A stretch of 64,000 bases of DNA from an uncultured Owenweeksia sp. (lineage in GTDB: Bacteria; Bacteroidota; Bacteroidia; Flavobacteriales; Schleiferiaceae): positions 1 to 64,000 of the forward strand of contig CAKZRR010000036.1 in assembly GCA_937146805.1 (NCBI GenBank), in the 5' to 3' direction. The notes beneath the pieces were generated by a model. That model was not told where the DNA came from, ran no database searches, and saw nothing but the letters and a program-made list of their open reading frames with translations. Shown here in pieces: positions 1 to 64,000 of the stretch. Positions within the stretch are counted from its first letter, which is position 1; each line of letters opens with the position of its first letter. The translations under genes were made by a program, and so were the position numbers.

Positions 1-130
1 CATTAGAAAGTTCGATTACATTAGCCCTATTGAAAAACTAAAAAACCGATGTGTTGCATTTATGGGTTGAACACAGCATTGGATTGTTTCCAAAAATTAT
101 TAAAATAACTTTCCAATTTATTCTAAAGGT

Positions 131-859
131 CTAATATTCTATAAGGTAATCGCGGCTTAAGCCGTGCCATTGAGTTGGAGTATAAGTTACGGCTGATTCA
201 ATTGATTTAAAGTTTCGCTTATTACTAGCCAACTTTTCTTCGGGTAAAATGATTCCTGGCCTGCAGTTAACATTGATAATTACAATTTCCTTTTCTTGAA
301 ACTTATACTTCCTCAGTTCAACAACATTATTTAAAAAGCCACATGCAGCCCAATTAACGGGTCGAAGATCTTTGAGTTTTCCTCTATAATATAGCAATGA
401 CGTAGTATCGGTATTAACAAACCTAAAGTCGTTAAGGGTATTATTATCGTTTGTAGAATGATAAGATACAGGAGTTACCACCTGAAATCCCTTCATCTTT
501 TTAGCTTCTACTAAGCAACGCTCGTAAGAGGGCAGCAGCATGGTAGAAATCTGACTCTTTATATCTACGTCATTATAACTACATACGCATTCCTTGAAAG
601 AAAGAGTGTCGATGCTTTTAATCATAATAGTGGTGTCTGCGCTGATGTAACATAAATTAACTTTTGCAACCCAATGAAACTCTCCTTGCACTCCAGAAGC
701 ACCATTATCCTCACAATGTCTAGACATTGTGAATTCCGCAACAACAAGTCTGCTGTTTTGGTAGCCCAATGGATACGTTTTGTATTGTCCAGCGCCACAG
801 CAACCTAATGAAGAAGTGATGCTGGCAATACAGAGATTAATAATTAAAAATAGTTTCAC
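131..859 (-). CDS. Hypothetical secreted protein, cysteine-containing
   Basis: The 242-residue product is not recognised. It opens with a short basic residue, a hydrophobic stretch of about 17 residues and a Cys-Cys pair at about 20-21, so it is exported, possibly as a lipoprotein, although the lipobox (SLGC) is weak. The mature part carries several more cysteines (for example a CVC near residue 90), which would suit a disulfide-bonded envelope protein. The start codon is GTG at 857-859; no ATG precedes it. It is a lone minus-strand gene, with no partner to suggest a role. Confidence 0.6.
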   Translation of the reverse strand: MKLFLIINLCIASITSSLGCCGAGQYKTYPLGYQNSRLVVAEFTMSRHCEDNGASGVQGEFHWVAKVNLCYISADTTIMIKSIDTLSFKECVCSYNDVDIKSQISTMLLPSYERCLVEAKKMKGFQVVTPVSYHSTNDNNTLNDFRFVNTDTTSLLYYRGKLKDLRPVNWAACGFLNNVVELRKYKFQEKEIVIINVNCRPGIILPEEKLASNKRNFKSIESAVTYTPTQWHGLSRDYLIEY

Positions 860-1194
860 GTTGATTCAATTTAACAAATAGAATTCCAAGAGGCTCTACC
901 TTAAGGATGACTTAACCCAATTTACTCAAAAACTAAACGGCCCTAATCATCTTGCAAAGTAGGGCTTAATAATCAATACAGGTGTTATCTGAAGCATCTG
1001 AAACGCCATTTTTTTTAAGGTTTGAGATGTTTTAAGGATGTAATCCGAGTAAGCTTCTAACTCTATATGACCACGCTTAATTGCTTTAGGGTGCGAAATA
1101 TTAATTAACAGATTTCGTTTGATAAAACATAAACATAAAAAAAACGCTACTGGGTTAAACAGCTACTTTTATTCCATTCTTAAAATCAGGGATT
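860..1194. other. Intergenic region between divergent genes, nothing recognised
   Basis: This 335-base AT-rich stretch separates a minus-strand gene from the plus-strand TPR gene. No ORF with coding character, RNA gene or repeat was seen. A TACTTTTA resembling the Bacteroidetes -7 box lies about 25 bases before the TPR gene start, but I found no matching TTG element at the right distance. Confidence 0.4.
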
Positions 1195-4100
1195 ATGATG
1201 GTGTTTCGTCACCTTAGGGTACTGTTTAGCAGTGTGTTATTTTTAACTTCTATGGTTGCCATTGGGCAATCTAGTTTGGTGTCAGAAGATTTTTCTTCTC
1301 CATATCAAAAAGGCTTGGCCTTGTTTAAAAAGGGTCAGTATGGCAATTCGCAACGATTGATGGACGGAGTTGCCAACGAGGAATTTAACAATAGCAGAGA
1401 GGTAAGAGCTTCGGCAGCGTACTATGCAGCGTTATGTGCTATGCGCCTGTACAATGGAGATGCGGCCTCAAGAGTGGAGAAATTCGCGCAAAATTTTGAG
1501 TTAAGCCCTTTGGTTAATCAGCTGTATTTGGAATATGCTAATGCACGATTTAGTTTGAAAAAATATGCCGAAGCCTCTGTTTATTATGAAAAGGTAAATA
1601 CTTACCGTATTAACGAAGAACAAAAAAGCGAGTTTCAGTTTAAAGCGGCTTATGCTCATATGCACAACGGGCAAACTGAAAAGGCACGCGCGCTGTTCTT
1701 TGATTTAAAGGATAAAAACACTGAGTTTAGTAATTCGTCAAAATATTATTATGCGCACTTATTGTATGTAGATTCAAATTATACCGAGGCGCTAACTAAC
1801 TTTTTACCGCTGGTAGATGATGCTACTTTTGGCCCATTAATACCTTATTACTTAGCCCATATTTATTACAAACTGGAAAATTTTGATAAGCTGCTTGAAA
1901 TAGGTGAGGAGCTAGTGGAAGCGGCTACACCAACACGCGCGCCCGAAATTGCCAAGCTGGTTGCAGATGCTTTTTACAACCGAAATGATTTTGTGAATGC
2001 AGCCAAATACCTTGATTTATACAAGAGTAAGGGTGGTAAGCTTTCGCAAGATGACCACTTTCAAATAGGTTATGCGCACTACCAATCCAAAAATTACCAT
2101 GAGGCAATACAATCTTTCAATAAAATTGTAAAAGGTAAAAAGAGCCTTCGCCAATCGGCTTATTACCATTTGGGAGATTGCTATTTAAAAATAGATGACA
2201 AGCAGAAGGCCATTACAGCGTTTAAAGCGGCCTCGGAATTGAGTACGGATGAAGCCACACGCGAGGATGCCTATTTTAACTATGCCAAATTGGTTTACGA
2301 GTTTTCAGATCCTTATGAAGATGCCATAAGTACTTTGTCCTCTTATTTGGAGGAGTTTCCAGCTTCAACTCACAAAAAGGAAGTGCATCGTTACTTAGCC
2401 AACTTATACATAACCACTAAAGATTACGATAGAGCTTTATTGGCCATTCGGGAAACGGGTTTGGACTCTCCCGAGATGCAAGCGGCCTATCAAAAAATCT
2501 CCTTTTTTAGAGCTTCGGAACTGTTTAAAGCTTTGCGTTTTGTAGGTGCGCTCAATAAATACAAAGAGTCGTTGCGCTACCCGCTAAACAATGCCCTAGT
2601 GGCCTTGGCTAATTACTGGAGTGGTGAAAGTCACTATAGATTAGGTGATTACGAAAATGCCTTGGCTTCGTTTGAAAAGTTTAGAAGCACCAATGGTTCG
2701 TATAACATGAGCGAGTTCTCTTTATCGCACTATCAAACAGCTTATTGCCATTACAAAAAGTTTGAGTTTGATAATGCCGCAGCGCATTTTAGAGATTATG
2801 TAAAACATGGTAAAACCGCTGATCCAAGATTGCCAGATGCCTATTTGCGAATGGCCGATTGCTATATGCTTAAAGGAGACTATTTGGTGGCTGGCGAGTT
2901 TTACAGTAAGGCGCTTCAGGTGAAAACCAATGAACCGGATTATGCCTTATTTAAAAGTGGAGAATGTTTGGGTTTAGCAGGTAAAAAAGAGAAAAAAGTA
3001 ATTAAGCTACAGACTTTGTTGCGCGATTATCCTAACTCGGTGTATGCCGAAGAAGCCCAGTTTTTAATTGCAAACACGTATTTACAATTAGATGATAACC
3101 GAATGGCGGAATCTTCTTTTAATCAGTTTATACAGCAAAACCCAAAATCGAAGTGGGTGGCAAAAGCCAAGCTGCAAAAAGGGTTGGTGTACAGTAATAA
3201 TGACCAGAACGAAAAGGCTATTGCCGCTTTTAAGCTGGTGGTAAACGAGTATGCTGGTAGCGAAGAATCTATTGAAGCGGTGGGTTTAGCTAGATTGGTG
3301 TACGCCCGGATGAATAAAATTGATGACTATTTAGACTGGGTTGGGGATTTGAGTTTTGTAAACTTTAGCAAAGGAACGCTGGATTCCACCTCTTATAACA
3401 CCGCCTTTGACCAATACTCTACAGGAAACTGTGAAGGAGCCATTAGCGGTTTTGAAACCTACTTGAGGCGTTTTGAAAAAGGCTTATTTGTGTTAAAAGC
3501 CAATTACTATATGGCCGATTGTGCATTAAAAGCACAAAACGAGGAAATGGCAGCTGAGGCCTATCAAAATATATTGGATTCACCTCAAAATGAATACACT
3601 AAGGAAGCTACCCATTATTGGGCTGATAAGTATTATTACGAGAAAAACTATCCCAAGGCATTGGTTTTATATGATAACTTAACGCAATTGGTAAGTAGCA
3701 AAGCTCAAGGTTTAGCTGCGCAAACAGGCATTATGCGTTCGTCTTTAGCTTTAGGAGATACCAAAAAAGCCAGTGTATATGCGCAGCTTATTTTAGATTC
3801 TGAAATTTCGGATGACGCCTTAAAGCAAGAATGTGTAGGTGCCTTAGCTCAACTACAATTGGAAGAGGAAGATTATGAGGGAGCCATTGAAAATTTAGAC
3901 TGGTTAATAGCCAACACGGGAGGCGAAACCAAGGCCAAGGCTATGTATCAATTAGCGGAGGTACGCTTTAAGCAAAATTTATACGAAGCATCTACCCGTA
4001 TGGTGTATAAAATGATTGAGGAGTTGCCCGATAGAAAAGAATGGAAGTTAAAAGGCACCATTTTAATAGCCCGAAATTATTGGATGCAGGAAGATATTTT

Positions 4101-4323
4101 TCAAGCCAATTATGCTTTGGATTTTGTAATAGCGGCTGATTATAACGCAGAAATTACGCAAAATGCCAAAGATCTTAAATCGGAAATTGCCATGGCCGAA
4201 CAGCGTAAAGCACAAATGATGAAGCAAGAATTACAGCGTAAGTCTGATTCGTTAGACATGGACGCGGGAAATGGAATTCAAATTATTGATGAAAAGGAAG
4301 AGGTGCAAGACAGCCTTCGCTAA
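1195..4323 (+). CDS. Large secreted tetratricopeptide repeat (TPR) protein
   Basis: The 1042-residue protein has a signal peptide (about residues 1-25, ending in a GQ typical of flavobacterial exports). Helical TPR-like units then run almost the whole length, with recurring A-Y-Y and Y-x-x-A positions in 34-residue periods. A charged, probably coiled tail follows from about residue 1000 (MAEQRKAQMMKQELQ). TPR solenoids of this size act as periplasmic protein-binding scaffolds. The next gene, an outer-membrane beta-barrel, starts 9 bases downstream, so the two are almost certainly co-transcribed and probably function together. The role is unknown; a T9SS-type TPR protein such as PorW/SprE is an alternative, but I see no specific match. 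Confidence 0.85.
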   Translation: MMVFRHLRVLFSSVLFLTSMVAIGQSSLVSEDFSSPYQKGLALFKKGQYGNSQRLMDGVANEEFNNSREVRASAAYYAALCAMRLYNGDAASRVEKFAQNFELSPLVNQLYLEYANARFSLKKYAEASVYYEKVNTYRINEEQKSEFQFKAAYAHMHNGQTEKARALFFDLKDKNTEFSNSSKYYYAHLLYVDSNYTEALTNFLPLVDDATFGPLIPYYLAHIYYKLENFDKLLEIGEELVEAATPTRAPEIAKLVADAFYNRNDFVNAAKYLDLYKSKGGKLSQDDHFQIGYAHYQSKNYHEAIQSFNKIVKGKKSLRQSAYYHLGDCYLKIDDKQKAITAFKAASELSTDEATREDAYFNYAKLVYEFSDPYEDAISTLSSYLEEFPASTHKKEVHRYLANLYITTKDYDRALLAIRETGLDSPEMQAAYQKISFFRASELFKALRFVGALNKYKESLRYPLNNALVALANYWSGESHYRLGDYENALASFEKFRSTNGSYNMSEFSLSHYQTAYCHYKKFEFDNAAAHFRDYVKHGKTADPRLPDAYLRMADCYMLKGDYLVAGEFYSKALQVKTNEPDYALFKSGECLGLAGKKEKKVIKLQTLLRDYPNSVYAEEAQFLIANTYLQLDDNRMAESSFNQFIQQNPKSKWVAKAKLQKGLVYSNNDQNEKAIAAFKLVVNEYAGSEESIEAVGLARLVYARMNKIDDYLDWVGDLSFVNFSKGTLDSTSYNTAFDQYSTGNCEGAISGFETYLRRFEKGLFVLKANYYMADCALKAQNEEMAAEAYQNILDSPQNEYTKEATHYWADKYYYEKNYPKALVLYDNLTQLVSSKAQGLAAQTGIMRSSLALGDTKKASVYAQLILDSEISDDALKQECVGALAQLQLEEEDYEGAIENLDWLIANTGGETKAKAMYQLAEVRFKQNLYEASTRMVYKMIEELPDRKEWKLKGTILIARNYWMQEDIFQANYALDFVIAADYNAEITQNAKDLKSEIAMAEQRKAQMMKQELQRKSDSLDMDAGNGIQIIDEKEEVQDSLR

Positions 4324-4332
4324 AAAGATACT

Positions 4333-6048
4333 ATGAAATTTACAAAACAATTTTTAGGAGTACTATTGGTGATGGGAGCCACTGCTTGGGGGCAGAAAGG
4401 AGACCCTATTGGGCAGATTGAGCTTAGGGTAACCGATAAATACAAGGCGCAAGTAGGGGAGGCCACCAAGTATTCGGACATGCCGAAATTTGAAGATACC
4501 ACTACTACCAAATTGCGTGTGAACTATGGCATTAATAGCCAACCGGTTCCTATTCATTACAAACCAGAACCTATTAGTGCCGCACGTATTAGGATTGAAA
4601 GAGTTCCACAGCTATACAAAGGTATGGTGCGTGCGGGCTATGGTTTGTATAATAGTCCGTTTTTAGATGTGTATTGGAACAGCGGGCGTACTTCTAAAAT
4701 GAGCTATGGCTTTTGGGGCGAGCATTATTCATTTAGCAAAGGCGTAAAAGAAACGGTGTACGAAAAAAATGGGCTTAGCAATAATCAGTTAGGGGGCTAT
4801 TATAATCGCTTTTACAAGAATTACAGCCTACGTACCAAGGCGTTTGGCAAGTGGGATAAATACAGTTATTACGGAGTGGATAAGCTGCCTAATAAATCGG
4901 ATAGTTTGGGTATTCCGGAAGTTTTAGGTGACCCTGATTTTAACTGGTATCGACAGTATCAGGTAGAGGCTACCTTAAGCGAGCGAAATGCTAAAGACTT
5001 AGGTTGGCTAAGTGATTTAAGCTTTATTTATTATAATTTTTCGGATAAGATTGATAGTAAGGAAAACTTAGTGGATTTACATTCGGATTGGGCTCTACCG
5101 GCAGGTAAGTACCAATTAGATTTAGGGTTGGGGATTAACTATTTTGGAACCAGCTTTGATTCTATAGTAAAAGGAAATCAGTCGTATTTTACCTTTTTGG
5201 CCAACCCCAGTGTAAGCACCACGGTTAAAAACATGCTTTTCGATTTTGGTTTTAATTTATTCTTAACCAGCTACAAGGCCGATTGGGAAATTAACTCGCA
5301 AGGCAATGGATATTTTTTACCAGTAATAAAAATGCAAATACCTTTTGTACAGGATGTTATCACGCTTAAAGCGGGAATGAAGGGGGATTTAAAGCAGAAC
5401 TCGTACCGCCAAATAACCAAGGATAATAACTATGTGGTACCAGGTGACACCTTAAAGCCCACTCGAAATATTGATTTATACGTAGGTTTTCATGGTATTT
5501 TAAGTGCCAGTACTTCCTTTAATTTGATAGGAGGAATTACCTTTAATAAAGACATGGCCTTGTATTATCGTAACCCAATTTACCAGCGATTAGATAGTAT
5601 GGCGGTTACCCATTTAGATGTACGTTACAGCAACAATACCTCTTTTTATGTAAGAGGAGAACTGGCCACCAACATTAAAAATAACTTACAGCTAAATGTA
5701 TTTGGTGAGTTGAGAACCTTTGATGTAGATACGGAACTGGAAGCTTGGCATATGCCTGGGTTTACAGGAGGTATAAATGTGGATTATACGATCAAAGAAA
5801 AATTAAAGCTAAACAGCTCATGGGATTTTGTAGGCGCTAGAACGGCCTTTGCTTCGGATTTAAATCCCGATTTAGATAATGAATTACCGGCCTATTTAGA
5901 TGTGGGCTTAGGAGCCGAATACCTTTTTAATACACGCTTAAGTGCTTTTTTAAACGTAACCAATCTGCTTAACAATAAGTACGATATGTACTTGGGGTAC
6001 AAAGCACAAAGCATTAACTTTTTAATGGGCTTTACCTATAAGTTGTAA
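4333..6048 (+). CDS. Outer-membrane beta-barrel protein, TonB-receptor-like without plug
   Basis: The 571-residue product has a signal peptide (about 1-20). It then shows alternating hydrophobic/polar strands rich in Tyr, Phe, Trp and Asn turns, ending in an aromatic-rich C-terminal strand (FLMGFTYKL), as expected of an outer-membrane barrel. The C-terminal part (about 520-571, with LNVTNLLNNKYD) resembles the end of TonB-dependent receptors. At 571 residues it is shorter than true receptors, and I see neither a TonB box nor a plug domain at the N-terminus. It follows the TPR gene by 9 bases. It may form a pore or anchor together with that TPR protein; the substrate is unknown. Confidence 0.75.
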   Translation: MKFTKQFLGVLLVMGATAWGQKGDPIGQIELRVTDKYKAQVGEATKYSDMPKFEDTTTTKLRVNYGINSQPVPIHYKPEPISAARIRIERVPQLYKGMVRAGYGLYNSPFLDVYWNSGRTSKMSYGFWGEHYSFSKGVKETVYEKNGLSNNQLGGYYNRFYKNYSLRTKAFGKWDKYSYYGVDKLPNKSDSLGIPEVLGDPDFNWYRQYQVEATLSERNAKDLGWLSDLSFIYYNFSDKIDSKENLVDLHSDWALPAGKYQLDLGLGINYFGTSFDSIVKGNQSYFTFLANPSVSTTVKNMLFDFGFNLFLTSYKADWEINSQGNGYFLPVIKMQIPFVQDVITLKAGMKGDLKQNSYRQITKDNNYVVPGDTLKPTRNIDLYVGFHGILSASTSFNLIGGITFNKDMALYYRNPIYQRLDSMAVTHLDVRYSNNTSFYVRGELATNIKNNLQLNVFGELRTFDVDTELEAWHMPGFTGGINVDYTIKEKLKLNSSWDFVGARTAFASDLNPDLDNELPAYLDVGLGAEYLFNTRLSAFLNVTNLLNNKYDMYLGYKAQSINFLMGFTYKL

Positions 6049-6137
6049 TGGCTTGTCTACCTCGAATAGTGGTACTCAAATGAGTCGCTAATCAGAAGCT
6101 ATTATTTTTTAGTTCAATTATTTTGATAGCTTAATTT

Positions 6138-7436
6138 ATGAGGAGTTTAATTTTACTGTTCGGATTCTTAGGATTGTTTTCTTGTAAAAAAGACAAGAAA
6201 GAAACTCTAGCTATCGCTGGTCAGCCCAATATATTATTGATAATAGCTGATGATGTAGGTATCGATGCCAGCCCCGGTTATGCTGTGGGTAGTCAATTGC
6301 CAAAAATGCCGAATCTAGAAAAGTTAATGAGCGAAGGGTTGGTATTTGATAACGCTTGGTCGTTTCCAGTTTGCTCACCAACCCGTGCTTCCATTTTAAC
6401 CGGTAAGTATGGTGTGCATACAGGCGTATTAAACGCTACCAATGCCGCTACCATTGGCAACAACGAATTATCCATTCAGCGGTATTTGGATAATAATACT
6501 GGACAAGCATACGCCCATAGTATTTTTGGTAAATGGCATTTATCTAATAATGCCAATAGTCCAACTGCACTTGGAGTGGGCACTTATGCTGGTATTTTAC
6601 GAGGTGCGGTACCGGATTATTTTAATTGGACACTTACAAAAGATGGCAAAAGCAACATCAGTACGGAATACTGTACCAGCCAAATAACGGATATGGCGAT
6701 GGAGTGGATTGAAGCTCAAACCAAACCTTGGTTTTGCTGGCTTGGTTATACAGCAGCCCATACCCCCTTGCACTTACCTCCAGATTCAATGCACAGTCAA
6801 GGTGCTTTACCGAGCGATTCTAGCAGTGTCAACGCCAACCCTATACCGTATTTTTTGGCTATGATAGAATCGATTGACTTTGAACTTGGGCGAATTTTGA
6901 ATTCATTAAGTGCAACTGAAAGAGCCAATACTGTGGTAATTTATATTGGAGATAATGGAACCAGTCGACAAGTTTTACAAGGGCCTTATCGTCCGGCCCA
7001 AAGTAAAGGTAGCTTATATCAAGGGGGTATTCATGTGCCGTTGGTGGTTTCGGGTTATGGAGTAGAGCGAAAGGGTGAACGAGAAACGGCCTTGATAAAT
7101 TCTGCAGATTTGTTTACTACTATTTCGGAGATAGCTGGAGTAGAGACACCTGTATATGAAAACAGTTACTCATTTAAACCACTATTATATTCCGCTATAG
7201 CGGGAAAAAGAAAATACAATTACTCGGAAGTGTTAAGTAGTGATTTTACAAAATCGGGTTATACGATAAGAGATAGCCAATACAAGTTGATAGTGTTTGA
7301 TGATGGTATGAATGTGATGTACGACTTATTGGCGGATGCCTATGAATCTACCAATTTGCTAAACGGAACGTTAACAGCTGCTGAGAATGATGCTTTATTG
7401 GCTTTGCAGCAAGAAGCACAACTAATTAGAAATTAA
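6138..7436 (+). CDS. Sulfatase (arylsulfatase family S1), lipoprotein
   Basis: The 432-residue lipoprotein (lipobox LFSC, Cys at about 16) is a type I sulfatase. It has the N-terminal metal ligands (NILLIIADDVG), the sulfatase signature CSPTRASILTGKYG with Cys79 as the residue converted to formylglycine, GKWHL, an HTPLHLP segment and a DNG motif near residue 275. Such enzymes hydrolyse sulfate esters, in marine Bacteroidota often on algal polysaccharides. The substrate cannot be read here, and no glycoside hydrolase or SusCD pair is nearby, so this is not an obvious polysaccharide utilisation locus. Maturation needs a separate formylglycine-generating enzyme or anaerobic sulfatase-maturating enzyme, not in this window. 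It forms a pair with the YHYH gene 13 bases downstream. Confidence 0.9.
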   Translation: MRSLILLFGFLGLFSCKKDKKETLAIAGQPNILLIIADDVGIDASPGYAVGSQLPKMPNLEKLMSEGLVFDNAWSFPVCSPTRASILTGKYGVHTGVLNATNAATIGNNELSIQRYLDNNTGQAYAHSIFGKWHLSNNANSPTALGVGTYAGILRGAVPDYFNWTLTKDGKSNISTEYCTSQITDMAMEWIEAQTKPWFCWLGYTAAHTPLHLPPDSMHSQGALPSDSSSVNANPIPYFLAMIESIDFELGRILNSLSATERANTVVIYIGDNGTSRQVLQGPYRPAQSKGSLYQGGIHVPLVVSGYGVERKGERETALINSADLFTTISEIAGVETPVYENSYSFKPLLYSAIAGKRKYNYSEVLSSDFTKSGYTIRDSQYKLIVFDDGMNVMYDLLADAYESTNLLNGTLTAAENDALLALQQEAQLIRN

Positions 7437-7449
7437 TAAAAGGTACGAA

Positions 7450-8406
7450 ATGGGAGTTGGGAAGAAAACGCTAGTGGTACTGGTAGGGCTGGGTATTGTT
7501 GCAACCGCTTGTAAAAAGGATAAGGAAACAGAGGGCGAAAGTTGTACTAGCGATCAAAGTTTGGATGATAGTCGAGGCGTTTGTACCGAAACCTTAAGTT
7601 GGCAAAATGCTTTTTCGGAAAGCCAACAAGGAAACTTCAGGGTTATTAATGTTAATAGTATCCCGGTGCATAAGGTGGGTAAGTTTGGTCAAGGGACTGG
7701 TTCTTTAAACCCAAATGCTATTAGTGAGCAATCAGAAAGTTACAGTATTAGTATCAATCCATCGGAGGCTAGTCAATTTACACCCTTATTATTGACAACA
7801 GGAAGTACGGTAGGACCCCAATACTCGTTTGGAATTTTACTGAATGGTGTGGAATTAGATCCCGTAGCAGCCGAACCTTTTCCGCATACATCTCGTACCG
7901 ACCCAAATGTTAACTGGGAGTGGAATTTGGAGGCACTTAACGTAAATCTTGGTCTGGATTGCAATAATGCGCATGTACAGCCTAATGGTAAGTATCATTA
8001 CCATGGTAAGCCTACTCGGTTTTTAACAAGACTGGGTATTTCTGATTCTAAAATGAATTTAATTGGCTATGCTGCTGATGGGTTTCCCATCTATTATAAA
8101 TACGCCTTTGATAACGCCACAGATAGCACCTCTGCCGTTGAAACAATGAAAAGTAGTTATCAATTAAAGCAAGGCAATAGATCTGGTGATGGCTTAACCG
8201 CACCTTGTGGAGCATTTGATGGAATCTATTCTAATGATTATGAGTTTGTAGATGGCTTAGGTGATTTAGATGAAGCAAACGGAAGGAGTGGGGTAACTCC
8301 TGAGTTTCCAAATGGCACCTACTATTATGTTCTTACCGATGAGTTCCCTAGCATACCTCGTATGTTTAGAGGCAGTCCTTCGATTGATTTTAAAATTGGT
8401 CCTTAA
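7450..8406 (+). CDS. YHYH domain lipoprotein
   Basis: The 318-residue protein is a lipoprotein (ATAC lipobox, Cys about 21, followed by a KKDKE tether). It carries the signature of the YHYH family (NGKYHYHGKP at about residues 179-188), followed by a conserved GYAADGFPIYY segment and a C-terminal GTYYYVLTDEFP block. YHYH proteins are widespread in marine bacteria and lack a settled biochemical function; the His-rich motif suggests metal binding (inference). It follows the sulfatase by 13 bases and both are surface-type lipoproteins, so a joint role is likely. Its stop TAA shares the palindrome TTAA with the stop of the convergent hydrolase gene. Confidence 0.85.
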   Translation: MGVGKKTLVVLVGLGIVATACKKDKETEGESCTSDQSLDDSRGVCTETLSWQNAFSESQQGNFRVINVNSIPVHKVGKFGQGTGSLNPNAISEQSESYSISINPSEASQFTPLLLTTGSTVGPQYSFGILLNGVELDPVAAEPFPHTSRTDPNVNWEWNLEALNVNLGLDCNNAHVQPNGKYHYHGKPTRFLTRLGISDSKMNLIGYAADGFPIYYKYAFDNATDSTSAVETMKSSYQLKQGNRSGDGLTAPCGAFDGIYSNDYEFVDGLGDLDEANGRSGVTPEFPNGTYYYVLTDEFPSIPRMFRGSPSIDFKIGP

Positions 8407-9314
8407 GGGTTTACAAACTCTTTAATAGCCTTAATGGTTTCTAAGGTTTTTTCTTCTTGTACAAAATGCCCACAATCATAAGTTGCTACCTGTGCTTGCG
8501 GTAATCTCCTTTTCCAAATTTCGAGATATTCGGTCGAAATGAATTCATCTTGGGAGCCCCATAAAATCAGCCATGGCTTATCAGATAATGAATCTAACAA
8601 TTTCCATTGTTGACCATACCATTCAGAGGAACCTACCAAGCTTTTTCCCATATTTAAAAGGCCGTAGCGTGAGTTTTTGTTTGGAAAAGGTTTTACGTAG
8701 TGCTGGTGTACATTTTTACTCAAGTTTTGCTTGTCTGAAAAACCTTTTTTGAGCAGCATTTTAGGGGATACATTCATTTTTAGATACATAAACTTGCCCA
8801 ATGAGCTGTTTATTACTTTATCAACTTTTATTGCTGACTCATTCTGAGCTGTTTCCCAAAGCCAAGTATTAAACAGTACTATTTTTTGGATTCGATCTTT
8901 ATTTTCAATGGCGGCTGCTAAACCTATAGGACCACCAAAATCGTGCACTACCAAAGTAATTCCACTAAGGTTTAAATCTTTTATAAATAAGCTTAAATTT
9001 TTGGCATGGTCTTCAGGTCTTCCTTTAAAGTTATTAGGTTTATCTGATAATCCAAAACCAATATGATCTATAGCAATACAGCGATGGGTTTTGGAAAGTT
9101 CCTTGATAAAATCGCGATATAAAAAAGACCAGGTTGGGGTGCCATGAACGAATAGAATAATATCTCCAGTTCCTTCATCTATGTAGTGCATGTTGCCTGC
9201 TTTAACTGGGTGGTAATGGCTCTTAAAGGGGTACAGACTGGTGTCAATCCAGCTTTGGGCTAGGGCAGAATTCATAAGTGTAAAAATGCTTAAGGCAGTT
9301 AGTATAAACTTCAT
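8403..9314 (-). CDS. Secreted alpha/beta hydrolase, haloalkane dehalogenase/epoxide hydrolase-like
   Basis: An alpha/beta-hydrolase fold protein of 303 residues with a cleavable signal peptide (about 1-19). It has the oxyanion HGTPTWSFLYR motif. The nucleophile elbow is VVHDFGG, so the nucleophile is Asp125 rather than Ser, which places it with haloalkane dehalogenases and epoxide hydrolases. His283 (CGHF) completes the triad, and the acid is probably in the SQDEF segment. The HGxP position that is Asn or Glu in dehalogenases is Thr here, so halide binding is uncertain. I chose ATG at 9314; a TTG at 9332 would put six residues before the signal peptide. The export signal is unusual for these mostly cytoplasmic enzymes. 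Confidence 0.8.
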   Translation of the reverse strand: MKFILTALSIFTLMNSALAQSWIDTSLYPFKSHYHPVKAGNMHYIDEGTGDIILFVHGTPTWSFLYRDFIKELSKTHRCIAIDHIGFGLSDKPNNFKGRPEDHAKNLSLFIKDLNLSGITLVVHDFGGPIGLAAAIENKDRIQKIVLFNTWLWETAQNESAIKVDKVINSSLGKFMYLKMNVSPKMLLKKGFSDKQNLSKNVHQHYVKPFPNKNSRYGLLNMGKSLVGSSEWYGQQWKLLDSLSDKPWLILWGSQDEFISTEYLEIWKRRLPQAQVATYDCGHFVQEEKTLETIKAIKEFVNP

Positions 9315-9377
9315 CTCTAATTGTTTAGGCAAAGTTGCGGTACTCAGAGCACTTTAAAAATGGTATAAACCATCATT

Positions 9378-9938
9378 TTAAATCTTTACACTGTTTAGCA
9401 GTTTACTAAAATTGTTAACGTTTATATTTAGGTATGAGGCAATGTCCTTGTTGGAGACTAGTTGTAGCATATGTGGGCTTCTTTTACAGAAAAGAGTAAA
9501 CCGTTTTTCTATGTCATAGGCCATTAGTTCGTAATAGCGCTGTAAAGTTTGTGCCAGTAATACTTCGGTTCCTTTTCTAAAAAGTGTTTCTAAAGGAGGG
9601 TTTTCGGCCAATAGCTTTTGTTGCGATGTATAGCTTATCCGTAAAAAGCTACTTTTTGTAATAGTTTTAAGGTTGTATTGTGATGGTTTTTGCAGCATAA
9701 ATGACTCCGGTATCCCTGAAAATGAGGGAGCATAGGTAAAGGCAATAATGTGTTCCTTGCCATCTTGAAGGTAATACGATTTCTGTATGCCCTCTAAAAC
9801 ATAATAAAGGTACTTTTCAGTATCGCCATTTTGCGTTAATAGCACGTCTTTATCAGCGGTAAAAGGTTTCCAGTGGCTTAAGTATTCATCTAATAGTTCA
9901 TCCGAAACTGGGTGAATGGCCTTTAAAAATTCTTTCAC
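9378..9938 (-). CDS. Crp/Fnr family transcriptional regulator
   Basis: The 186-residue protein has an N-terminal cyclic-nucleotide-binding-like beta roll (about 15-120, with YLYYVLEGIQKSYYL) and a C-terminal helix-turn-helix (LVSNKDIASYLNINVNNFSKLL, about 160-182). This matches the short Crp/Fnr subfamily common in Bacteroidota. The start appears to be GTG (9936-9938), 9 bases after the lipoprotein gene upstream. The cyclic-nucleotide phosphate-binding motif is not well conserved, so the ligand is unknown. It may control the neighbouring hydrolase gene 63 bases downstream. Confidence 0.85.
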   Translation of the reverse strand: MKEFLKAIHPVSDELLDEYLSHWKPFTADKDVLLTQNGDTEKYLYYVLEGIQKSYYLQDGKEHIIAFTYAPSFSGIPESFMLQKPSQYNLKTITKSSFLRISYTSQQKLLAENPPLETLFRKGTEVLLAQTLQRYYELMAYDIEKRFTLFCKRSPHMLQLVSNKDIASYLNINVNNFSKLLNSVKI

Positions 9939-9947
9939 AAAATATAT

Positions 9948-10364
9948 TTAATCAAAGTAATCCGAATAGTTATTAAAAGAGGTTTCTAAAAGAGCGACAT
10001 ACTCTTGTGCGGCATCGCTGTTGTCAGCCTCGCCTAAGCTTTTAACTAAAGTTATATGTGGGTGCAACCATTTGTGCAGCTCATCGTGGCTAGCGCCTTT
10101 CATCGTACAACTCTTAATAAGCAGTTCGTTTTGTTTTTTTAACCGAGTATGTAACAACTCATAGTCATTGTCCTCATCCGCAATATAGTTAGCTACCATT
10201 TTACGAGCTTCTTCAATATGAGGTTTCATTTCGTTGTTTACATTCCATTTTTTACCCTCGTTAAGGGATAAAGTACTTTTCTCCGATTCGCTAGCTGGAC
10301 TTTGATTAGAGTTGCAGGAAAAAAGAGAAATAAAAATAGTCATCATCAATACGCTTCGCATCAC
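9948..10364 (-). CDS. Small helical lipoprotein of unknown function
   Basis: The 138-residue product has a lipoprotein signal (LFSC, Cys about 17) followed by a Ser/Glu-rich linker. A predicted helical domain comes next, containing KPHIEEARKMV and a stretch with two histidines (HKWLHPHITLV). No family with known function is recognised. It lies 9 bases upstream of the Crp/Fnr gene and is probably co-transcribed with it, which would put the lipoprotein, regulator and secreted hydrolase in one transcription unit. Confidence 0.65.
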   Translation of the reverse strand: MMRSVLMMTIFISLFSCNSNQSPASESEKSTLSLNEGKKWNVNNEMKPHIEEARKMVANYIADEDNDYELLHTRLKKQNELLIKSCTMKGASHDELHKWLHPHITLVKSLGEADNSDAAQEYVALLETSFNNYSDYFD

Positions 10365-10595
10365 CTTATTGGTTTTAAATAATAAGCTGTAAAGTTCTTA
10401 CTTTTTGTTTAATTAAACCAGTCATATCAGCAAGATTATAGATTTCAACCATTAAATTGATACGTTATCAGAAGAGCCATTAGATAGCTACTTACTGGCT
10501 TTTTCCTTTAGCTAGGCAAAACTCACATTATTGATTAATTTGCGCTTCCGTTTTTTTAGAGCGGGCTAAATCTGGAACAACCTCAAAATGAAATT

Positions 10596-12800
10596 ATGTT
10601 TGTAAAAAGAGTAGGAATGCTTGCCTTGTTGAGCGTGTTGTTAATCAACAATGGAATGGCTAAAGATGGTATGTGGATACCTTATCTTATTAGTCAGCTT
10701 AATGAAGGTGAAATGCAAGATATGGGCATGCAGCTTAGCGCGGAAGATATATATAGCGTTAATCATTCATCATTAAAGGATGCCATTGTGCACTTTAATG
10801 GGGGCTGCACAGCCCAATTAATTAGTGCCAAAGGTTTATTGCTTACCAATCATCATTGTGGTTACAGTCAAATACAATCTCACAGTAGTGTAGAAAAAGA
10901 TTATTTGAAAAACGGCTTTTGGGCCATGAACGGCAAAGAAGAGTTGCGCAATAAAAAGCTCACAGCGGCTATTGTAAAATACATGAAAGATGTAACCAAC
11001 GAAGTGTTGGAAGGGGTAAATAGTCAAATGAGTCCAGAAGAGCGCGCTGCGAGTGTGGCTGCTAATATTAAAAAGTTAATAGCGGCAAATCAGGATGAAT
11101 ATAAATTAGAAGTAAAGCCATTCTTTTTTGGGAACCAATATATTTTGATTGCCAAGGAGGTTTTTAGAGATGTACGTTTGGTGGGTGCACCACCTTCATC
11201 TATAGGCAAGTACGGTTCAGATACGGATAACTGGGTATGGCCTCGTCATACGGGTGATTTCTCTATTTTTAGAGTGTATGCCAATGCTCAAAATAAGCCA
11301 GCAGATGTATCAGATGATAATGTGCCTTATACACCCAACCAGTTTTTAAAAGTGAATATTGGAGGCGTACAAAATGGAGACTTTACTATGGTGTATGGTT
11401 TTCCGGGTACTACGGACGAATATTTACCTTCTAACGAGGTGCAAAATATTATGGAAGTGTATGACCCTATGCGTATTGCCATACGTGATGAGATTATTGC
11501 TGTATTAGACAAAAAGATGCGTACAGATGATGCAACGCGTATAAAGTATGCTTCTAAATATGCGCGAGTAAGCAATGCTTGGAAAAAGTGGAGTGGTGAG
11601 ATAGTAGGTTTAAGAGCCACAAGAGCATTGGAGAAAAAGCAAGCTTTTGAAGCGGAATTTGAAAAGGCAATCTTGGCCGATCCTAAACTAAGTGCCCAAT
11701 ATCAATCGGTGCTACCCAACTTAAAAAACATGTATGAAGATAGAAAGGAGATTTTAACAGAACGTCATGCTTTTGTAGAAGGTCTTTACTTTGGTGTAGA
11801 AATGTTTAGAAATATGTTAAGCTATCGCACACTGGTAGAAGCCTACGAAAGTAGCGATAGTACTTTTGAAGAAATGGCCGCTAATAAAGCAAAGGCTTTA
11901 AGTGGTTTTTATAAAAATTACGATTCGGAGTTAGACGAGAAGGTAATGGAAAAGTTGTTGCCTATTTATTTGAGCTATATTAATCATCAGCCGCTTCCGG
12001 ATATTATTGATAAACTAAAGAAGGGGACTAGTGAAGAGGTAAGTCTTTATGTTAAGGAGGTGTTTAGCACCATGGCTTTAAGCAATAGCGAAGATTGGAT
12101 TAATCTGTTGCAAAACAAACCTAGTAAAGCGATTAAGATACTTAAGAATTCAGCAGCCTATAATTTTAGTACGGCTGCTTTTAACCATTTTGTTGAGGTA
12201 ATTAATCCTGAATATCGCAGTTATATGGGACTTATAGAAAATAGCCAGCGTGAGTATTTAAAGGCTTTGCAAGCCGTATTGCCTAATAAGCGATTTTATC
12301 CAGATGCCAACAGCACACTGCGGGTATCTTACGGAAAAGTAGATGGTTACCAAGCTCGTGATGCGGTAAATTACTTTTCGCACACTTACTTGGAGGGAGT
12401 GGTGGCTAAGTATAAACCAGCTGATTATGAGTTTGATTTACCTCAAAAATTAATTGATTTGTACGAAACAAAGGATTACGGTCCTTATGCCGAAAAAGGT
12501 AAAATGCCGGTTTGTTTTATTGCATCCAACCATACTACTGGGGGCAACTCAGGCAGCCCCGTGCTTAATGCAAAAGGTGAATTAATAGGTTTAAACTTTG
12601 ATAGAACCTGGGAAGGCACCATGAGTGATTACAATTTTGACGAAAAAAGGTGCCGAAATATTATGGTAGACCTACGTTATGTACTTTTTATAGTAGATAA
12701 ATTTGCAGGAGCCGGTTACCTGGTGAATGAGATGGAACTGGTGAGTGATAGAGCTACCTTGGTAGAAGAAAAAGCTCCAGCCTTAGAGATGGCGCAATAG
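10596..12800 (+). CDS. S46 family dipeptidyl-peptidase, DPP11-like
   Basis: The 734-residue secreted serine peptidase of family S46 has a signal peptide (about 1-22) and the catalytic His in LLTNHHCGY (His86/87). The serine is in GGNSGSP (Ser652). The specificity residue region NFDRTWEGTMSD has Arg670. In the family, Arg at this place marks DPP11, which releases Asp/Glu-containing dipeptides, whereas DPP7 has Gly. These enzymes act in the periplasm on oligopeptides, feeding amino-acid catabolism. The gene stands alone and ends just before a strong bidirectional terminator. Confidence 0.93.
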   Translation: MFVKRVGMLALLSVLLINNGMAKDGMWIPYLISQLNEGEMQDMGMQLSAEDIYSVNHSSLKDAIVHFNGGCTAQLISAKGLLLTNHHCGYSQIQSHSSVEKDYLKNGFWAMNGKEELRNKKLTAAIVKYMKDVTNEVLEGVNSQMSPEERAASVAANIKKLIAANQDEYKLEVKPFFFGNQYILIAKEVFRDVRLVGAPPSSIGKYGSDTDNWVWPRHTGDFSIFRVYANAQNKPADVSDDNVPYTPNQFLKVNIGGVQNGDFTMVYGFPGTTDEYLPSNEVQNIMEVYDPMRIAIRDEIIAVLDKKMRTDDATRIKYASKYARVSNAWKKWSGEIVGLRATRALEKKQAFEAEFEKAILADPKLSAQYQSVLPNLKNMYEDRKEILTERHAFVEGLYFGVEMFRNMLSYRTLVEAYESSDSTFEEMAANKAKALSGFYKNYDSELDEKVMEKLLPIYLSYINHQPLPDIIDKLKKGTSEEVSLYVKEVFSTMALSNSEDWINLLQNKPSKAIKILKNSAAYNFSTAAFNHFVEVINPEYRSYMGLIENSQREYLKALQAVLPNKRFYPDANSTLRVSYGKVDGYQARDAVNYFSHTYLEGVVAKYKPADYEFDLPQKLIDLYETKDYGPYAEKGKMPVCFIASNHTTGGNSGSPVLNAKGELIGLNFDRTWEGTMSDYNFDEKRCRNIMVDLRYVLFIVDKFAGAGYLVNEMELVSDRATLVEEKAPALEMAQ

Positions 12801-12819
12801 AAGCCCTGTTTCAAATACT

Positions 12820-12863
12820 AAAAAAGCCTTGCTGCGTAAAATACTGCACAGCAAGGCTTTTTT
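12820..12863. terminator. Bidirectional intrinsic terminator between convergent genes
   Basis: A 15-base-pair perfect stem (12820-12834 with 12849-12863) with the core GCCTTGCTG / CAGCAAGGC and A-tract/T-tract ends closes a 14-base loop. It sits between the stops of the S46 peptidase gene (+) and the methyltransferase gene (-) and has a T run in both directions. Confidence 0.92.
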
Positions 12864-12880
12864 ATGAAATTTATAGTATG

Positions 12881-13600
12881 CTAGGCCTGTAGTACAAAAA
12901 TGGTTGGGCGCTTTTCCAGCGGAGGGATATTGTTTTTCCACCAGCTCATAGGAGCCGTTTTAATGTACTCTGTAGGTAGGCTTATGTCGCAGGCAACACA
13001 TAGTTGTGTAGCTGGAGCACAAACGCTTATTAGGTGTTGTAAAAATTTTTCATTACGATAGGGGGTCTCCATAAAAATTTGGCTTTGCGCGTTATCCCTA
13101 CTTTGTTTTTCTAACTTTTTTATACGCTGTGTTCTTTCTGCTTTATCAATGGGTAAGTAACCACTAAACGCAAAATTTTGGCCGTTCATGCCGCTGGCCA
13201 TCATCGCCATTAAAATAGAAGAAGGGCCAACCAAGGGTACCACTCTAATATTTTTTTGATGCGCCAAGCTTACTACATCGGCTCCCGGATCTGCAATGCC
13301 GGGCGCTCCAGCTTCAGACAATACTCCGATATGCTGCCCTTCTAAACAGGGGTCTAAAAAGTTAGGCACATCCCCAGCTTCGGTGTACTTGTTAAGTACG
13401 CTTATTATTAATTTTTCTTGGCTTTTACCTGGATGAACTCTTTTAATAAAAGCTCTAGCTGATTTTTCGTTTTCCACAATAAAATAATCGGTCATATCGA
13501 TTACTTTTTTGATGGCTAATGGTAGTACCTCTAAAGGTTCTACATCGCCCATAAGGGTAGGAATTAGGTATAGCTTGCCAGCAGGTTTAGATTCTTCCAT
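12881..13600 (-). CDS. SAM-dependent methyltransferase, RsmI/tetrapyrrole methylase family
   Basis: The 239-residue protein has the tetrapyrrole-methylase fold as used by RsmI: N-terminal GKLYLIPT, then SEAGAPGIADPGADVV (about 95-110), VVPLVGPSSILMAMMASG (about 116-133) and a METPYRN segment. RsmI methylates 16S rRNA C1402 2'-O, but flavobacterial genomes often carry this shorter paralogue as well, so I do not assign the symbol. It overlaps the phosphatase gene upstream by 14 bases, so the two are translationally coupled. Confidence 0.85.
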   Translation of the reverse strand: MEESKPAGKLYLIPTLMGDVEPLEVLPLAIKKVIDMTDYFIVENEKSARAFIKRVHPGKSQEKLIISVLNKYTEAGDVPNFLDPCLEGQHIGVLSEAGAPGIADPGADVVSLAHQKNIRVVPLVGPSSILMAMMASGMNGQNFAFSGYLPIDKAERTQRIKKLEKQSRDNAQSQIFMETPYRNEKFLQHLISVCAPATQLCVACDISLPTEYIKTAPMSWWKNNIPPLEKRPTIFVLQA

Positions 13601-14048
13601 CCTGCAATTTTAGAACAATTTTATCAGTTGCAGCATCTAACATGATATACATATCTTCAAAGCCTTGGTCGCCACCATAGTAAGGATCGGGTACCGATAA
13701 GTTTTTACCTGGGTATACTTCATTTAAGATATAGTCAACTTTACTTTCGTCCTCTTCATTTCGAGCTAATTTCAATACGTTTTGATAATTACTTTCATCC
13801 ATCACGTAAATTTTGTCAAAACGATCAAAATCTTCACTTACAAACTGCCGCCCTCTAAGGTCCGAAATATTAACTCCGTACTTCCTTCCAATTTTTATGG
13901 AGCGAGGATCTGGCGCTTCTCCTTCATGATAGGCAGCTGTGCCAGCGCTATCGGTTTCTACAGTTTGACCTACCTTGCTTCGTAATAAGCCCTCGGCTAA
14001 TGGGGATCTGCAAATGTTGCCTAAGCAAACCATTACTATTTTTTTCAT
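13587..14048 (-). CDS. Low-molecular-weight protein-tyrosine phosphatase
   Basis: The 153-residue protein starts with the P-loop VCLGNICRSPLAEG (CX5R, Cys8 nucleophile, Arg14) and ends with the general-acid motif SVPDPYYGG, both diagnostic of the LMW-PTP family. The length is standard. It probably dephosphorylates protein tyrosines, or arginines in some family members; the target is unknown. It lies downstream of dnaA beyond a structured spacer and overlaps the methyltransferase gene. Confidence 0.93.
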   Translation of the reverse strand: MKKIVMVCLGNICRSPLAEGLLRSKVGQTVETDSAGTAAYHEGEAPDPRSIKIGRKYGVNISDLRGRQFVSEDFDRFDKIYVMDESNYQNVLKLARNEEDESKVDYILNEVYPGKNLSVPDPYYGGDQGFEDMYIMLDAATDKIVLKLQDGRI

Positions 14049-14078
14049 GAATCAAATTGTTTTGATAGGCTAAAAGTA

Positions 14079-14163
14079 AAAAGGCTGTTTAAATTTTGAA
14101 AAATTGTAGCTAGTAATTAGGGGAAACACTAGTAGCAATTAGCCAAAGCTCAAACAGCCTTTT
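14079..14163 (-). terminator. Long-range stem between dnaA and the phosphatase gene, likely terminator
   Basis: A 12-base-pair stem (14079-14090, AAAAGGCTGTTT, with 14152-14163) encloses about 61 bases. These contain a smaller CTAGT/ACTAG hairpin. On the minus strand the right-hand arm is followed by a T run, so it can act as the dnaA terminator. A TACTTTTA, resembling a -7 box for the phosphatase gene, follows directly. Confidence 0.6.
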
Positions 14164-14183
14164 AAAAAAGAGGTGTGCTAAAT

Positions 14184-15614
14184 TTACTGTAGCGTTAATT
14201 TTTTTCTAAGATCTTCTACATAGTTCTTAAAGCGTTTGTCGGTTTCAGCAAGGTTGTTTACCGTACGGCAAGCATGCAAAACTGTTGCGTGATCTTTATT
14301 ACCACATTGGGCACCAATGCTAGCCAAAGAGGCTTTGGTTAATTGTTTAGAAAAATACATTGCCAACTGGCGTGCTTGTACAATTTCTCTTTTCCTTGTG
14401 GGCGATTTCAGCAAATCAATAGGCATGTCAAAATAATCACAAACCACTTTTTGTATGTAGTCTATCGATATTTCGCGTGTGGTATTTTTAACAAATTTGT
14501 CAATCATTTGCTTGGCCAACTCAACTGTAATTTTCTTTTTGTTGAGTGATGACTGTGCTAACAACGAAATTAAGGCACCTTCTAGTTCACGCACATTTGA
14601 ATTTATGCTGTAGGCCAAGTATTCAATAACATCCAATGGCATTTCCACACCATCATTGTATAATTTTTGGTTTAGAATAGCAATACGTGTCTCTAAATCA
14701 GGAACTTGTAAGTCTGCGCTTAACCCCCATTTAAAGCGAGAAAGTAAGCGTTGTTCCACACCTTGTAAATCAACAGGGGCTCTATCAGAAGTTAAAATTA
14801 CCTGCTTGCCGTGTTGGTGTAGGTGATTAAATACTTCAAAGAAAACATCTTGTGTCTTTTCCTTTCCAGCAAAAGAATGAACGTCATCCATAATAAGCAC
14901 ATCTATCATTTGATAAAAATGCACAAAATCGTTTTTGGTATTGTTTCTAATGGCATCTATAAACTGCTGCGTAAATTTTTCAGCAGAAACATAGAGCACC
15001 GTTTTTTCAGGATACTTGTCCTTAATTTCAATACCAATTGAGTGGGCCAAATGCGTTTTTCCTAATCCATTACCACCATAAATTAATAAGGGGTTAAAGG
15101 ATGTACCTCCAGGCTTGTTGCTTACTGCAAAACCAGCCGAACGGGCTAATCGGTTGCAATCGCCTTCTACAAAGTTATCAAAGGTGTAGTTAGGATTTAG
15201 CTGAGACTCAACATGAACCTTGCGTAAACCTGGAATGATAAAAGGGTTTTTAACACCTTTTTCACTTAAATCTACGGGCATATTTACCTTTGGGTTTTTA
15301 ATAGGGCCTCTATTACGACTAGGAATTTTTACCGTGTAGGGAGTTGCGTTACCATAGGTGTTCTCCATAACAATGGAGTAAACCAGTTTAGCATCTTCGC
15401 CTAATTCGCGAGTAATGGCACTTTTTAATAACTTAATGTAATTTTCTTCCAACCACTCGTAAAAAAACTTACTAGGCACTTGAATGCTAAGCACATTTTC
15501 TTTGAGTTTAAGAGGTACAATAGGAAGAAACCATGTTTTAAAACTCTGGGCAGGAATGTTATCCTTGATATAATCGATACAATTGTCCCAAACAGCTTTA
15601 GCAGTTAATTCCAT
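14184..15614 (-). CDS. dnaA: Chromosomal replication initiator DnaA
   Basis: The 476-residue initiator shows all four domains. Domain I (about 1-80, WDNCIDYIKDNI...SFKTWFLPI) is followed by a short linker. The AAA+ domain has Walker A GGNGLGKTHL (Lys186) and Walker B VLIMDDVH. The C-terminal DNA-binding domain carries the DnaA signature CGNKDHATVLHACRTV (about 440-455). It binds DnaA boxes and opens oriC in an ATP-dependent way. A perfect DnaA box lies about 85 bases upstream, consistent with autoregulation or a nearby origin. Neighbours (thioesterase, phosphatase, methyltransferase) are all housekeeping. Confidence 0.98.
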   Translation of the reverse strand: MELTAKAVWDNCIDYIKDNIPAQSFKTWFLPIVPLKLKENVLSIQVPSKFFYEWLEENYIKLLKSAITRELGEDAKLVYSIVMENTYGNATPYTVKIPSRNRGPIKNPKVNMPVDLSEKGVKNPFIIPGLRKVHVESQLNPNYTFDNFVEGDCNRLARSAGFAVSNKPGGTSFNPLLIYGGNGLGKTHLAHSIGIEIKDKYPEKTVLYVSAEKFTQQFIDAIRNNTKNDFVHFYQMIDVLIMDDVHSFAGKEKTQDVFFEVFNHLHQHGKQVILTSDRAPVDLQGVEQRLLSRFKWGLSADLQVPDLETRIAILNQKLYNDGVEMPLDVIEYLAYSINSNVRELEGALISLLAQSSLNKKKITVELAKQMIDKFVKNTTREISIDYIQKVVCDYFDMPIDLLKSPTRKREIVQARQLAMYFSKQLTKASLASIGAQCGNKDHATVLHACRTVNNLAETDKRFKNYVEDLRKKLTLQ

Positions 15615-15838
15615 TGATTTTTGTTGGTTTATAAAAATTTAGTAAGTCACCTGACAGGAAAAGTCGTTGACGTATTTTTGCTTTAACAAGTGGCAAATGT
15701 GTGGATAAAAAAATGATTAAAAAAATTAAAAACCCCTTGATTATTAACTTTTTTTTTCCAAAATTAAAGCACTGACAATCACGCTGAAACCCGCATTATA
15801 TGGCGGAAACATGTTAGTTATCAGACTAAAAGAAAGGA
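15615..15838. promoter_or_regulatory. AT-rich dnaA upstream region with one perfect DnaA box; candidate oriC or autoregulatory site
   Basis: This 224-base gap separates dnaA and the thioesterase gene, which diverge. A perfect DnaA box, TGTGGATAA (reverse of TTATCCACA), is at 15700-15708. It is followed directly by about 50 bases of almost pure A/T (15706-15770), which could serve as an unwinding element. A degenerate box-like TTATCAGAC lies further on. One perfect box is fewer than most origins have, so autoregulation of dnaA is at least as likely as oriC. Confidence 0.5.
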
Positions 15839-16243
15839 ATGTATTTAAGCAAGACGAAACTTCGTACAAGATACGCAGAAACGGATCAAATGGGTATTGT
15901 ATACTATGGAAATTATCCGCAATTTTTTGAGGTTGGCAGGGTAGAAGCGCTTCGGCAGCTTGGTTTTTCGTATAAGGTTATGGAGGACAATGGTATTATG
16001 TTACCCGTATTAAAATTGGAGGTAAAATATATTAAACCAGCATTGTATGATGATGAATTGGAAATAAGAACACGGATTAGAACGAAGCCTACAGTTAGGA
16101 TTTGTTTTGAACATGAAATTTACAATGAAAAGGGAGATTTATTAACAACGGGTACTGTTGAGCTTGTTTTTGTAGACAAAAAAAAGGGGAAACCTTGTTT
16201 GGCACCCCCTAATTTTTTGAAAGCATTAGAAGCGTATTTCTAA
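15839..16243 (+). CDS. Acyl-CoA thioesterase, YbgC/4-hydroxybenzoyl-CoA thioesterase family
   Basis: The 134-residue hotdog-fold protein opens with RYAETDQMGIVYYGNYPQFFEVGRVEALR. This is the signature of the YbgC/FadM thioesterases, with the catalytic Asp in the ETDQMG region and the GxxYYGNY loop. They hydrolyse short or long acyl-CoA thioesters in the cytoplasm and in several bacteria work with the Tol-Pal system. No tol or pal genes adjoin it here. It is divergent from dnaA and ends two bases before a convergent metallopeptidase gene. Confidence 0.92.
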   Translation: MYLSKTKLRTRYAETDQMGIVYYGNYPQFFEVGRVEALRQLGFSYKVMEDNGIMLPVLKLEVKYIKPALYDDELEIRTRIRTKPTVRICFEHEIYNEKGDLLTTGTVELVFVDKKKGKPCLAPPNFLKALEAYF

Positions 16244-16244
16244 A

Positions 16245-18065
16245 TCAAAATCGCAACACCTTAAAGTTTTGCTGATACCCGTCCTTCATTATTACATGAA
16301 GCAGATAGCTGCCGGCTTGTAAATCTTGTCCACTTAAATCAAAATGAGCATTGTTAACTTGTTTAGAGACAATTTTAACCCCTGTTATGTTGTAGAGCTC
16401 ATATTGTTCAATAATGGAGTTATTCCAGTTTTCAACGCGCAACAATCCTCCTTGAGCAAAGTTGTGGGTTCCTTTAAGCTGTAACAGCTGTTGAGCCCAT
16501 TCATTCTCTCTAGTGCTCAGTGGAGTTAAAATACCTCGCTTGGCAAAGGCAATATGAATAGTGGCGAAATTGGCTGCACCATTAAGAAGGCTATCACTGA
16601 ACAGTACTAGTTCTGCCCACTCGGGCATGGAAGTATTTGAGCGAAGGCTAAAAATGGATTCCATTACCAATTCATCCGAAATAGTTCTTCCTAGTAAATC
16701 GTAAATTTCGAGATGAGCAGCAGCCAGCAATGACGTGTGGGCATATACGTTACCTCCTAAAAACTGAGCGTTTTTATAGCTGTTCTCGGTACGAACACTA
16801 CGTCCTCCCCAAAACTCATTTCGCCCATCCCAGGTACAAACGTAGCCGTCATCCCAATTGCTAATAGCTTTTGAGTATGAGGCAGCAAAGTAATCGCCTA
16901 AGGCTTCCTCAATGGTACCACTTTCGGTGTTGGTGGTACGAACCGGGGTTGCGGCATCAATAACGGCATGGGTAAGCTCATGAATGATTACATCGGCATC
17001 CTCTGCATCATCAACACCTCCGGTACCAAAGTATATACTTGGTGGGTTGGTAGAGGCCACAAAACCGGCATCATCCGCTCCGTTTAAAGCATGGGCATCT
17101 ACATCAAGTCTGTAGCCAGGCAAATTTGGGTAGCCTAAACTCTCTAAGTATTGACAATGTTTAGTCATGTGGTAAATCACATTAACATCTTCAAAACCGG
17201 GTTGATTTCGTTGAAATAAATACTGATGATCACTTGAGGCTATGGAGTTGGTGAATGGAGGAGAGAGCTCTACAATTCGTACATAATCGTTTTGTGGATA
17301 AAAGGTTCCATTGATGTAATTGAAGCGAACCTGTCTAATTTTTCGTTGGTCATTCAGTTCCTTTGTTGGGATATCGCTGTTGTCAAAATAAGGCGCTCCA
17401 TATGGTTGCATAGCGCTGGTTAGCGGGTCAGGATTGTAAATCATGATATCCACCAACGAATCATTGGGTCCATCATGCGCATGATGATGCTTAAATAAAT
17501 CAACATTTTGAATGATTTGGTTATCGACCATTAAAATCTCGCGATAAAGCGGAATGGGTCCTAGAAGCGTTATAGCTAATCCTTGCTCAAAATAACCTGC
17601 ATCACTTTTCAGCCAAACCACATCGGATTCTATAATGCTATCGGCTCCAAACTGCTTTTGCATAGAAACGGCATCTAAAACATTGGGTTTTAAATTACTT
17701 TGAAATAGCTCATCAATTTGAGGGGCACTAAGTTGAAATACCTGTTCGTTAAAATCGGTACTTAGGTGATATAAAGCGCCATAAACTTTGATTTTATTAT
17801 AATATAATTGATACCAATAGTGGGCTAATTTTTTGCTATTAACCTCATGGATTAATTCAAGATTAAACGGTTGCGATAAACCACAATGATACTTTATATA
17901 CTGGGCGTGCTGAGACATAGTAGGCTTGCCCTTTGGGTGTTTAATAATGCCCGCATTGAGATAAATATTGGGGGCTATCTGATTGCTAACAAAGTTTGTT
18001 TTTTGTCCTAATAAAAGGGCAGGAGTAACCAGTAAAGCGAAGAATAGAGAGAGAAGAGTTTTCAC
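16245..18065 (-). CDS. Secreted gluzincin metallopeptidase with T9SS sorting domain (copy 1)
   Basis: The 606-residue exported zinc peptidase has a signal peptide (about 1-20) and an N-terminal propeptide-like region with an FTP-like look (NLELIHEVNSKKLAHYWYQLYYNKIKVYG). The zinc motif is HELTH (362-366), and EEALGDY (386-392) supplies the third ligand, as in M4/M36 gluzincins. The last about 75 residues have the beta-sandwich pattern of T9SS type A C-terminal domains (YNITGVKIVSKQV, then LQAGSYLLHV), so it is probably secreted and surface-bound or released. The start is GTG (18063-18065). It is a paralogue of the next gene upstream, with many long identical blocks. Confidence 0.85.
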   Translation of the reverse strand: MKTLLSLFFALLVTPALLLGQKTNFVSNQIAPNIYLNAGIIKHPKGKPTMSQHAQYIKYHCGLSQPFNLELIHEVNSKKLAHYWYQLYYNKIKVYGALYHLSTDFNEQVFQLSAPQIDELFQSNLKPNVLDAVSMQKQFGADSIIESDVVWLKSDAGYFEQGLAITLLGPIPLYREILMVDNQIIQNVDLFKHHHAHDGPNDSLVDIMIYNPDPLTSAMQPYGAPYFDNSDIPTKELNDQRKIRQVRFNYINGTFYPQNDYVRIVELSPPFTNSIASSDHQYLFQRNQPGFEDVNVIYHMTKHCQYLESLGYPNLPGYRLDVDAHALNGADDAGFVASTNPPSIYFGTGGVDDAEDADVIIHELTHAVIDAATPVRTTNTESGTIEEALGDYFAASYSKAISNWDDGYVCTWDGRNEFWGGRSVRTENSYKNAQFLGGNVYAHTSLLAAAHLEIYDLLGRTISDELVMESIFSLRSNTSMPEWAELVLFSDSLLNGAANFATIHIAFAKRGILTPLSTRENEWAQQLLQLKGTHNFAQGGLLRVENWNNSIIEQYELYNITGVKIVSKQVNNAHFDLSGQDLQAGSYLLHVIMKDGYQQNFKVLRF

Positions 18066-18130
18066 GAGTTGTTGGTTTTAATTTATCAAGCGGTAATTTG
18101 TTTTTTGGTTAGGCAATTTTAGCAAAATAA

Positions 18131-19951
18131 TTATCGAGTGGCTTTCAATAGTTTGAATACTTGCTCCGTTCCATTTTGGCCGTAAACTTTCAGGAGATAA
18201 GATCCCTTGGGAAGCCCGAATGAATTGATGGAGCAGGCTTGAGTTCCTACTTTAATATCACGTAACTTTAATCCAGTAAGGTCGTAAATCTCAATTTTTT
18301 CAATAAGATTATGATCATAAGCGTAAAGCTGAGCCGATCCACCTAAGCTAAATTCGTAGCTTCCTTTTAGTTCAAAAAAAGAGTGTTTTGTTGGGTTAAT
18401 TTCTTGGATAGAAATATGCCCAAGAATTAAACGATTTTCAAAGGCACGAAAGATTACATTTTTGTTAGCACCCCCGTACATTAATGAATCGTTTTTTATC
18501 ATAGCTCTGGCAAACTGCGGCATGGTGGTAGTTGAGCGTAGGTTAAAAAGCGTTTCTGTTACCAGCTCATCACTTAGGGTACGCCCTAACATGTCATAAA
18601 TTTCCATTAAAGCCGAAGCAAATAAGGCTGTATGTTGGTAAATGCTTCCTCCAACAAATTGAGCATCAGGATAAAATGCAGTGCTAATAACCATTCTTCC
18701 TTTCCAATATTCGTTGTGTCCATCCCAGGAAAAAACATGGTCTTTATTATTAGCATTTATGGTTTTAGAATAGGAAGCAGCGTAATAGTCGCCCAAGGCC
18801 TCTTCAATGGTACCTCGCTCAGCAGCGGTGGATCCTCCGATAGCCGCCTGATCGATAACCGCGTGGGTATATTCATGGATAATTACATCGGCATCCTCGG
18901 CATCATCTACACCGCCTTCTCCAAAAAATAAACGTGGAGGTGTAAAGCTAGCTGCAAAAAAAGATTGATCGCTGTTATCCAGCGAATGTGCATCTACTTC
19001 AATTTGGTAACCAGGTAAATTCGGGTATCCCAGTGCTGTAAGGTGTTTACCATGATTGGTGATGTGGTACAAAGCATTAACATCTTCAAAACCAAAATGA
19101 TCGCGATTAAAAAAGTACTGATGATTACCAGAAGCAATACTGGCAGTAACAGGGTTGCTAAAATCAATGATTTTCACGTAATCGTTTCTTGGGAAAAACT
19201 TGTTGTTGGCATAAGTAAACTCTATCATTTTCGTTTTCCTTTCGGCATTAATCAGTGGATATGAAATATCATTACTATCCAAATAAGGCCAGCCATAGTT
19301 TTTCATAGCTGAGGTAATCGGATCAGGTTCAAATATCATCACTTCAACTAGCGAGTCGTTAGGCCCTTGCGTATGTTGATGGCTGTATTTAAGTAAATCT
19401 GTATTTTGAATAACCTCGGTTCCCACTACAATTAATTCGCGGTAAAGTGTTTCGGGGCCAGCAAGCGTTACCACTAAGGCGGGTTCTAAAATGCCATCAT
19501 GGGTTTGAACCCACATGTTTTTTTCGGTCAGTATTTTTTCGGCTTTAGCCTCACTTCTTATTTGTTCTGCTGTTTTTCCAACTACTGTGTTTTTTAAATT
19601 TTCAACTGTAACTCTTGAAGCATCGAGGTAAATAGCTTCGTTTTTAAAGTTGAGTGCTAAATGAAACTCAGAAGCATAAACAGGTTGATCGTTTATTAGT
19701 AATTGATACCAAAAATGTTGCGCGGCTTTACTATTTATTTGATGAACCAATTGAAGACGATAACTTTCATCTAAACCAATTGAATTGATAATAAAAGAAG
19801 CGTGTTGACCAGGTTCTAAAACGGGATTAGAAATTGGAGCTAAATAGGAGTCAAAAAAGACCTCAGGATTAGATGCATTTTCATGCCCATGGTGTTTTTG
19901 TCCAAAGGCCGAAAATGAAATTAGTAGAAGGAGGAGTGATACAAATTTCAT
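18131..19951 (-). CDS. Secreted gluzincin metallopeptidase with T9SS sorting domain (copy 2)
   Basis: This is a tandem paralogue of the preceding entry and exactly the same length (606 residues). It has a signal peptide, a propeptide-like region, the zinc motif HEYTH (359-363) and EEALGDYYAASYSK as third-ligand segment. It ends in a T9SS type A-like tail (YDLTGLKLRDIKV, LPKGSYLLKVYGQNG). Shared blocks such as DDAEDADVIIHE, LGYPNLPGY and EIYDLLGRT/EIYDMLGRT show duplication, while the tail and propeptide have diverged. The likely role is extracellular protein breakdown. The 65-base spacer between the copies suggests one transcript. HEYTH is also the M36 (fungalysin) variant. Confidence 0.86.
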   Translation of the reverse strand: MKFVSLLLLLISFSAFGQKHHGHENASNPEVFFDSYLAPISNPVLEPGQHASFIINSIGLDESYRLQLVHQINSKAAQHFWYQLLINDQPVYASEFHLALNFKNEAIYLDASRVTVENLKNTVVGKTAEQIRSEAKAEKILTEKNMWVQTHDGILEPALVVTLAGPETLYRELIVVGTEVIQNTDLLKYSHQHTQGPNDSLVEVMIFEPDPITSAMKNYGWPYLDSNDISYPLINAERKTKMIEFTYANNKFFPRNDYVKIIDFSNPVTASIASGNHQYFFNRDHFGFEDVNALYHITNHGKHLTALGYPNLPGYQIEVDAHSLDNSDQSFFAASFTPPRLFFGEGGVDDAEDADVIIHEYTHAVIDQAAIGGSTAAERGTIEEALGDYYAASYSKTINANNKDHVFSWDGHNEYWKGRMVISTAFYPDAQFVGGSIYQHTALFASALMEIYDMLGRTLSDELVTETLFNLRSTTTMPQFARAMIKNDSLMYGGANKNVIFRAFENRLILGHISIQEINPTKHSFFELKGSYEFSLGGSAQLYAYDHNLIEKIEIYDLTGLKLRDIKVGTQACSINSFGLPKGSYLLKVYGQNGTEQVFKLLKATR

Positions 19952-19979
19952 GTTGGTAATGAGTTAGAGTACTACAATA

Positions 19980-20594
19980 TTACACAAATTTTATTAAATG
20001 AAACACACTTAACTTATCCTTAAATAGTTGAAAATCACCTTTTCGAACTGCAAAAACGTAACCGGCTTGCTCTCCCATTTTCTCTTCCTCTATCTTGGCA
20101 CTGTACTCTTTTTGCAGCCTCATTACATCATTTATTAGGGCATAGGGGAATTGTATTTCGATGGAAATCCATAGAAATTGTTCTAATTTTTCAGACTGAA
20201 AAAGAGCGGACTGAGCGGCATTTTTGTATGCATTTATTAGACCTGAAACGCCTAGCTTGGTTCCTCCAAAATAACGTACTACCACCACCAAAGTATTCCA
20301 CCTATTTTGAGATATAATTTGATTGTAAATAGGAGTGCCAGCACTGTTTGATGGTTCGCCATCGTCATTGGCTCGTGTTAAAGGTTGCAGCGGATTTATT
20401 CGATAACCGTAGCAATAATGACGAGCATCGTGGTACTTTTTTTTAACTAGACTCAGTTTTTTATTGATATCGTCAATGGCCTCTACTTGGTAACATAAGC
20501 CAATAAACTTACTGCCTTTGTCTTTAAAAAGCGATTCTCCGTCTTTTTTCGGCACCCAATACTGATCACCTTCAAGGGGTTCGTTACCCATCAT
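19980..20594 (-). CDS. yigZ: YigZ/IMPACT family protein
   Basis: The 204-residue protein carries the IMPACT-family signature: HDARHYCYGYRI, then ANDDGEPSNSAGTPI, then VVVVRYFGGTKLGVSGLINAYKNAA. A smaller C-terminal ferredoxin-like domain follows. E. coli YigZ and eukaryotic IMPACT bind nucleic acids or ribosome-associated partners; the bacterial function is unsettled. The ORF begins with two consecutive ATGs. It lies 2 bases after the eamA gene and 28 bases before the second metallopeptidase gene. Confidence 0.92.
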   Translation of the reverse strand: MMGNEPLEGDQYWVPKKDGESLFKDKGSKFIGLCYQVEAIDDINKKLSLVKKKYHDARHYCYGYRINPLQPLTRANDDGEPSNSAGTPIYNQIISQNRWNTLVVVVRYFGGTKLGVSGLINAYKNAAQSALFQSEKLEQFLWISIEIQFPYALINDVMRLQKEYSAKIEEEKMGEQAGYVFAVRKGDFQLFKDKLSVFHLIKFV

Positions 20595-20596
20595 AT

Positions 20597-21454
20597 TTAA
20601 ACAATATTTGTGGTTAGTAGTGCAATACCTAACAGTGCTAAAGCTATTCCAAACAGATTTATTTTGGAGATTTTTTCTTTAAAAAAAAGTAAACCAAACA
20701 GTACTGAGGTTACTACTATACCTACGTTGTTGAGGGTAAATAGAGCAGAGCTTTCCCAATGGGGAGCGCTGAGTGCTTTTAGCAAAAAATACATGCTTCC
20801 GTAATTGGGTACACCTAAAATAATGCCTGCCCAAACATTTTTTAGCTCAAGCTTATCGCGCTTTAGTAGCCACATTACCATACCCAAAATGCCCGCCATT
20901 AAAAAAATACAAGAAACAAACAAGGCTTGGTCTGTCACTGGCACCAATACTTCCTGATTGTATTTTAGTAAAACATCTAAGGCACCACTTCCTGCAAAAA
21001 GCAGAATATAGAGCCACCAGCTTTTGTTTGTTTTTTGCAAGGAGTCTTTTTTTAGAGAAGTAAAGTAAACTGATAATAAGGCTACAATGATACCGGCTAT
21101 TTTAAGCAGGGTAAATTGATCTCCATATAAAAACACGGCAAACGTTACCGGAATTACCAACGACATTTTTACCACTACCGAAACCACCGAGACTCCTAAT
21201 TTTTGCGAGCCGTACGCCATTAACTGAAAAAGACTAATAAACAAGAAACCCAGAATTACAATACTCCAAAACCAAGGTTTATGGCTTATTTCGGAAGGGT
21301 TGGGGTAAAACCCAGAGCTAAGCCAGCCCACAGCAAAGGCCACTACATAGTTTACAATAATAGCTTGTAGGTTATTAACTTGGTACTTCCCAAAAAACTT
21401 AAAAATTACAAAAATGAGTGCTGAGCAAAGGATGCTCAAAAAAAGCCAGATCAT
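20597..21454 (-). CDS. EamA/DMT-family transporter
   Basis: The 285-residue integral membrane protein has about ten hydrophobic segments arranged as two EamA-type halves. This matches the drug/metabolite transporter superfamily in length and hydropathy. The substrate is unknown. Its start overlaps the ribD stop by 4 bases (ATGA), so it is translationally coupled to riboflavin biosynthesis. Transport of a flavin-related compound is a tempting but unproved idea. Confidence 0.85.
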   Translation of the reverse strand: MIWLFLSILCSALIFVIFKFFGKYQVNNLQAIIVNYVVAFAVGWLSSGFYPNPSEISHKPWFWSIVILGFLFISLFQLMAYGSQKLGVSVVSVVVKMSLVIPVTFAVFLYGDQFTLLKIAGIIVALLSVYFTSLKKDSLQKTNKSWWLYILLFAGSGALDVLLKYNQEVLVPVTDQALFVSCIFLMAGILGMVMWLLKRDKLELKNVWAGIILGVPNYGSMYFLLKALSAPHWESSALFTLNNVGIVVTSVLFGLLFFKEKISKINLFGIALALLGIALLTTNIV

Positions 21455-22497
21455 GGTTTCCAGATAGTTATAAGGTCATCACCCATGTTGTACTGATCAA
21501 TAATTTGTCCGCTTGGTTTTGGAGCCATTAATCCTTTATTTAAAGTAGAAACTCCTTCAATAATACGGGCTTCATCCCAACAGTTGTTTTTAATAAACTC
21601 ATTTAGTGTAAAGGCACCACCTTCTACCAATATACTTTGAAGTGATAGTTGGTAAGCAATCTTCAGAATTTGTTCTAAAGGATTTTTTTCAAAATTAATT
21701 AGGTGTTGTTTTCCTTTGGTTAGGCTTGAGTTTATCTTGGATGAAAATATATGTACCTCTTCCAAACCATTAAAAATAGCCATGTTGGGTTGGCATTTTT
21801 GATTAGGATCAATGAGCATCTTTACTGGGTTTCTTCCTTTTACCAATCGGGTATTGAGCGAAGGATCATCGTTTAGCAAGGTGTTAATTCCAATTAATAT
21901 TCCATCTAGCTCGCTGCGCCATTGATGCACTAAAGTTTGGGTGGTGGGTTCACTAATCCAGTGAACGCCCTTATGTTCAGGTTTTCTATCCATATCTATA
22001 AAACCATCTTTACTTTGTGCCCATTTTAGCACTACATAAGGCCGTTTTTTTTGATGATAGATAAAAAAAGATTGGTTCAACTCTTTACACTCTTCTTCTA
22101 GAACTCCTTCTAGTACCTGTACACCATTGTTTTTTAAATGATTAATGCCCTTGCCATTTACAGCATCGAAGGGGTCGCGGCAACCAACTACTACTTTTGG
22201 AATATTGTTTTGAGTGATGAGGTTGGAGCAAGGAGGCGTTTTACCTTGGTGAGCGCATGGTTCTAAGCTTACATAAAGGGTAGATTTAGCTAAAAGGCTT
22301 TTATCTTTTACGGAGTTAATGGCATGGACTTCGGCATGTGGCTCACCGTATTTTCGGTGCCATCCTTCTCCAATAATACGGTTGTTATATACAATAACAG
22401 AGCCTACCATAGGGTTGGGAGAAACTTGTGCCCGTCCTAATTGCGCCAATTGCAGGCAGCGCTGCATGTACTTTTTATGTTGAAGCGTATTTGACAT
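21451..22497 (-). CDS. ribD: Bifunctional riboflavin biosynthesis deaminase/reductase RibD
   Basis: A two-domain enzyme of riboflavin synthesis. An N-terminal deaminase has the zinc motif HAEVHAI and PCAHQGKTPPC. A C-terminal reductase follows from about residue 135 (VVLKWAQSKDGFI and ILVEGGAFTLNEF). It converts the GTP cyclohydrolase II product to 5-amino-6-ribitylamino-uracil phosphate. I chose ATG at 22497 (348 residues). The longer reading from 22545 would run through a hairpin terminator and a perfect -7 promoter box, and its extra 16 residues do not look conserved. The gene is first in a ribD-eamA-yigZ unit. Confidence 0.96.
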   Translation of the reverse strand: MSNTLQHKKYMQRCLQLAQLGRAQVSPNPMVGSVIVYNNRIIGEGWHRKYGEPHAEVHAINSVKDKSLLAKSTLYVSLEPCAHQGKTPPCSNLITQNNIPKVVVGCRDPFDAVNGKGINHLKNNGVQVLEGVLEEECKELNQSFFIYHQKKRPYVVLKWAQSKDGFIDMDRKPEHKGVHWISEPTTQTLVHQWRSELDGILIGINTLLNDDPSLNTRLVKGRNPVKMLIDPNQKCQPNMAIFNGLEEVHIFSSKINSSLTKGKQHLINFEKNPLEQILKIAYQLSLQSILVEGGAFTLNEFIKNNCWDEARIIEGVSTLNKGLMAPKPSGQIIDQYNMGDDLITIWKP

Positions 22498-22505
22498 ATA
22501 GCGGC

Positions 22506-22513
22506 CAAAGGTA
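22506..22513 (-). promoter_or_regulatory. -7 promoter box of ribD, near-leaderless
   Basis: TACCTTTG on the minus strand matches the Bacteroidetes -7 consensus TAnnTTTG exactly. Only 8 bases separate it from the ribD ATG (22497), so transcription should start within a few bases of the start codon. No good TTG -33 element was found; the expected place is occupied by the upstream terminator. Confidence 0.6.
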
Positions 22514-22527
22514 ATGGCTGAAGGGCT

Positions 22528-22570
22528 AAAAAAACGAAAGCCCACTTACTTCCTAAAAAGTAGCGCGGGC
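22528..22570 (-). terminator. Intrinsic terminator after the 22597 gene
   Basis: On the minus strand GCCC...TACTT (loop of 6) AAGTA...GGGC, with a small internal loop, is followed by TTTCGTTTTTTT. It lies directly upstream of the ribD promoter box and separates the two transcription units. Confidence 0.7.
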
Positions 22571-22596
22571 CTTCAATCACACATCAAGGGAGAAAT

Positions 22597-22899
22597 TCAA
22601 TTACACCAACGGTCTAAGTCGTGCAAAAGTGTTTTAGTTAAGTAAGCTGAATGGTAAGGTATAGATTCATCAGTCTCGCAGGGGTCGTACATCATGCCGA
22701 TTCGTCTCAGCAATAATTGTTCTCTAAATTCACCTAGCGCCATTTGTAATAGTTGCTTTCGGTCCTGCACCTCCAAGCTTTCCATTTTAGAACCAATAAA
22801 AGAGGTAAGATCCTTCAAATCGTAATTACGGTTGTTTCCCTCGATGTAGTTTCGATTGAAATAGGATACGATACTTCTTAAGTGTTCTTGTAGCAGCAT
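22597..22899 (-). CDS. Small conserved-looking cytosolic protein of unknown function
   Basis: A 100-residue protein beginning MLLQEHLRSIVSYFNRNYIE, from ATG at 22899. An upstream TTG at 22923 would add eight residues and is less likely. It looks all-helical and charged, without signal peptide or membrane segment. Arg-rich LLLRRIGMMYDPCETDESIPYH in the middle is the most distinctive part. The own terminator downstream and the lack of operon partners suggest an independently expressed gene. Function not recognised. Confidence 0.65.
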   Translation of the reverse strand: MLLQEHLRSIVSYFNRNYIEGNNRNYDLKDLTSFIGSKMESLEVQDRKQLLQMALGEFREQLLLRRIGMMYDPCETDESIPYHSAYLTKTLLHDLDRWCN

Positions 22900-23000
22900 G
22901 ATTAAGTGAACAATTTGAAACAAGTTTAATACTTATTGCGCAGGTTTCTAAGCGCTATTTGGATAGCATACCTATATTTTAAGTAAACCTATCTTTTTTT

Positions 23001-23747
23001 CTAGTCAAACTGATTCAGGAAATCCTCCATCTCCTTTTCTTTAACATATTGCTTGTAGCAACGCTGTACAGATAGTAAAAATTGATAATCGTTTAGGGAG
23101 TGCATGCGAACCGGAGAATACTTGCAGTAAAACATAAAAGCTTCCAATTCTTCATAACTCAATCCCGTAAGGCTCACCACACTTTTACGATTGTTGTTTT
23201 CGTGGAGTTTATGCCGATAGGCGTCCTCTTCTTTTAAGCGAGCCAACTCCATTAACTCTTGGGGTTTGCTCCCAAATAAATTGTAGAGCAAATCTACCGG
23301 GTTTAGCGCGCTGGCCTTAATTATTTCTTCGTCTTTAATTTGATTGTTGCCAGGAACACTTGGCTTCATTATTTGGATTTGCTTCTCCTCATTAGTGGTA
23401 AGCTGATAGCTGTAAACACCTACTTCGTTTAAAAGGTAATTTTGTTCCTCCATTTCAATAATTACATCCGTAAGGGCGCTGCTGCTATCCTGGTACACAA
23501 AGTAAAAATACCTGTAAGCAATATTCGAGAAAACAATAGTGTCACCCCACTGCAGTTCAATACTAAAAGCGCCATTACCGTTGGTTAAAGTTCCTTTATA
23601 GGTGCGTGTATTAATTACATGGGTAGCCGGAATAAACTCGTTCGTCTCGGTATCCACCAAGTAACCACTAAGGCTTTGCGCCAAGCTTTTATTACTTCCT
23701 GTAAAAAGGGCGGTTACCAGTACCGTAAAAAGTATTTTATGCCACAT
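23001..23747 (-). CDS. Secreted protein with carboxypeptidase-regulatory-like domain
   Basis: The 248-residue protein has a signal peptide (about 1-23). A CarboxypepD_reg-like beta sandwich follows (about 26-110: LSGYLVDTETNEFIPATHVINTRT, then GTLTNGNGAFSIEL, then GDTIVFSNIAY), the small domain that opens many SusC-type receptors. Here it stands alone with a helical C-terminal half (about 125-248) rich in Gln, Glu and Lys, without barrel. The role is unknown; it could be a periplasmic adaptor. It is divergent from ettA. Confidence 0.75.
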   Translation of the reverse strand: MWHKILFTVLVTALFTGSNKSLAQSLSGYLVDTETNEFIPATHVINTRTYKGTLTNGNGAFSIELQWGDTIVFSNIAYRYFYFVYQDSSSALTDVIIEMEEQNYLLNEVGVYSYQLTTNEEKQIQIMKPSVPGNNQIKDEEIIKASALNPVDLLYNLFGSKPQELMELARLKEEDAYRHKLHENNNRKSVVSLTGLSYEELEAFMFYCKYSPVRMHSLNDYQFLLSVQRCYKQYVKEKEMEDFLNQFD

Positions 23748-23754
23748 GTAATTC

Positions 23755-23762
23755 TATCTTTG
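23755..23762 (+). promoter_or_regulatory. -7 promoter box upstream of ettA
   Basis: TATCTTTG matches TAnnTTTG exactly, about 80 bases before the ettA start, in the gap between divergent genes. No convincing TTG element was found about 19 bases upstream, so this rests on the -7 box alone. Confidence 0.45.
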
Positions 23763-23841
23763 CGCTTTGGTTCTATTTCTGCTTTCGCAAGATTGATACC
23801 ATAACTTTACAGCAACAATATTAGTATTTAAAACCCAAGAA

Positions 23842-25536
23842 ATGTCGGACGATAAAAAAGTCATTTTTTCGATGAGTGGTCTTACCAAAACCTACTCAGC
23901 AAACAACAAAACGGTACTCAAAAATATTTATCTCAGCTTTTTTTATGGAGCCAAAATTGGTATTTTAGGTTTAAACGGATCGGGTAAATCTACCCTCCTA
24001 AAAATTATAGCCGGTTTAGAAAAAAACTACCAAGGTGATGTGGTGTTTTCGCCTGGTTATAAGGTGGGTTACTTGGCGCAAGAACCCGAACTAGACGAGA
24101 GCAAAACCGTAATTGAAATTGTGAAGGAAGGCGCACAAGAAACGGTGGATGTTTTGGCCGAATACAATAAGATTAACGATGATTTTGGCTTGCCAGAGGT
24201 GTATGAGAATCCAGATAAGATGGAGAAACTGATGGCGCGCCAAGCTGAGCTACAGGATAAAATTGACGCCACCAATGCATGGGAGTTGGAAACGGTTTTA
24301 AACCGCGCTATGGACGCCTTACGTTGCCCCGAACCCGACACCCCAATTAGTGTATTGTCAGGTGGTGAGCGCAGAAGAGTTGCTTTATGTAGATTGCTTT
24401 TACAACAGCCCGAAATACTGTTATTAGATGAACCTACTAACCACTTAGATGCCGAATCGGTGCATTGGTTAGAGCAACATTTACAACAATACAAAGGAAC
24501 TGTAATTGCCGTAACGCATGATAGGTACTTTTTGGATAATGTGGCTGGCTGGATACTTGAACTGGATAGGGGTGAAGGCATCCCCTGGAAGGGAAATTAC
24601 AGCAGCTGGCTAGATCAAAAATCGAAACGCTTAAAGCAGGAGGAAAAGCAAGAGAGCAAACGAAGAAAAACACTGGAGCGCGAGTTGGATTGGGTACGTA
24701 TGGGTGCTAAAGGTCGCCAAGCAAAGGGTAAGGCACGTTTAAATAATTACAACCAGTTGCTTAGTGAAGAACAAAAAGACAAAGAAGCCAAGCTGGAAAT
24801 TTTCATTCCAAATGGTCCGCGTTTAGGTAGCAATGTAATTGATGCTAATAAAGTAAGTAAAGCCTTTGGTGAAAAACTGTTGTATGATGATTTGAATTTT
24901 AGCCTGCCACCTGCTGGTATTGTGGGGATTATTGGCCCCAATGGCGCGGGTAAAACCACCATTTTTAAAATGGTAATGGACTTGCTGCAACCCGATTCTG
25001 GTAATTTTGATGTGGGTGAAACGGTAAAAATATCCTATGTAGATCAATCGCACGAAGATTTAAAAGAGGATAAATCCATTTATGAGATTATATCGCAAGG
25101 CAATGAAGAAATTGAGCTAGGAACAAGTAAAATAAATGCCCGTGCTTATTTAAGTAGGTTCAACTTTGCCGGTAACGATCAAAGCAAGAAGGTTGGTGTA
25201 TTATCGGGTGGAGAGCGTAACCGTTTACACTTGGCTATGGCCTTAAAAGAAGGTGGTAATGTTTTGCTTTTAGATGAGCCTACCAATGATTTGGATGTGA
25301 ATACTTTACGGGCTTTAGAGGAAGCCCTGGAGAGTTTTGCCGGTTGTGCCGTAGTAATTAGTCATGACCGTTGGTTTTTAGATCGTATTTGTACGCACAT
25401 TTTAGCTTTTGAAGGCGACTCTCAAGTGTATTACTACGAAGGTGGTTTTAGCGACTACGAAGAAAATAAAAAGAAACGACTGGGTGATGTAGACCCCACT
25501 CGTGTTAGATACAAGAAGTTATTGAAAAACGATTAA
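23842..25536 (+). CDS. ettA: Energy-dependent translational throttle protein EttA (ABC-F)
   Basis: The 564-residue ABC-F protein has two nucleotide-binding domains: Walker A GLNGSGKST with signature LSGGERRRVAL, and Walker A GPNGAGKTT with signature LSGGERNRLHL. They are joined by the basic linker (about 245-320) that reaches the ribosomal P site, and an arm insertion lies in the first domain. No membrane segments are present. EttA binds the E site and gates the first elongation step according to ADP/ATP. Length and motifs match E. coli EttA closely. It is monocistronic, with a terminator 24 bases downstream. Confidence 0.96.
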   Translation: MSDDKKVIFSMSGLTKTYSANNKTVLKNIYLSFFYGAKIGILGLNGSGKSTLLKIIAGLEKNYQGDVVFSPGYKVGYLAQEPELDESKTVIEIVKEGAQETVDVLAEYNKINDDFGLPEVYENPDKMEKLMARQAELQDKIDATNAWELETVLNRAMDALRCPEPDTPISVLSGGERRRVALCRLLLQQPEILLLDEPTNHLDAESVHWLEQHLQQYKGTVIAVTHDRYFLDNVAGWILELDRGEGIPWKGNYSSWLDQKSKRLKQEEKQESKRRKTLERELDWVRMGAKGRQAKGKARLNNYNQLLSEEQKDKEAKLEIFIPNGPRLGSNVIDANKVSKAFGEKLLYDDLNFSLPPAGIVGIIGPNGAGKTTIFKMVMDLLQPDSGNFDVGETVKISYVDQSHEDLKEDKSIYEIISQGNEEIELGTSKINARAYLSRFNFAGNDQSKKVGVLSGGERNRLHLAMALKEGGNVLLLDEPTNDLDVNTLRALEEALESFAGCAVVISHDRWFLDRICTHILAFEGDSQVYYYEGGFSDYEENKKKRLGDVDPTRVRYKKLLKND

Positions 25537-25847
25537 GCAAATAGCTTTTAGAGAGTATAGGGCAGCATGTAAGTGCTGCTCTTTTTTTGTGCCAACAATA
25601 TCAATTTTGAGTAGAGAAGGCGCGATACAAACGCCTTTAAAATAAAATAGAAATTAAAGCCGTTTTTAATTGGATTTTAGCACAGTTCTTTGTTTAAAAA
25701 CAGCCCAAAAAAGTATTTTTCTCTAGAGTACCACTTTAAAAAACTCACTTCGAAAAATCGCCTTCCCCGTATTCGTCAACACGGCATTCATTTTTGGTCT
25801 ATCGGCAAAACGAATGCTTAGTTATTAGCCAATGTTTATTTTCTTTC
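25537..25847. other. Gap after ettA: terminator plus an imperfect hairpin of unknown role
   Basis: This 311-base stretch holds the ettA terminator at its left end. At 25784-25817 there is an imperfect inverted repeat (GCATTCATTTT against AAAACGAATGC). The rest is AT-rich without a plausible ORF. Confidence 0.5.
25560..25588 (+). terminator. Intrinsic terminator of ettA
   Basis: GGGCAGCA (25560-25567) pairs with TGCTGCTC (25574-25581) across a 6-base loop, with one G-T pair, followed by seven T. It begins 24 bases after the ettA stop. Confidence 0.9.
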
Positions 25848-26657
25848 CTAATCATATTTTACATATTCCATTAGTTTTTCTTTTGGATTACAACGTCCAA
25901 TAATATCAGAATCCGCACACTTTACAATTGGATGATTTTTTAACACTTCATTCATCCAATTTTCAATTTCTGTTTGGTTATCAAATTCTGACTTATGAGT
26001 CACAAAGTAATGAAACGCCTGCAAACGAGAAATAGGGTTTTTACTAAACATTATTAGTTCTATCAATTCAGTATTTAATTCAGGTAAAAGTTTTTCAAAT
26101 AGTGCTCTATTATAATGTAAACCACCCCAACCATTATAATATCCATAAACATCTCCTGATTCAATAGAAAAGAAATGTCTGAAAAGTTCTGATTGGTCGG
26201 AAATTTTATTCTCTCCATCATATTCTTCAAGCGGTTCGATCCATTTATCCTCATTTAAATAAACAGAGATTGTTTCGTTTGAATCGTTGAATTCAAATAA
26301 TTCTGAATACCATAATTTATACTTATCAATTAATTCAGGTTCGTCTGGCATTTGAGGATTTATCTTATAAGCAATCAAAGTATCATTGCGAAAAAGATAT
26401 TTAGCTCTAATGCTTATATAACCACCTGGTTTAATTAAATCTACTGAATAATAATTTCTACCTAATTGTGTAGTATCAAAAGATTTCGGTTTTAAGAAAA
26501 ACCCATCTAAGTTAACAGAATCAGTTTTATATGATTTGATAAAACTGTTAATCATCCTTTTATCTGTATTCACCCAGACTGGATTTTGACCGAATCCCGC
26601 TAAGCTTAAACAGAGAAGTAATATAAATGTGAATAATCTCATTTTAATATTGGCTAA
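25825..26657. repeat. 9-base inverted repeat flanking the 25848-26642 gene
   Basis: TTAGCCAAT at 25825-25833 and its exact complement ATTGGCTAA at 26649-26657 lie 14 and 6 bases outside the gene. The repeat is short and could be chance; with the imperfect hairpin just outside, it raises the possibility of a mobilised cassette. Confidence 0.3.
25848..26642 (-). CDS. Hypothetical secreted protein
   Basis: The 264-residue product has a signal peptide (about 1-18, ending GFG-Q). The mature domain is rich in Asn, Asp, Glu, Tyr and Trp and has no recognised motif. The middle (VYGYYNGWGGLHYNRALFEKLLPELN) and the C-terminal segment with two cysteines (VKCADSDIIGRCNPKEKL) are the most distinctive. 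The gene is visibly more AT-rich than its neighbours, is flanked by an inverted repeat and stands alone between two unrelated units, so acquisition by transfer is possible. Function unknown. Confidence 0.65.
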   Translation of the reverse strand: MRLFTFILLLCLSLAGFGQNPVWVNTDKRMINSFIKSYKTDSVNLDGFFLKPKSFDTTQLGRNYYSVDLIKPGGYISIRAKYLFRNDTLIAYKINPQMPDEPELIDKYKLWYSELFEFNDSNETISVYLNEDKWIEPLEEYDGENKISDQSELFRHFFSIESGDVYGYYNGWGGLHYNRALFEKLLPELNTELIELIMFSKNPISRLQAFHYFVTHKSEFDNQTEIENWMNEVLKNHPIVKCADSDIIGRCNPKEKLMEYVKYD

Positions 26658-26822
26658 CTAGTGGCTAAACAATATGTTGTTTCTATCCCCCATATATTAA
26701 TTTCAAAAAAACCGGTAACAATAAGCGTTAACAGCTAATGTGGCTCGAAGATATAAATGTAGGAATAAAGGAGTGAAACAAACACCGAAAAGTGTACGTG
26801 TCTAAAGAGATTGAGTATCTAA

Positions 26823-28013
26823 CTAAGGCTGGGCCTTTAAAATCATCCGAGCCAGGCTGTTGGCTTTTTCCGTTTCATCTTTGCTACTGGCCAATGAGCG
26901 GGCTTGTTCACTTTGCCTTTGGGCTTCGGGGTAATTTTTTAAGAGGTACAGCACGTAGGTTTCCAGCATTTTGGCATTAAAGCTACTTTTATACCCACCG
27001 GATTTTTGCGCTAATACCAGTGCCGCTTGTAAGGCGGCTTTGCTATTGTAATTATCGGTAATGGCATAGGCTTCATCGTAGCAAACGGTTGCATTTTTAT
27101 CAGCGGTTTGGCTAGGTGTACAACTATTTAACACCGCTTTTTGCCAAGCTTTAAAATAATCGGTTTCGGCTGCAAAAAGTTTGGCAGTTTCTAATGTCAG
27201 TTCTGCTTTTTCGGTACTGCTAAGGGGTGCTTTATTAATAATTACCTCGTTTAATTTGGCCAGGAGGCTGGTATCGGTATTGGCGATGGCTTTATCAAAG
27301 TTAAAATCGTAGGCACTGGCAAAAAAAGCTTCGTAATCAATAGTTTGGCGTTGAGCCGCATTAAGGTTGATAAGCATTTGTGGATAGGGTGTTTCCAAAT
27401 TAATACCGTATCGCGCTAACAGCGGTAAAATAGCTTCGCTTAAAAGTTCGGTTTTATCGAGTTCGGCAAAAAAGGACTGGGCCATTTTTAGGCTTTCATC
27501 AAAACTAAAATTGAGCTCGTAAATCTGTAAAAAGAGCATCCACTCGCTATTACTTAGTTCATGATTTTGGAACTTAGCCAGTAGGCTAGGGTAGGCGCTA
27601 TTTAGTTGCTGAGCATTGGCAAGGGCATCTATTAAAGCTTGGGTATTTTGCTGTCCGCTTACCTTTTTAATAAGCACTTCTTGGGTATTAATAAAGTAAA
27701 AAGTGGGCAGGGCATCGTTTCCAAACGTTTCTATAAGTTTAGAGCCCATATCGCTGGTTACATTTAAGGCAACTGGTATTGTATTTTTAAATTGGGCTAC
27801 TAATTGCGGGTCCGAAAAAACACCGTCACTTTGCATGGTATAAAACGCATCTCCATTTTTATAGAGAACAAAAAAGAGCATTTTATTTTCTTTTACGCCC
27901 AAGTTTAAAGCGCTTTGGTATTGCTCAAAATTAGAAACTTCATAAAAACGAAGGTTTTGGGCTTGCAAACAAAACCCGGTAATTAAGCTGGCTAGTAAAA
28001 GAATGTTTTTCAT
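26823..28013 (-). CDS. Secreted thioredoxin-fold protein without CXXC
   Basis: The 396-residue protein has a signal peptide (about 1-18) and an N-terminal thioredoxin-like domain (about 22-140), recognisable from KMLFFVLYKNG and the LPTFYFINTQ cis-proline segment. The usual CXXC is absent: the corresponding place reads GDAFYTM. A helical C-terminal half follows, with alanine-rich TPR-like repeats. It cannot be a dithiol oxidoreductase of the normal type; a binding or chaperone role is more likely. It ends the minus-strand run that starts with spoT, 47 bases after the OstA-like gene. Confidence 0.75.
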   Translation of the reverse strand: MKNILLLASLITGFCLQAQNLRFYEVSNFEQYQSALNLGVKENKMLFFVLYKNGDAFYTMQSDGVFSDPQLVAQFKNTIPVALNVTSDMGSKLIETFGNDALPTFYFINTQEVLIKKVSGQQNTQALIDALANAQQLNSAYPSLLAKFQNHELSNSEWMLFLQIYELNFSFDESLKMAQSFFAELDKTELLSEAILPLLARYGINLETPYPQMLINLNAAQRQTIDYEAFFASAYDFNFDKAIANTDTSLLAKLNEVIINKAPLSSTEKAELTLETAKLFAAETDYFKAWQKAVLNSCTPSQTADKNATVCYDEAYAITDNYNSKAALQAALVLAQKSGGYKSSFNAKMLETYVLYLLKNYPEAQRQSEQARSLASSKDETEKANSLARMILKAQP

Positions 28014-28060
28014 GCGTTTAGTTTTTTGCTACTCTGCTCAAAGCAAATTTCAGACCTTTT

Positions 28061-29650
28061 TTAAGGCTCTTCCGTCAATGCTTCCGTATCTTCTTCAGAA
28101 TCTTCTTTTACCTCGGCTACTTGTACGGGTTCCCAGGTAAGTATATCGGCTTTGGTTTGGGGTCTTTCGCTAAAGCGTGAAAGGTAGCCCTCCAATTTTC
28201 CAATTTCTCCTTTGGATTGATTTACAGGATATAAAGTAGCATTGGGCTTGGTTAAAAAGGTAATGGCTTCTACTTTATTTTTTTGGAGTTTAATTAATAT
28301 GTTGCTGCATTCCGCCTTATTCATACCAATGTAACTACCCTCTTCATCCTTAGGAAAGTAAATAGTTTGGCCATTGCCATTTACATATACCCGCCTTAGT
28401 TTGTTGTCGTTAAACTTTCCAAACATGTTTCGACCCTTAATTTGGTTTTTTTTATCATCATCCTCTAAACTTAAAATAAAGGCATTGGTATATACTTTTA
28501 GGCTGTCTATCTTTTTATTACGCATGCCCAAGTAAATGGTATCACCGGTTACTTGGCTGCTGTCGTTCCAAATCACGGGGCTGTAAAACATTTTTACCAA
28601 CGAATCGTGGCTGGCGTAACTCAGCGAATCACATTTACCCTGCAAATCGTTTTTAAAGAATTTAACCTTACGGTAGATTTTTAAGAGGCGGTAACTGCCG
28701 TGAATGCTATCGTGCAATTTTACCGAAAACAAGGTGTCGCCATGTATATGTAAAGTGTCTGATTCTTGCTTAACGCTGTAAATAGGATCGAGGGTTACAA
28801 AAGTGCTATCGGTAGCGCCAGTATACTGCCCATAACCTCCCACAATAGTGTAATGCTCAATGGTATCGTGTAAAAGTACGGCTCCAAAGGCTTCGCCAAA
28901 TTCGGTAGCTTTTTCGTAGTACAAGCTATCTCCGGTAAGGTATTTATTTTGATTGTAGATGTAGGCGTTCTTTTCAAACTGAGCAATATTGGTAATGGTA
29001 TTGTAACGCCCATTTTCGCAATAAATAAAACTGCTATCGCTGGTAATGGTGGTGGGGCCTAAAAAGTAAGTTATACGGCTGGCACTGCTGTAGGTAAGCG
29101 TATCCGATTCAATTACATAATCGGGGTTTACAAGCACTACGCTATCTTTAAAGTTAAAAACTTTGCTTTTAGAATTGTAATAGCCCTTAATACTGGTAAG
29201 CACATTATCCTCATTGGTAATGGTACCAAAGTTATTGTAGTAAGCCAGGTTGGTACTTCTGTTAAAATCAAGCTGAGTGGTGCTCAATTTCATTTTGTTG
29301 TCTTCCAAACGCACTTCCTCGCCTGCTACGTGGGCTATACGGGTATTACCCGAGTAATCTAAGTAATCGCCCCAAAGGCGGATAGAATCTCCTTGATTGA
29401 TGCGTACGTTTTGAAAAGCTCGGATACGGTTCTCTTTGCTAAAAAGCCAAGCGCTATCGCAATACATAAGTGCGCCATCGTGTTCAAATATCACATCGCC
29501 CAACAGTCGGTTACGTCCCAACTTTTTTTGGTAGATACCCGTCTCAGCATTTTTAATGCTAATTTGGTTTACTTTGCTTTGTGCTTCGGCTATAAGCGAA
29601 AAGGCCAAGCAAAAAAGGAGGCTAAGTTTAAACGGCAGCTTCTTTTTCAA
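28061..29650 (-). CDS. OstA/LptA-like envelope protein
   Basis: A 529-residue exported protein with repeated beta strands of the OstA (LptA/LptD N-terminal) type, such as GDVIFEHDGALMYCDSAWLF and RIAHVAGEEVRLED. Bacteroidota carry this enlarged LptA-like protein, thought to help move lipopolysaccharide or lipooligosaccharide across the periplasm. The start is inferred to be TTG at 29648-29650. It gives a textbook signal peptide (three Lys, then a hydrophobic core ending AEAQ). The upstream ATG at 29761 would overlap purA by 134 bases and place 37 unlikely residues before the signal. The TTG choice gives a 23-base overlap with purA, so the genes are coupled. Confidence 0.85.
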   Translation of the reverse strand: MKKKLPFKLSLLFCLAFSLIAEAQSKVNQISIKNAETGIYQKKLGRNRLLGDVIFEHDGALMYCDSAWLFSKENRIRAFQNVRINQGDSIRLWGDYLDYSGNTRIAHVAGEEVRLEDNKMKLSTTQLDFNRSTNLAYYNNFGTITNEDNVLTSIKGYYNSKSKVFNFKDSVVLVNPDYVIESDTLTYSSASRITYFLGPTTITSDSSFIYCENGRYNTITNIAQFEKNAYIYNQNKYLTGDSLYYEKATEFGEAFGAVLLHDTIEHYTIVGGYGQYTGATDSTFVTLDPIYSVKQESDTLHIHGDTLFSVKLHDSIHGSYRLLKIYRKVKFFKNDLQGKCDSLSYASHDSLVKMFYSPVIWNDSSQVTGDTIYLGMRNKKIDSLKVYTNAFILSLEDDDKKNQIKGRNMFGKFNDNKLRRVYVNGNGQTIYFPKDEEGSYIGMNKAECSNILIKLQKNKVEAITFLTKPNATLYPVNQSKGEIGKLEGYLSRFSERPQTKADILTWEPVQVAEVKEDSEEDTEALTEEP

Positions 29651-30914
29651 GATTAATGGTTTGCTTTCTATCAGGCCCCACCGAAACAACGGTAATGGGT
29701 ACGCCCAACTCTTTTTGGAGGTACGCCACATAATTTTTAAGGTTTTGGGGTGCTTCATCAAAATTTTCGAGAGTTGTAATGTCTTCTTCCCAGCCAGATA
29801 ATTCGGTGTAAACAGGGCTTAAAAGTTTTTCGTCTATTCGGTACGGCAAGTAATCAATTTCTGTGCCTTTGTAATTGTAAGAGGTACATACTTTAATGGT
29901 TTTCATACCACTTAAAACATCCGATTTCATCATAATTAAATCGGTAACGCCATTAATATCAATTACATATTTTAAAGCAGGTAAATCAATCCATCCGCAT
30001 CTACGTGGGCGGCCAGTTGTGGCACCAAATTCATGTCCTTTTTTTGCAAGCATGGCTCCATTTTCGTCAAACAGCTCGGTAGGGAAGGGGCCGCTGCCTA
30101 CACGGGTGCAATAGGCCTTAAATATGCCAAAAACTTTTCTAATTTTATTGGGAGCAATACCCAAGCCTGTGCAGCTACCTGCACAAGTAGTGGTGCTGGA
30201 GGTGACAAATGGATAACTTCCAAAATCAAGATCCAATAGAGAACCTTGCGCGCCTTCGGCTAGAATGGTTTTGCCATTTCGTAGCGCTTGGTGAATTAAA
30301 TGCTCAGAATCGATAAGCGTACGTTCGCGTAAAAAATCGATGGCAGCAAACCAAGTGCCTTCTATTTCAGCAAGGTTGTACTCAAAGCCTTCAAAATGAT
30401 TTAAAATTTGAATGTGTTTTGCTACCAAAGCATCATAACGCTCTTTAAAATCGGGCAGTTCAATATCACCTACACGCAAACCGTTTCTACCGGTTTTATC
30501 CATGTAAGTGGGACCAATCCCCTTAAGGGTAGAGCCAATTTTATTTTTTCCTTTAGCAGCTTCCGAAGCGGCATCAAGCAAACGGTGTGATGGGAGTATT
30601 AAATGCGCTTTACGCGAAATTTGTAACACTTCATCTACCTTAACATCGTGTGCCAACAGGTTGTCAATTTCTTTTTTAAAAATAACGGGGTCAATCACTA
30701 CTCCGTTGCCAATAATGTTTTTGCTGTTGGGATGAAAAACGCCTGACGGGATGGTGTGCAATACGTGCTTGTAACCTTCAAACTCTAGGGTGTGACCAGC
30801 ATTTGGGCCGCCCTGAAAGCGAGCTATAATATCGTAGTTTTGAGTTAAAACATCTACAATTTTACCCTTTCCTTCATCTCCCCATTGCAATCCCAATAAT
30901 ACATCTACAGCCAT
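29628..30914 (-). CDS. purA: Adenylosuccinate synthetase
   Basis: The 428-residue enzyme catalyses the GTP-dependent joining of IMP and aspartate in AMP synthesis. The N-terminal signature GLQWGDEGKGKIVDVL with the catalytic Asp and P-loop, GGPNAGHTL, the IMP-binding segment with GSTLKGIGPTYMDK, and GTTGRPRRCGWIDL are all present. It lies between fur and the OstA-like gene in the spoT operon. In other bacteria ppGpp inhibits PurA, so the link to spoT makes physiological sense (inference). Confidence 0.97.
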   Translation of the reverse strand: MAVDVLLGLQWGDEGKGKIVDVLTQNYDIIARFQGGPNAGHTLEFEGYKHVLHTIPSGVFHPNSKNIIGNGVVIDPVIFKKEIDNLLAHDVKVDEVLQISRKAHLILPSHRLLDAASEAAKGKNKIGSTLKGIGPTYMDKTGRNGLRVGDIELPDFKERYDALVAKHIQILNHFEGFEYNLAEIEGTWFAAIDFLRERTLIDSEHLIHQALRNGKTILAEGAQGSLLDLDFGSYPFVTSSTTTCAGSCTGLGIAPNKIRKVFGIFKAYCTRVGSGPFPTELFDENGAMLAKKGHEFGATTGRPRRCGWIDLPALKYVIDINGVTDLIMMKSDVLSGMKTIKVCTSYNYKGTEIDYLPYRIDEKLLSPVYTELSGWEEDITTLENFDEAPQNLKNYVAYLQKELGVPITVVSVGPDRKQTINLEKEAAV

Positions 30915-30959
30915 TTGATAGCGGTTTTATTCAATTTGTTTTCGGTTAATTTTTTGATC

Positions 30960-31406
30960 TTATTTTGAAACAGCTTTTTTGCGTGTACCATATAAATAAA
31001 GCGAATGCGCATTTATTTCTACGCCAAAAATTTCGGCAACGGTATCTTTAATGAGTTGAATACGCGGGTCACAAAATTCCAATACTTCGCCTGTATCAGT
31101 TATTATAATATGATCGTGCTGTTTGTTGTAAAACGATTTTTCGTAGTACGATTGGTTTTGGCCAAATTGATGTTTTCGCACCAATTTACAATCCAATAAA
31201 AGCTCAATAGTATTGTATAGCGTAGCTCTACTTACCCGGTAGTTTTTGTTTTTCATGAGGATGTACAACGATTCAATATCGAAGTGTTCATCATGCTCAT
31301 AAATTTCTTGCAGTATAGCGTAACGTTCTGGTGTTTTACGCTGTTTATTCTTCTCCAAAAAATCGGTGAAAGTCTGCTTTACTATGTCAAAATCTCTATC
31401 GTTCAT
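30960..31406 (-). CDS. fur: Fur family transcriptional regulator
   Basis: The 148-residue protein shows the Fur winged helix (about 15-85, with [27 protein letters not shown] and [20 protein letters not shown]) and a dimerisation domain with [18 protein letters not shown]. The two structural CxxC pairs found in Zur/PerR and many Fur proteins are missing. Which metal it senses (Fe, Mn, Zn or peroxide) cannot be told. Its position between spoT and purA is typical for flavobacteria. A TACCTTCG resembling a -7 box lies 22 bases before the start, so it may have its own promoter. Confidence 0.9.
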
Positions 31407-31439
31407 GGGTTGTTGCCAACAAGTGGCGAAGGTATCAAA

Positions 31440-33659
31440 TTATTGTACTCTAGCACGTCTGTCAACCGAAGTTACGCCCTCTACATCTTTTAAATTATCA
31501 ATAACGCTGTTTAGGTGGGTTTTGTCTTTAACTACTACGCTTATCAGCCCTTCAAAAATACCATCATCACCCGAAATATTGATGCTTCTAATATTCACAT
31601 TCAGATCGTTAGATATTATTTGAGTTACCTTGTTTACCAAACCAACGGTATCAATTCCTTTAATAACCAATACACTTAGATGGTCTGATTCTAGGTTGCT
31701 TATCCAGCGTGCTTTTATAAGTCTTTGAGCGTGGTTTGATTGTAAGTAAATAGCATTGGGGCAATTGTTTCGATGTACCTTTATGCCATCTGTGGCTGTT
31801 AAAATTCCAAATACATCATCTCCTGCAATGGGGTTGCAGCAACGTCCTAGTTTGTACTCAAACTTGTCTTCATCTACACCAAACACCAAAATATTCCTCG
31901 GTCTGTCATCATCGTCTGTTTTTGACTTTTTGGGGCTTCCTTTAAAGGAGAAGTTGGTTACTCTGTTTTTAACGTATGTGTAAAAACCTTGAGACTGCTC
32001 CTGCATAAAGGTTTTTAGCTTCACATTATTTATAATGTTGCTACCTATGTTAAAGTACAGCTCATTTGGGTTTTTGAGTTTGAAATACTTTACCATTTCG
32101 TTTATCAAGCTATCATTAAATTTTATTTTGGCAAATCTCAATTTGCGCAATAATATTTGACGACCATCTTCTACAATCTCTTTGTTTTCGGCATTTATAG
32201 CCGATTTGATATTAGATTTAGCCTTGGCCGTAACAACATAATTTAACCACTCTTGCTTGGGTTTTTGTTTTAAGGAGGTAAGCACCTCTACTTGGTCGCC
32301 ACTGCGTAGTTTTGAGTTAAGTGGCACCAAACGGCCATTAACCTTGGCACCCAAAGTTTTAAGGCCTAAATCGGTGTGTATGCTAAAAGAGAAATCGAGT
32401 GGGGTAGAACCGGCTGGTAAAATCCGAAGATCGCCTTTAGGCGTAAAAAGGTAAATCTCCTCACCAAAAAGGTTGAGTTTAAAGTCGGCCACAAACTCCA
32501 AGGCAGAATCACTGTTGTTCTCCAGCATATCTCTAATCTGCCCAATCCATGCATCCAGCTTGTTTCCCTCGCCTTCTTTTTCTTTGTATTTCCAATGGGC
32601 GGCAAAACCTTTTTCGGCAATTTCATCCATCCGCTCACTTCTAATTTGCACCTCTACCCAATGGCCATCTTCGCCCATTACGGTTGTGTGTAGTGATTCG
32701 TATCCATTTGCCTTTGGGGCAGATATCCAATCACGTAATCGATCGGTATTGGGCAGATAGTGATCTGTAACAATCGAATACACTTTCCAAGCATCTGATT
32801 TTTCCTTTTCGGGAGGCGAGTTTAAAATAATACGAATGGCAAATTTGTCGTAAATCTCATCAAAACCAATTCCCTGGTTCGTCATCTTTTTACGGATGCT
32901 AAAGATGGATTTGGTGCGCTCTTTAATAGTGAAATCAAAGCCCTCATTTTTGAGTGCTTCTCTAAGAGTTTCTGTAAATTTTTTAAGGTATTTTATTTCA
33001 CCAGCTTTGCTAGAGTTTAACTTCAGGGCAATATCTCTATATACCTCAGGTTCTGTGTATTTAAGACTTAAATCTTCTAACTCAGTTTTTATATTGTATA
33101 AACCTAATCTATGCGCTAAAGGAGCGTACAAGTAAAGGGTTTCGGAGGCAATTTTTAGCTGTTTGTGTTGCGGCATCGATTCCATCGTGCGCATGTTGTG
33201 TAACCTATCGGCCAGCTTAATAATAATTACACGTAAGTCTTCCGAAATGGTAAGTAACATCTTCCGAAAGTTTTCGGCCTGCATGGAAACATCTTGATGA
33301 AAAACTCCAGAAATTTTGGTCAAGCCATCAATAATACGGGCTATTTCTTCTCCAAAAATTCGGTCAATATCTTCCAGCGTATAATCGCTGTCTTCTACCA
33401 CATCATGCAAAAGTGCTGCTGCCACCGAAACAGGTCCCAAGCCAATTTCTTTAGATACAATAGTAGCCACCTCAATAGGATGGAAAATATAAGGCTCACC
33501 TGATTTTCTTCTAACCTCGGCATGGGCATCCGAAGCTAGGTTAAAAGACTTTCTAATTAGCTTCTTATCATCAGCCGTTACGTGGTTGCTGAGTGATCGA
33601 AGCAAGGCTTTGTAACGCTTCGTAATTTCCTTTTTTTCCAGTTCTTCCTTAATATCCAA
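31440..33659 (-). CDS. spoT: Bifunctional (p)ppGpp synthetase/hydrolase, RelA/SpoT family
   Basis: The 739-residue protein is a long RSH enzyme. The order is HD hydrolase domain (about 45-200, with the HD motif LLHDVVEDSDYTLEDI), synthetase domain (about 230-370, with DWISAPKANGYESLHTTV), TGS domain (about 400-460), a Cys-containing zinc-finger region (LGRCCNPIAGDDVFG) and a C-terminal ACT domain. The intact HD site argues for hydrolase activity and thus a bifunctional enzyme. It makes and degrades the stringent-response alarmone. It is the first gene of the spoT-fur-purA-ostA unit and has a well-formed promoter. Confidence 0.96.
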   Translation of the reverse strand: MDIKEELEKKEITKRYKALLRSLSNHVTADDKKLIRKSFNLASDAHAEVRRKSGEPYIFHPIEVATIVSKEIGLGPVSVAAALLHDVVEDSDYTLEDIDRIFGEEIARIIDGLTKISGVFHQDVSMQAENFRKMLLTISEDLRVIIIKLADRLHNMRTMESMPQHKQLKIASETLYLYAPLAHRLGLYNIKTELEDLSLKYTEPEVYRDIALKLNSSKAGEIKYLKKFTETLREALKNEGFDFTIKERTKSIFSIRKKMTNQGIGFDEIYDKFAIRIILNSPPEKEKSDAWKVYSIVTDHYLPNTDRLRDWISAPKANGYESLHTTVMGEDGHWVEVQIRSERMDEIAEKGFAAHWKYKEKEGEGNKLDAWIGQIRDMLENNSDSALEFVADFKLNLFGEEIYLFTPKGDLRILPAGSTPLDFSFSIHTDLGLKTLGAKVNGRLVPLNSKLRSGDQVEVLTSLKQKPKQEWLNYVVTAKAKSNIKSAINAENKEIVEDGRQILLRKLRFAKIKFNDSLINEMVKYFKLKNPNELYFNIGSNIINNVKLKTFMQEQSQGFYTYVKNRVTNFSFKGSPKKSKTDDDDRPRNILVFGVDEDKFEYKLGRCCNPIAGDDVFGILTATDGIKVHRNNCPNAIYLQSNHAQRLIKARWISNLESDHLSVLVIKGIDTVGLVNKVTQIISNDLNVNIRSINISGDDGIFEGLISVVVKDKTHLNSVIDNLKDVEGVTSVDRRARVQ

Positions 33660-33680
33660 GACTACCTAGTTTAATTAAGC

Positions 33681-33712
33681 TAAAGGTAGAATTGCACTGG
33701 ACTAATGCAAAA
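33681..33712 (-). promoter_or_regulatory. Promoter of the spoT operon
   Basis: On the minus strand TTTTG (33708-33712) is followed after 19 bases by TACCTTTA (33681-33688), one base off TAnnTTTG. Spacing matches the Bacteroidetes TTG-N17-23-TAnnTTTG model. The predicted start leaves a leader of roughly 15-20 bases. Confidence 0.65.
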
Positions 33713-33848
33713 TTTGCCACTTGTTTTTTTCTATAAATTATTAGCCTGTTGGTAAAGAGGCTCTAAAGGGAGAACAATTCAAATTATTGACAATTAGTAA
33801 GCCGTATTAAGCCATTGTTTTATCTTTAGCCACTATAAAACCCATGCC

Positions 33849-35492
33849 TTGAATAATACCACAAGTAATAATCCCCGCACAAACAAAGATATAGAGTCTA
33901 ATAATTCCTTTTTACTGGAACAGCATAAGGTAATTATGGAGGAAATGATTGGGGGAAGCCCCCTCAAATTGACTCTTATTAAAATTATTGAGGTCTATGA
34001 GCAACTCTTTCCTCATTTAAAGGGATCTATTATGATCTTAGATTCTGAAGGAAAGGCTTTTACAGATTCGTATTCTCCGGGTTTAAACCCAAATTATTTG
34101 GCTGCTTTTAGAGGGCTGGAAATTGGATCTGATGTAGGCTGCTGTGGAACGGCTGCTTATTGTAAAAAACCTGTAATAGCGAGTGATATTAGTACATCAG
34201 TATTATGGGAGAAATTTGCGGATTTTGCAGCTGAATACCAGCTGACGGCTTGTTGGTCGGTACCCATTATGGACAAACATGATACGGTGTTGGGTACTTT
34301 TGCTATGTATTATGATAAGATAGCAGAACCCTGTAAGGAGCAATTGCGGGTGATGGAAATTATTTCAGGCTTTGCTTCGTTAGCCATTTTAAAGGATAGA
34401 GCCGAGAGGGATTTGGTAAATACACAAGCTAAGTTTCAAGGAGTATTTGCTGATACTAGTGCTGCCATGCTAATTGTTGATTTAGCAGGTAAAGTACTGG
34501 AGTCAAACGAAGCCGCTCGAATTCTTTTTGGTTATACAGAATTAGAATTTAAGCAAATTGGCTATATCGATTTATTGTCCAAAGAAGAACATGACTCGGC
34601 TTTTAGACTTGAGAAATTTTTATTAGAAAGCAAGGATGGAAAGGCCAAGTTAGAACTAAACCACCTGCATAAAAATAGAAGTGTTGTTCGCGCAATTCTT
34701 AACTCCTCTCTAATTAGGCACGATAGCACGGATGCACCATATTATATTGCTAGTATAGAGGATGTTACTTACAGAAAAGAGGCGGAACAGAAAATAAAAT
34801 CACAAAATGATGAACTGATTAAAGCTAACAGGGAGCTAGATCAGTTTGTGTACAGCGCTTCACACGATTTAAGAGCACCATTAGCATCTATTGTTGGCTT
34901 GGTAGATGTTAGCAGAGATGCAATTAAGGAAGGAGACGATCTGAGTGAATACTTGGATTTAATTGAAACTTCGGCAAAACAACTTGATAATTTTATTTTT
35001 GATTTGGTCAGCTATTCACGTAATGCTCGATTAGAAGTAGAGTATAAAAATATTAACCTAAGTAAGGTGGCTAAGGAGGTATTTGATAATCATTCTAAAA
35101 TGGACAAAGCAGCGAGAGTGGCTTTAGATGTTCAGTCGATTTCGGATAATGCTTTTGAGGCAGACGAATTGAGAGTACGAATGGTTTTAAATAACCTTAT
35201 TAGTAACGCTATTTTATATAGTAAAGATATTGACTCGGCCTTTATTAAAGTTTCGCATACTATTGATAACAAGCAGCATGTAATCAAAGTTGCGGATAAT
35301 GGTACAGGAATAGAAGCGGATTATTTACCTAAAATATTTGATATGTTCTATCGTATTTCAGGTGATAAATCGGGTTCAGGCCTAGGTTTATATATCGTAA
35401 AAGAAGCGGTAGATAAAATGGAGGGCTCTATAACGGTAGAATCTAAAATTAAAGAAGGCACCACCTTTACCGTTCAGTTTCCGGTTCGTTAA
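33849..35492 (+). CDS. GAF-PAS sensor histidine kinase
   Basis: The 547-residue kinase has an N-terminal GAF domain (about 35-185, CCGTAAYCKKPV, LTACWSVPI) and a PAS domain (about 195-315). HisKA follows, with phospho-acceptor His339 in SASHDLRAPLAS, then an HATPase domain with N box NNLISNA and G boxes ADNGTGIE and GSGLGLYIV. There are no membrane segments, so it senses a cytoplasmic signal. No ATG starts the frame before residue 30. TTG at 33849-33851 is the likely start because the helix before GAF would otherwise be cut; ATG at residue 30 is the alternative. No response regulator gene adjoins it, so its partner lies elsewhere. Confidence 0.88.
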   Translation: MNNTTSNNPRTNKDIESNNSFLLEQHKVIMEEMIGGSPLKLTLIKIIEVYEQLFPHLKGSIMILDSEGKAFTDSYSPGLNPNYLAAFRGLEIGSDVGCCGTAAYCKKPVIASDISTSVLWEKFADFAAEYQLTACWSVPIMDKHDTVLGTFAMYYDKIAEPCKEQLRVMEIISGFASLAILKDRAERDLVNTQAKFQGVFADTSAAMLIVDLAGKVLESNEAARILFGYTELEFKQIGYIDLLSKEEHDSAFRLEKFLLESKDGKAKLELNHLHKNRSVVRAILNSSLIRHDSTDAPYYIASIEDVTYRKEAEQKIKSQNDELIKANRELDQFVYSASHDLRAPLASIVGLVDVSRDAIKEGDDLSEYLDLIETSAKQLDNFIFDLVSYSRNARLEVEYKNINLSKVAKEVFDNHSKMDKAARVALDVQSISDNAFEADELRVRMVLNNLISNAILYSKDIDSAFIKVSHTIDNKQHVIKVADNGTGIEADYLPKIFDMFYRISGDKSGSGLGLYIVKEAVDKMEGSITVESKIKEGTTFTVQFPVR

Positions 35493-35495
35493 TCC

Positions 35496-37925
35496 TTAGT
35501 CTTTACTGCTTTTAATTCGCTGCCATACAGCTATCATAGTGCCTATGGCCATTAAAATACAACCTATCCAAAGTACATTGATGTAAGGAAAAACAATGGC
35601 CTTCATAATAATAAAAGGCTTCTCGTCTGGATCTACTTGGGTCCAAGCTGTAATTTTCAACTTGTTGTTCTCTAAATTAATATCGCTAAAGCGGAATTTA
35701 AATCCTTGCTTTTCTAGCTCTACTTCTTCATAGGATACTTCGTCACCTTCTAAAATGTAGGATGGACTGGCAATAGCCTCTTCGCCCAATACATTTACTA
35801 TGCGCAGTTTGGTAGTTAGTTTAAGTGTGTGTATTTCGCCATTTTCTTCGTGTTGTATGGCATGTACCTCTAAACTATCTGCAATAATAAAATGCTGCTG
35901 GTATAAAACAGTATCTCCTCTTAAAATTTCAGCCTCCATTTCGTTGGCATAACCATCGGTGGTGGTGGGATTTAGGTATGACGAATAGGTGACGTGCGTA
36001 TAAATATCTTGATTCCAGTAGTGACGTGTATCAGGGTTGGGGGTGGGGCCCATTTGATCGCTCATTTGCAGAAACGGACGCAATTGAAAATCAAAGTCCA
36101 AAGAGCCGTCTTGTTTTTTACGGTAATAATCTACATCGTAAAACTGTTTACCACCTTCTTGACGCATTCCGTTAAAAATAACTTGATAGTTTCCTAAACG
36201 TACCGTGTCGGCTAAGTCGAGTAAGGCGTTTTCCTTTTGCGGAAAGTCATTTCCCAAAAACACTTCGCTTTCGCTAATAATGCTTTGCCTTGCCTGCGAT
36301 ATTAAGGCTCCTACAATAAGTAACGCAAAACCAATATGCGCCACACTCGATCCCGCGAAGGTTAATTTACCCTTGCCAATTCTTAGCCAAAAATGAAGAT
36401 TACTGATCACAGCAAAAGTTCCGGTAAACAAAAGCAAAAAGTAAAGTGGCTCTTTATAAAAGTAAAAATAAAAGGCGATTAGCGTACTTAAAGCAAGTGA
36501 TACAATAAAGGATAGCCCGATGCGCTTGAGGAAGGATTTGGTACCCGTAGCGCGGTATTGTAAAAATTGACCAATGGCAACCAGCAAGCATATTATAATG
36601 GTAAAGGGTATTTGAAAACTGTTGTAATGACTAATCGCATCCAGCGGAGGCGCCATTTCTGTATCCATTAGTGCTATTACGCCTTCAGGGCCAATTAACT
36701 GATTGATAACAGGTATGGAGGTGCTAAACGTAATTTGAAAAGCCGAAATAAGTAAAATTAGCCCGCCAATAAACATCCAAAATTCGCGTGAGCTTAGGTC
36801 GTCATCTCCTTTAGATTTGGGAAGTTTCTTAAATCTAAAAATAAAAACACCATAAGCTATAAGTACAAAGAAAAGTAAGTAAATAAGCAACTGACCACTT
36901 AAACCCAAGCCTACAAAGGCATGCACCGAAGTATCGCCCAATACACCGCTACGGGTTAAAAAGGTAGAGTAGAGCACTAATAAAAAGCTGCTTAAACTCA
37001 AAAAGAAGGTAGTACCAATGGCGGTTCCTCTATTTTTAGATACCAGCATGAGGTGCCCCGCAGCCACAATAATAATCCAGGGTACTAAGGATGAATTTTC
37101 AACAGGATCCCAGGCCCAAAAGCCACCAAAGCTAAGTGCTTCATAAGCCCAAGCACCTCCCATTAATATACCTACTCCTAAAATCATGATGCTAAAAAAG
37201 GTCCAGGGTAAAGCTGGTTTTAGCCATCCTTTAAAATCTTTAACAAATAAAGCGCTAAGGGCAAAGGCAAAAGGCACTAGGGTAGAGGCAAAACCAAGAA
37301 ATAGGACTGGAGGGTGGATGGTCATCCAATAGTTTTGAAGCAACGGGTTTAAGCCAGTACCATCCATAAAGTTTGGAAACTTTTGAAGGTAATCGGCTAT
37401 TTCTGTCCAAGGTAAATTTACATTCTCCGCTGTTTCACGCATCAATACAAAAGGGCTGCTTCCAATTTTCAATGCGAATGGGAAAATGCCCAAAATCATG
37501 CTGCTCAAAAAGGCCTGTACTAAGGCAAAAACAATCATAGCGGGAGCTTCCCATCGCTTAGCCGTTAGTAACAACACGCAGCCCAATACCGCATGCCAAA
37601 ACATCCATAAAATAAAGCTTCCTTCTTGCCCTTCCCAAAAAGCACTTAAAATGTAACGGAGTGGTAAATCGTTAGAGGAATGTTTCCAAACGTAATCGTA
37701 TTCATAGTAATGGCTGGTGAGTAAAAATAGCAGCGTTACCACAATACCCAAAACACTTATGGCATGTGTGGTAAAAAGTGCGCGCGCTAATTTTTTATAG
37801 GCGGCATCACCCTTTTTTATAAAGAGGTAATAAGCTAATGCCGCTGAAACCGCGGCAGCAAATGATACGCAAACGAATAGCCTTCCTAAGTTGCCAGGAA
37901 GTAGGTGTTCGCCAATATATTCCAT
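35496..37925 (-). CDS. ccmF: Cytochrome c maturation protein CcmF-like heme lyase
   Basis: The 809-residue polytopic membrane protein of the CcmF/CcsA family has about 14 hydrophobic segments. It carries the tryptophan-rich heme-handling motif GGFWAWDPVENSSLVPW (about 267-283), a WEGQEGSF segment near residue 93 and a large periplasmic domain near the C-terminus. It is expected to ligate heme from CcmE to apocytochrome c CXXCH motifs. It is longer than the roughly 650-residue proteobacterial CcmF. It is last in the ccmBCDEF operon, 29 bases after ccmE. No CcmH or CcmG-like gene follows. Confidence 0.93.
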   Translation of the reverse strand: MEYIGEHLLPGNLGRLFVCVSFAAAVSAALAYYLFIKKGDAAYKKLARALFTTHAISVLGIVVTLLFLLTSHYYEYDYVWKHSSNDLPLRYILSAFWEGQEGSFILWMFWHAVLGCVLLLTAKRWEAPAMIVFALVQAFLSSMILGIFPFALKIGSSPFVLMRETAENVNLPWTEIADYLQKFPNFMDGTGLNPLLQNYWMTIHPPVLFLGFASTLVPFAFALSALFVKDFKGWLKPALPWTFFSIMILGVGILMGGAWAYEALSFGGFWAWDPVENSSLVPWIIIVAAGHLMLVSKNRGTAIGTTFFLSLSSFLLVLYSTFLTRSGVLGDTSVHAFVGLGLSGQLLIYLLFFVLIAYGVFIFRFKKLPKSKGDDDLSSREFWMFIGGLILLISAFQITFSTSIPVINQLIGPEGVIALMDTEMAPPLDAISHYNSFQIPFTIIICLLVAIGQFLQYRATGTKSFLKRIGLSFIVSLALSTLIAFYFYFYKEPLYFLLLFTGTFAVISNLHFWLRIGKGKLTFAGSSVAHIGFALLIVGALISQARQSIISESEVFLGNDFPQKENALLDLADTVRLGNYQVIFNGMRQEGGKQFYDVDYYRKKQDGSLDFDFQLRPFLQMSDQMGPTPNPDTRHYWNQDIYTHVTYSSYLNPTTTDGYANEMEAEILRGDTVLYQQHFIIADSLEVHAIQHEENGEIHTLKLTTKLRIVNVLGEEAIASPSYILEGDEVSYEEVELEKQGFKFRFSDINLENNKLKITAWTQVDPDEKPFIIMKAIVFPYINVLWIGCILMAIGTMIAVWQRIKSSKD

Positions 37926-37954
37926 AGTATTTGTTTAGTTAAAACCTGCTGTGC

Positions 37955-38347
37955 TTAGTAGGTTTCGTATCCCTCAATTTCGTTTTGTTCGTTGTACTTT
38001 GATGGGCACTTGAGCAGAATTTCTTCTGCAATAAAAGCCGTATCGGTAGCATAACCTTTCATGGTTATTTCTTCGCTACGCTCAAAATCCTGAGGTTTGG
38101 GTTGGTTGTAAATCACCGTTTTCTTTAGACCTTCTTTGTCAATTGCCGTAAAGCTAAACTCTTGCGCTCGGGCATCGTAATCCATAGGCGCATCTTTATC
38201 TAAAAAACCAATTACGGTATATTTGGTTCCGGGTGTTTCGTTGGCTTGTTTAAATCCTACGTAGGTTGAAGCATCACTTATTGTAACCATTATGGCGCCA
38301 ATAGCCACTGCAATTAACAGGACAAGCGCAATGTGCGATTTTTTCAT
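37955..38347 (-). CDS. ccmE: Heme chaperone CcmE, CXXXY variant
   Basis: The 130-residue protein has an N-terminal membrane anchor (about 5-25) and the OB-fold core of CcmE (TKYTVIGFLDKDAPM, EITMKGYATDTAFIAEEILLKCPSKY). The heme-binding site that is HXXXY in E. coli reads CPSKY here (Cys114, Tyr118), the CXXXY variant described from some other bacteria and archaea. Heme would be attached through cysteine rather than histidine. It overlaps ccmD by 4 bases. Confidence 0.9.
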   Translation of the reverse strand: MKKSHIALVLLIAVAIGAIMVTISDASTYVGFKQANETPGTKYTVIGFLDKDAPMDYDARAQEFSFTAIDKEGLKKTVIYNQPKPQDFERSEEITMKGYATDTAFIAEEILLKCPSKYNEQNEIEGYETY

Positions 38348-38571
38348 TTTTTACGCTGTTTTTCGAGTTTACTAAGCTTACGATCGATTATAACTAAATA
38401 GCCTATAATGCCTGCAAAAACAATACAAAGAACAATTACCACGACATAAATTTTGCCGTTTTCGCGCAAGGCATCGGCCATTTCAACCTCAGGCATACGA
38501 CTTTGTGCACTGCTCCATATCGCCATTAACAATAGGCTTAGGGTTGTAAAAAGTTTAACTGTATTTTTCAT
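38344..38571 (-). CDS. ccmD: CcmD family small membrane protein
   Basis: A 75-residue protein with a signal-like N-terminus (about 1-22), a second hydrophobic helix (about 41-62, YVVVIVLCIVFAGIIGYLV) and a basic C-terminal tail (RKLSKLEKQRKK), matching the topology of CcmD. CcmD helps release holo-CcmE from the heme-loading complex. It overlaps ccmC by 17 bases and ccmE by 4 bases, so identity rests on size, topology and position. Confidence 0.8.
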   Translation of the reverse strand: MKNTVKLFTTLSLLLMAIWSSAQSRMPEVEMADALRENGKIYVVVIVLCIVFAGIIGYLVIIDRKLSKLEKQRKK

Positions 38572-39223
38572 TGTTATTTTTTTGCAACCGATGAAATCGG
38601 ATTTTTATATCGGTAATCCAAACGGCAATAAGGGTCCAGCCAACTACAGCAGGATAAAATACCATGCGCATTTTGTTGTCCATATCGTAAGCACCAAAGG
38701 CAGGGTTTCCACCGTTTCCCGGGTGTAAACTATCCGTCATACGTGGTAATATGCCTATAAATACAAACATCATTACAAAGGCAAAAATGTTGTAAACAGC
38801 CGCTATACGTGCTTTTTTCTGAGGATCATCTACCGACCCGCGTAAAACGAAGTAGGCCAAGTAAATAAGTATAGTAACCGCGGTGCCGTTTAGCTTGGCA
38901 TCGTTTACCCAAAAGGCACCCCATGTAAAACGCGCCCAAATGCTACCCGTAACCAAACCTAAACTCGCTAAAAAGAAACCCGAAATAGCCAATTCTTTGG
39001 CTTTTAAATCTGAACGCGATTCTTCAGTTCGTAAATATTTGATGCTGTAAACTAGCGAGGCTACCATTAAAATGATCATGCCAAACCACATGGTTACATG
39101 AAAATAAGTATTGCGAATGGTTTCGTTTAGGATGGGTTGACGAGGTACTTCACCCAAAAAGCCAAATATTATGGTATAGAGTACTAAAACTACTCCAAGG
39201 GCTTTCCACCAGTGTTTAATCAT
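38555..39223 (-). CDS. ccmC: Heme exporter/ligase component CcmC
   Basis: The 222-residue protein has six hydrophobic segments and the WWD-type heme motif (FTWGAFWVNDAKLNGTA, about 109-125). It also has periplasmic histidines (YFHVTMWFG near residue 40 and SLHPGN near residue 170) in the positions that bind heme in CcmC. It attaches heme to CcmE. It starts 10 bases after the ccmB stop and is central to the ccm operon. Confidence 0.93.
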   Translation of the reverse strand: MIKHWWKALGVVLVLYTIIFGFLGEVPRQPILNETIRNTYFHVTMWFGMIILMVASLVYSIKYLRTEESRSDLKAKELAISGFFLASLGLVTGSIWARFTWGAFWVNDAKLNGTAVTILIYLAYFVLRGSVDDPQKKARIAAVYNIFAFVMMFVFIGILPRMTDSLHPGNGGNPAFGAYDMDNKMRMVFYPAVVGWTLIAVWITDIKIRFHRLQKNNNEKYS

Positions 39224-39232
39224 TACTGAATT

Positions 39233-39889
39233 TTAATCTCGCCAAAGGTAGGCAAAAAGCAAATATGAGAGCAGTAAACTTACCAAAGAAAGCAGGAATA
39301 AAACCAGTAACATGGGGGCGTTTACTTCCCACGAAAAACCAGTAATAGCCCTAACACTGGTACGGCTTACGGCTAATATTTGAGGATATAAAAGAGGGAT
39401 ACTTAATATAGCAGGCAAGGCAGGATTGTCTCCTGTTTTGGCCGCTATACCCGCAACAAATGTGAGTATTGCCGAAAAGCCCGCGCTGGCCACAAACAAG
39501 AGTAAAATAAAGGCGCCAATATCGTTTACTACGTTGCCTAATAAAAAGCTAAAAACCAACAATGAAAAGAGGCCTATTACAAATAGGTAAAAGAAATTAT
39601 ACAGTGTTTTTCCGAGCATTAATACGCGCGGTTTTATCATACCAAAGTAGAGTAGAAATCTACGGTCGGCTTCGTTTTGAAAGCTTCGAAAGGCTGCCTG
39701 AATTGCGGCAAAAATCAAAATAATCCAATATAGGGCGTTCCATGTTTCGGGCGTTATTTTTTGATTATTTACCAAAAAAGCCAAATAGGTACAAGTAAGC
39801 ACATAAAGCAGCACTGATAAAAAACTTTGACGCTTTCGCCACTCCAATTTATAGTTAAGTTTAAAAACCTCAAGTACTTCCTTAAACAT
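39233..39889 (-). CDS. ccmB: Heme exporter protein CcmB
   Basis: A 218-residue polytopic membrane protein with six hydrophobic segments and the CcmB pattern (FKLNYKLEWRKRQ at the N-terminus, ANKTGDNP-like loop AAKTGDNPALPAILSIPLLYP). In E. coli it pairs with the ATPase CcmA to drive release of holo-CcmE; no ccmA lies here. I chose ATG at 39889 (MFKEVL). The longer reading begins at a TTG and passes through TACCTTCG, a -7-like box 4 bases before this ATG. Confidence 0.88.
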   Translation of the reverse strand: MFKEVLEVFKLNYKLEWRKRQSFLSVLLYVLTCTYLAFLVNNQKITPETWNALYWIILIFAAIQAAFRSFQNEADRRFLLYFGMIKPRVLMLGKTLYNFFYLFVIGLFSLLVFSFLLGNVVNDIGAFILLLFVASAGFSAILTFVAGIAAKTGDNPALPAILSIPLLYPQILAVSRTSVRAITGFSWEVNAPMLLVLFLLSLVSLLLSYLLFAYLWRD

Positions 39890-39911
39890 GGGGCGAAGGT
39901 AGGTATTCAAA

Positions 39912-39944
39912 CAAAAAAACCGCTCTAAAATAAAAGCGGCTTTT
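39912..39944 (-). terminator. Intrinsic terminator after the 39967 gene
   Basis: On the minus strand CCGCT (39935-39939 complement) pairs with AGCGG (39920-39924 complement) across about ten bases, preceded by AAAA and followed by seven T. It lies between the small secreted gene and ccmB. Confidence 0.75.
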
Positions 39945-39966
39945 GGAGTTTTCTGTTTACTAGCTT

Positions 39967-40323
39967 TTAGCTTTTCTTGAAGACAACCTTCATCGAAAAC
40001 ATTTTGTTAATGAGACTTTTATCTACTTCAAACTTTTTATTGTTTAATGATTTGAAAACGTACATCTCTACACGGCTATCGTCACAGTTTACTGATTTTA
40101 GGGATAGTGTGGAGTCTGAGTTAACCGTAAATGTGAGTTCTACATTTTGATTGCCATTAAGTTGATTGGCAAAATCAGGGTAAGCAAAACTGTTGCTTAT
40201 TTGTTGGACCAAATTTGTTTTTACGAGCGGTGATTTTTCATTTCCTCCTGCAAAAGCAGAGCTGCTAATTAATAAAAAAGCTAAGGCGAATGTTTTGAAG
40301 AAGTTGTTTCTAATAGTTTTCAT
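39967..40323 (-). CDS. Small secreted protein of unknown function
   Basis: The 118-residue protein has a clear signal peptide (about 1-25, ending SSAFA-GG). A single small alpha/beta domain follows (NVELTFTVNSDSTLSLKSVN, VFKSLNNKKFEVDKSLINKMFSMKVVFKK), reminiscent of the TonB C-terminal fold but without the rest of TonB. Such orphan domains are common in Bacteroidota and have no assigned role. The gene is closed by its own terminator and stands apart from the ccm operon. Confidence 0.75.
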   Translation of the reverse strand: MKTIRNNFFKTFALAFLLISSSAFAGGNEKSPLVKTNLVQQISNSFAYPDFANQLNGNQNVELTFTVNSDSTLSLKSVNCDDSRVEMYVFKSLNNKKFEVDKSLINKMFSMKVVFKKS

Positions 40324-40730
40324 AATAATGTTGAATTAGTTTGTTTGTTTAGATGACACTTCAAAAAGACCAATAGTTGTTCTAAGGCACCTTTATTTAA
40401 GGTTTTAGTATTGTTAAATATTTCTTAATAAACCCGTAACTATTGTAAAAACAAGTGGTTGTATGTTGTTTTAAGATTGGTTATTTAAAAGCTACCTTAA
40501 AAAATGCTTTAGTTGTAGTAGCTAACAATAAGAACACTTGGTTTTATTTTGAAGAATATTAAAGTAGGAGAGAGGTTAGTAACTCCGCTTAATATTGGAG
40601 TAATACAGGAGAGCCTAAAAACTATTATTGTAAATATTACCTCTGCTATTTAGCGTATAACTTTTGCCTATAACTCTAAGTCAATTAAAAGTAATTAAGG
40701 AAATTTGTTGCTTTAAAGAAGTATTTTGAA
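40324..40730. other. Intergenic region upstream of gapA, no gene recognised
   Basis: These 407 AT-rich bases lie between divergent genes. A 34-codon TTG-started frame (40549-40653) is the only open stretch of note and has no sign of being coding. No perfect TAnnTTTG box was found close to gapA; TAACTTTTG about 60 bases upstream is one base too long. The gapA promoter and any regulatory sites should lie here. Confidence 0.4.
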
Positions 40731-41759
40731 ATGACTAAAATAAAGATTGGAATAAACGGATTTGGTCGTATTGGTAGATCGCTCACCAGAGTTTTGCTCA
40801 ATTACCCTCAGTTAGAGTTGGTAATGGTGAACGACTTGGCTAGCAGCGAAAATTTAATACATCTCTTAAAGTACGATTCGGTACACGGCCGTTTTCCCTT
40901 GCCGCTTTCGCTGGAGGTAGAAGGGGGAAAAGAATATGTAATCATTGGGGATAAAAAAGTACGTTTTACCAAGCACCCACAATTAGAGGATATTAATTGG
41001 AGTGAGGAAGAGGTAGATATCGTAATAGAAAGTACCGGTAAGTTTAGAAATAGTGAAGACGCTCAAAAACATATTTCTATAGGAGGCGCTAAAAAGGTAA
41101 TGCTTTCAGCTCCGGCCAGAGATCAAACTAAAACGGTGGTAATGGGAATTAATGAGGAGTTGTTAAAGGCGGAAGACACTATAGTCTCCAATGCTTCCTG
41201 TACCACCAATTCGGCAGCACCCTTACTTAAAGTTATTGATGATTTATGCGGGGTAGAGCATGCTCACATTACAACGGTGCATAGTTACACCAGCGATCAA
41301 CGGCTACACGATGCCCCTCATAAAGATTACCGAAGAGGTAGGGCGGCCAGCGAAAGTATTGTGCCTACCACCACTGGTGCGGCCAAGGCGTTGACTAAAA
41401 TTTTTCCAAAGTTTGAAGGTAAAATTGGAGGTGCAGGTATTAGAGTGCCTGTACCCGATGGCAGTTTAACGGATTTTACATTTACTACTGAAAGGCCAAC
41501 TTCGGTTAAAGAAATTAACGGAGCTTTTTTGGCAGCATCGCAAGGCAGTTTTAAAAATATTATCGGTTACAACCAAGATCCTATTGTATCCTGTGATGTG
41601 ATAGGGAGTTCCTATTCTGTTTTGTTTGATGAAGAACTTACTTCGGTATTAGGTAAGTTAGTAAAAGTAGTAGGTTGGTATGATAATGAAATGGGCTATA
41701 GCTATAGAATGGCCGATTTGGTAATGTATTGGTTTGCCTTAGATAAAACGAGGAACTAG
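40731..41759 (+). CDS. gapA: Glyceraldehyde-3-phosphate dehydrogenase, type I
   Basis: The 342-residue enzyme has the NAD-binding start INGFGRIGRSLTRV, VNDLAS with the Asp that favours NAD over NADP, catalytic Cys157 in SNASCTTNSAAP, and the active His in the THTTVHSYTSDQ-like stretch ITTVHSYTSDQ. The C-terminal WYDNEMGYSYRM is also standard. It is the glycolytic/gluconeogenic enzyme. The gene appears monocistronic; its 3' end overlaps a small minus-strand ORF by 21 bases. Confidence 0.97.
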   Translation: MTKIKIGINGFGRIGRSLTRVLLNYPQLELVMVNDLASSENLIHLLKYDSVHGRFPLPLSLEVEGGKEYVIIGDKKVRFTKHPQLEDINWSEEEVDIVIESTGKFRNSEDAQKHISIGGAKKVMLSAPARDQTKTVVMGINEELLKAEDTIVSNASCTTNSAAPLLKVIDDLCGVEHAHITTVHSYTSDQRLHDAPHKDYRRGRAASESIVPTTTGAAKALTKIFPKFEGKIGGAGIRVPVPDGSLTDFTFTTERPTSVKEINGAFLAASQGSFKNIIGYNQDPIVSCDVIGSSYSVLFDEELTSVLGKLVKVVGWYDNEMGYSYRMADLVMYWFALDKTRN

Positions 41760-41921
41760 GGCCAAATAAATTACGGCCAATATAAAAGCTACTAAGGGAA
41801 TAAGGTATTGATCCTTCATCTTAATAGCAGTAAAGCGATTGATTAAACCAGATACAATAATAGATCCCAAAGCTATAACAGCAATAAAAATAACGTTCGG
41901 AATTAAATGATCGTAATCCAT
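41739..41921 (-). CDS. Small two-helix membrane protein of unknown function
   Basis: The 60-residue product has two hydrophobic helices (about 9-27, NVIFIAVIALGSIIVSGLI, and about 38-57, YLIPLVAFILAVIYLALVP) joined by a basic loop (NRFTAIKMKDQ). The composition fits a real small membrane protein better than an antisense shadow, and about 160 of its 183 bases lie outside gapA. It overlaps gapA tail to tail by 21 bases. The function is unknown. Confidence 0.55.
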   Translation of the reverse strand: MDYDHLIPNVIFIAVIALGSIIVSGLINRFTAIKMKDQYLIPLVAFILAVIYLALVPRFI

Positions 41922-41966
41922 GGATAAGGGTTAATCCTAATTTAGTTTAAGAGCGGATAAATTTAG

Positions 41967-42014
41967 AAAAACAAAACCCGATAGTGCCTTAAAGCATCAT
42001 CGGGTTTTGTTTTT
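41967..42014 (-). terminator. Intrinsic terminator after the SRPBCC/GyrI-like gene
   Basis: A perfect 16-base-pair stem (41967-41982 with 41999-42014, core ACCCGAT/ATCGGGT) closes a 16-base loop. A and T tracts on both arms make it workable in both directions. It lies 20 bases past the stop of the minus-strand gene. Confidence 0.9.
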
Positions 42015-42034
42015 AGTTTAAAAGAGTAAACAAA

Positions 42035-43057
42035 CTACTCAGCAGACTCTGTGCCTCCCTTACTTACAGGGTAGTACACTTTTGTAAGCCATTTGCTGGT
42101 ATCAGGCTCACTCATAGGGTCGGTAACATAAACCTCCCATGGGGCGCCAATAATTTCATATTCTGAAGTAGCAACACGTTCGTGGATAGCCCCATGCACA
42201 GCACCAGTTTGTTCATAAGGCCCATAAAAAGCAGCCATAAGGGTTAGCCCTGTTTGATTACTAGACTTGATAATTTTGTCAGTACCTTTCAAATCAGAGG
42301 TAGCAGCAATAGCAGCCGTCATATTGGTAGTACCTGTTTCTTCATCCCAGGTACTGTAAATAGCCATAGGTGGGCTTTTCATATTCATAGCGTCTTCGCC
42401 TAAATAGGTCATTATTTCACCATAGCTAGCGCCTAAAAAGGCACCAATGTTTTTCATTTCAACTTCAGAACTGATGCCGTAATATTCGATGGTTTCTACC
42501 ATTTCCTCATTAATTTCAATGGCCACCTCTTTAGGCATTGCTTCAAGCTTACCTTTAATACCTTCAAGACCTTCTTCAAAATCAGGTCCTACATTGGCAT
42601 CCATATGTTTACCCATAAACCGAATGTATAAGGGGAAAGTACCGGTAAAGCCCCAAGTAATTTTGGTTTTACCATCTTCGGTCGCTTCAAATTTCCAGTA
42701 ACCATCTGATTCGCCCATACCTTCAAACGAGATGTGCGTGGCTAAAGATTCATTTTCATCAGCTCCAGTAATGGACTGATGCCCATTTCCGCTGTTTGCA
42801 CTTACCCATTTATAATCAGCACCTTCTCCAACTGTTTTTTCGCCCCATTCAGCTTTCATAGTGCTATCTCTCTTAAACCAGGCGCTCCACTCGGGCCACG
42901 TTTTAAAATCACTTACATAGGTATAGGCTGTTGCCGGATCGGTATCTACGACAGTACTTCTTTCTACTTGATAATCTGCTGGCAAAGTAGATTGCCAAAT
43001 AAAATAGCCGCCAATAATTACGACCAATACAATTCCAATGATTTTGAGTGCTTTCAT
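42035..43057 (-). CDS. Membrane-anchored SRPBCC plus GyrI-like effector-binding protein
   Basis: The 340-residue protein has an N-terminal membrane helix (about 4-21). A SRPBCC/polyketide-cyclase-like domain (about 25-180: VVDTDPATAYTYVSDFKTWPEWSAWFK, ITWGFTGTFPLYIRFMG) is followed by a GyrI-like/AraC effector-binding domain (about 190-335: GAPWEVYVTDPMSEPDTSKWLTKVYYPV). Both folds bind small hydrophobic ligands, so a sensor or carrier role is likely. The combination occurs widely in Bacteroidota without known function. The gene is monocistronic, with its own promoter box and terminator. Confidence 0.85.
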   Translation of the reverse strand: MKALKIIGIVLVVIIGGYFIWQSTLPADYQVERSTVVDTDPATAYTYVSDFKTWPEWSAWFKRDSTMKAEWGEKTVGEGADYKWVSANSGNGHQSITGADENESLATHISFEGMGESDGYWKFEATEDGKTKITWGFTGTFPLYIRFMGKHMDANVGPDFEEGLEGIKGKLEAMPKEVAIEINEEMVETIEYYGISSEVEMKNIGAFLGASYGEIMTYLGEDAMNMKSPPMAIYSTWDEETGTTNMTAAIAATSDLKGTDKIIKSSNQTGLTLMAAFYGPYEQTGAVHGAIHERVATSEYEIIGAPWEVYVTDPMSEPDTSKWLTKVYYPVSKGGTESAE

Positions 43058-43084
43058 TTTTATGTTGGGTTTTTGTTAGAAATC

Positions 43085-43092
43085 CAAAAATA
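43085..43092 (-). promoter_or_regulatory. -7 promoter box of the SRPBCC/GyrI-like gene
   Basis: TATTTTTG on the minus strand matches TAnnTTTG exactly, 27 bases before the start codon. No clear TTG element lies 17-23 bases upstream. Confidence 0.45.
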
Positions 43093-43176
43093 GTAATATT
43101 AACACATTGAAAAGTAAGGGTTTGATTACCATTTAAACACTTTTAATAATTTGTTTGAAACGCCCAGTTTTTGCTA

Positions 43177-43206
43177 TTTGAAGGTTTAAAAATGCATGTA
43201 ACTTTG
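43177..43206 (+). promoter_or_regulatory. guaA promoter, predicted leaderless
   Basis: TTTG (43177-43180), an 18-base spacer and a perfect -7 box TAACTTTG (43199-43206) match the Bacteroidetes consensus. Only four bases (CGGC) separate the box from the guaA ATG at 43211, so transcription should begin at or next to the start codon. Confidence 0.75.
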
Positions 43207-43210
43207 CGGC

Positions 43211-44740
43211 ATGCAACAAAAATTATTGATCCTTGATTGTGGATCGCAATACACACAATTAATAGCGAGAAGAGTACGTGAACTAAATGTTTACTGCGAA
43301 ATTCATCCTTTTAACAATCCACCTAAAATGGATGGACAGTATAAAGCGGTTATTATTAGTGGTAGCCCCGCTTCGGTGCGCGAAGAAGATGCCCCAAAAT
43401 TAGACTTAACGGAGATTAAAGGACAAATGCCTTTATTAGGCGTGTGCTATGGCGCTCAATATTTGGTACAGTCTTTTGGAGGTACAGTTGCAGCCTCAGA
43501 TATACGGGAGTATGGTCGCGCACATTTAAAGTTTGTAGAAAGCAGCTCACCTTTAATGCAAAAAGTACCGCAAAACTCGCAGGTATGGATGAGCCATGCA
43601 GATACGATTGCCGAGTTGCCAGAGAGTTATGAAGTTATTGCCAGTACGGCAGATGTGGAAGCAGCAGCTTTTAAAATAGCAGGAGAAACTACCTATGGCA
43701 TACAGTTTCACCCTGAAGTATATCACAGCACTGATGGACTGCAATTGCTAGAGAACTTTATTGTAGGCATTTGCGGTTTTGAACAAAATTGGACTCCCAA
43801 TTCATTTGTAGATGAAACCGTAGCTAAATTAAAAGCTCAGTTGGGCGATGATCGTGTGGTACTTGGATTGAGTGGTGGTGTAGACAGCACTGTTACTGCG
43901 GTATTACTATCTAAAGCCATTGGCGATAAGCTACATTGTATTTTTGTAAACAATGGAGTATTGCGCAAAAATGAATTTGATAGTGTACTGGAGCAGTACA
44001 AAGAAATGGGGCTTAATATTAAAGGAGTAGACTCAAGCAAGCGCTTTTTAGATGCGCTTAACGGAATTTCGGATCCTGAACAAAAGAGAAAGACGATAGG
44101 CCGTGTTTTTATTGAAGTATTTGATGACGAAGCAGCTTTAGTAGAAAATGCTGTTTGGTTAGCACAAGGAACTATTTACCCAGACGTTATAGAATCGGTA
44201 TCGGTTAAAGGACCATCGGCTACTATTAAATCGCATCATAATGTGGGCGGTTTACCCGATTATATGAAATTAAAAATAGTAGAACCTATTAATACTTTGT
44301 TTAAAGACGAAGTACGTAGAGTTGGTAAAGCTATGGGCATTGATGCCGAGCTTTTAGGCCGTCATCCGTTTCCGGGACCTGGTTTGGCCATTCGTATTTT
44401 AGGTGAAATCACTCATGAGAAAGTACGTATTTTGCAAGAGGTAGATCATGTATTTATTGATGCTTTAAAGGAGCATAATTTGTATAATAAGGTATGGCAA
44501 GCAGGCGCTATGCTACTACCAGTACAGTCGGTAGGGGTAATGGGAGATGAACGTACTTACGAAAGTGTGGTAGCTTTAAGAGCTGTAGAGTCTACAGATG
44601 GTATGACGGCCGATTGGGTACATTTACCCTATGAATTTTTGGCAGAGGTATCAAACAAAATTATAAACCGAGTAAAGGGGGTAAACAGAGTAGTATATGA
44701 CATTAGCTCTAAGCCGCCAGCAACTATAGAATGGGAATGA
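43211..44740 (+). CDS. guaA: GMP synthase (glutamine-hydrolysing)
   Basis: The 509-residue enzyme makes GMP from XMP, ATP and glutamine. The N-terminal class I amidotransferase has Cys79 in [11 protein letters not shown] and the HPE pair in QFHPEVYHS. The PP-loop LSGGVDSTV starts the ATP pyrophosphatase domain (about 215). The C-terminal dimerisation domain ends in the usual PPATIEWE. The gene is preceded by a promoter with practically no leader and overlaps the downstream LysM gene at its stop (ATGA). Confidence 0.98.
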
Positions 44741-46971
44741 GACAACTTTGGGTACTGTTTTTTGTAGTAGCTATAGGCTTTGGCCTTTCAGCTCAAAAGT
44801 CAGAATATATTTTTCATAAGGTTGCCAAAGGCGAAACTTTGTATGGCTTGTCCAAGCAATATGAGGTGAGCATGGAACAAATTTTAGAGCTCAATAATGA
44901 TTTAGTAGATGGCGTAAAACCCGAAGATCTTTTGTTGATTCCCAATACGCTTGAGGCGAAAACAAACTCGGGCGTAGGACCCAATTATACTTACCATGTG
45001 GTAGCTAGAGGGCAAACGGTGTACGGTATTTGCAAGCAGTACGGTGTTGATAAACAGGAATTTGCCGTGTTGAATCCTTCTGCTAGCGAAGGGCTTAGCG
45101 AAGGCCAAGTGCTTAAGATAAAATTGCCAGACAACAGTTCTTTATTAGTTAATAATCAAGCAGTAGCACAAACGGGTAACGTAAAACATACCGTAGCAAA
45201 AGGTGAAACTTGGTACGCTCTTTCTAAAAAATATGGTGTGAGTGTAGAGGATCTGGCGAAAGCCAACACGCATTTACCCAGTGGATTAAAAGTGGGGTCG
45301 ATAATTAATATTCCACCACGCGAAAAGCGCAGTAATACTGATTATGATAAGTTTCATGTACATAAAGTACAAGAGCAAGAAACGGTGTACTCTTTGAGCA
45401 AAAAGTACCACATTACTATTGATAGCCTGTATTTATTAAATCCTAATGCGCGTGATGGAATTAGAATAGGGCAATCGATTTTGTTTCCAAAAGATAGAGC
45501 GCAATTTGTTAGAGGTGCGGAAAAACCGAAAGAGGAATTGGCTAGTGATAGAACTGTAGAAACGGTTAAAGATGAGGCTGATACCACTTCTTCGCACATA
45601 TTGTACAAGATTAAGGCGGGAGATACTTTTTACTCTTTACAGAAAAAGTATCATACTAGCCAAGCCGAAATATTGGAACTGAACCCTGAATTTAAGGGTG
45701 GTTTGATTGTAGGCAAGCATATTATTGTTCCGCTTAGAAAGCCCGCTGAAGATCAAAAATGGTTGGATAAAATATTTAACCCTGCGGAGGCACCCAAAAC
45801 GGAAATACCTGATAGTATTAAGGTATATAGAAAGTTGGCTTTAAACACGCCTGGTGAAATTGGTTCAGCAGAATTGGCTCAGGTTGCTATAGATTCTAGT
45901 AAAATAAAAACACTTACGGTAGGTGTGATGTTGCCGTTTTTTGCACCACAGGATAGTCTTTCGCAGGAAAAAAATATTCAGTCGCGTTCAAAAATGGCGT
46001 TGGATTTTTACAATGGTTTTGCCTTGGCGGCTGATAGTTTGGCCAGACAAGGTTTGCCTTTAAATATTAGGGTAATTGATACACGAAATAACCGCTACAG
46101 CCTTCGCGAAAAATCAAAGGAATTACAATTTTATAATCCCGATTTAGTGATTGGGCCACTGTATCAAAAAAATGTAGAATGGGTAGCCGATAACTTTGCC
46201 TATGCGGGGGTGCCTGTGGTGAGTCCCTTAAGTAACACGGTAAACGTAAACAACCGTAGCAATTTGATTAATTGCAAACCAAGCCCCAACGCGGTGGCGG
46301 GAAGTATGGCTCACTTAATAAATGAAGAGTATGCCGAAGCAAGAGTAATATTTGCGCATAGTGGTACCACGGAGGAATTACAAAAAGTGCAAACCATTAA
46401 GGCAAGGTTGCTACCCCGCGAAAACAGTGGATTTGTAGACAATGTGGTGTTTAATGAGGAGATGTTGAAGCGCAATGAATTAGCAGATAATTTTGTGGAA
46501 GGCAAAGAGCACTTGGTGGTAATTCTATCGGAAGACCCGGTTTTTTTAAGCGACTTAATTGCTAAGTTACGTTTGTTAAAAGAGTATAATGTATCGGTAG
46601 TAGGACCAAATAAATTAATGAAGATTAAAACTTTGGAGTTGGACTACCTAAGTGAGTTGAACATAAAAATGTTTGAACCCAACTTTTTTGATTACCAGAA
46701 CCCCTCAAACCAAAAGATAAACAAGCAGTATAGGAAAGCCTACGGTACCGAGCCTTCTAGTTTTGCCTTGCAAGGCTTTGATGTAGGTTACTACTTTTTG
46801 TACCAGCTGGGCGTTAGTAATGGCGAGCTACTTTCGGTTTTAGACAATGGCTCCACCGAAATGACCTCTACAGGTTTTAAATTTGAGAAAGAAGAGGGAG
46901 GAGGTTACAGCAACCAGTTTTTGTTTTTAACCAGCGTTAAAGACTTTAGTTTGGTGCGTATTAAGTTCTAG
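44737..46971 (+). CDS. Five-LysM protein fused to a periplasmic-binding-protein type 1 domain
   Basis: The 744-residue exported protein has a signal peptide (about 1-20). Five LysM repeats follow at about 25-68, 84-128, 148-192, 205-250 and 287-330, each with a G-[QED]-T-x-Y-x-[IL]-x-K-x-Y core. From about residue 380 to the end there is a periplasmic-binding-protein fold ([43 protein letters not shown]). LysM binds peptidoglycan; the second domain resembles those of amino-acid ABC receptors and of LpoA. I chose ATG at 44737, which overlaps the guaA stop as ATGA; ATG at 44731 is also possible. It could be a peptidoglycan-anchored regulator of wall synthesis. Confidence 0.88.
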
Positions 46972-47316
46972 TTTTTTTCTAAGTTTTTTGCTCTGCACAA
47001 TTTCTTAAAGGGAAAGCTAAGCCGTTCGGTATAGATATCTGGTTCTTTGGGCAAAGATGTAATTTTTCAATGCCACGTTTCCAGTTCATTCTTCTTTCTA
47101 TCTAAAAAAAGCTTTAAAAGACTTTTAACACTAAGCCATTTCCACGGCAGCAAACGTGCCTGCGTTCAAGTTCACTGTCCATAAGTCATTTAACTCGGGG
47201 TTTATACCTTGGCTTAATAAGCCGAAGGGTAATAAAATAAAGGTGACATACTTAACAATTTTCATAAACTAAAAATTTAAGTGCCTTTACAGTTGTTTGG
47301 ACACGCTTAAAAACGA
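46972..47316. other. Intergenic region with one small ORF
   Basis: These 345 bases separate two convergent genes. Apart from the 44-residue exported-looking ORF listed separately, I see no gene, RNA or strong terminator. Confidence 0.4.
47131..47265 (-). CDS. 44-residue ORF with signal peptide, possible gene remnant
   Basis: ATG at 47263-47265 opens a 44-codon frame ending in TAG at 47131-47133. It starts with MKIVKYVTFILLPFGLLSQG, a good signal peptide with a cleavage site like those of neighbouring exports. Only about 24 residues follow (INPELNDLWTVNLNAG, ending VEMA). This could be a secreted micropeptide, or the start of a longer exported protein cut off by a frameshift or deletion. Downstream I did not find a clear continuation. 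Confidence 0.35.
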   Translation of the reverse strand: MKIVKYVTFILLPFGLLSQGINPELNDLWTVNLNAGTFAAVEMA

Positions 47317-47979
47317 TTAGGTAAGAGCATTTATATCCTTTTCCGTAAAGGTTCTGAATGAAAATTTATAACCTTCATAGGCAGCAATTCCATAAAACAA
47401 TAGGTCCATGGGCTCAAAAGTTTCGGTCATTAAAGGGATTAGCTGACTGTAGTCAAACAAGGTTAACGTTTCAAAATAACCGAGGCCTTCTATATTAGCA
47501 ACAAACCCTATTAGGCTAATTACATTTCCTATTAAGCAGCTTATTAAAGCAATTGCTCCCCCGGTAATTCCAAAAATTTGATCAATTCCTTTACCCATAA
47601 ATCGCATAGTAAAACCTACACCCGCCCCAATGGCTATTGCCATGTAACCTATTTGATAACCAGTAGATACGGTAATAACACCCCATAATATAGCTCCCAA
47701 AAGACCCACAACTATTCCGGCAATCAAAGCTTTTGGGTAATTTTGTTCAGATTGTAATTTTTCTAGGTTTTGGTCTGAGAATGCATCTACCACCTCGGCA
47801 GCGGATATGGCTTCGGTATCATCCAATTTCTCAACAACAGTTTCATCTAACCGAAACGATGCGCATTCATTTTCAAAATTGGCCTTTTCGCCCGTTAAAT
47901 TACAAAGTAGGCCAACCTTTAAATCTAACTTTCGGTTTACACACTTTTTACAAAATATCAATTGCTGCTCTCTAGTCAT
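47317..47979 (-). CDS. Membrane protein with N-terminal Cys-rich motif
   Basis: The 220-residue protein begins with a compact cysteine motif: CKKC at about 10-13, then LLCNLTGEKANFENECASF with two further Cys, the likely four ligands of a small zinc site. After a charged linker there are three or four membrane helices (about 83-105, 110-130, 137-165 and possibly 180-195). The Cys-rich start (CKxCxNRK...GLLC.LTGE...C) recurs in Bacteroidota membrane proteins of unknown function, as far as I recall. It has its own well-formed promoter. Confidence 0.7.
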   Translation of the reverse strand: MTREQQLIFCKKCVNRKLDLKVGLLCNLTGEKANFENECASFRLDETVVEKLDDTEAISAAEVVDAFSDQNLEKLQSEQNYPKALIAGIVVGLLGAILWGVITVSTGYQIGYMAIAIGAGVGFTMRFMGKGIDQIFGITGGAIALISCLIGNVISLIGFVANIEGLGYFETLTLFDYSQLIPLMTETFEPMDLLFYGIAAYEGYKFSFRTFTEKDINALT

Positions 47980-47999
47980 TTTTTACCGTTTTGTTTTAT

Positions 48000-48030
48000 C
48001 AAACTTACCAAAGTTTGATTTGCAGGACAA
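48000..48030 (-). promoter_or_regulatory. Promoter of the Cys-rich membrane protein gene
   Basis: On the minus strand TTG (48028-48030), a 20-base spacer and a perfect -7 box TAAGTTTG (48000-48007) match the Bacteroidetes promoter model. About 20 bases separate the box from the start codon. Confidence 0.7.
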
Positions 48031-48080
48031 TGTACGTGTTTTCTGAATGAAATGTTAAATAGCTATGCTAAAACTGATAC

Positions 48081-48689
48081 CTACAGGTCCCTTTTTAATC
48101 TCCCAATTAGATGTCCAATACCAATGCCATAATAAATAGTGTGTGGGTTTACTAGTATAAGTGGCGAAACATTTAGTCCGTAAATCCTGCCAAAAGGAAA
48201 TTCAATTCTAGGGTTTAGAACAAAGCTTACCGTATTAAAAAACTGATAGTTCCAATTGTAGTTTGGTGCTAACGGTGCATTGTAATTATAATCCTTAACC
48301 CAGTTACTTGGCCTTCTATATCTGCTCAAAGCCAACCCAGCTGAAAGGTTTACCCTTACCTTTCTACTTTTTACTAAGTTAAATACTTTACCCACCTGCA
48401 TCTGTAAAGATCCCATTTGTTCATTAGGGTAACTACCTACGAGTAGACCACCTATGCCTCCATAATAGTCATCAGGTGTTGATTTAGCCCATCGGGTTAC
48501 TCCACTAACACCAATTCTAAATGAATAGAGGTTATCGGTAATGTAATTCAGGTTAAAATCCACACCTAATCCATAATTTCCAAGTAGAAGTTCATTAGAG
48601 AAGTAAACAGGTTTTTTTTCACTCACTTGAGCATTAGTAGCAGAAATAGTGCTCCAGGCAACGAGTAATTTAAACAGCAGGTTTTTCAA
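48081..48689 (-). CDS. Exported protein, probable small outer-membrane beta-barrel
   Basis: The 202-residue protein has a signal peptide (about 1-21, ending ATNAQ). Amphipathic strands rich in Tyr, Asn and Gly follow (FSNELLLGNYGLGVDFNLNYI, VRVNLSAGLALSRYR, FGRIYGLNVSPLILVNPHTIYYGIG), which suits a small outer-membrane barrel. The start is TTG (48687-48689); no ATG is available upstream or until well inside the mature part. It has no operon partner and the function is unknown. Confidence 0.65.
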   Translation of the reverse strand: MKNLLFKLLVAWSTISATNAQVSEKKPVYFSNELLLGNYGLGVDFNLNYITDNLYSFRIGVSGVTRWAKSTPDDYYGGIGGLLVGSYPNEQMGSLQMQVGKVFNLVKSRKVRVNLSAGLALSRYRRPSNWVKDYNYNAPLAPNYNWNYQFFNTVSFVLNPRIEFPFGRIYGLNVSPLILVNPHTIYYGIGIGHLIGRLKRDL

Positions 48690-48829
48690 AAGAATATGTC
48701 TTTGGATTAGATTAGTCCAGCATAAATACCTTCTTTACTAAAAGTATAAGGCTGAAAAATCTTTAGAGTAAACATAGTCAATACTCTCTTTCAAAACAAA
48801 TTAAGCCTATAGCAAAGTAAAAAAGCTAG

Positions 48830-49522
48830 CTATAATAACCCTGCAGCCAACGCAACCGCCAAACCGGCTGTTTCGGTTCTTAAGCGTTTAGAGCCTAAGC
48901 TACATTCAACAAAACTATGCTCTCGTGCCTTTTCAATCTCACGCTTCGAAAAATCGCCTTCTGGGCCAATAAGCATCAATAAATGAGGATAGGTAGGCAG
49001 TTCTTTTAAAATGTTAGGGCTATTTTGGTTTTCACAATGCGCGATAAACTTAGCCCCGCCATAATCTTTCACTAAAAAATTTTGGAGGTTTACGGGTTCA
49101 TTCAAAATAGGCCACCAGCAACTTTGCGATTGCTTGGCCGCTGCACTAATTATTTTTTGCCCTCTCTCAGTTTTATACACCTTACGCTCCGAATGATCGC
49201 ATATAATAGGTGTGATTTCGTTGATTCCTATTTCGGTGGCTTTTTCTAAAAAAAACTCAAAACGATCGTTGTTTTTGGTAGGTGCCATAGCAATATGTAA
49301 TTGCTTTTCTTGTAGGGCTGTTTTCCAAATAACCCCCAAAGTAAATCGGCATTGGGTTTTACTTAGTTGATCTATTTCCGCCTCCCAAATGGTGCCTTTT
49401 CCTAAGGTTACATAGATGTTTTCACCTGCCTGTAAACGTAGAACACGGCTTGCATGATGGCTTTCGTCTTTGCTTAAATATCCAATGTTTCCTTCTATAG
49501 ATTCCGCTAAAAATAAGTGCAT
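48830..49522 (-). CDS. rsmE: 16S rRNA (uracil(1498)-N(3))-methyltransferase RsmE
   Basis: The 230-residue SPOUT-class enzyme has an N-terminal PUA-like domain (HLFLAESIEGNIGYLSKDESHHASRVLRL). The C-terminal knot has LMLIGPEGDFSKREIEKA and the closing LGSKRLRTETAGLAVALAAG, both diagnostic for RsmE. It methylates U1498 in the decoding region of 16S rRNA. It lies 3 bases after tsaD on the same strand, so the two tRNA/rRNA modification genes are co-transcribed. Confidence 0.95.
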   Translation of the reverse strand: MHLFLAESIEGNIGYLSKDESHHASRVLRLQAGENIYVTLGKGTIWEAEIDQLSKTQCRFTLGVIWKTALQEKQLHIAMAPTKNNDRFEFFLEKATEIGINEITPIICDHSERKVYKTERGQKIISAAAKQSQSCWWPILNEPVNLQNFLVKDYGGAKFIAHCENQNSPNILKELPTYPHLLMLIGPEGDFSKREIEKAREHSFVECSLGSKRLRTETAGLAVALAAGLL

Positions 49523-49525
49523 AGT

Positions 49526-50539
49526 TTAAATAGGTTTTCGGGCTTGCGCCTGAACGCTTAGATCGCAAAATTGCTTATCAAGATATTTAAAACAACCACT
49601 TAAGGCTATCATGGCGCCATTATCGGTGCAGTACTCAAAGGGAGGGATATAACTCGTCCAACCCAAACTTTTCTCGCGTTTCTTTAACTCATTTCGCAAT
49701 AGCGAATTAGCCGAAACACCACCCGCTATGGCCACGTGCTGTATGTTTTGTTGCCGTGCAGCTTTCTCTAATTTTGTGAAAAGAATAGAAATAATGGTGT
49801 TTTGTATAGAAGCACACAGGTCATTTAAGTTTTCCTCTACAAATAGAGGGTTTGTTTTTACTTGCTTTTGCAAGAAGTATAAAATACTGGTTTTTAATCC
49901 ACTAAAACTAAAATCCAATTCATCTACTTTAGGTTTTGCAAAATTAAAAGCCTGCGGATTGCCTTGTTGCGCGTATTTATCAATTAGTGGTCCACCGGGG
50001 TAGGGTAAGCCCATAATTTTGGCGGCCTTATCAAAAGCTTCGCCTGCGGCATCATCAATGGTTTGACCTATTAAAGTATAATCAAAATGACTGTTTACGC
50101 GTACAATTTGTGTGTGTCCACCCGATACCGTTAAGCACAAAAAAGGAAATGGAGGCGTATTTTGATTAGGGTGCTCAGCAAAATGCGCCAAAATATGCGC
50201 TTGCATATGGTTTACTTCAATGAGCGGTATATTCAAAGCCATGGCCATAGATTTAGCAAAGGAAGTGCCCACTAGCAACGAACCCAACAAACCAGGTCCT
50301 GATGTAAAAGCGATGGCGGACAAATCCTTTGGTGTTATTTTTGCTTTCTTTAAAGCGGCATCTACTACAGGTATAATGTTTTGTTGATGTGCCCGTGAAG
50401 CCAATTCAGGAACAACACCGCCATATTGGGCGTGTATGTCCTGATTTGCCGTTACATTTGCCAAAACTTGTTGACCCTGCGTAATGCCCACTGAGGTATC
50501 ATCACAGCTGGATTCAATGCCAAGAATTAGATTTTTCAT
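49526..50539 (-). CDS. tsaD: tRNA threonylcarbamoyladenosine transferase TsaD
   Basis: The 337-residue enzyme of the Kae1/TsaD family has NxxLGIESSCDDTSVG-type start ILGIESSCDDTSVG and metal ligands in NHMQAHILAHF (about 108-118). VSGGHTQIV, GGVSANSLLRNEL and the terminal DNGAMIALSG are also in place. It transfers the threonylcarbamoyl group to A37 of ANN-decoding tRNAs together with TsaB and TsaE, not seen here. A perfect -7 box four bases before the ATG predicts a leaderless message. Confidence 0.97.
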   Translation of the reverse strand: MKNLILGIESSCDDTSVGITQGQQVLANVTANQDIHAQYGGVVPELASRAHQQNIIPVVDAALKKAKITPKDLSAIAFTSGPGLLGSLLVGTSFAKSMAMALNIPLIEVNHMQAHILAHFAEHPNQNTPPFPFLCLTVSGGHTQIVRVNSHFDYTLIGQTIDDAAGEAFDKAAKIMGLPYPGGPLIDKYAQQGNPQAFNFAKPKVDELDFSFSGLKTSILYFLQKQVKTNPLFVEENLNDLCASIQNTIISILFTKLEKAARQQNIQHVAIAGGVSANSLLRNELKKREKSLGWTSYIPPFEYCTDNGAMIALSGCFKYLDKQFCDLSVQAQARKPI

Positions 50540-50543
50540 TTTG

Positions 50544-50551
50544 CAAAGTTA
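50544..50551 (-). promoter_or_regulatory. -7 promoter box of tsaD, predicted leaderless
   Basis: TAACTTTG on the minus strand matches TAnnTTTG exactly, with four bases (CAAA) between it and the tsaD ATG, the same layout as guaA. No clear TTG element was found upstream; that area overlaps the start of the divergent tamB-like gene. Confidence 0.6.
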
Positions 50552-50574
50552 ATATCAAGCGGCTACTAAAAATA

Positions 50575-53500
50575 TTGAAATGGACGGTATTGAGCATATT
50601 TTTTACATTGCTCTTACTCACCATGCTATTTGCCATACCTGCCGTACAAAGTAGGGCGGCTAAGTGGACCGTAAGCTGGGTAAACAATCGCTTTGAAACC
50701 CAAATTTCTATTGATCGATTACAGTTTGTACTACCAGATCAAATTATCATTAAAAACCTGTATTTGCCCGATAGGAGTGGCGATACCATTGTATTTGCAT
50801 CTGAGGCCGATGTCCACTTTGGGGGATATTTTTCAGAAACCAAATCAGCCAAAAGCAGCGGTGTGCAATTGCACGATTTAAAGTTTTATTGGCAAACCTT
50901 GCCAGGCGATAGTGTTTCGAGTTTTATGCAGTTTGTTGATAAAATAGACGGAGATGATAACAGCAGTTCAGCCCCGTTTGGATTAACAGTAGAGGACATT
51001 GAAATTACCAATGGCCGTTACCTAATGGAAGATTTAAATTGCGATAGTTGCTTTTCTTTTTTCCTTACTGATTTAAATTTAGCCGTTTCCTCATTTAAAA
51101 TGAAAGGGTCGAGCATAGCTTTAGATTTAAATAGCTTACGTGCTAAAGACCAACGAAGTGTTGATATTGAATCTTTAACAACACACTTTGAAATGGACAG
51201 CTCTCAAATGCATTTTGAGGCATTGAAGTTTAAAACTGCAGAGAGTAATTTTGATGGGGATTTACATTTTGCCTATCAAGGCTTTCCAGATTTTAAAAGT
51301 TTTACGGAAAAGGTAGCGCTTAAAAGTAGCGTTAAAACAGCCCTAGTTAATCAGCGGGAATTGCAATTTTTTGCAGCCGATTACCCCAACTTTGGTACAG
51401 TAAAGCTTAAAGGCCAAATGGAAGGCTTGGTGGAAGATTTTGAGCTAAAGAATGTTGAGCTTAGTTTGGGTAATCAAACAAAAATAAGAGCTAGGGAACT
51501 GGTCATTAAAAATACACTTCAAACGGATAGTTTATACTTTAAGGCCAAGGGGTTTAAGTATCAGTCGTCTAGAATGGAAAGTCAGCGCTGGATGCATTTA
51601 TTTAGTGAGTCACCTCTTCCCAAGCAATTGGAAACCCTTAGCGACATTAAGTTAATTGCCGATTTTAACGGCTACTGGCGTAATTTTGAAACAGATATAG
51701 ACTTGCAAACCAATTTGGGAGATGTAAGCTTACAGTTAGAGCTAAATATTTGGGATAGTTTACAACCTCCGGTGTACCGAGCTTCATTGAGCACAAGCGC
51801 TTTTGATTTGGCCACCTTATTACAGCAACCTAAATTAGGTATAGCACAACTACAGGCCAAGTTGGACGGAGAAGGTTTTAGTATTGATGAGTTGAAAACA
51901 TCCTTACAAGGGCAAATTCAACAACTAGAGTTTAACAATTACGTTTACAGTGGTATAGCGGTAAATGGGCATTTTGAACGCAGCCTGTTTAACGGAGATT
52001 TGGCTATTAACGACCCCAATTTTAAGTTTAATTTTAGTGGCTTGGCGGGCTTTGAAGCCGATACCTCTACCTACAACGGGAAAGCCGTGGTGCATTATGC
52101 CGATTTACATAAACTACACTTTATTGATGATACTATTGCCTTAGCTCAAACAGAGGTTAATCTAAATTTTAAAGCTTTAAATTATGATAAATGGGTAGGA
52201 ACCGTAGCCTTGTCTAATTCTACTTATGAAAGCCCTGCTCGTTTTTACTTCTTTAATGAAATTTTTGCTCAGTCATCTGGATTTAAAGGTGATAGGGAGT
52301 TTTTGTTTGAAAGTGATTTGGCCGATTTCAATCTTAGTGGAGAATATTCTTTTTCGGGCATTAAGCAGGCCTTGCTTTCGCAATACAGCCAACTGGTAAA
52401 AACCAAAGAATGGGTAAAACCACCTCACGATCAAAATTTTGACTTTGGATTTTTCTTTAACAATACCGAATTAGTTTCTGAGCTTTTTGTTCCTCAGCTT
52501 AAGCTTGAAGCCAATACCACCATAGAGGGACATTATGAATCTGAGAGCAACACACTTACGGCTAATGTGGAATCGGGAGAAATATGGTATCAACAAAATG
52601 CCATTACCAATATTGAACTATTTTTAAAAGCATCTCAAGAAAAAACACAACTTCGGTTTGATTTAGGAAGCATTCAGTTGGCTAATCAACGAAGGTTTGA
52701 CTCTGTGCAACTGGGTAATTACATTTTTAATGACACCCTGTTTTATGATTTGTCTGGAATTTTTAGAGACAGCGTAGATAGCCGAATTAGTGTGTTAGGC
52801 TATGCCATACAAGATGATACCTTATCCTACGAACTGGGTTTTTTAAAGGGTAATTTTAATGTAGGGTATCAGGATTTTGTTTTTAACGATAAAAATAGAA
52901 TTGTAATAGATACGGGTGGAGCACACATTCATAATTTTGTACTGAGTCATCAAGATGAACACCTTTTTGTAAATGGAAACATCTCCAAAAATCAAAATGA
53001 AATACTGCGATTAGGTATCGAAAACTTTAGCATGGATTTGCCCAATTACCTTTTAGGTAGCCGTGCGGCTAAGTTTGATGGATCCGTTAGTGGCGAGGTT
53101 ATTTTGAGCCAACTATTGCTGCAACCTAAATTTGCCGCAGAAATTGATATGGACAGCCTTACCATCAATCAATCTTGGTTGGGGAACCTTAGCCTAGCCA
53201 GTGATTGGATGATGAATTCCGATAGCGTCTTTTTGAGAGGAGATATGGAAAGGGGGGAATTGTCCATTTTTGATGGCGAAGGGGTTTATGTGACTGATTC
53301 GTTAGGGCAACTAAACATTGTGGCCGATTTTAATCGATTTAAATTAAATGCCTTAGATCCCTTTTTAGAAGACATTACGCAAGACAATCATGGCTTTTTA
53401 AGTGGATCGCTTAAGCTTACAGGTAACAGCTTTAAACCAAAGTTAAATGGTGTATTGCAACTGGCCGATGCTGGATTTAAGGTGGGGTTTTTACAAACAG

Positions 53501-55047
53501 AATATACTTTTATAGGAAACCCGCAATTAGAACTGGTTAATAGTGAACTAAGGTTTGATAAGCTACGTTTACGTGATTCTAAATATTTAACGCAGGCGCT
53601 GCTAAAAGGAGATCTCACACACCAAAACTTCACCGATTTCAATTTAAATCTTCATATAGATGCCAATGATTTTTTGGTTTTAGATACCGATAGTAAATCT
53701 GAAGATCCTTATTACGGAACTGCCTTTGTAAGTGGCACCATTGATATTAATGGTCCCTTGGATGATATTCTGATTAAGGCAAATGTAACTTCAGAAAAAA
53801 ATACAGAGTTCTATTTACCCATTGATGGAGCCACTGAGGTGGAGGAGGTGGAGTTTGTACATTTTGTAGACTACAGCAATGTTGACAACATAGAGGAAGT
53901 AATAGGAAGAGGTTTAGCGGCTCAAGCGTCCGCTAGCGGTGTTAGTATTGATTTTAATATGACCATTAATCCAAGTGCTTCTATCGGTATTATTATAGAT
54001 AGAGAAATTGGTAATATACTAGTTTCTAGAGGTTTTGGAAACCTTCAGCTTACCATGGATCAGTTTGGAGAAATGGGGATGTTTGGCACCTATACGGTGC
54101 ACGAAGGTTTCTATAACTTTGTTTTCGCCACAAGTCAAGGTACTTCGTTCTTGAGTCTCCAACGTAAGTTTGAACTGCTACGTGGAGGTACCGTAGTTTG
54201 GAATGGTGACCCACTAGAGGCCTTGATAAATGTAACGGGTAGATACCAAACCAAGGCAGATCCTACCGTTTTGGTGCCGAGTTATACAGGTGGCCGAACA
54301 TTAACAATTGTTGATTTGAGTTTGCAGGGCGATTTGATGGACCCGGATATTAACTTTGATATTTCTACCCCTCGCGCAGGAAACAGCATACAATCGGTTA
54401 TTGATGGACAGCTTACTGAGATTGATGTAATGTATAAACAGGTTTTTTCACTATTGGCGATTAACCAGTTTGCACCCAACGAGGGGTTGGATTACGATGT
54501 CAATGATAACCGAAGTTTGGCGCTTTCGGCATTGGCCAGCCAGGCAACCAATTACCTTAATCAACTTACGGGCGATTATCAGTTTTCTTTAGGCTATCAG
54601 GTAGCCACCGACAAGTCTAATCGATCAGCTATTGATGCTGCCAAAACTACCCAAAGTAGTGATGAACTGGAAGTAGGAGTGTCAAAACGATTTTTTGATG
54701 AGCGAGTGGTGGTAAACACCTCCTTAGGGGTGGCTGTTGGCGAAGTTAATGACGACCAAAGTCAGTTGGCGGGCGATTTTGAAATTGTGTACAACGTTAC
54801 TAAAGATGGGCGTATAAGAGCCAAAGTTTTTAACCGATCTATACAAAACCAAACCTACAACCCAGGTTCTCAAAACTACCAGCAGGGCTTAGGGCTTTTT
54901 TACAGTGTAGATTTTGAAAATGGCAAAGACCTTAAGCAGAAGGTATTTGGAAAAAAAGACAGTTTGGTAGAGGTACCCAACGGCACCCTAGCAAAACCGG
55001 ATTCTCTGGATCAAGATAGTGATCCCATTCCTCCTGAAAATCTATAA
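50575..55047 (+). CDS. tamB: TamB-like translocation and assembly module protein
   Basis: The 1490-residue protein has an N-terminal membrane anchor (about 1-25). It then consists almost entirely of beta strands in the AsmA/TamB pattern, ending in the conserved TamB domain (about 1150-1460: NILVSRGFGNLQLTMDQFGEMGMFGTYTVHEGFYNF, then RGGTVVWNGDPLEALINVTGRY). TamB-type proteins span the periplasm and move lipids or help insert outer-membrane proteins. No ATG is suitable. TTG at 50575 is used here, but upstream in-frame codons from ATC at 50554 would read IKRLLKILKW, a more typical basic TamB start. It is divergent from tsaD and ends one base before the convergent ribBA gene. Confidence 0.9.
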   Translation: MKWTVLSIFFTLLLLTMLFAIPAVQSRAAKWTVSWVNNRFETQISIDRLQFVLPDQIIIKNLYLPDRSGDTIVFASEADVHFGGYFSETKSAKSSGVQLHDLKFYWQTLPGDSVSSFMQFVDKIDGDDNSSSAPFGLTVEDIEITNGRYLMEDLNCDSCFSFFLTDLNLAVSSFKMKGSSIALDLNSLRAKDQRSVDIESLTTHFEMDSSQMHFEALKFKTAESNFDGDLHFAYQGFPDFKSFTEKVALKSSVKTALVNQRELQFFAADYPNFGTVKLKGQMEGLVEDFELKNVELSLGNQTKIRARELVIKNTLQTDSLYFKAKGFKYQSSRMESQRWMHLFSESPLPKQLETLSDIKLIADFNGYWRNFETDIDLQTNLGDVSLQLELNIWDSLQPPVYRASLSTSAFDLATLLQQPKLGIAQLQAKLDGEGFSIDELKTSLQGQIQQLEFNNYVYSGIAVNGHFERSLFNGDLAINDPNFKFNFSGLAGFEADTSTYNGKAVVHYADLHKLHFIDDTIALAQTEVNLNFKALNYDKWVGTVALSNSTYESPARFYFFNEIFAQSSGFKGDREFLFESDLADFNLSGEYSFSGIKQALLSQYSQLVKTKEWVKPPHDQNFDFGFFFNNTELVSELFVPQLKLEANTTIEGHYESESNTLTANVESGEIWYQQNAITNIELFLKASQEKTQLRFDLGSIQLANQRRFDSVQLGNYIFNDTLFYDLSGIFRDSVDSRISVLGYAIQDDTLSYELGFLKGNFNVGYQDFVFNDKNRIVIDTGGAHIHNFVLSHQDEHLFVNGNISKNQNEILRLGIENFSMDLPNYLLGSRAAKFDGSVSGEVILSQLLLQPKFAAEIDMDSLTINQSWLGNLSLASDWMMNSDSVFLRGDMERGELSIFDGEGVYVTDSLGQLNIVADFNRFKLNALDPFLEDITQDNHGFLSGSLKLTGNSFKPKLNGVLQLADAGFKVGFLQTEYTFIGNPQLELVNSELRFDKLRLRDSKYLTQALLKGDLTHQNFTDFNLNLHIDANDFLVLDTDSKSEDPYYGTAFVSGTIDINGPLDDILIKANVTSEKNTEFYLPIDGATEVEEVEFVHFVDYSNVDNIEEVIGRGLAAQASASGVSIDFNMTINPSASIGIIIDREIGNILVSRGFGNLQLTMDQFGEMGMFGTYTVHEGFYNFVFATSQGTSFLSLQRKFELLRGGTVVWNGDPLEALINVTGRYQTKADPTVLVPSYTGGRTLTIVDLSLQGDLMDPDINFDISTPRAGNSIQSVIDGQLTEIDVMYKQVFSLLAINQFAPNEGLDYDVNDNRSLALSALASQATNYLNQLTGDYQFSLGYQVATDKSNRSAIDAAKTTQSSDELEVGVSKRFFDERVVVNTSLGVAVGEVNDDQSQLAGDFEIVYNVTKDGRIRAKVFNRSIQNQTYNPGSQNYQQGLGLFYSVDFENGKDLKQKVFGKKDSLVEVPNGTLAKPDSLDQDSDPIPPENL

Positions 55048-55048
55048 A

Positions 55049-56197
55049 TCACATCATTATATTTTCCTCAATAGTAAGGCCGTAACCCGTAATACCAACA
55101 CGCTTAAGTGGATTGTTGGTGAGTAACTTTACATGACTAATACCTAAATCATGTAATATTTGAGCGCCTACGCCAAAGTCACGAGCATCCTTACTAAAAC
55201 TCATTTTGTTAATTTCCTGCTCATTAGCCTCCATCAGCTTATAGTCGCGCAGACGTTTTAAAAGGTTGTTGCTAGGTTTAACCTGATTCATATATACAAT
55301 GGCGCCTTTACCGGCATCGGCCACTTTTTTCATGGCTTTTTCAAGTTGATGACTCGTGTCAGAGGTAAGAAGCTCAAAAATATCGTGGGCCACTACTGTA
55401 GAGTGCATACGCACCAATACGGTTTCTTTTGGCTCCCAGCTACCTTTAGTTAAGGCCAGGTGCACCTGGCCGCTGGTAGTTTGTTCATACGCACGCAAGG
55501 TAAACTCGCCAAAAGCTGTGTGAATTTCAAATTCTTCGCGCTTCACAATTAAAGATTCTTGCGCCATACGATAGGCTACTAGATCTTCTATGCTAATCAG
55601 TTTTAAATTAAATTTTTCAGCAATTTTTCGCAATTGAGGCAAACGAGCCATGCTGCCATCCTCATTCATTACTTCCACAATTACTCCCGCGGGTTTAAGT
55701 CCTGCCAAGCGAGCCAAATCAATGGCTGCCTCGGTATGCCCCGTTCTGCGTAATACTCCACCCGGTTTGGCAATTAGCGGAAATATATGTCCCGGTCTTG
55801 CTAAATCTTCAGGTCTTGTAGCATCTTCTACCAACGCTTTTATGGTTTTAGCACGGTCGCTGGCCGAAATACCCGTTGTAACACCATCGCCAATTTTATC
55901 TACCGATACAGTAAACTGCGTGTTCATGGGGTCGGTATTGTTGCTAACCATTGGGTGGAGGTTTAACTCCTTGCAACGGCTATCTACCAAAGGGGTACAG
56001 ATAAGTCCGCGCCCTTCTTTGGTCATAAAATTCACCATTTCGGGGGTTACCATTTCGGCTGCGGCCACAAAGTCCCCTTCGTTTTCGCGATCCTCATCAT
56101 CTACTACAATCACAATTTTTCCTTTGCGAATATCTTCGATAGCAGATTCTATACTGTCTAACTCGTTACTGATGGCGTTTTGTGGGCTCCCAGGCAT
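55049..56197 (-). CDS. ribBA: RibBA-type protein: DHBP synthase with degenerate GTP cyclohydrolase II half
   Basis: The 382-residue protein's N-terminal half (about 12-208) is a well-conserved 3,4-dihydroxy-2-butanone-4-phosphate synthase: VDDEDRENEGDFVAAA, GRGLICTPL, and RTGHTEAAIDLARLAGL. The C-terminal half has the GTP cyclohydrolase II fold, but its zinc site is gone. Where E. coli RibA has HSECLTGD...LRCDCG, this one reads HSTVVAHDIFELLTSDTS, replacing all three Cys. The EGRGIGL-like segment is also changed (QVKPSNNLL). DHBP synthase activity is expected; GTP cyclohydrolase activity is doubtful. The start overlaps the GT2 gene end by 32 bases. Confidence 0.92.
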   Translation of the reverse strand: MPGSPQNAISNELDSIESAIEDIRKGKIVIVVDDEDRENEGDFVAAAEMVTPEMVNFMTKEGRGLICTPLVDSRCKELNLHPMVSNNTDPMNTQFTVSVDKIGDGVTTGISASDRAKTIKALVEDATRPEDLARPGHIFPLIAKPGGVLRRTGHTEAAIDLARLAGLKPAGVIVEVMNEDGSMARLPQLRKIAEKFNLKLISIEDLVAYRMAQESLIVKREEFEIHTAFGEFTLRAYEQTTSGQVHLALTKGSWEPKETVLVRMHSTVVAHDIFELLTSDTSHQLEKAMKKVADAGKGAIVYMNQVKPSNNLLKRLRDYKLMEANEQEINKMSFSKDARDFGVGAQILHDLGISHVKLLTNNPLKRVGITGYGLTIEENIMM

Positions 56198-57326
56198 TGC
56201 TTGTTACTCCTTTTAAAAACATTGTAAACCCTTCTAATAGGGCTAAATTCATATGTAAAAAATGACCAGGGTATTTTAACAACCCCGCTCTTTTGTTTTG
56301 CGAAAATAAGATACCAAACATTCCTAAGCTTATAAAAAGCATATAAACTCCAGCAAAAAGCGCATAGCCAATTCCATACTGTGCTAAAATGGTTGATAGC
56401 GGCAGGAGTAGCAATAAAAAGAAGGGGGTAAGCCAGCGCAATACCTTATGGGATAAAAACAGAAAACCCATGCCAATAAAGCGGGTAAACAGATACTTTC
56501 TAAAATAAGCTAGGTTTTGAAAATTACCAATAGAAATACGCACCTTACGTTTGTATTCTTCCGTACTTTGGACACTCACATCTTCAAAACACTCGGCTTT
56601 TGCCGTAAACAATACTTTAAAGTGATCTTTCATCAGCGATAAGCTCACAAAAAAATCTTCCATAAAAAACAAAGGCGGAATTTCTGGAAACAGCTTTCTT
56701 CTAATAATATAGCAGCCGCCTTCCACGCCCATGGCCTTCGCAAACAGGTCAGATTCAGCTTGTTTAATGTTATTTTCTATTTTTAAATAAACACTTTCTT
56801 GCAAACTAATACCCTGCTTATTTACGGTAGGGTAACCAATTTTACCTCCATTTATACCCACGTATTTATCGGCCATTGGTGCCACTAAATGTGGAATGGT
56901 TTGAGGTGTAAATAGAATGTTGGCATCAGTACAAATTATCAAGTCGGCCTTGCTTTGTTGTACTAGTTGATTAATGATACTGGCTTTTCCTTGTCGCTCG
57001 GTGTAGAGCGTAAAATGTATGTTGGGGTATTTTTTTGCGAAATCTTCAATTATCTCGTTGGTTCTGTCTGTACTGCAATCTGAGCCAATTCGTATGCTTA
57101 ATTTTTCTCCGTTATACTGGGTATCTAAACTTCTTTTAAGCTTTTCAACCAGCACTCTTTCTTCGTTATGAGCCGCAAAAATAATCTCTACCGTTGGCTC
57201 GTACTTAGCGTCACTTGTTTTTGACTTGCCACCAAAAAGTTTACCCAGTAATAGCATTACCAAAGGGTAGAGGAAGTAGGTATGCACAATGCAATACAAG
57301 CAAATAAAAAACAGCGTGTTTAGCAT
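56166..57326 (-). CDS. Family 2 glycosyltransferase, membrane-bound
   Basis: The 386-residue protein has an N-terminal membrane helix (about 3-25). A GT2 catalytic domain follows: VEIIFAAHNEERVLVEKL, GSDCSTDRTNEII, ICTDANILF as the metal-binding segment, EDFFVSL, and a KRKVRISIGNFQNL motif of the (R/K)xRxxxGxxQ type. C-terminal hydrophobic helices (about 285-360) suggest a membrane-embedded, perhaps processive, enzyme making a surface polysaccharide. It overlaps the GT4 gene by 7 bases and the ribBA start by 32 bases. Donor and acceptor sugars are unknown. Confidence 0.9.
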   Translation of the reverse strand: MLNTLFFICLYCIVHTYFLYPLVMLLLGKLFGGKSKTSDAKYEPTVEIIFAAHNEERVLVEKLKRSLDTQYNGEKLSIRIGSDCSTDRTNEIIEDFAKKYPNIHFTLYTERQGKASIINQLVQQSKADLIICTDANILFTPQTIPHLVAPMADKYVGINGGKIGYPTVNKQGISLQESVYLKIENNIKQAESDLFAKAMGVEGGCYIIRRKLFPEIPPLFFMEDFFVSLSLMKDHFKVLFTAKAECFEDVSVQSTEEYKRKVRISIGNFQNLAYFRKYLFTRFIGMGFLFLSHKVLRWLTPFFLLLLLPLSTILAQYGIGYALFAGVYMLFISLGMFGILFSQNKRAGLLKYPGHFLHMNLALLEGFTMFLKGVTSNAWEPTKRHQ

Positions 57327-58522
57327 AGTAACTTCTTATAAAAATCTAAAAATTGATTACCCAACATTTGGTTTTCATAGTGAGTTTTAGCGGTTTGGTA
57401 TGCATTAAGTTCCAATCGTTTTCTCTCGCTGGAGTTATCTAACAAATGCAGTACCTTTTGAGCAAAGGTAGTGGGTTCTTGGGCAAGTAATAAGTTGTTT
57501 TCATTATTTGTAAAAATACCCTCAGCACCCACCGGAGTGCTCACCATAGCTTTTCCCATGGCCATGTTTTCAATAATTTTAATTCGCATACCGCTTCCCG
57601 CCAATAGTGGAATAACCACCACACGCCCCTTAGCTATAAATGCGGCTGCATTGGGTACATTGGATTCTAAAACAAAATGGGCGGTTTCCCATTTTTTAAA
57701 GTGAGCGGGCATACTTCGCCCACCCAGTGTAAGAGTAGTTTGCGGGCGTAAGCGCAGTATTTCGGGCCACACTTTAGTCATAAACCAATCCATGCCTTGT
57801 ACATTAGGTAGCCAATCAAAACTGGCCAAGTAACTAATATCAAAACTGGGGTTTGTACTTAATTGAGGCGATGGATAATGTGCCATATTCACTCCACAAG
57901 GAATCGATGTTTTAGCTAAGTCGGGTTTTAATTTACTAAAAATAGAACTGTCCTTATCCGTAATGCAAACCAAGCCATCAATTCTAGTTAATGTGCTTAT
58001 TTCAAATTTTTTAAGTCTATTTACTTGAAGTTTTAAGTACCACTTTTTAATAGGATTTTTTTCATTGGCTAAGTGCCGTTCCCAAATTTGATATTCTACA
58101 TTATGGGCACGTAAAACAATTTTGGCTTGGCTGTTTTCTCGAATACAATTTATATAAACAGCCAAGCTCAATCCTTCCAGTTGGATTACATCAAAAGTGG
58201 TGTTTTTTAAGATGGTAATTAGTCTTTGGACAACGCTCGGCTGAAAAAATCGAGAAACGTGAAATGCCTGTTTGCTTAAAAGATTGCTAAGAGTATTGAA
58301 GGGGGTAATATTGGTATTTACATTCTCTTTATTAAAATGCAGGCTACTTGGTAACTCCTTGTTTATTTCGGCATCACCTTTAAAGTGCTTTAAAGTGTTT
58401 AGACTAAGAAGATGCACCTCTGCTTTATTCTTTAAAAGTCCATCAATAGAGCTTGCCATGGCAATAGAGCTACCATCTTTGGCAGGGTAGGGTACTTTAT
58501 TGGAAATTACGAGAATCTTCAC
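57320..58522 (-). CDS. Family 4-like glycosyltransferase
   Basis: The 400-residue protein shows a GT-B fold. The N-terminal domain begins MKILVISNKVPYPAKDGSSI and the C-terminal donor-binding domain contains LAGSGMRIKIIENMAMGKAMVSTPVGAEGI (about 310-340), the EX7E-type signature of GT4 enzymes. The start is GTG (58520-58522). It overlaps the GT2 gene by 7 bases, so the two are a coupled pair, probably making part of a surface glycan. They sit between lptF/G-like and ribBA. Confidence 0.9.
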   Translation of the reverse strand: MKILVISNKVPYPAKDGSSIAMASSIDGLLKNKAEVHLLSLNTLKHFKGDAEINKELPSSLHFNKENVNTNITPFNTLSNLLSKQAFHVSRFFQPSVVQRLITILKNTTFDVIQLEGLSLAVYINCIRENSQAKIVLRAHNVEYQIWERHLANEKNPIKKWYLKLQVNRLKKFEISTLTRIDGLVCITDKDSSIFSKLKPDLAKTSIPCGVNMAHYPSPQLSTNPSFDISYLASFDWLPNVQGMDWFMTKVWPEILRLRPQTTLTLGGRSMPAHFKKWETAHFVLESNVPNAAAFIAKGRVVVIPLLAGSGMRIKIIENMAMGKAMVSTPVGAEGIFTNNENNLLLAQEPTTFAQKVLHLLDNSSERKRLELNAYQTAKTHYENQMLGNQFLDFYKKLLC

Positions 58523-58531
58523 GCGTAGATT

Positions 58532-60001
58532 TTAGGCTTGACTGGCTTTTTTATTCTCTTTTTTACGAAACAAATCTGCTACCTTTTGAAAGGGTTTTAA
58601 GTAAAGCTCAATGTTAAATAGAGCGCTATCGGTAGCGGATTTATAAGTCAAAAACATGCCAATTGGAAAGAGCAGCATATTAGCGGTCCACATTCCCCGC
58701 ATGGGCGACCAAATAAGTTCTCTACCGAGCTTTTCAAAAGAGTAACTGGTAACGTGGTAAATAATAAAAATGACAACTGATATTACCACTGGCATTCCCA
58801 TTCCGCCTTTGCGAATAATGGCTCCTAAAGGCGCGCCAATAAAGAATAAAACCAAACAGGATACCGAAACAGAGAATTTTTTATGCCACTCAATTTGATG
58901 ACGAGCAATTATTTTTTCACGCCAAAAGAACTCATCGTTTGCATTTTCAAAATAGGATGAATTACTTCGGGCAATGCGCAAGGCATTCTGAATAATTTGC
59001 GTCCTTTCCTTTTCCTCAATATTTAGCAAAAGGTTATCGTCCATGCTATTTAAAATAGAATCTTTATTAGTGGCAAGCGGAATGTATTGATTGGTGGCTT
59101 TTTCTGAGAAAGCATACTTCTCTCGCATTTGCTTGCTAAAACCACTTTGCCTTTCGGCAAATTGAATGTTAAGTGAATCCGTGGCTTCATCCAGCTGTAT
59201 TACATTTAGCATATCAAAATCTTTGCGAGAGCCCGAATGCATATCACCACCTTGAAAGGCGGAAAGGCTAAAACGCATCAAGGAACTATCAAAAGAGGAG
59301 GTAACAAAGGGGTAGTTGTCTCGCTCCTTCGCTTTTTTTGGGTAAATATCCTCGTAAGAGTTGCCGTCAAACAACTCAATATTTAAATACATTTCATCTT
59401 CGGTAACTTCCATTTTACCTTTATCCGAAACAATTACCTTAAGGTTGCCCATTTTTTTACTGTGATCGTACACGTATACATCGTGCAGGGTACTTTGGTT
59501 TTCACCTGATTTACTGCCCACTTTTATAGAGTAACTTTCAATACCTGTATAAAAAACTCCTTGCCTAATGTTTAGTGCAGGTTTTTTGTTGGTAATATTT
59601 CGCAGCAGGGTTTCGCTTTTTAGGTTGGCTACCGGAATTACATAGTTGTAGAAAAAGAATGCACCTATAGCCAAACAAGAAATAAAGATGGTAATAGGTC
59701 TCATAATTCGAATTAACGAATTACCAGAAGCCTTTAAAGCTCCCATTTCGTTTTGTTCGCCCAGTGAGCCAAATGTCATTATAGAGGAAAGGAGAATGGC
59801 TAGGGGGAGCGCCATGGGTACCACTGTGGCCGAAATGTAAAAGAGTAACTCTGCTATGTAATACCACTCCACGCCACGCCCCACCAAGTCATCAATGTAT
59901 TTCCACACAAACTGCATAAGTAGAAACAACACCATAACCACAAAAGTGATGAGGAAAGGCCTAATGAAGGACTTTAAAACAAAGCGATCAATAATTTTCA
60001 T
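58532..60001 (-). CDS. LptF/LptG family (YjgP/YjgQ) permease
   Basis: The 489-residue protein has three membrane helices near the N-terminus (about 15-35, 55-80, 100-125), a large periplasmic domain (about 130-380) and three near the C-terminus (about 385-465). The N-terminal DRFVLKSFIRPFL and the GSLGEQNEMGALKASGNSL coupling-helix region are typical of LptF/LptG. It should extract lipopolysaccharide or lipooligosaccharide together with the LptB ATPase, not found here. It overlaps the lolA stop by one base (TAATG). Confidence 0.92.
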   Translation of the reverse strand: MKIIDRFVLKSFIRPFLITFVVMVLFLLMQFVWKYIDDLVGRGVEWYYIAELLFYISATVVPMALPLAILLSSIMTFGSLGEQNEMGALKASGNSLIRIMRPITIFISCLAIGAFFFYNYVIPVANLKSETLLRNITNKKPALNIRQGVFYTGIESYSIKVGSKSGENQSTLHDVYVYDHSKKMGNLKVIVSDKGKMEVTEDEMYLNIELFDGNSYEDIYPKKAKERDNYPFVTSSFDSSLMRFSLSAFQGGDMHSGSRKDFDMLNVIQLDEATDSLNIQFAERQSGFSKQMREKYAFSEKATNQYIPLATNKDSILNSMDDNLLLNIEEKERTQIIQNALRIARSNSSYFENANDEFFWREKIIARHQIEWHKKFSVSVSCLVLFFIGAPLGAIIRKGGMGMPVVISVVIFIIYHVTSYSFEKLGRELIWSPMRGMWTANMLLFPIGMFLTYKSATDSALFNIELYLKPFQKVADLFRKKENKKASQA

Positions 60002-60663
60002 TAGTCAGCAATGTAGAAGCCTGGGTAATTCTTTTTATTAAAGACAAAATAATTGGTTGCTAAGGGCTTATTGGGCTCAAAATCGTTTATAACAAAGGTG
60101 GTAGTGGTACCATTGGTGCCCCATTGTTTTAGCGAAACCAACTTTTTACTGTCCACCTCAATGCTTATTTCAATTTTCTTAATCTCTTCAGAGGCATTAG
60201 GCTTTAAAACCACCTCTTGAATATTTTTACCATTTACCTTATAAACCTTACCCAGTTTGTAACTATAACCCTTTTTGTAAAGATTTAAAATAGAGCTTGG
60301 TGTTAAACCTTCATCTTCCTCACCATCGTAATCCGTAATTTGAACTTCTTCGTCTTCCATTAAAATGGTATAAAGTTTATTGCCATTTCTAATTTGTTCG
60401 GTGCCTAAAAAAGTAAGCCTGTAGTTATCACCCTTTATGGCAATCGTTCCACTTTCTTTCTGCACTATGGGCGGAGATACCTTTTTGTTTTCGAAAGTGT
60501 AATTAAATGTCATGTATAAATGACTGTATGAATCTAGTTTAGCGCTGGCATCTGCTAATAATTTTTTAGCTTCTACATGGGTAGATTGTCCAAAACTAAC
60601 AGCAGTACTGCATGCTACTGTTAGTGTTAAAATCCAATTCTTTAAATTTATCTTTTGCATCAT
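60001..60663 (-). CDS. lolA: Outer-membrane lipoprotein carrier LolA-like protein
   Basis: The 220-residue periplasmic protein has a signal peptide (about 1-25) and the LolA fold pattern: DASAKLDSYSHLYMTFNYTFENK, IAIKGDNYRLTFLGTEQIRNGNKLYTI, SILNLYKKGYSY. It ferries lipoproteins from the inner to the outer membrane. It is longer and more divergent than E. coli LolA, as usual in Bacteroidota. It lies 44 bases after ftsK and overlaps the lptF/G-like start, so envelope lipid and lipoprotein traffic are co-expressed. Confidence 0.88.
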   Translation of the reverse strand: MMQKINLKNWILTLTVACSTAVSFGQSTHVEAKKLLADASAKLDSYSHLYMTFNYTFENKKVSPPIVQKESGTIAIKGDNYRLTFLGTEQIRNGNKLYTILMEDEEVQITDYDGEEDEGLTPSSILNLYKKGYSYKLGKVYKVNGKNIQEVVLKPNASEEIKKIEISIEVDSKKLVSLKQWGTNGTTTTFVINDFEPNKPLATNYFVFNKKNYPGFYIAD

Positions 60664-60707
60664 CTTATTAAAATAGGGAGCACAAACGCTTCAATTATTC
60701 CGAACCA

Positions 60708-63170
60708 TTAAGCTCCATTTAAATTATTTTGTTCGTTTTTCAATAACTGTTCCAAAGCCATTTCATCTGGTATAAGTACTTGGCGTGCTTTACTACCCTC
60801 AAAAGGACCTATAATTCCAGCTGCTTCTAATTGATCTACAATTCTGCCGGCACGGTTATAACCCAATTTAAGCTTTCGCTGAAGTAATGAGGTGCTTCCT
60901 TGTTGATGCATCACAATTACACGGGCAGCATCTTCAAATAGCGCATCTCTATCAGCTGGATTAGCAGCATCAGCTAAGTTGGGGTTTTCATCTTCACCCA
61001 CATACTCAGGCAGCATATAGGCTTCGGGATAGGCTTTCTGATTGCCAATATAATCAGTAATCTCTTCAATCTCTGGGGTATCTACAAAGGCGCATTGTAT
61101 TCTAACTAAATCCTGACCAGAGGAATACAGCATATCACCCTTACCAATCAATTGATCGGCTCCACCCGCATCCAAAATAGTCCGCGAATCAATTCGAGAG
61201 GTAACTCTAAAAGCAATACGGGCTGGGAAGTTGGCTTTAATAATTCCTGTAATAACGTTTACTGAAGGCCTTTGCGTGGCCACTATGAGGTGAATACCAA
61301 TAGCACGAGCTAGTTGCGCCAAACGGGCAATAGGCGTTTCTACCTCTTTACCAGCCGTCATAATTAAATCAGCAAATTCATCTATCACCAATACTATATA
61401 AGGTAAAAACTTATGACCTTCTTCTGGGTTTAATCTGCGGTTTACAAACTTATGATTGTACTCCTTAATGTTACGGCACATCGCATTTTTAAGCAAGTCG
61501 TAGCGGTTATCCATTTCAATACACAAAGAGTTGAGTGTATTAATTACTTTTTTGGTATCCGTAATAATAGCCTCTTCGCTATCGGGCAGTTTGGCCAAAT
61601 AATGGCGCTCAATTTTATTAAATAAGGTAAGTTCTACTTTTTTAGGATCAACCAAAATAAACTTAACCTGCGAAGGGTGCTTTTTATACAATATTGATGT
61701 AAGGATAACATTGAGCCCCACAGACTTCCCTTGACCTGTAGCCCCCGCCATTAATAGGTGTGGCATTTTGGCCAAATCGGCCATTAGTGTTTCGTTGCTA
61801 ATGGTTTTCCCAAAGGCAATGGGAAGTTCCATGTCAGCCGTTTGAAACTTTTCACTTTTCAATAAATTACGCATTGACACCACCTGTGGGTTGGTGTTGG
61901 GTACTTCTATACCAATAGTTCCTCTACCCGGTATGGGCGCTATAATACGAATACCTAAAGCAGATAGCGAAAGGGCAATATCGTCTTCAAGGTTTTTGAT
62001 TTTGCTAATTCGTACGCCTGCTGCGGGTACAATTTCGTAAAGCGTAACGGTAGGGCCAATAGTGGCTTTAATCTTCGAAATCTCAATTTTATAGTTATTG
62101 AGTGTTTCTACAATTTTGTTTTTGTTGGCCTCCAGCTCCTGCTGATTAATGCTAATGCCATTTTGCTTAAACTCTTTAAGCAACTCGATAGGAGGTAACT
62201 TAAATTTGGAGAGCTCTAAAGTGGGGTCGTATTCACCAAACTCCTTAACCTTGCGGTTTACCTCTTTTTCGCTTAGCTGCTCTTCTTCAGGTTCTTTTTC
62301 AATTTCAAGATCGGAGGTACTTTCTAAAACGGGCGTCTCTTCAACAGGAGGGGCGGGAGGTGGGGTAGCCGCTGGTTCTTCTTTAATGTCCAGCTCAAAA
62401 GTTTCTTGCTTTACTTCAGGTTCTTTTGTCTCTGCTTCTTTTCCGTCTTCAAAATTCACCTGTACGGGATTAGGCTCCGGTTCCGTTGTAACTACCTCTT
62501 GTACAGGTGCTGTCTCTGGCGTAGCATCACTAAAATCTTCTAGATCACTAGTTTCCTTTTTCTTAAATCGAGCAAACCACAGCTTAAAGGTTTCGGCAGT
62601 CCATTTAAAACGAACCACTAAAAAAACCATAATACTTAGAAAAAGGGCCAATGCAGTTCCTACACCACCAATGGCATTGTGGAGCCACTGCTCCGTGAAA
62701 AAGCCATTGGCACCTGCCCAAATACTTTTGCTAGGCCATAAAAAGGCCAAGCTGGTGGGTATCCAAAGTAAAAAGAAAATAACACCACCTAAATGTTTTA
62801 ATAAGCGAACTTTAACAACGTTTAAACCTATTTTAACGCCTAAAAGAAACAAGAACCAGCTTATAAAAATAGCCGAAACCCCAAACCAATGAAAAACCAG
62901 CTGATGCGCCAAAGCAGCGCCTATCTTGCCTAAAACGTTGTTTACTTTATACGAGTCGTTGCCAAGCAGTTCAAAAAAGTTACCGCGCAGCAGGTTTTGA
63001 TCTTCGGACCAATTATTGAAATAAGATACTACCGCACCGAAAATAAATAGCGCCAAAAAAATAAGCACAAAGCCAAAAATGGTGTGGTTACTTTTATTGC
63101 TGAAAAACCGCTGTGTAGCGGCTTTGGCATTGTTTAACTTTTGAGTGGTGGGCTTTTTCTTTTTCGCCAT
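60708..63170 (-). CDS. ftsK: DNA translocase FtsK/SpoIIIE family
   Basis: The 820-residue protein has four membrane helices in the N-terminal part (about 30-190). An acidic Pro/Glu/Thr-rich linker (about 210-310) leads to a RecA-like motor with Walker A GATGQGKSVG (Lys482) and Walker B VLVIDEFADLIM. VATQRPSVNVITGIIKANFPARIAFRVTS is also present, and the C-terminal gamma winged helix (GYNRAGRIVDQLEAAGIIGP) reads polar DNA motifs. It segregates chromosome termini at the septum. The promoter has a perfect -7 box; it heads the ftsK-lolA-lptF/G operon. Confidence 0.97.
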   Translation of the reverse strand: MAKKKKPTTQKLNNAKAATQRFFSNKSNHTIFGFVLIFLALFIFGAVVSYFNNWSEDQNLLRGNFFELLGNDSYKVNNVLGKIGAALAHQLVFHWFGVSAIFISWFLFLLGVKIGLNVVKVRLLKHLGGVIFFLLWIPTSLAFLWPSKSIWAGANGFFTEQWLHNAIGGVGTALALFLSIMVFLVVRFKWTAETFKLWFARFKKKETSDLEDFSDATPETAPVQEVVTTEPEPNPVQVNFEDGKEAETKEPEVKQETFELDIKEEPAATPPPAPPVEETPVLESTSDLEIEKEPEEEQLSEKEVNRKVKEFGEYDPTLELSKFKLPPIELLKEFKQNGISINQQELEANKNKIVETLNNYKIEISKIKATIGPTVTLYEIVPAAGVRISKIKNLEDDIALSLSALGIRIIAPIPGRGTIGIEVPNTNPQVVSMRNLLKSEKFQTADMELPIAFGKTISNETLMADLAKMPHLLMAGATGQGKSVGLNVILTSILYKKHPSQVKFILVDPKKVELTLFNKIERHYLAKLPDSEEAIITDTKKVINTLNSLCIEMDNRYDLLKNAMCRNIKEYNHKFVNRRLNPEEGHKFLPYIVLVIDEFADLIMTAGKEVETPIARLAQLARAIGIHLIVATQRPSVNVITGIIKANFPARIAFRVTSRIDSRTILDAGGADQLIGKGDMLYSSGQDLVRIQCAFVDTPEIEEITDYIGNQKAYPEAYMLPEYVGEDENPNLADAANPADRDALFEDAARVIVMHQQGSTSLLQRKLKLGYNRAGRIVDQLEAAGIIGPFEGSKARQVLIPDEMALEQLLKNEQNNLNGA

Positions 63171-63192
63171 TCGGCTGATATGAATTAAGCCT

Positions 63193-63225
63193 CAAAAATA
63201 AGAACATTATCACTAAGCCGCCCAA
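63193..63225 (-). promoter_or_regulatory. Promoter of the ftsK operon
   Basis: On the minus strand TTG (63223-63225), a 22-base spacer and a perfect -7 box TATTTTTG (63193-63200) match the Bacteroidetes promoter model. The predicted leader before the ftsK ATG is about 16 bases. Confidence 0.65.
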
Positions 63226-63264
63226 CAAAATACAGGAGTTATGAAGAGGGTGTTTTTGAAAGCC

Positions 63265-64000
63265 TTAAGGTTTTAATTCAATACTAATAGCTGTGGAGCT
63301 AGCAACTACTCCATAACCTCCTTGTATATTAGAGAATATTTGAACGGGTTCACCTATTACACCGAGAATTTCGTTTGAACGGGCAATATTCATGCTTTTA
63401 TCAAACTCGTAATAACCCTTAGAGATACGCGATATCCGTAGATATACCGTTGAGAGTATATTGTTTTCAAAAAAATAAGATTCAAGTGTTAATTGCACCT
63501 CCTTCAGTTGTCCATTGAAATATTGATCACGATAAACACCTCCATGCAATATGTTAGAATATTGGGGGGTAATACCTCCTAAAAATCCGTCAATGGCACT
63601 GAAATCTTCCATTGTAGGGTCAGGTGTCGCAAACTGTAGCGTTCGGTTCCGATCATTGGAGTCTTTAGAATACGGTTCAATTAGATAATAATCTGAAGTT
63701 TGTAAAGGATCAATTATTTTAAAAGAAACATGAACTTTTTCTTGAGCACTATCCCATTGTATAGAATAATCGGTAAATTGAACAGAGTCTGGTACCAAGG
63801 TGCTGCCTGTGGCATCATTAAATCCATTTCGTGAAACGGTTAGTTGGTAGATATGATTTTTTGTAATGGTATGATTGCCTCCATAGTATCCTAAACCATT
63901 TACGGGGAAAAGATTTTCAATAAACAGATTGTCTTCAAACAATTTCACAACAAAATTTGAGTCATTTATAGAGGTGCTGTCACTTGATATATGAACAGAA
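63265..64000 (-). CDS. DUF4249-like lipoprotein, 5' end beyond the window
   Basis: The frame stays open to the right edge (HISSDSTSINDSNFVVKLFEDN before the first GTG at 63948), so the gene begins outside the window and about 245 residues are visible. The beta-rich sequence with VVKLFEDNLFIENLF, ITKNHIYQLTVS and SDYYLIEPYS fits the DUF4249 family of Bacteroidota. As far as I recall, members are usually lipoproteins encoded next to SusC/TonB-type receptors. A receptor gene should therefore lie just outside the window. It ends 95 bases from ftsK and is a separate unit. Confidence 0.75.
   Translation of the reverse strand, partial: SVHISSDSTSINDSNFVVKLFEDNLFIENLFPVNGLGYYGGNHTITKNHIYQLTVSRNGFNDATGSTLVPDSVQFTDYSIQWDSAQEKVHVSFKIIDPLQTSDYYLIEPYSKDSNDRNRTLQFATPDPTMEDFSAIDGFLGGITPQYSNILHGGVYRDQYFNGQLKEVQLTLESYFFENNILSTVYLRISRISKGYYEFDKSMNIARSNEILGVIGEPVQIFSNIQGGYGVVASSTAISIELKP

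Follow-up and report, generated by a model that had tools for sequence, protein, structure and literature searches.

What does a bacterium do with a long, exported TPR protein and an outer-membrane barrel that are encoded side by side? The question is raised by a locus of an uncultured Owenweeksia sp. (Bacteroidota; Flavobacteriales), lying near the start of the 64,000-nucleotide stretch of DNA that was analysed as a whole and is referred to here as the window. Two open reading frames on the same strand, of 1042 and 571 codons, are separated by 9 bases (Table 1). A preliminary description of the window had taken them for a two-gene unit that suggests a periplasm/outer-membrane complex, with protein export or envelope tethering as examples, and had known of no assigned function for it; a search of the open-licence literature likewise found none. 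Below, the pair is characterised, followed across genomes, and related to a motor of the TolQ-TolR type with which it is co-inherited.

The gene pair and its products

Both N-termini look like Sec signals and lack a lipobox, as judged by eye; the signal peptides of Table 1 are likewise a by-eye reading of the sequence, not predictor output. The alignments on which the invariant mature termini rest (A1 for the barrel, A3 for the TPR protein) comprise 18 of 20 loci plus the window, with L014 omitted because a contig end cuts its TPR gene and L027 because it is close to L023. A scan for promoters and terminators over positions 860-6400 yielded fewer sites than shuffled sequence.

Table 1. Coordinates of the gene pair and of features within its products (positions in the window)
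Feature	Position	Strand	Basis
Periplasmic TPR solenoid, 1042 aa	1195..4323	+	ORF; TPR families; TIGR02795; AF2
Probable Sec signal peptide of TPR protein, residues 1-24, before Q25	1195..1266	+	Read by eye; Q25 invariant in alignment A3
Plugless TonB-dependent-receptor-like outer-membrane barrel (model-based), 571 aa	4333..6048	+	ORF; 0 Pfam matches; AF2; Foldseek/VIA
Probable Sec signal peptide of barrel, residues 1-20, before Q21	4333..4392	+	Read by eye; Q21 invariant in alignment A1
Conserved N-terminal periplasmic segment, barrel residues 21-97, too short for a plug	4393..4623	+	Invariant residues; no structure in model
TonB-box-like segment IELRVTDKYK, barrel residues 29-38, near mature N-terminus	4417..4446	+	Motif enrichment
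Beta-barrel domain, residues 98-571	4624..6045	+	Model strand list; VIA aligned range 97-570

TPR units run over the whole length of the larger protein. At E<=1 it matches 21 Pfam families, the majority of them TPR or TPR-like, and its AF2 model (mean pLDDT 83) contains 53 helices. The NCBIfam model tol_pal_ybgF (TIGR02795) is matched at 151.7 bits against a cut-off of 90.1, a score to be read in the knowledge that TPR models cross-match; PF16331, the TolA-binding trimerisation domain of CpoB/YbgF, is not among the Pfam families found. A fold search with the model returned generic TPR solenoids.

The barrel matches no Pfam family at E<=1, and hence no plug model; a PDB sequence search gave nothing convincing (best E 0.089) and a scan of viral contigs gave no relative. 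Its AF2 model, with a mean pLDDT of only 50, is all-beta, with 20 strands of at least six residues and the last 40 residues unresolved; the strand total is probably 22. When this low-confidence model was used as a query, TonB-dependent receptors made up all of the 50 Foldseek matches listed, and they also headed the VIA ranking, with Z up to 18.0 over 390 aligned residues, TOM40 and VDAC barrels coming close over shorter stretches. Judged from the model, the barrel resembles a TonB-dependent receptor minus its plug. Its identification with BamG was rejected, since BamG is described in the available account as a 14-strand FadL relative and the present barrel matches TonB-dependent receptors.

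Only about 77 residues separate the signal peptide of the barrel from the first strand of the model, and over this segment (residues 21-97) the model shows no structure; Y37, A44, K46, P51, D55 and Y65 are invariant there in a nine-row alignment (A2). In many homologues the signal peptide is followed at once by a short strand of the form E/D-[IVLF]-x-[IV], which reads 'GQIELRVTDKYKA' in the window protein and 'PEVIVTGRET', 'PEFVITGK' or 'PDIVISGTE' in distant homologues. The motif occurs in 14 of the 20 sequences from Flavobacteriales and in 15 of the 21 remaining ones, with 4.3 expected per set from shuffles; the pattern was picked after all 41 segments had been viewed, and the set of 21 is therefore not blind. 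An earlier TonB-box pattern with a different offset gave no excess (16/41, 14.1 expected). The two reading frames, the 9-base gap and, as judged by Pfam, the lack of a plug in the preliminary description hold good, but its phrase "without TonB box" has become doubtful in view of the TonB-box-like strand in many homologues.

Conservation and joint loss

Among 72 other genomes from the class that includes the window (presumably Bacteroidia), 71 carry the TPR protein, and the barrel lies on the same strand, no more than 1.15 kb away, in 70 of the 71. By TPR search the pair is carried by 189 of 197 class genomes, usually in single copy. Absence of the TPR protein means no hit at E<=1e-20 within the class; outside it, where the TPR search concerns 80 of 223 genomes, it means none better than 2.5e-19. 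In 28 genomes, selected by hand, in which co-loss was examined, the barrel is also gone from seven of the nine that lack the TPR protein (G371, G382, G414, G440, G483, G504 and G324), with at best a partial match at E>=9e-11. Exceptional are G497, in which the TPR protein is found (1.9e-114) and the barrel search gives nothing at 1e-5, and G391, with a partial TPR protein and only a cross-match for the barrel. A single barrel sequence used as query, rather than a profile, found no match in 8 of 60 genomes, its own included in the 60; the eight all belong to one order, seven having sizes of 1.5-2.1 Mb and one of 0.3 Mb. The TPR protein and the barrel are, then, a real conserved unit, mostly lost jointly, as the preliminary description had supposed: the two genes do not in the main occur independently. 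Such a unit is naturally read as a periplasm/outer-membrane complex.

An FtsE-like gene adjoins the pair in 18 of 23 Flavobacteriales loci, FtsE being the best match, below the FtsE cut-off, in the four loci scanned; no substrate gene was recognised among the recurrent neighbours. In one genome (L022) LpxB lies upstream on the opposite strand. This last arrangement, the wide distribution and the envelope location of TPR and barrel parts would suit a biogenesis factor of the outer membrane, partnering BAM, LPS or lipid transport. Such a role is nevertheless very unlikely: the pair has been lost in several lineages, which argues against an essential core step, and the accounts of the F. johnsoniae BAM complex, in the portions available, name BamA, D, G, H, M and P and not the pair.

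The distribution also bears on the T9SS, of which the pair might be a component. SprA is nearly as widespread, in 191 of 197 class genomes, and the TPR protein has a weak match to the PorW/SprE model (53 bits, 250 required). Against this, 5 of the 197 genomes have the TPR protein and no SprA, and 7 have SprA and no TPR protein (Fisher p=0.22); in the 80-genome set described below, SprA is present in 14 of the 20 genomes that lack the TPR protein. We regard this reading as most improbable, and a role in T9SS or gliding, effects on which the preliminary description had proposed as a check, finds no support. The T9SS role was dropped on the ground that SprA and the TPR protein are lost independently.

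A dedicated TolQ-TolR motor

In distant members of the family the barrel gene is followed by genes for TolQ (MotA_ExbB, 5.5e-22), TolR (ExbD, 2.5e-23) and a TonB_C-type protein. An HU/SPOR-type protein sits between the barrel and the motor or transducer, SPOR scoring above the Pfam cut-off in only two of six proteins scanned. Pair and motor form separate loci in the window genome and in the other Flavobacteriales inspected; in the former the motor lies on contig C17 at ~243.5-246.7 kb, on the minus strand, and consists of TolQ, TolR, TonB-like and FolC-like genes. Of 16 loci with a dedicated TolQ/TolR, 13 have a TonB-like profile match next to it, the exceptions being G066, G461 and G128. TonB_C is matched by the transducers at 8e-4 (L106) and 5e-5 (L104), both under the Pfam cut-off, and the transducer of the window genome, which has no Pfam TonB_C match, is recognised only by a locally built profile, at 58 bits.

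Because generic and dedicated TolQ scores overlap, with generic proteins reaching 192 bits, TolR alone was used to separate the motor types. In a set of 80 genomes, hand-picked and enriched for TPR-less ones (20), the dedicated TolR is present in 51 of 60 TPR-bearing and 1 of 20 TPR-less genomes (Fisher p=1e-10, phylogeny ignored); inside the class the figures are 43/44 and 1/5 (p=1e-4). Counted as TPR-bearing are the weak matches of G263 (2e-20) and G385 (1.5e-21), and those of G467, G488, G219, G391, G454 and G330, between 1e-25 and 1e-36. The nine TPR-bearing genomes without a dedicated TolR by profile are G049, G263, G219, G330, G151, G111, G068, G247 and G083, and G377, an assembly in 460 contigs, has the TolR without the TPR protein. 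Several lineages live with neither the pair nor the dedicated motor. An ExbD scan covered 25 chosen genomes, every ExbD place being inspected for six TPR-less genomes, not for all others; in those six (G324, G483, G504, G382, G414 and G440) all the places listed are generic.

Physical linkage is also evident. The motor operon lies 3.3-5.1 kb downstream of the TPR gene in 11 of 52 genomes, where ~0.06 would be expected. The calculation was made on 47 genomes (11/47, 0.05 expected), to which the unlinked G002, G017, G030, G043 and G461 were added, and 15 of the TolR places used came from the ExbD scan and not from the TolR profile. Given this linkage and co-inheritance, the pair is probably coupled to the motor.

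The association with a TolQ-TolR-TonB/TolA-like motor is visible only from other genomes and was absent from the preliminary description.

A receptor-type barrel, a TonB-box-like end and a motor of its own would also befit a TonB-driven transporter, in which the TPR protein gates the plugless barrel in the plug's stead and one conserved substrate is moved in or out by the dedicated TolQR/TonB-like motor. A TBDT in protein secretion has a precedent in Oar of M. xanthus, according to the text available of that report (PMC6434023). However, the presence of the pair in nearly all genomes of the class, usually once, with no recognised substrate gene among its recurrent neighbours, speaks against a transporter, as does the SPOR-type protein in the operon, which points toward the cell wall; we consider this alternative rather unlikely.

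A proposed Tol-Pal-like machine

Among the roles that such a machine might have, a Tol-Pal-like one is the likeliest. In this model a Tol/Ton-type machine driven by the PMF would span the envelope, and the pair would form its outer-membrane and periplasmic end. The dedicated TolQ-TolR motor of the inner membrane would power the TonB/TolA-like transducer, and the transducer would pull on the TonB-box-like N-terminus of the barrel. The barrel, probably of 22 strands, would derive from a TonB-dependent receptor through loss of the plug, and the long TPR solenoid might bind its periplasmic face, the transducer, or both, much as CpoB binds TolA. The likely purpose would be to keep the outer membrane attached to the wall and to aid constriction at division. 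In favour of this role stand the score of the TPR protein, which exceeds the YbgF/CpoB cut-off, the HU/SPOR-type protein and the FtsE-like gene of the neighbourhood, and the canonical tol-pal genes of three f31 genomes in which the pair is missing. The genomes document the pair, its conservation and mostly joint loss, and its linkage and co-inheritance with the motor genes; we infer all physical contacts, the transmission of force and the role in cell division; the full model, with its Tol-Pal-like role, seems to us quite possible, if somewhat short of probable.

In Proteobacteria, Tol-Pal runs outer-membrane constriction and wall tethering in division. A 2025 survey states, in the part available, that Bacteroidetes are without identifiable tol-pal loci and that other systems are expected to emerge (PMC12204202). 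We tentatively suggest that the pair may be the missing Tol-Pal equivalent of Bacteroidota, with the barrel and the ~1000-aa TPR scaffold replacing Pal, TolB and CpoB, and a TolQRA-type motor pulling straight on the barrel at the division site. We are aware of no other bacteria with such an arrangement. The pair, which co-loss and gene order tie to a proton-driven motor of its own, offers a concrete and testable candidate for the Tol-Pal substitute of the phylum. If the proposal is correct, the barrel of a TonB-dependent receptor has been converted from a transporter into a mechanical anchor, and the upkeep of a separate TolQR-type motor alongside generic ExbBD sets is explained.

Comparison with known systems

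The likeness to Tol-Pal lies in a motor of the TolQ/TolR type that has its own TonB/TolA-like transducer, in a TPR partner that resembles CpoB, and in a SPOR-type neighbour. It ends at the outer membrane, where a large barrel holds the place, and in the size of the TPR protein, ~1000 aa against the 250-280 aa of CpoB. Canonical TolQRAB-Pal-CpoB is found in three f31 genomes that lack the pair. A phmmer search with f31 TolB, through 965 ORFs of pair and motor loci and a further set of loci, found TolB in the three f31 loci only, and outside f31 four ORFs matched Pal at E<1e-3 (L090, L098, L102 and L128), none of them adjoining the pair or the dedicated motor.

With TonB-dependent receptors the system shares the barrel fold, over residues 98-570, and the TonB-box-like N-terminus, but it differs from them in the lack of a plug domain, in the constant TPR partner and in the usual single conserved copy per genome.

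Slam consists of a periplasmic TPR part and an outer-membrane barrel, and the general parts list is the same here, albeit in two genes. The pair could on this score be a split Slam analogue that exports surface lipoproteins, and the surface-lipoprotein route of Bacteroidota is indeed described as unresolved, B. thetaiotaomicron being without Slam, in the available portion of one source (PMC12578637). Yet the numbers of SusD do not track the pair: G324 has 32 SusD-like matches and no pair, PF14322 has no match in the window genome, which carries the pair, and the Slam models (SlipAM barrel, Slam TPR domain) are not among the Pfam matches of either protein. A split Slam is highly unlikely, and surface-lipoprotein export was dropped on the SusD counts.

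A further comparison, within the phylum, is with PorE, which the available part of the survey presents as a proposed outer-membrane/peptidoglycan tether of Bacteroidetes in the place of Tol-Pal (PMC12204202). The two have in common their TPR content and their proposed standing as Tol-Pal substitutes. PorE is, as given there, a single lipoprotein that combines TPR, propeller and OmpA-like parts (PMC12204202), whereas the present system is made of a lipobox-less TPR protein, an integral barrel and a motor.

The two genes and their products

The layout in the preliminary description, two frames separated by a 9-base gap, was confirmed, both being on the plus strand (table). The 1042-residue product matches TPR models over its whole length (Pfam), and AF2 folds it as a single 53-helix solenoid (mean pLDDT 83). 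For the 571-residue barrel protein Pfam gives no match at E<=1. Its AF2 model draws on six sequences; confidence is low (pLDDT 50), but the fold is all-beta, with 20 strands of at least six residues; the C-terminal stretch is unresolved in the model and may leave room for two further strands. Among the Foldseek matches listed, 50 of 50 are TonB-dependent receptors, with PfeA at the top (E 2.8e-10), and in VIA residues 97-570 can be superposed on FhuA, Fiu and FrpB (Z 17-18). TOM40 and VDAC barrels reach almost the same VIA scores, over shorter stretches of the barrel, so that the strand number is provisional.

Coordinates of the pair, its neighbours in the window and the motor set of the same genome
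Feature	Position	Strand	Remarks
242-aa ORF, divergent neighbour	131-859	-	no Pfam family; FtsE-like gene in this place in many relatives
TPR solenoid gene	1195-4323	+	1042 aa
Barrel gene	4333-6048	+	571 aa
Sulfatase (432 aa) and YHYH-domain protein (318 aa)	6138-8406	+	downstream of the pair; Pfam
Dpp7-like peptidase	10596-12800		under family cut-off
DnaA	14184-15614		
TolQ, TolR, TonB-like, FolC-like (locus L109)	C17, ~243.5-246.7 kb	-	motor set

The barrel had been described as having neither plug nor TonB box. The first statement stands, there being no plug domain, whereas the second is qualified by the mature N-terminus, which opens with a short strand (IELRVTDKYKA in the window; EITVVKEY, EIEIRG or PEVIVTGRET elsewhere) that we take to resemble a TonB box. 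A post-hoc pattern, [ED][IVLF]x[IV], composed after inspection of all 41 segments, occurs in 14 of 20 Flavobacteriales and 15 of 21 other sequences, against 4.3 per set in shuffles, and in about one-fifth of equal-length barrel windows; an earlier pattern of different spacing gave no excess (16 of 41, 14.1 expected). Because the pattern was drawn from the same 41 segments, it only suggests a putative TonB-box-like segment.

Conservation and joint loss of the pair

A search with the barrel sequence of the window matched 52 of 60 genomes, the window's own among them. All 20 loci retrieved have a TPR homologue on the upstream side of the barrel, adjoining it except at locus L021, where one ORF intervenes; at L014 the TPR gene is truncated by the contig end. 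A barrel profile run against 296 genomes of the phylum matched each of the 72 others in the window's order and class, the class being presumably Bacteroidia, with a weak match in G324; the TPR profile found a full-length match (E<=1.2e-188) in 71 of the 72, a single one in 70 and none in G324. The barrel lies 3' of the TPR gene on the same strand in 70 of 71 genomes, within 400 bases in 56 and within 1.15 kb in 14.

In another sample drawn from the class, 197 genomes including the window's own, 189 have the TPR gene. The two draws contain nine TPR-less genomes, seven of which (G371, G382, G414, G440, G483, G504 and G324) have at best partial barrel cross-matches; in G416 the barrel persists in divergent form (2.3e-13, in a 563-aa frame), and G377, in 460 contigs, has a barrel fragment. 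There are counter-examples: no barrel match turned up in G497, which has the TPR gene (1.9e-114), and G391 combines a partial TPR gene with a barrel cross-match only. Nevertheless, the same-strand proximity in 70 of 71 genomes and the joint absence in seven of nine bear out the proposed two-gene unit, which is real and widespread.

Two genomes with far-apart partners are useful for the co-expression question. In G109 the TPR and barrel matches are 188 kb apart (C1:100856 and 291976), and in G163 the barrel stands with a SPOR protein and motor, the TPR gene being ~970 kb distant (L103, L104). As for the window itself, the sulfatase and YHYH-domain protein are not among the pair's recurrent neighbours in relatives; 16S rRNA methyltransferase-like and low-molecular-weight phosphatase-like genes lie between the Dpp7-like peptidase and DnaA.

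A dedicated motor

Outside Flavobacteriales, recurrent genes often lie 3' of the barrel. At L106 (genome G061) the genes run TPR, barrel, HU-CCDC81-like (a match under the Pfam cut-off), TolQ, TolR, TonB-like and FolC-like, with Pfam matches to MotA_ExbB (5.5e-22), ExbD (2.5e-23) and, under its cut-off, TonB_C (8e-4). Several genomes encode HU-CCDC81 and/or SPOR domains in the gene that separates the barrel from the motor or transducer; by Pfam, SPOR is above cut-off at L104 and L096, weak at L091, L122 and L124, and not seen at L106.

Dedicated and generic motors were told apart by an ExbD scan of 25 genomes and by profiles made from linked operons. Dedicated TolR (~130 aa) scores 84-119 bits, against at most 50 for generic ExbD (at most 58 in another set), whereas TolQ scores overlap (dedicated 187-280 bits, generic up to 192). 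Among 16 dedicated-type loci, 13 have a TonB-like match (not G066, G461 and G128) and 10 a FolC-like match. The window's genome has such a set, its transducer matching the local profile at 58 bits and no Pfam model. In TPR-less G324, G483, G504, G382, G414 and G440 all detected ExbD places are generic, with no TonB-like match, and the scan found no ExbD in G371.

Across 80 genomes the TolR profile leaves a clear gap, with 52 at >=81.6 bits and 28 at <=62.7 bits. Counted as genomes rather than independent events, dedicated TolR occurs in 51 of 60 with the TPR gene and 1 of 20 without (p=1e-10), and within the class the figures are 43 of 44 against 1 of 5 (p=1e-4); the 19 genomes lacking both are spread over ten families. 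In 11 of 47 genomes with both genes located, dedicated TolR lies 3.3-5.1 kb 3' of the TPR gene on the same strand (0.05 expected), or 11 of 52 once five unlinked genomes (G002, G017, G030, G043, G461) are added. The TPR gene occurs without dedicated TolR in G049, G263, G219, G330, G151, G111, G068, G247 and G083, and the reverse holds in G377. G247 keeps a TonB-like gene and a SPOR-cluster member 3' of its pair (L094), so that here it may be the motor proper that was swapped. Together, coupling to a motor is well supported: the pair is mostly co-inherited with its own TolQR/TonB-like set.

A different arrangement occurs at L152, L153, L159 and L160 in TPR-less genomes (families f29, f42), where another operon, ExbB-ExbD-ExbD, precedes a 330-340 aa protein and is flanked by a protein of ~800-1280 aa and a 1300-1800 aa frame, the latter running past the end of the retrieved sequence at most of these loci. 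The L152 flanking protein is TPR-like (weak TPR_Slam match under cut-off).

Protein export

Type IX secretion (T9SS) is not supported as an explanation of the pair, since the losses of TPR and SprA are independent of each other. SprA is present in 191 of 197 class genomes; 184 have both genes, 5 TPR only, 7 SprA only and 1 neither (p=0.22). The SprA match of G135 lies within a 6523-residue open frame, against the usual 2300-2700.

Were the pair a split Slam exporting surface lipoproteins, it would have answered a question called unresolved in PMC12578637, namely how such lipoproteins of Bacteroidota reach the surface. Two genomes weigh against this reading: G324 has 32 SusD-like matches yet no pair, and the pair is present in the genome of the window, which has no PF14322 match.

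Comparison with Tol-Pal

Searches of the open-licence literature, a scope outside which most subscription papers and all bioRxiv preprints fall, found no publication describing the pair. PMC12204202 reports that tol-pal loci are not identifiable in Bacteroidetes and proposes PorE as tether; its passages on these subjects do not describe the TPR-barrel pair. Three family f31 genomes without the pair (G069, G108 and G096; L149, L150 and L151) have a canonical TolQ-TolR-TolA-TolB-Pal-CpoB operon, in which there are two Pal-like lipoproteins and CpoB is short. At L149 Pfam identifies the operon by TolB_N (3e-10) and OmpA (9.6e-19), and at L150 and L151 phmmer identifies it; L149 has an extra ORF. 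Family f31 is probably Chlorobiaceae, and Chlorobi are among the tol-pal-bearing phyla listed in PMC7391070.

The unit differs from Tol-Pal in its neighbourhood. phmmer found no TolB beside pair or motor at their loci, and the few OmpA-domain ORFs found are adjacent to neither; because of this, membership in Tol-Pal failed. In other respects the unit is like Tol-Pal. Its TPR protein passes the NCBIfam YbgF/CpoB cut-off (151.7 against 90.1 bits), with the caveat that TPR models match across families, and a SPOR-type protein lies within the operon in several genomes; the SPOR domain is a marker of septal peptidoglycan. In 18 of 23 Flavobacteriales loci (L016 and L086 being one place), though not in the window, the pair also has a neighbour whose best match is FtsE in the four copies scanned, each under the FtsE cut-off. 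Thus, despite the failed membership, the unit may work like Tol-Pal, and such a role, though unproven, is the likeliest for the pair.
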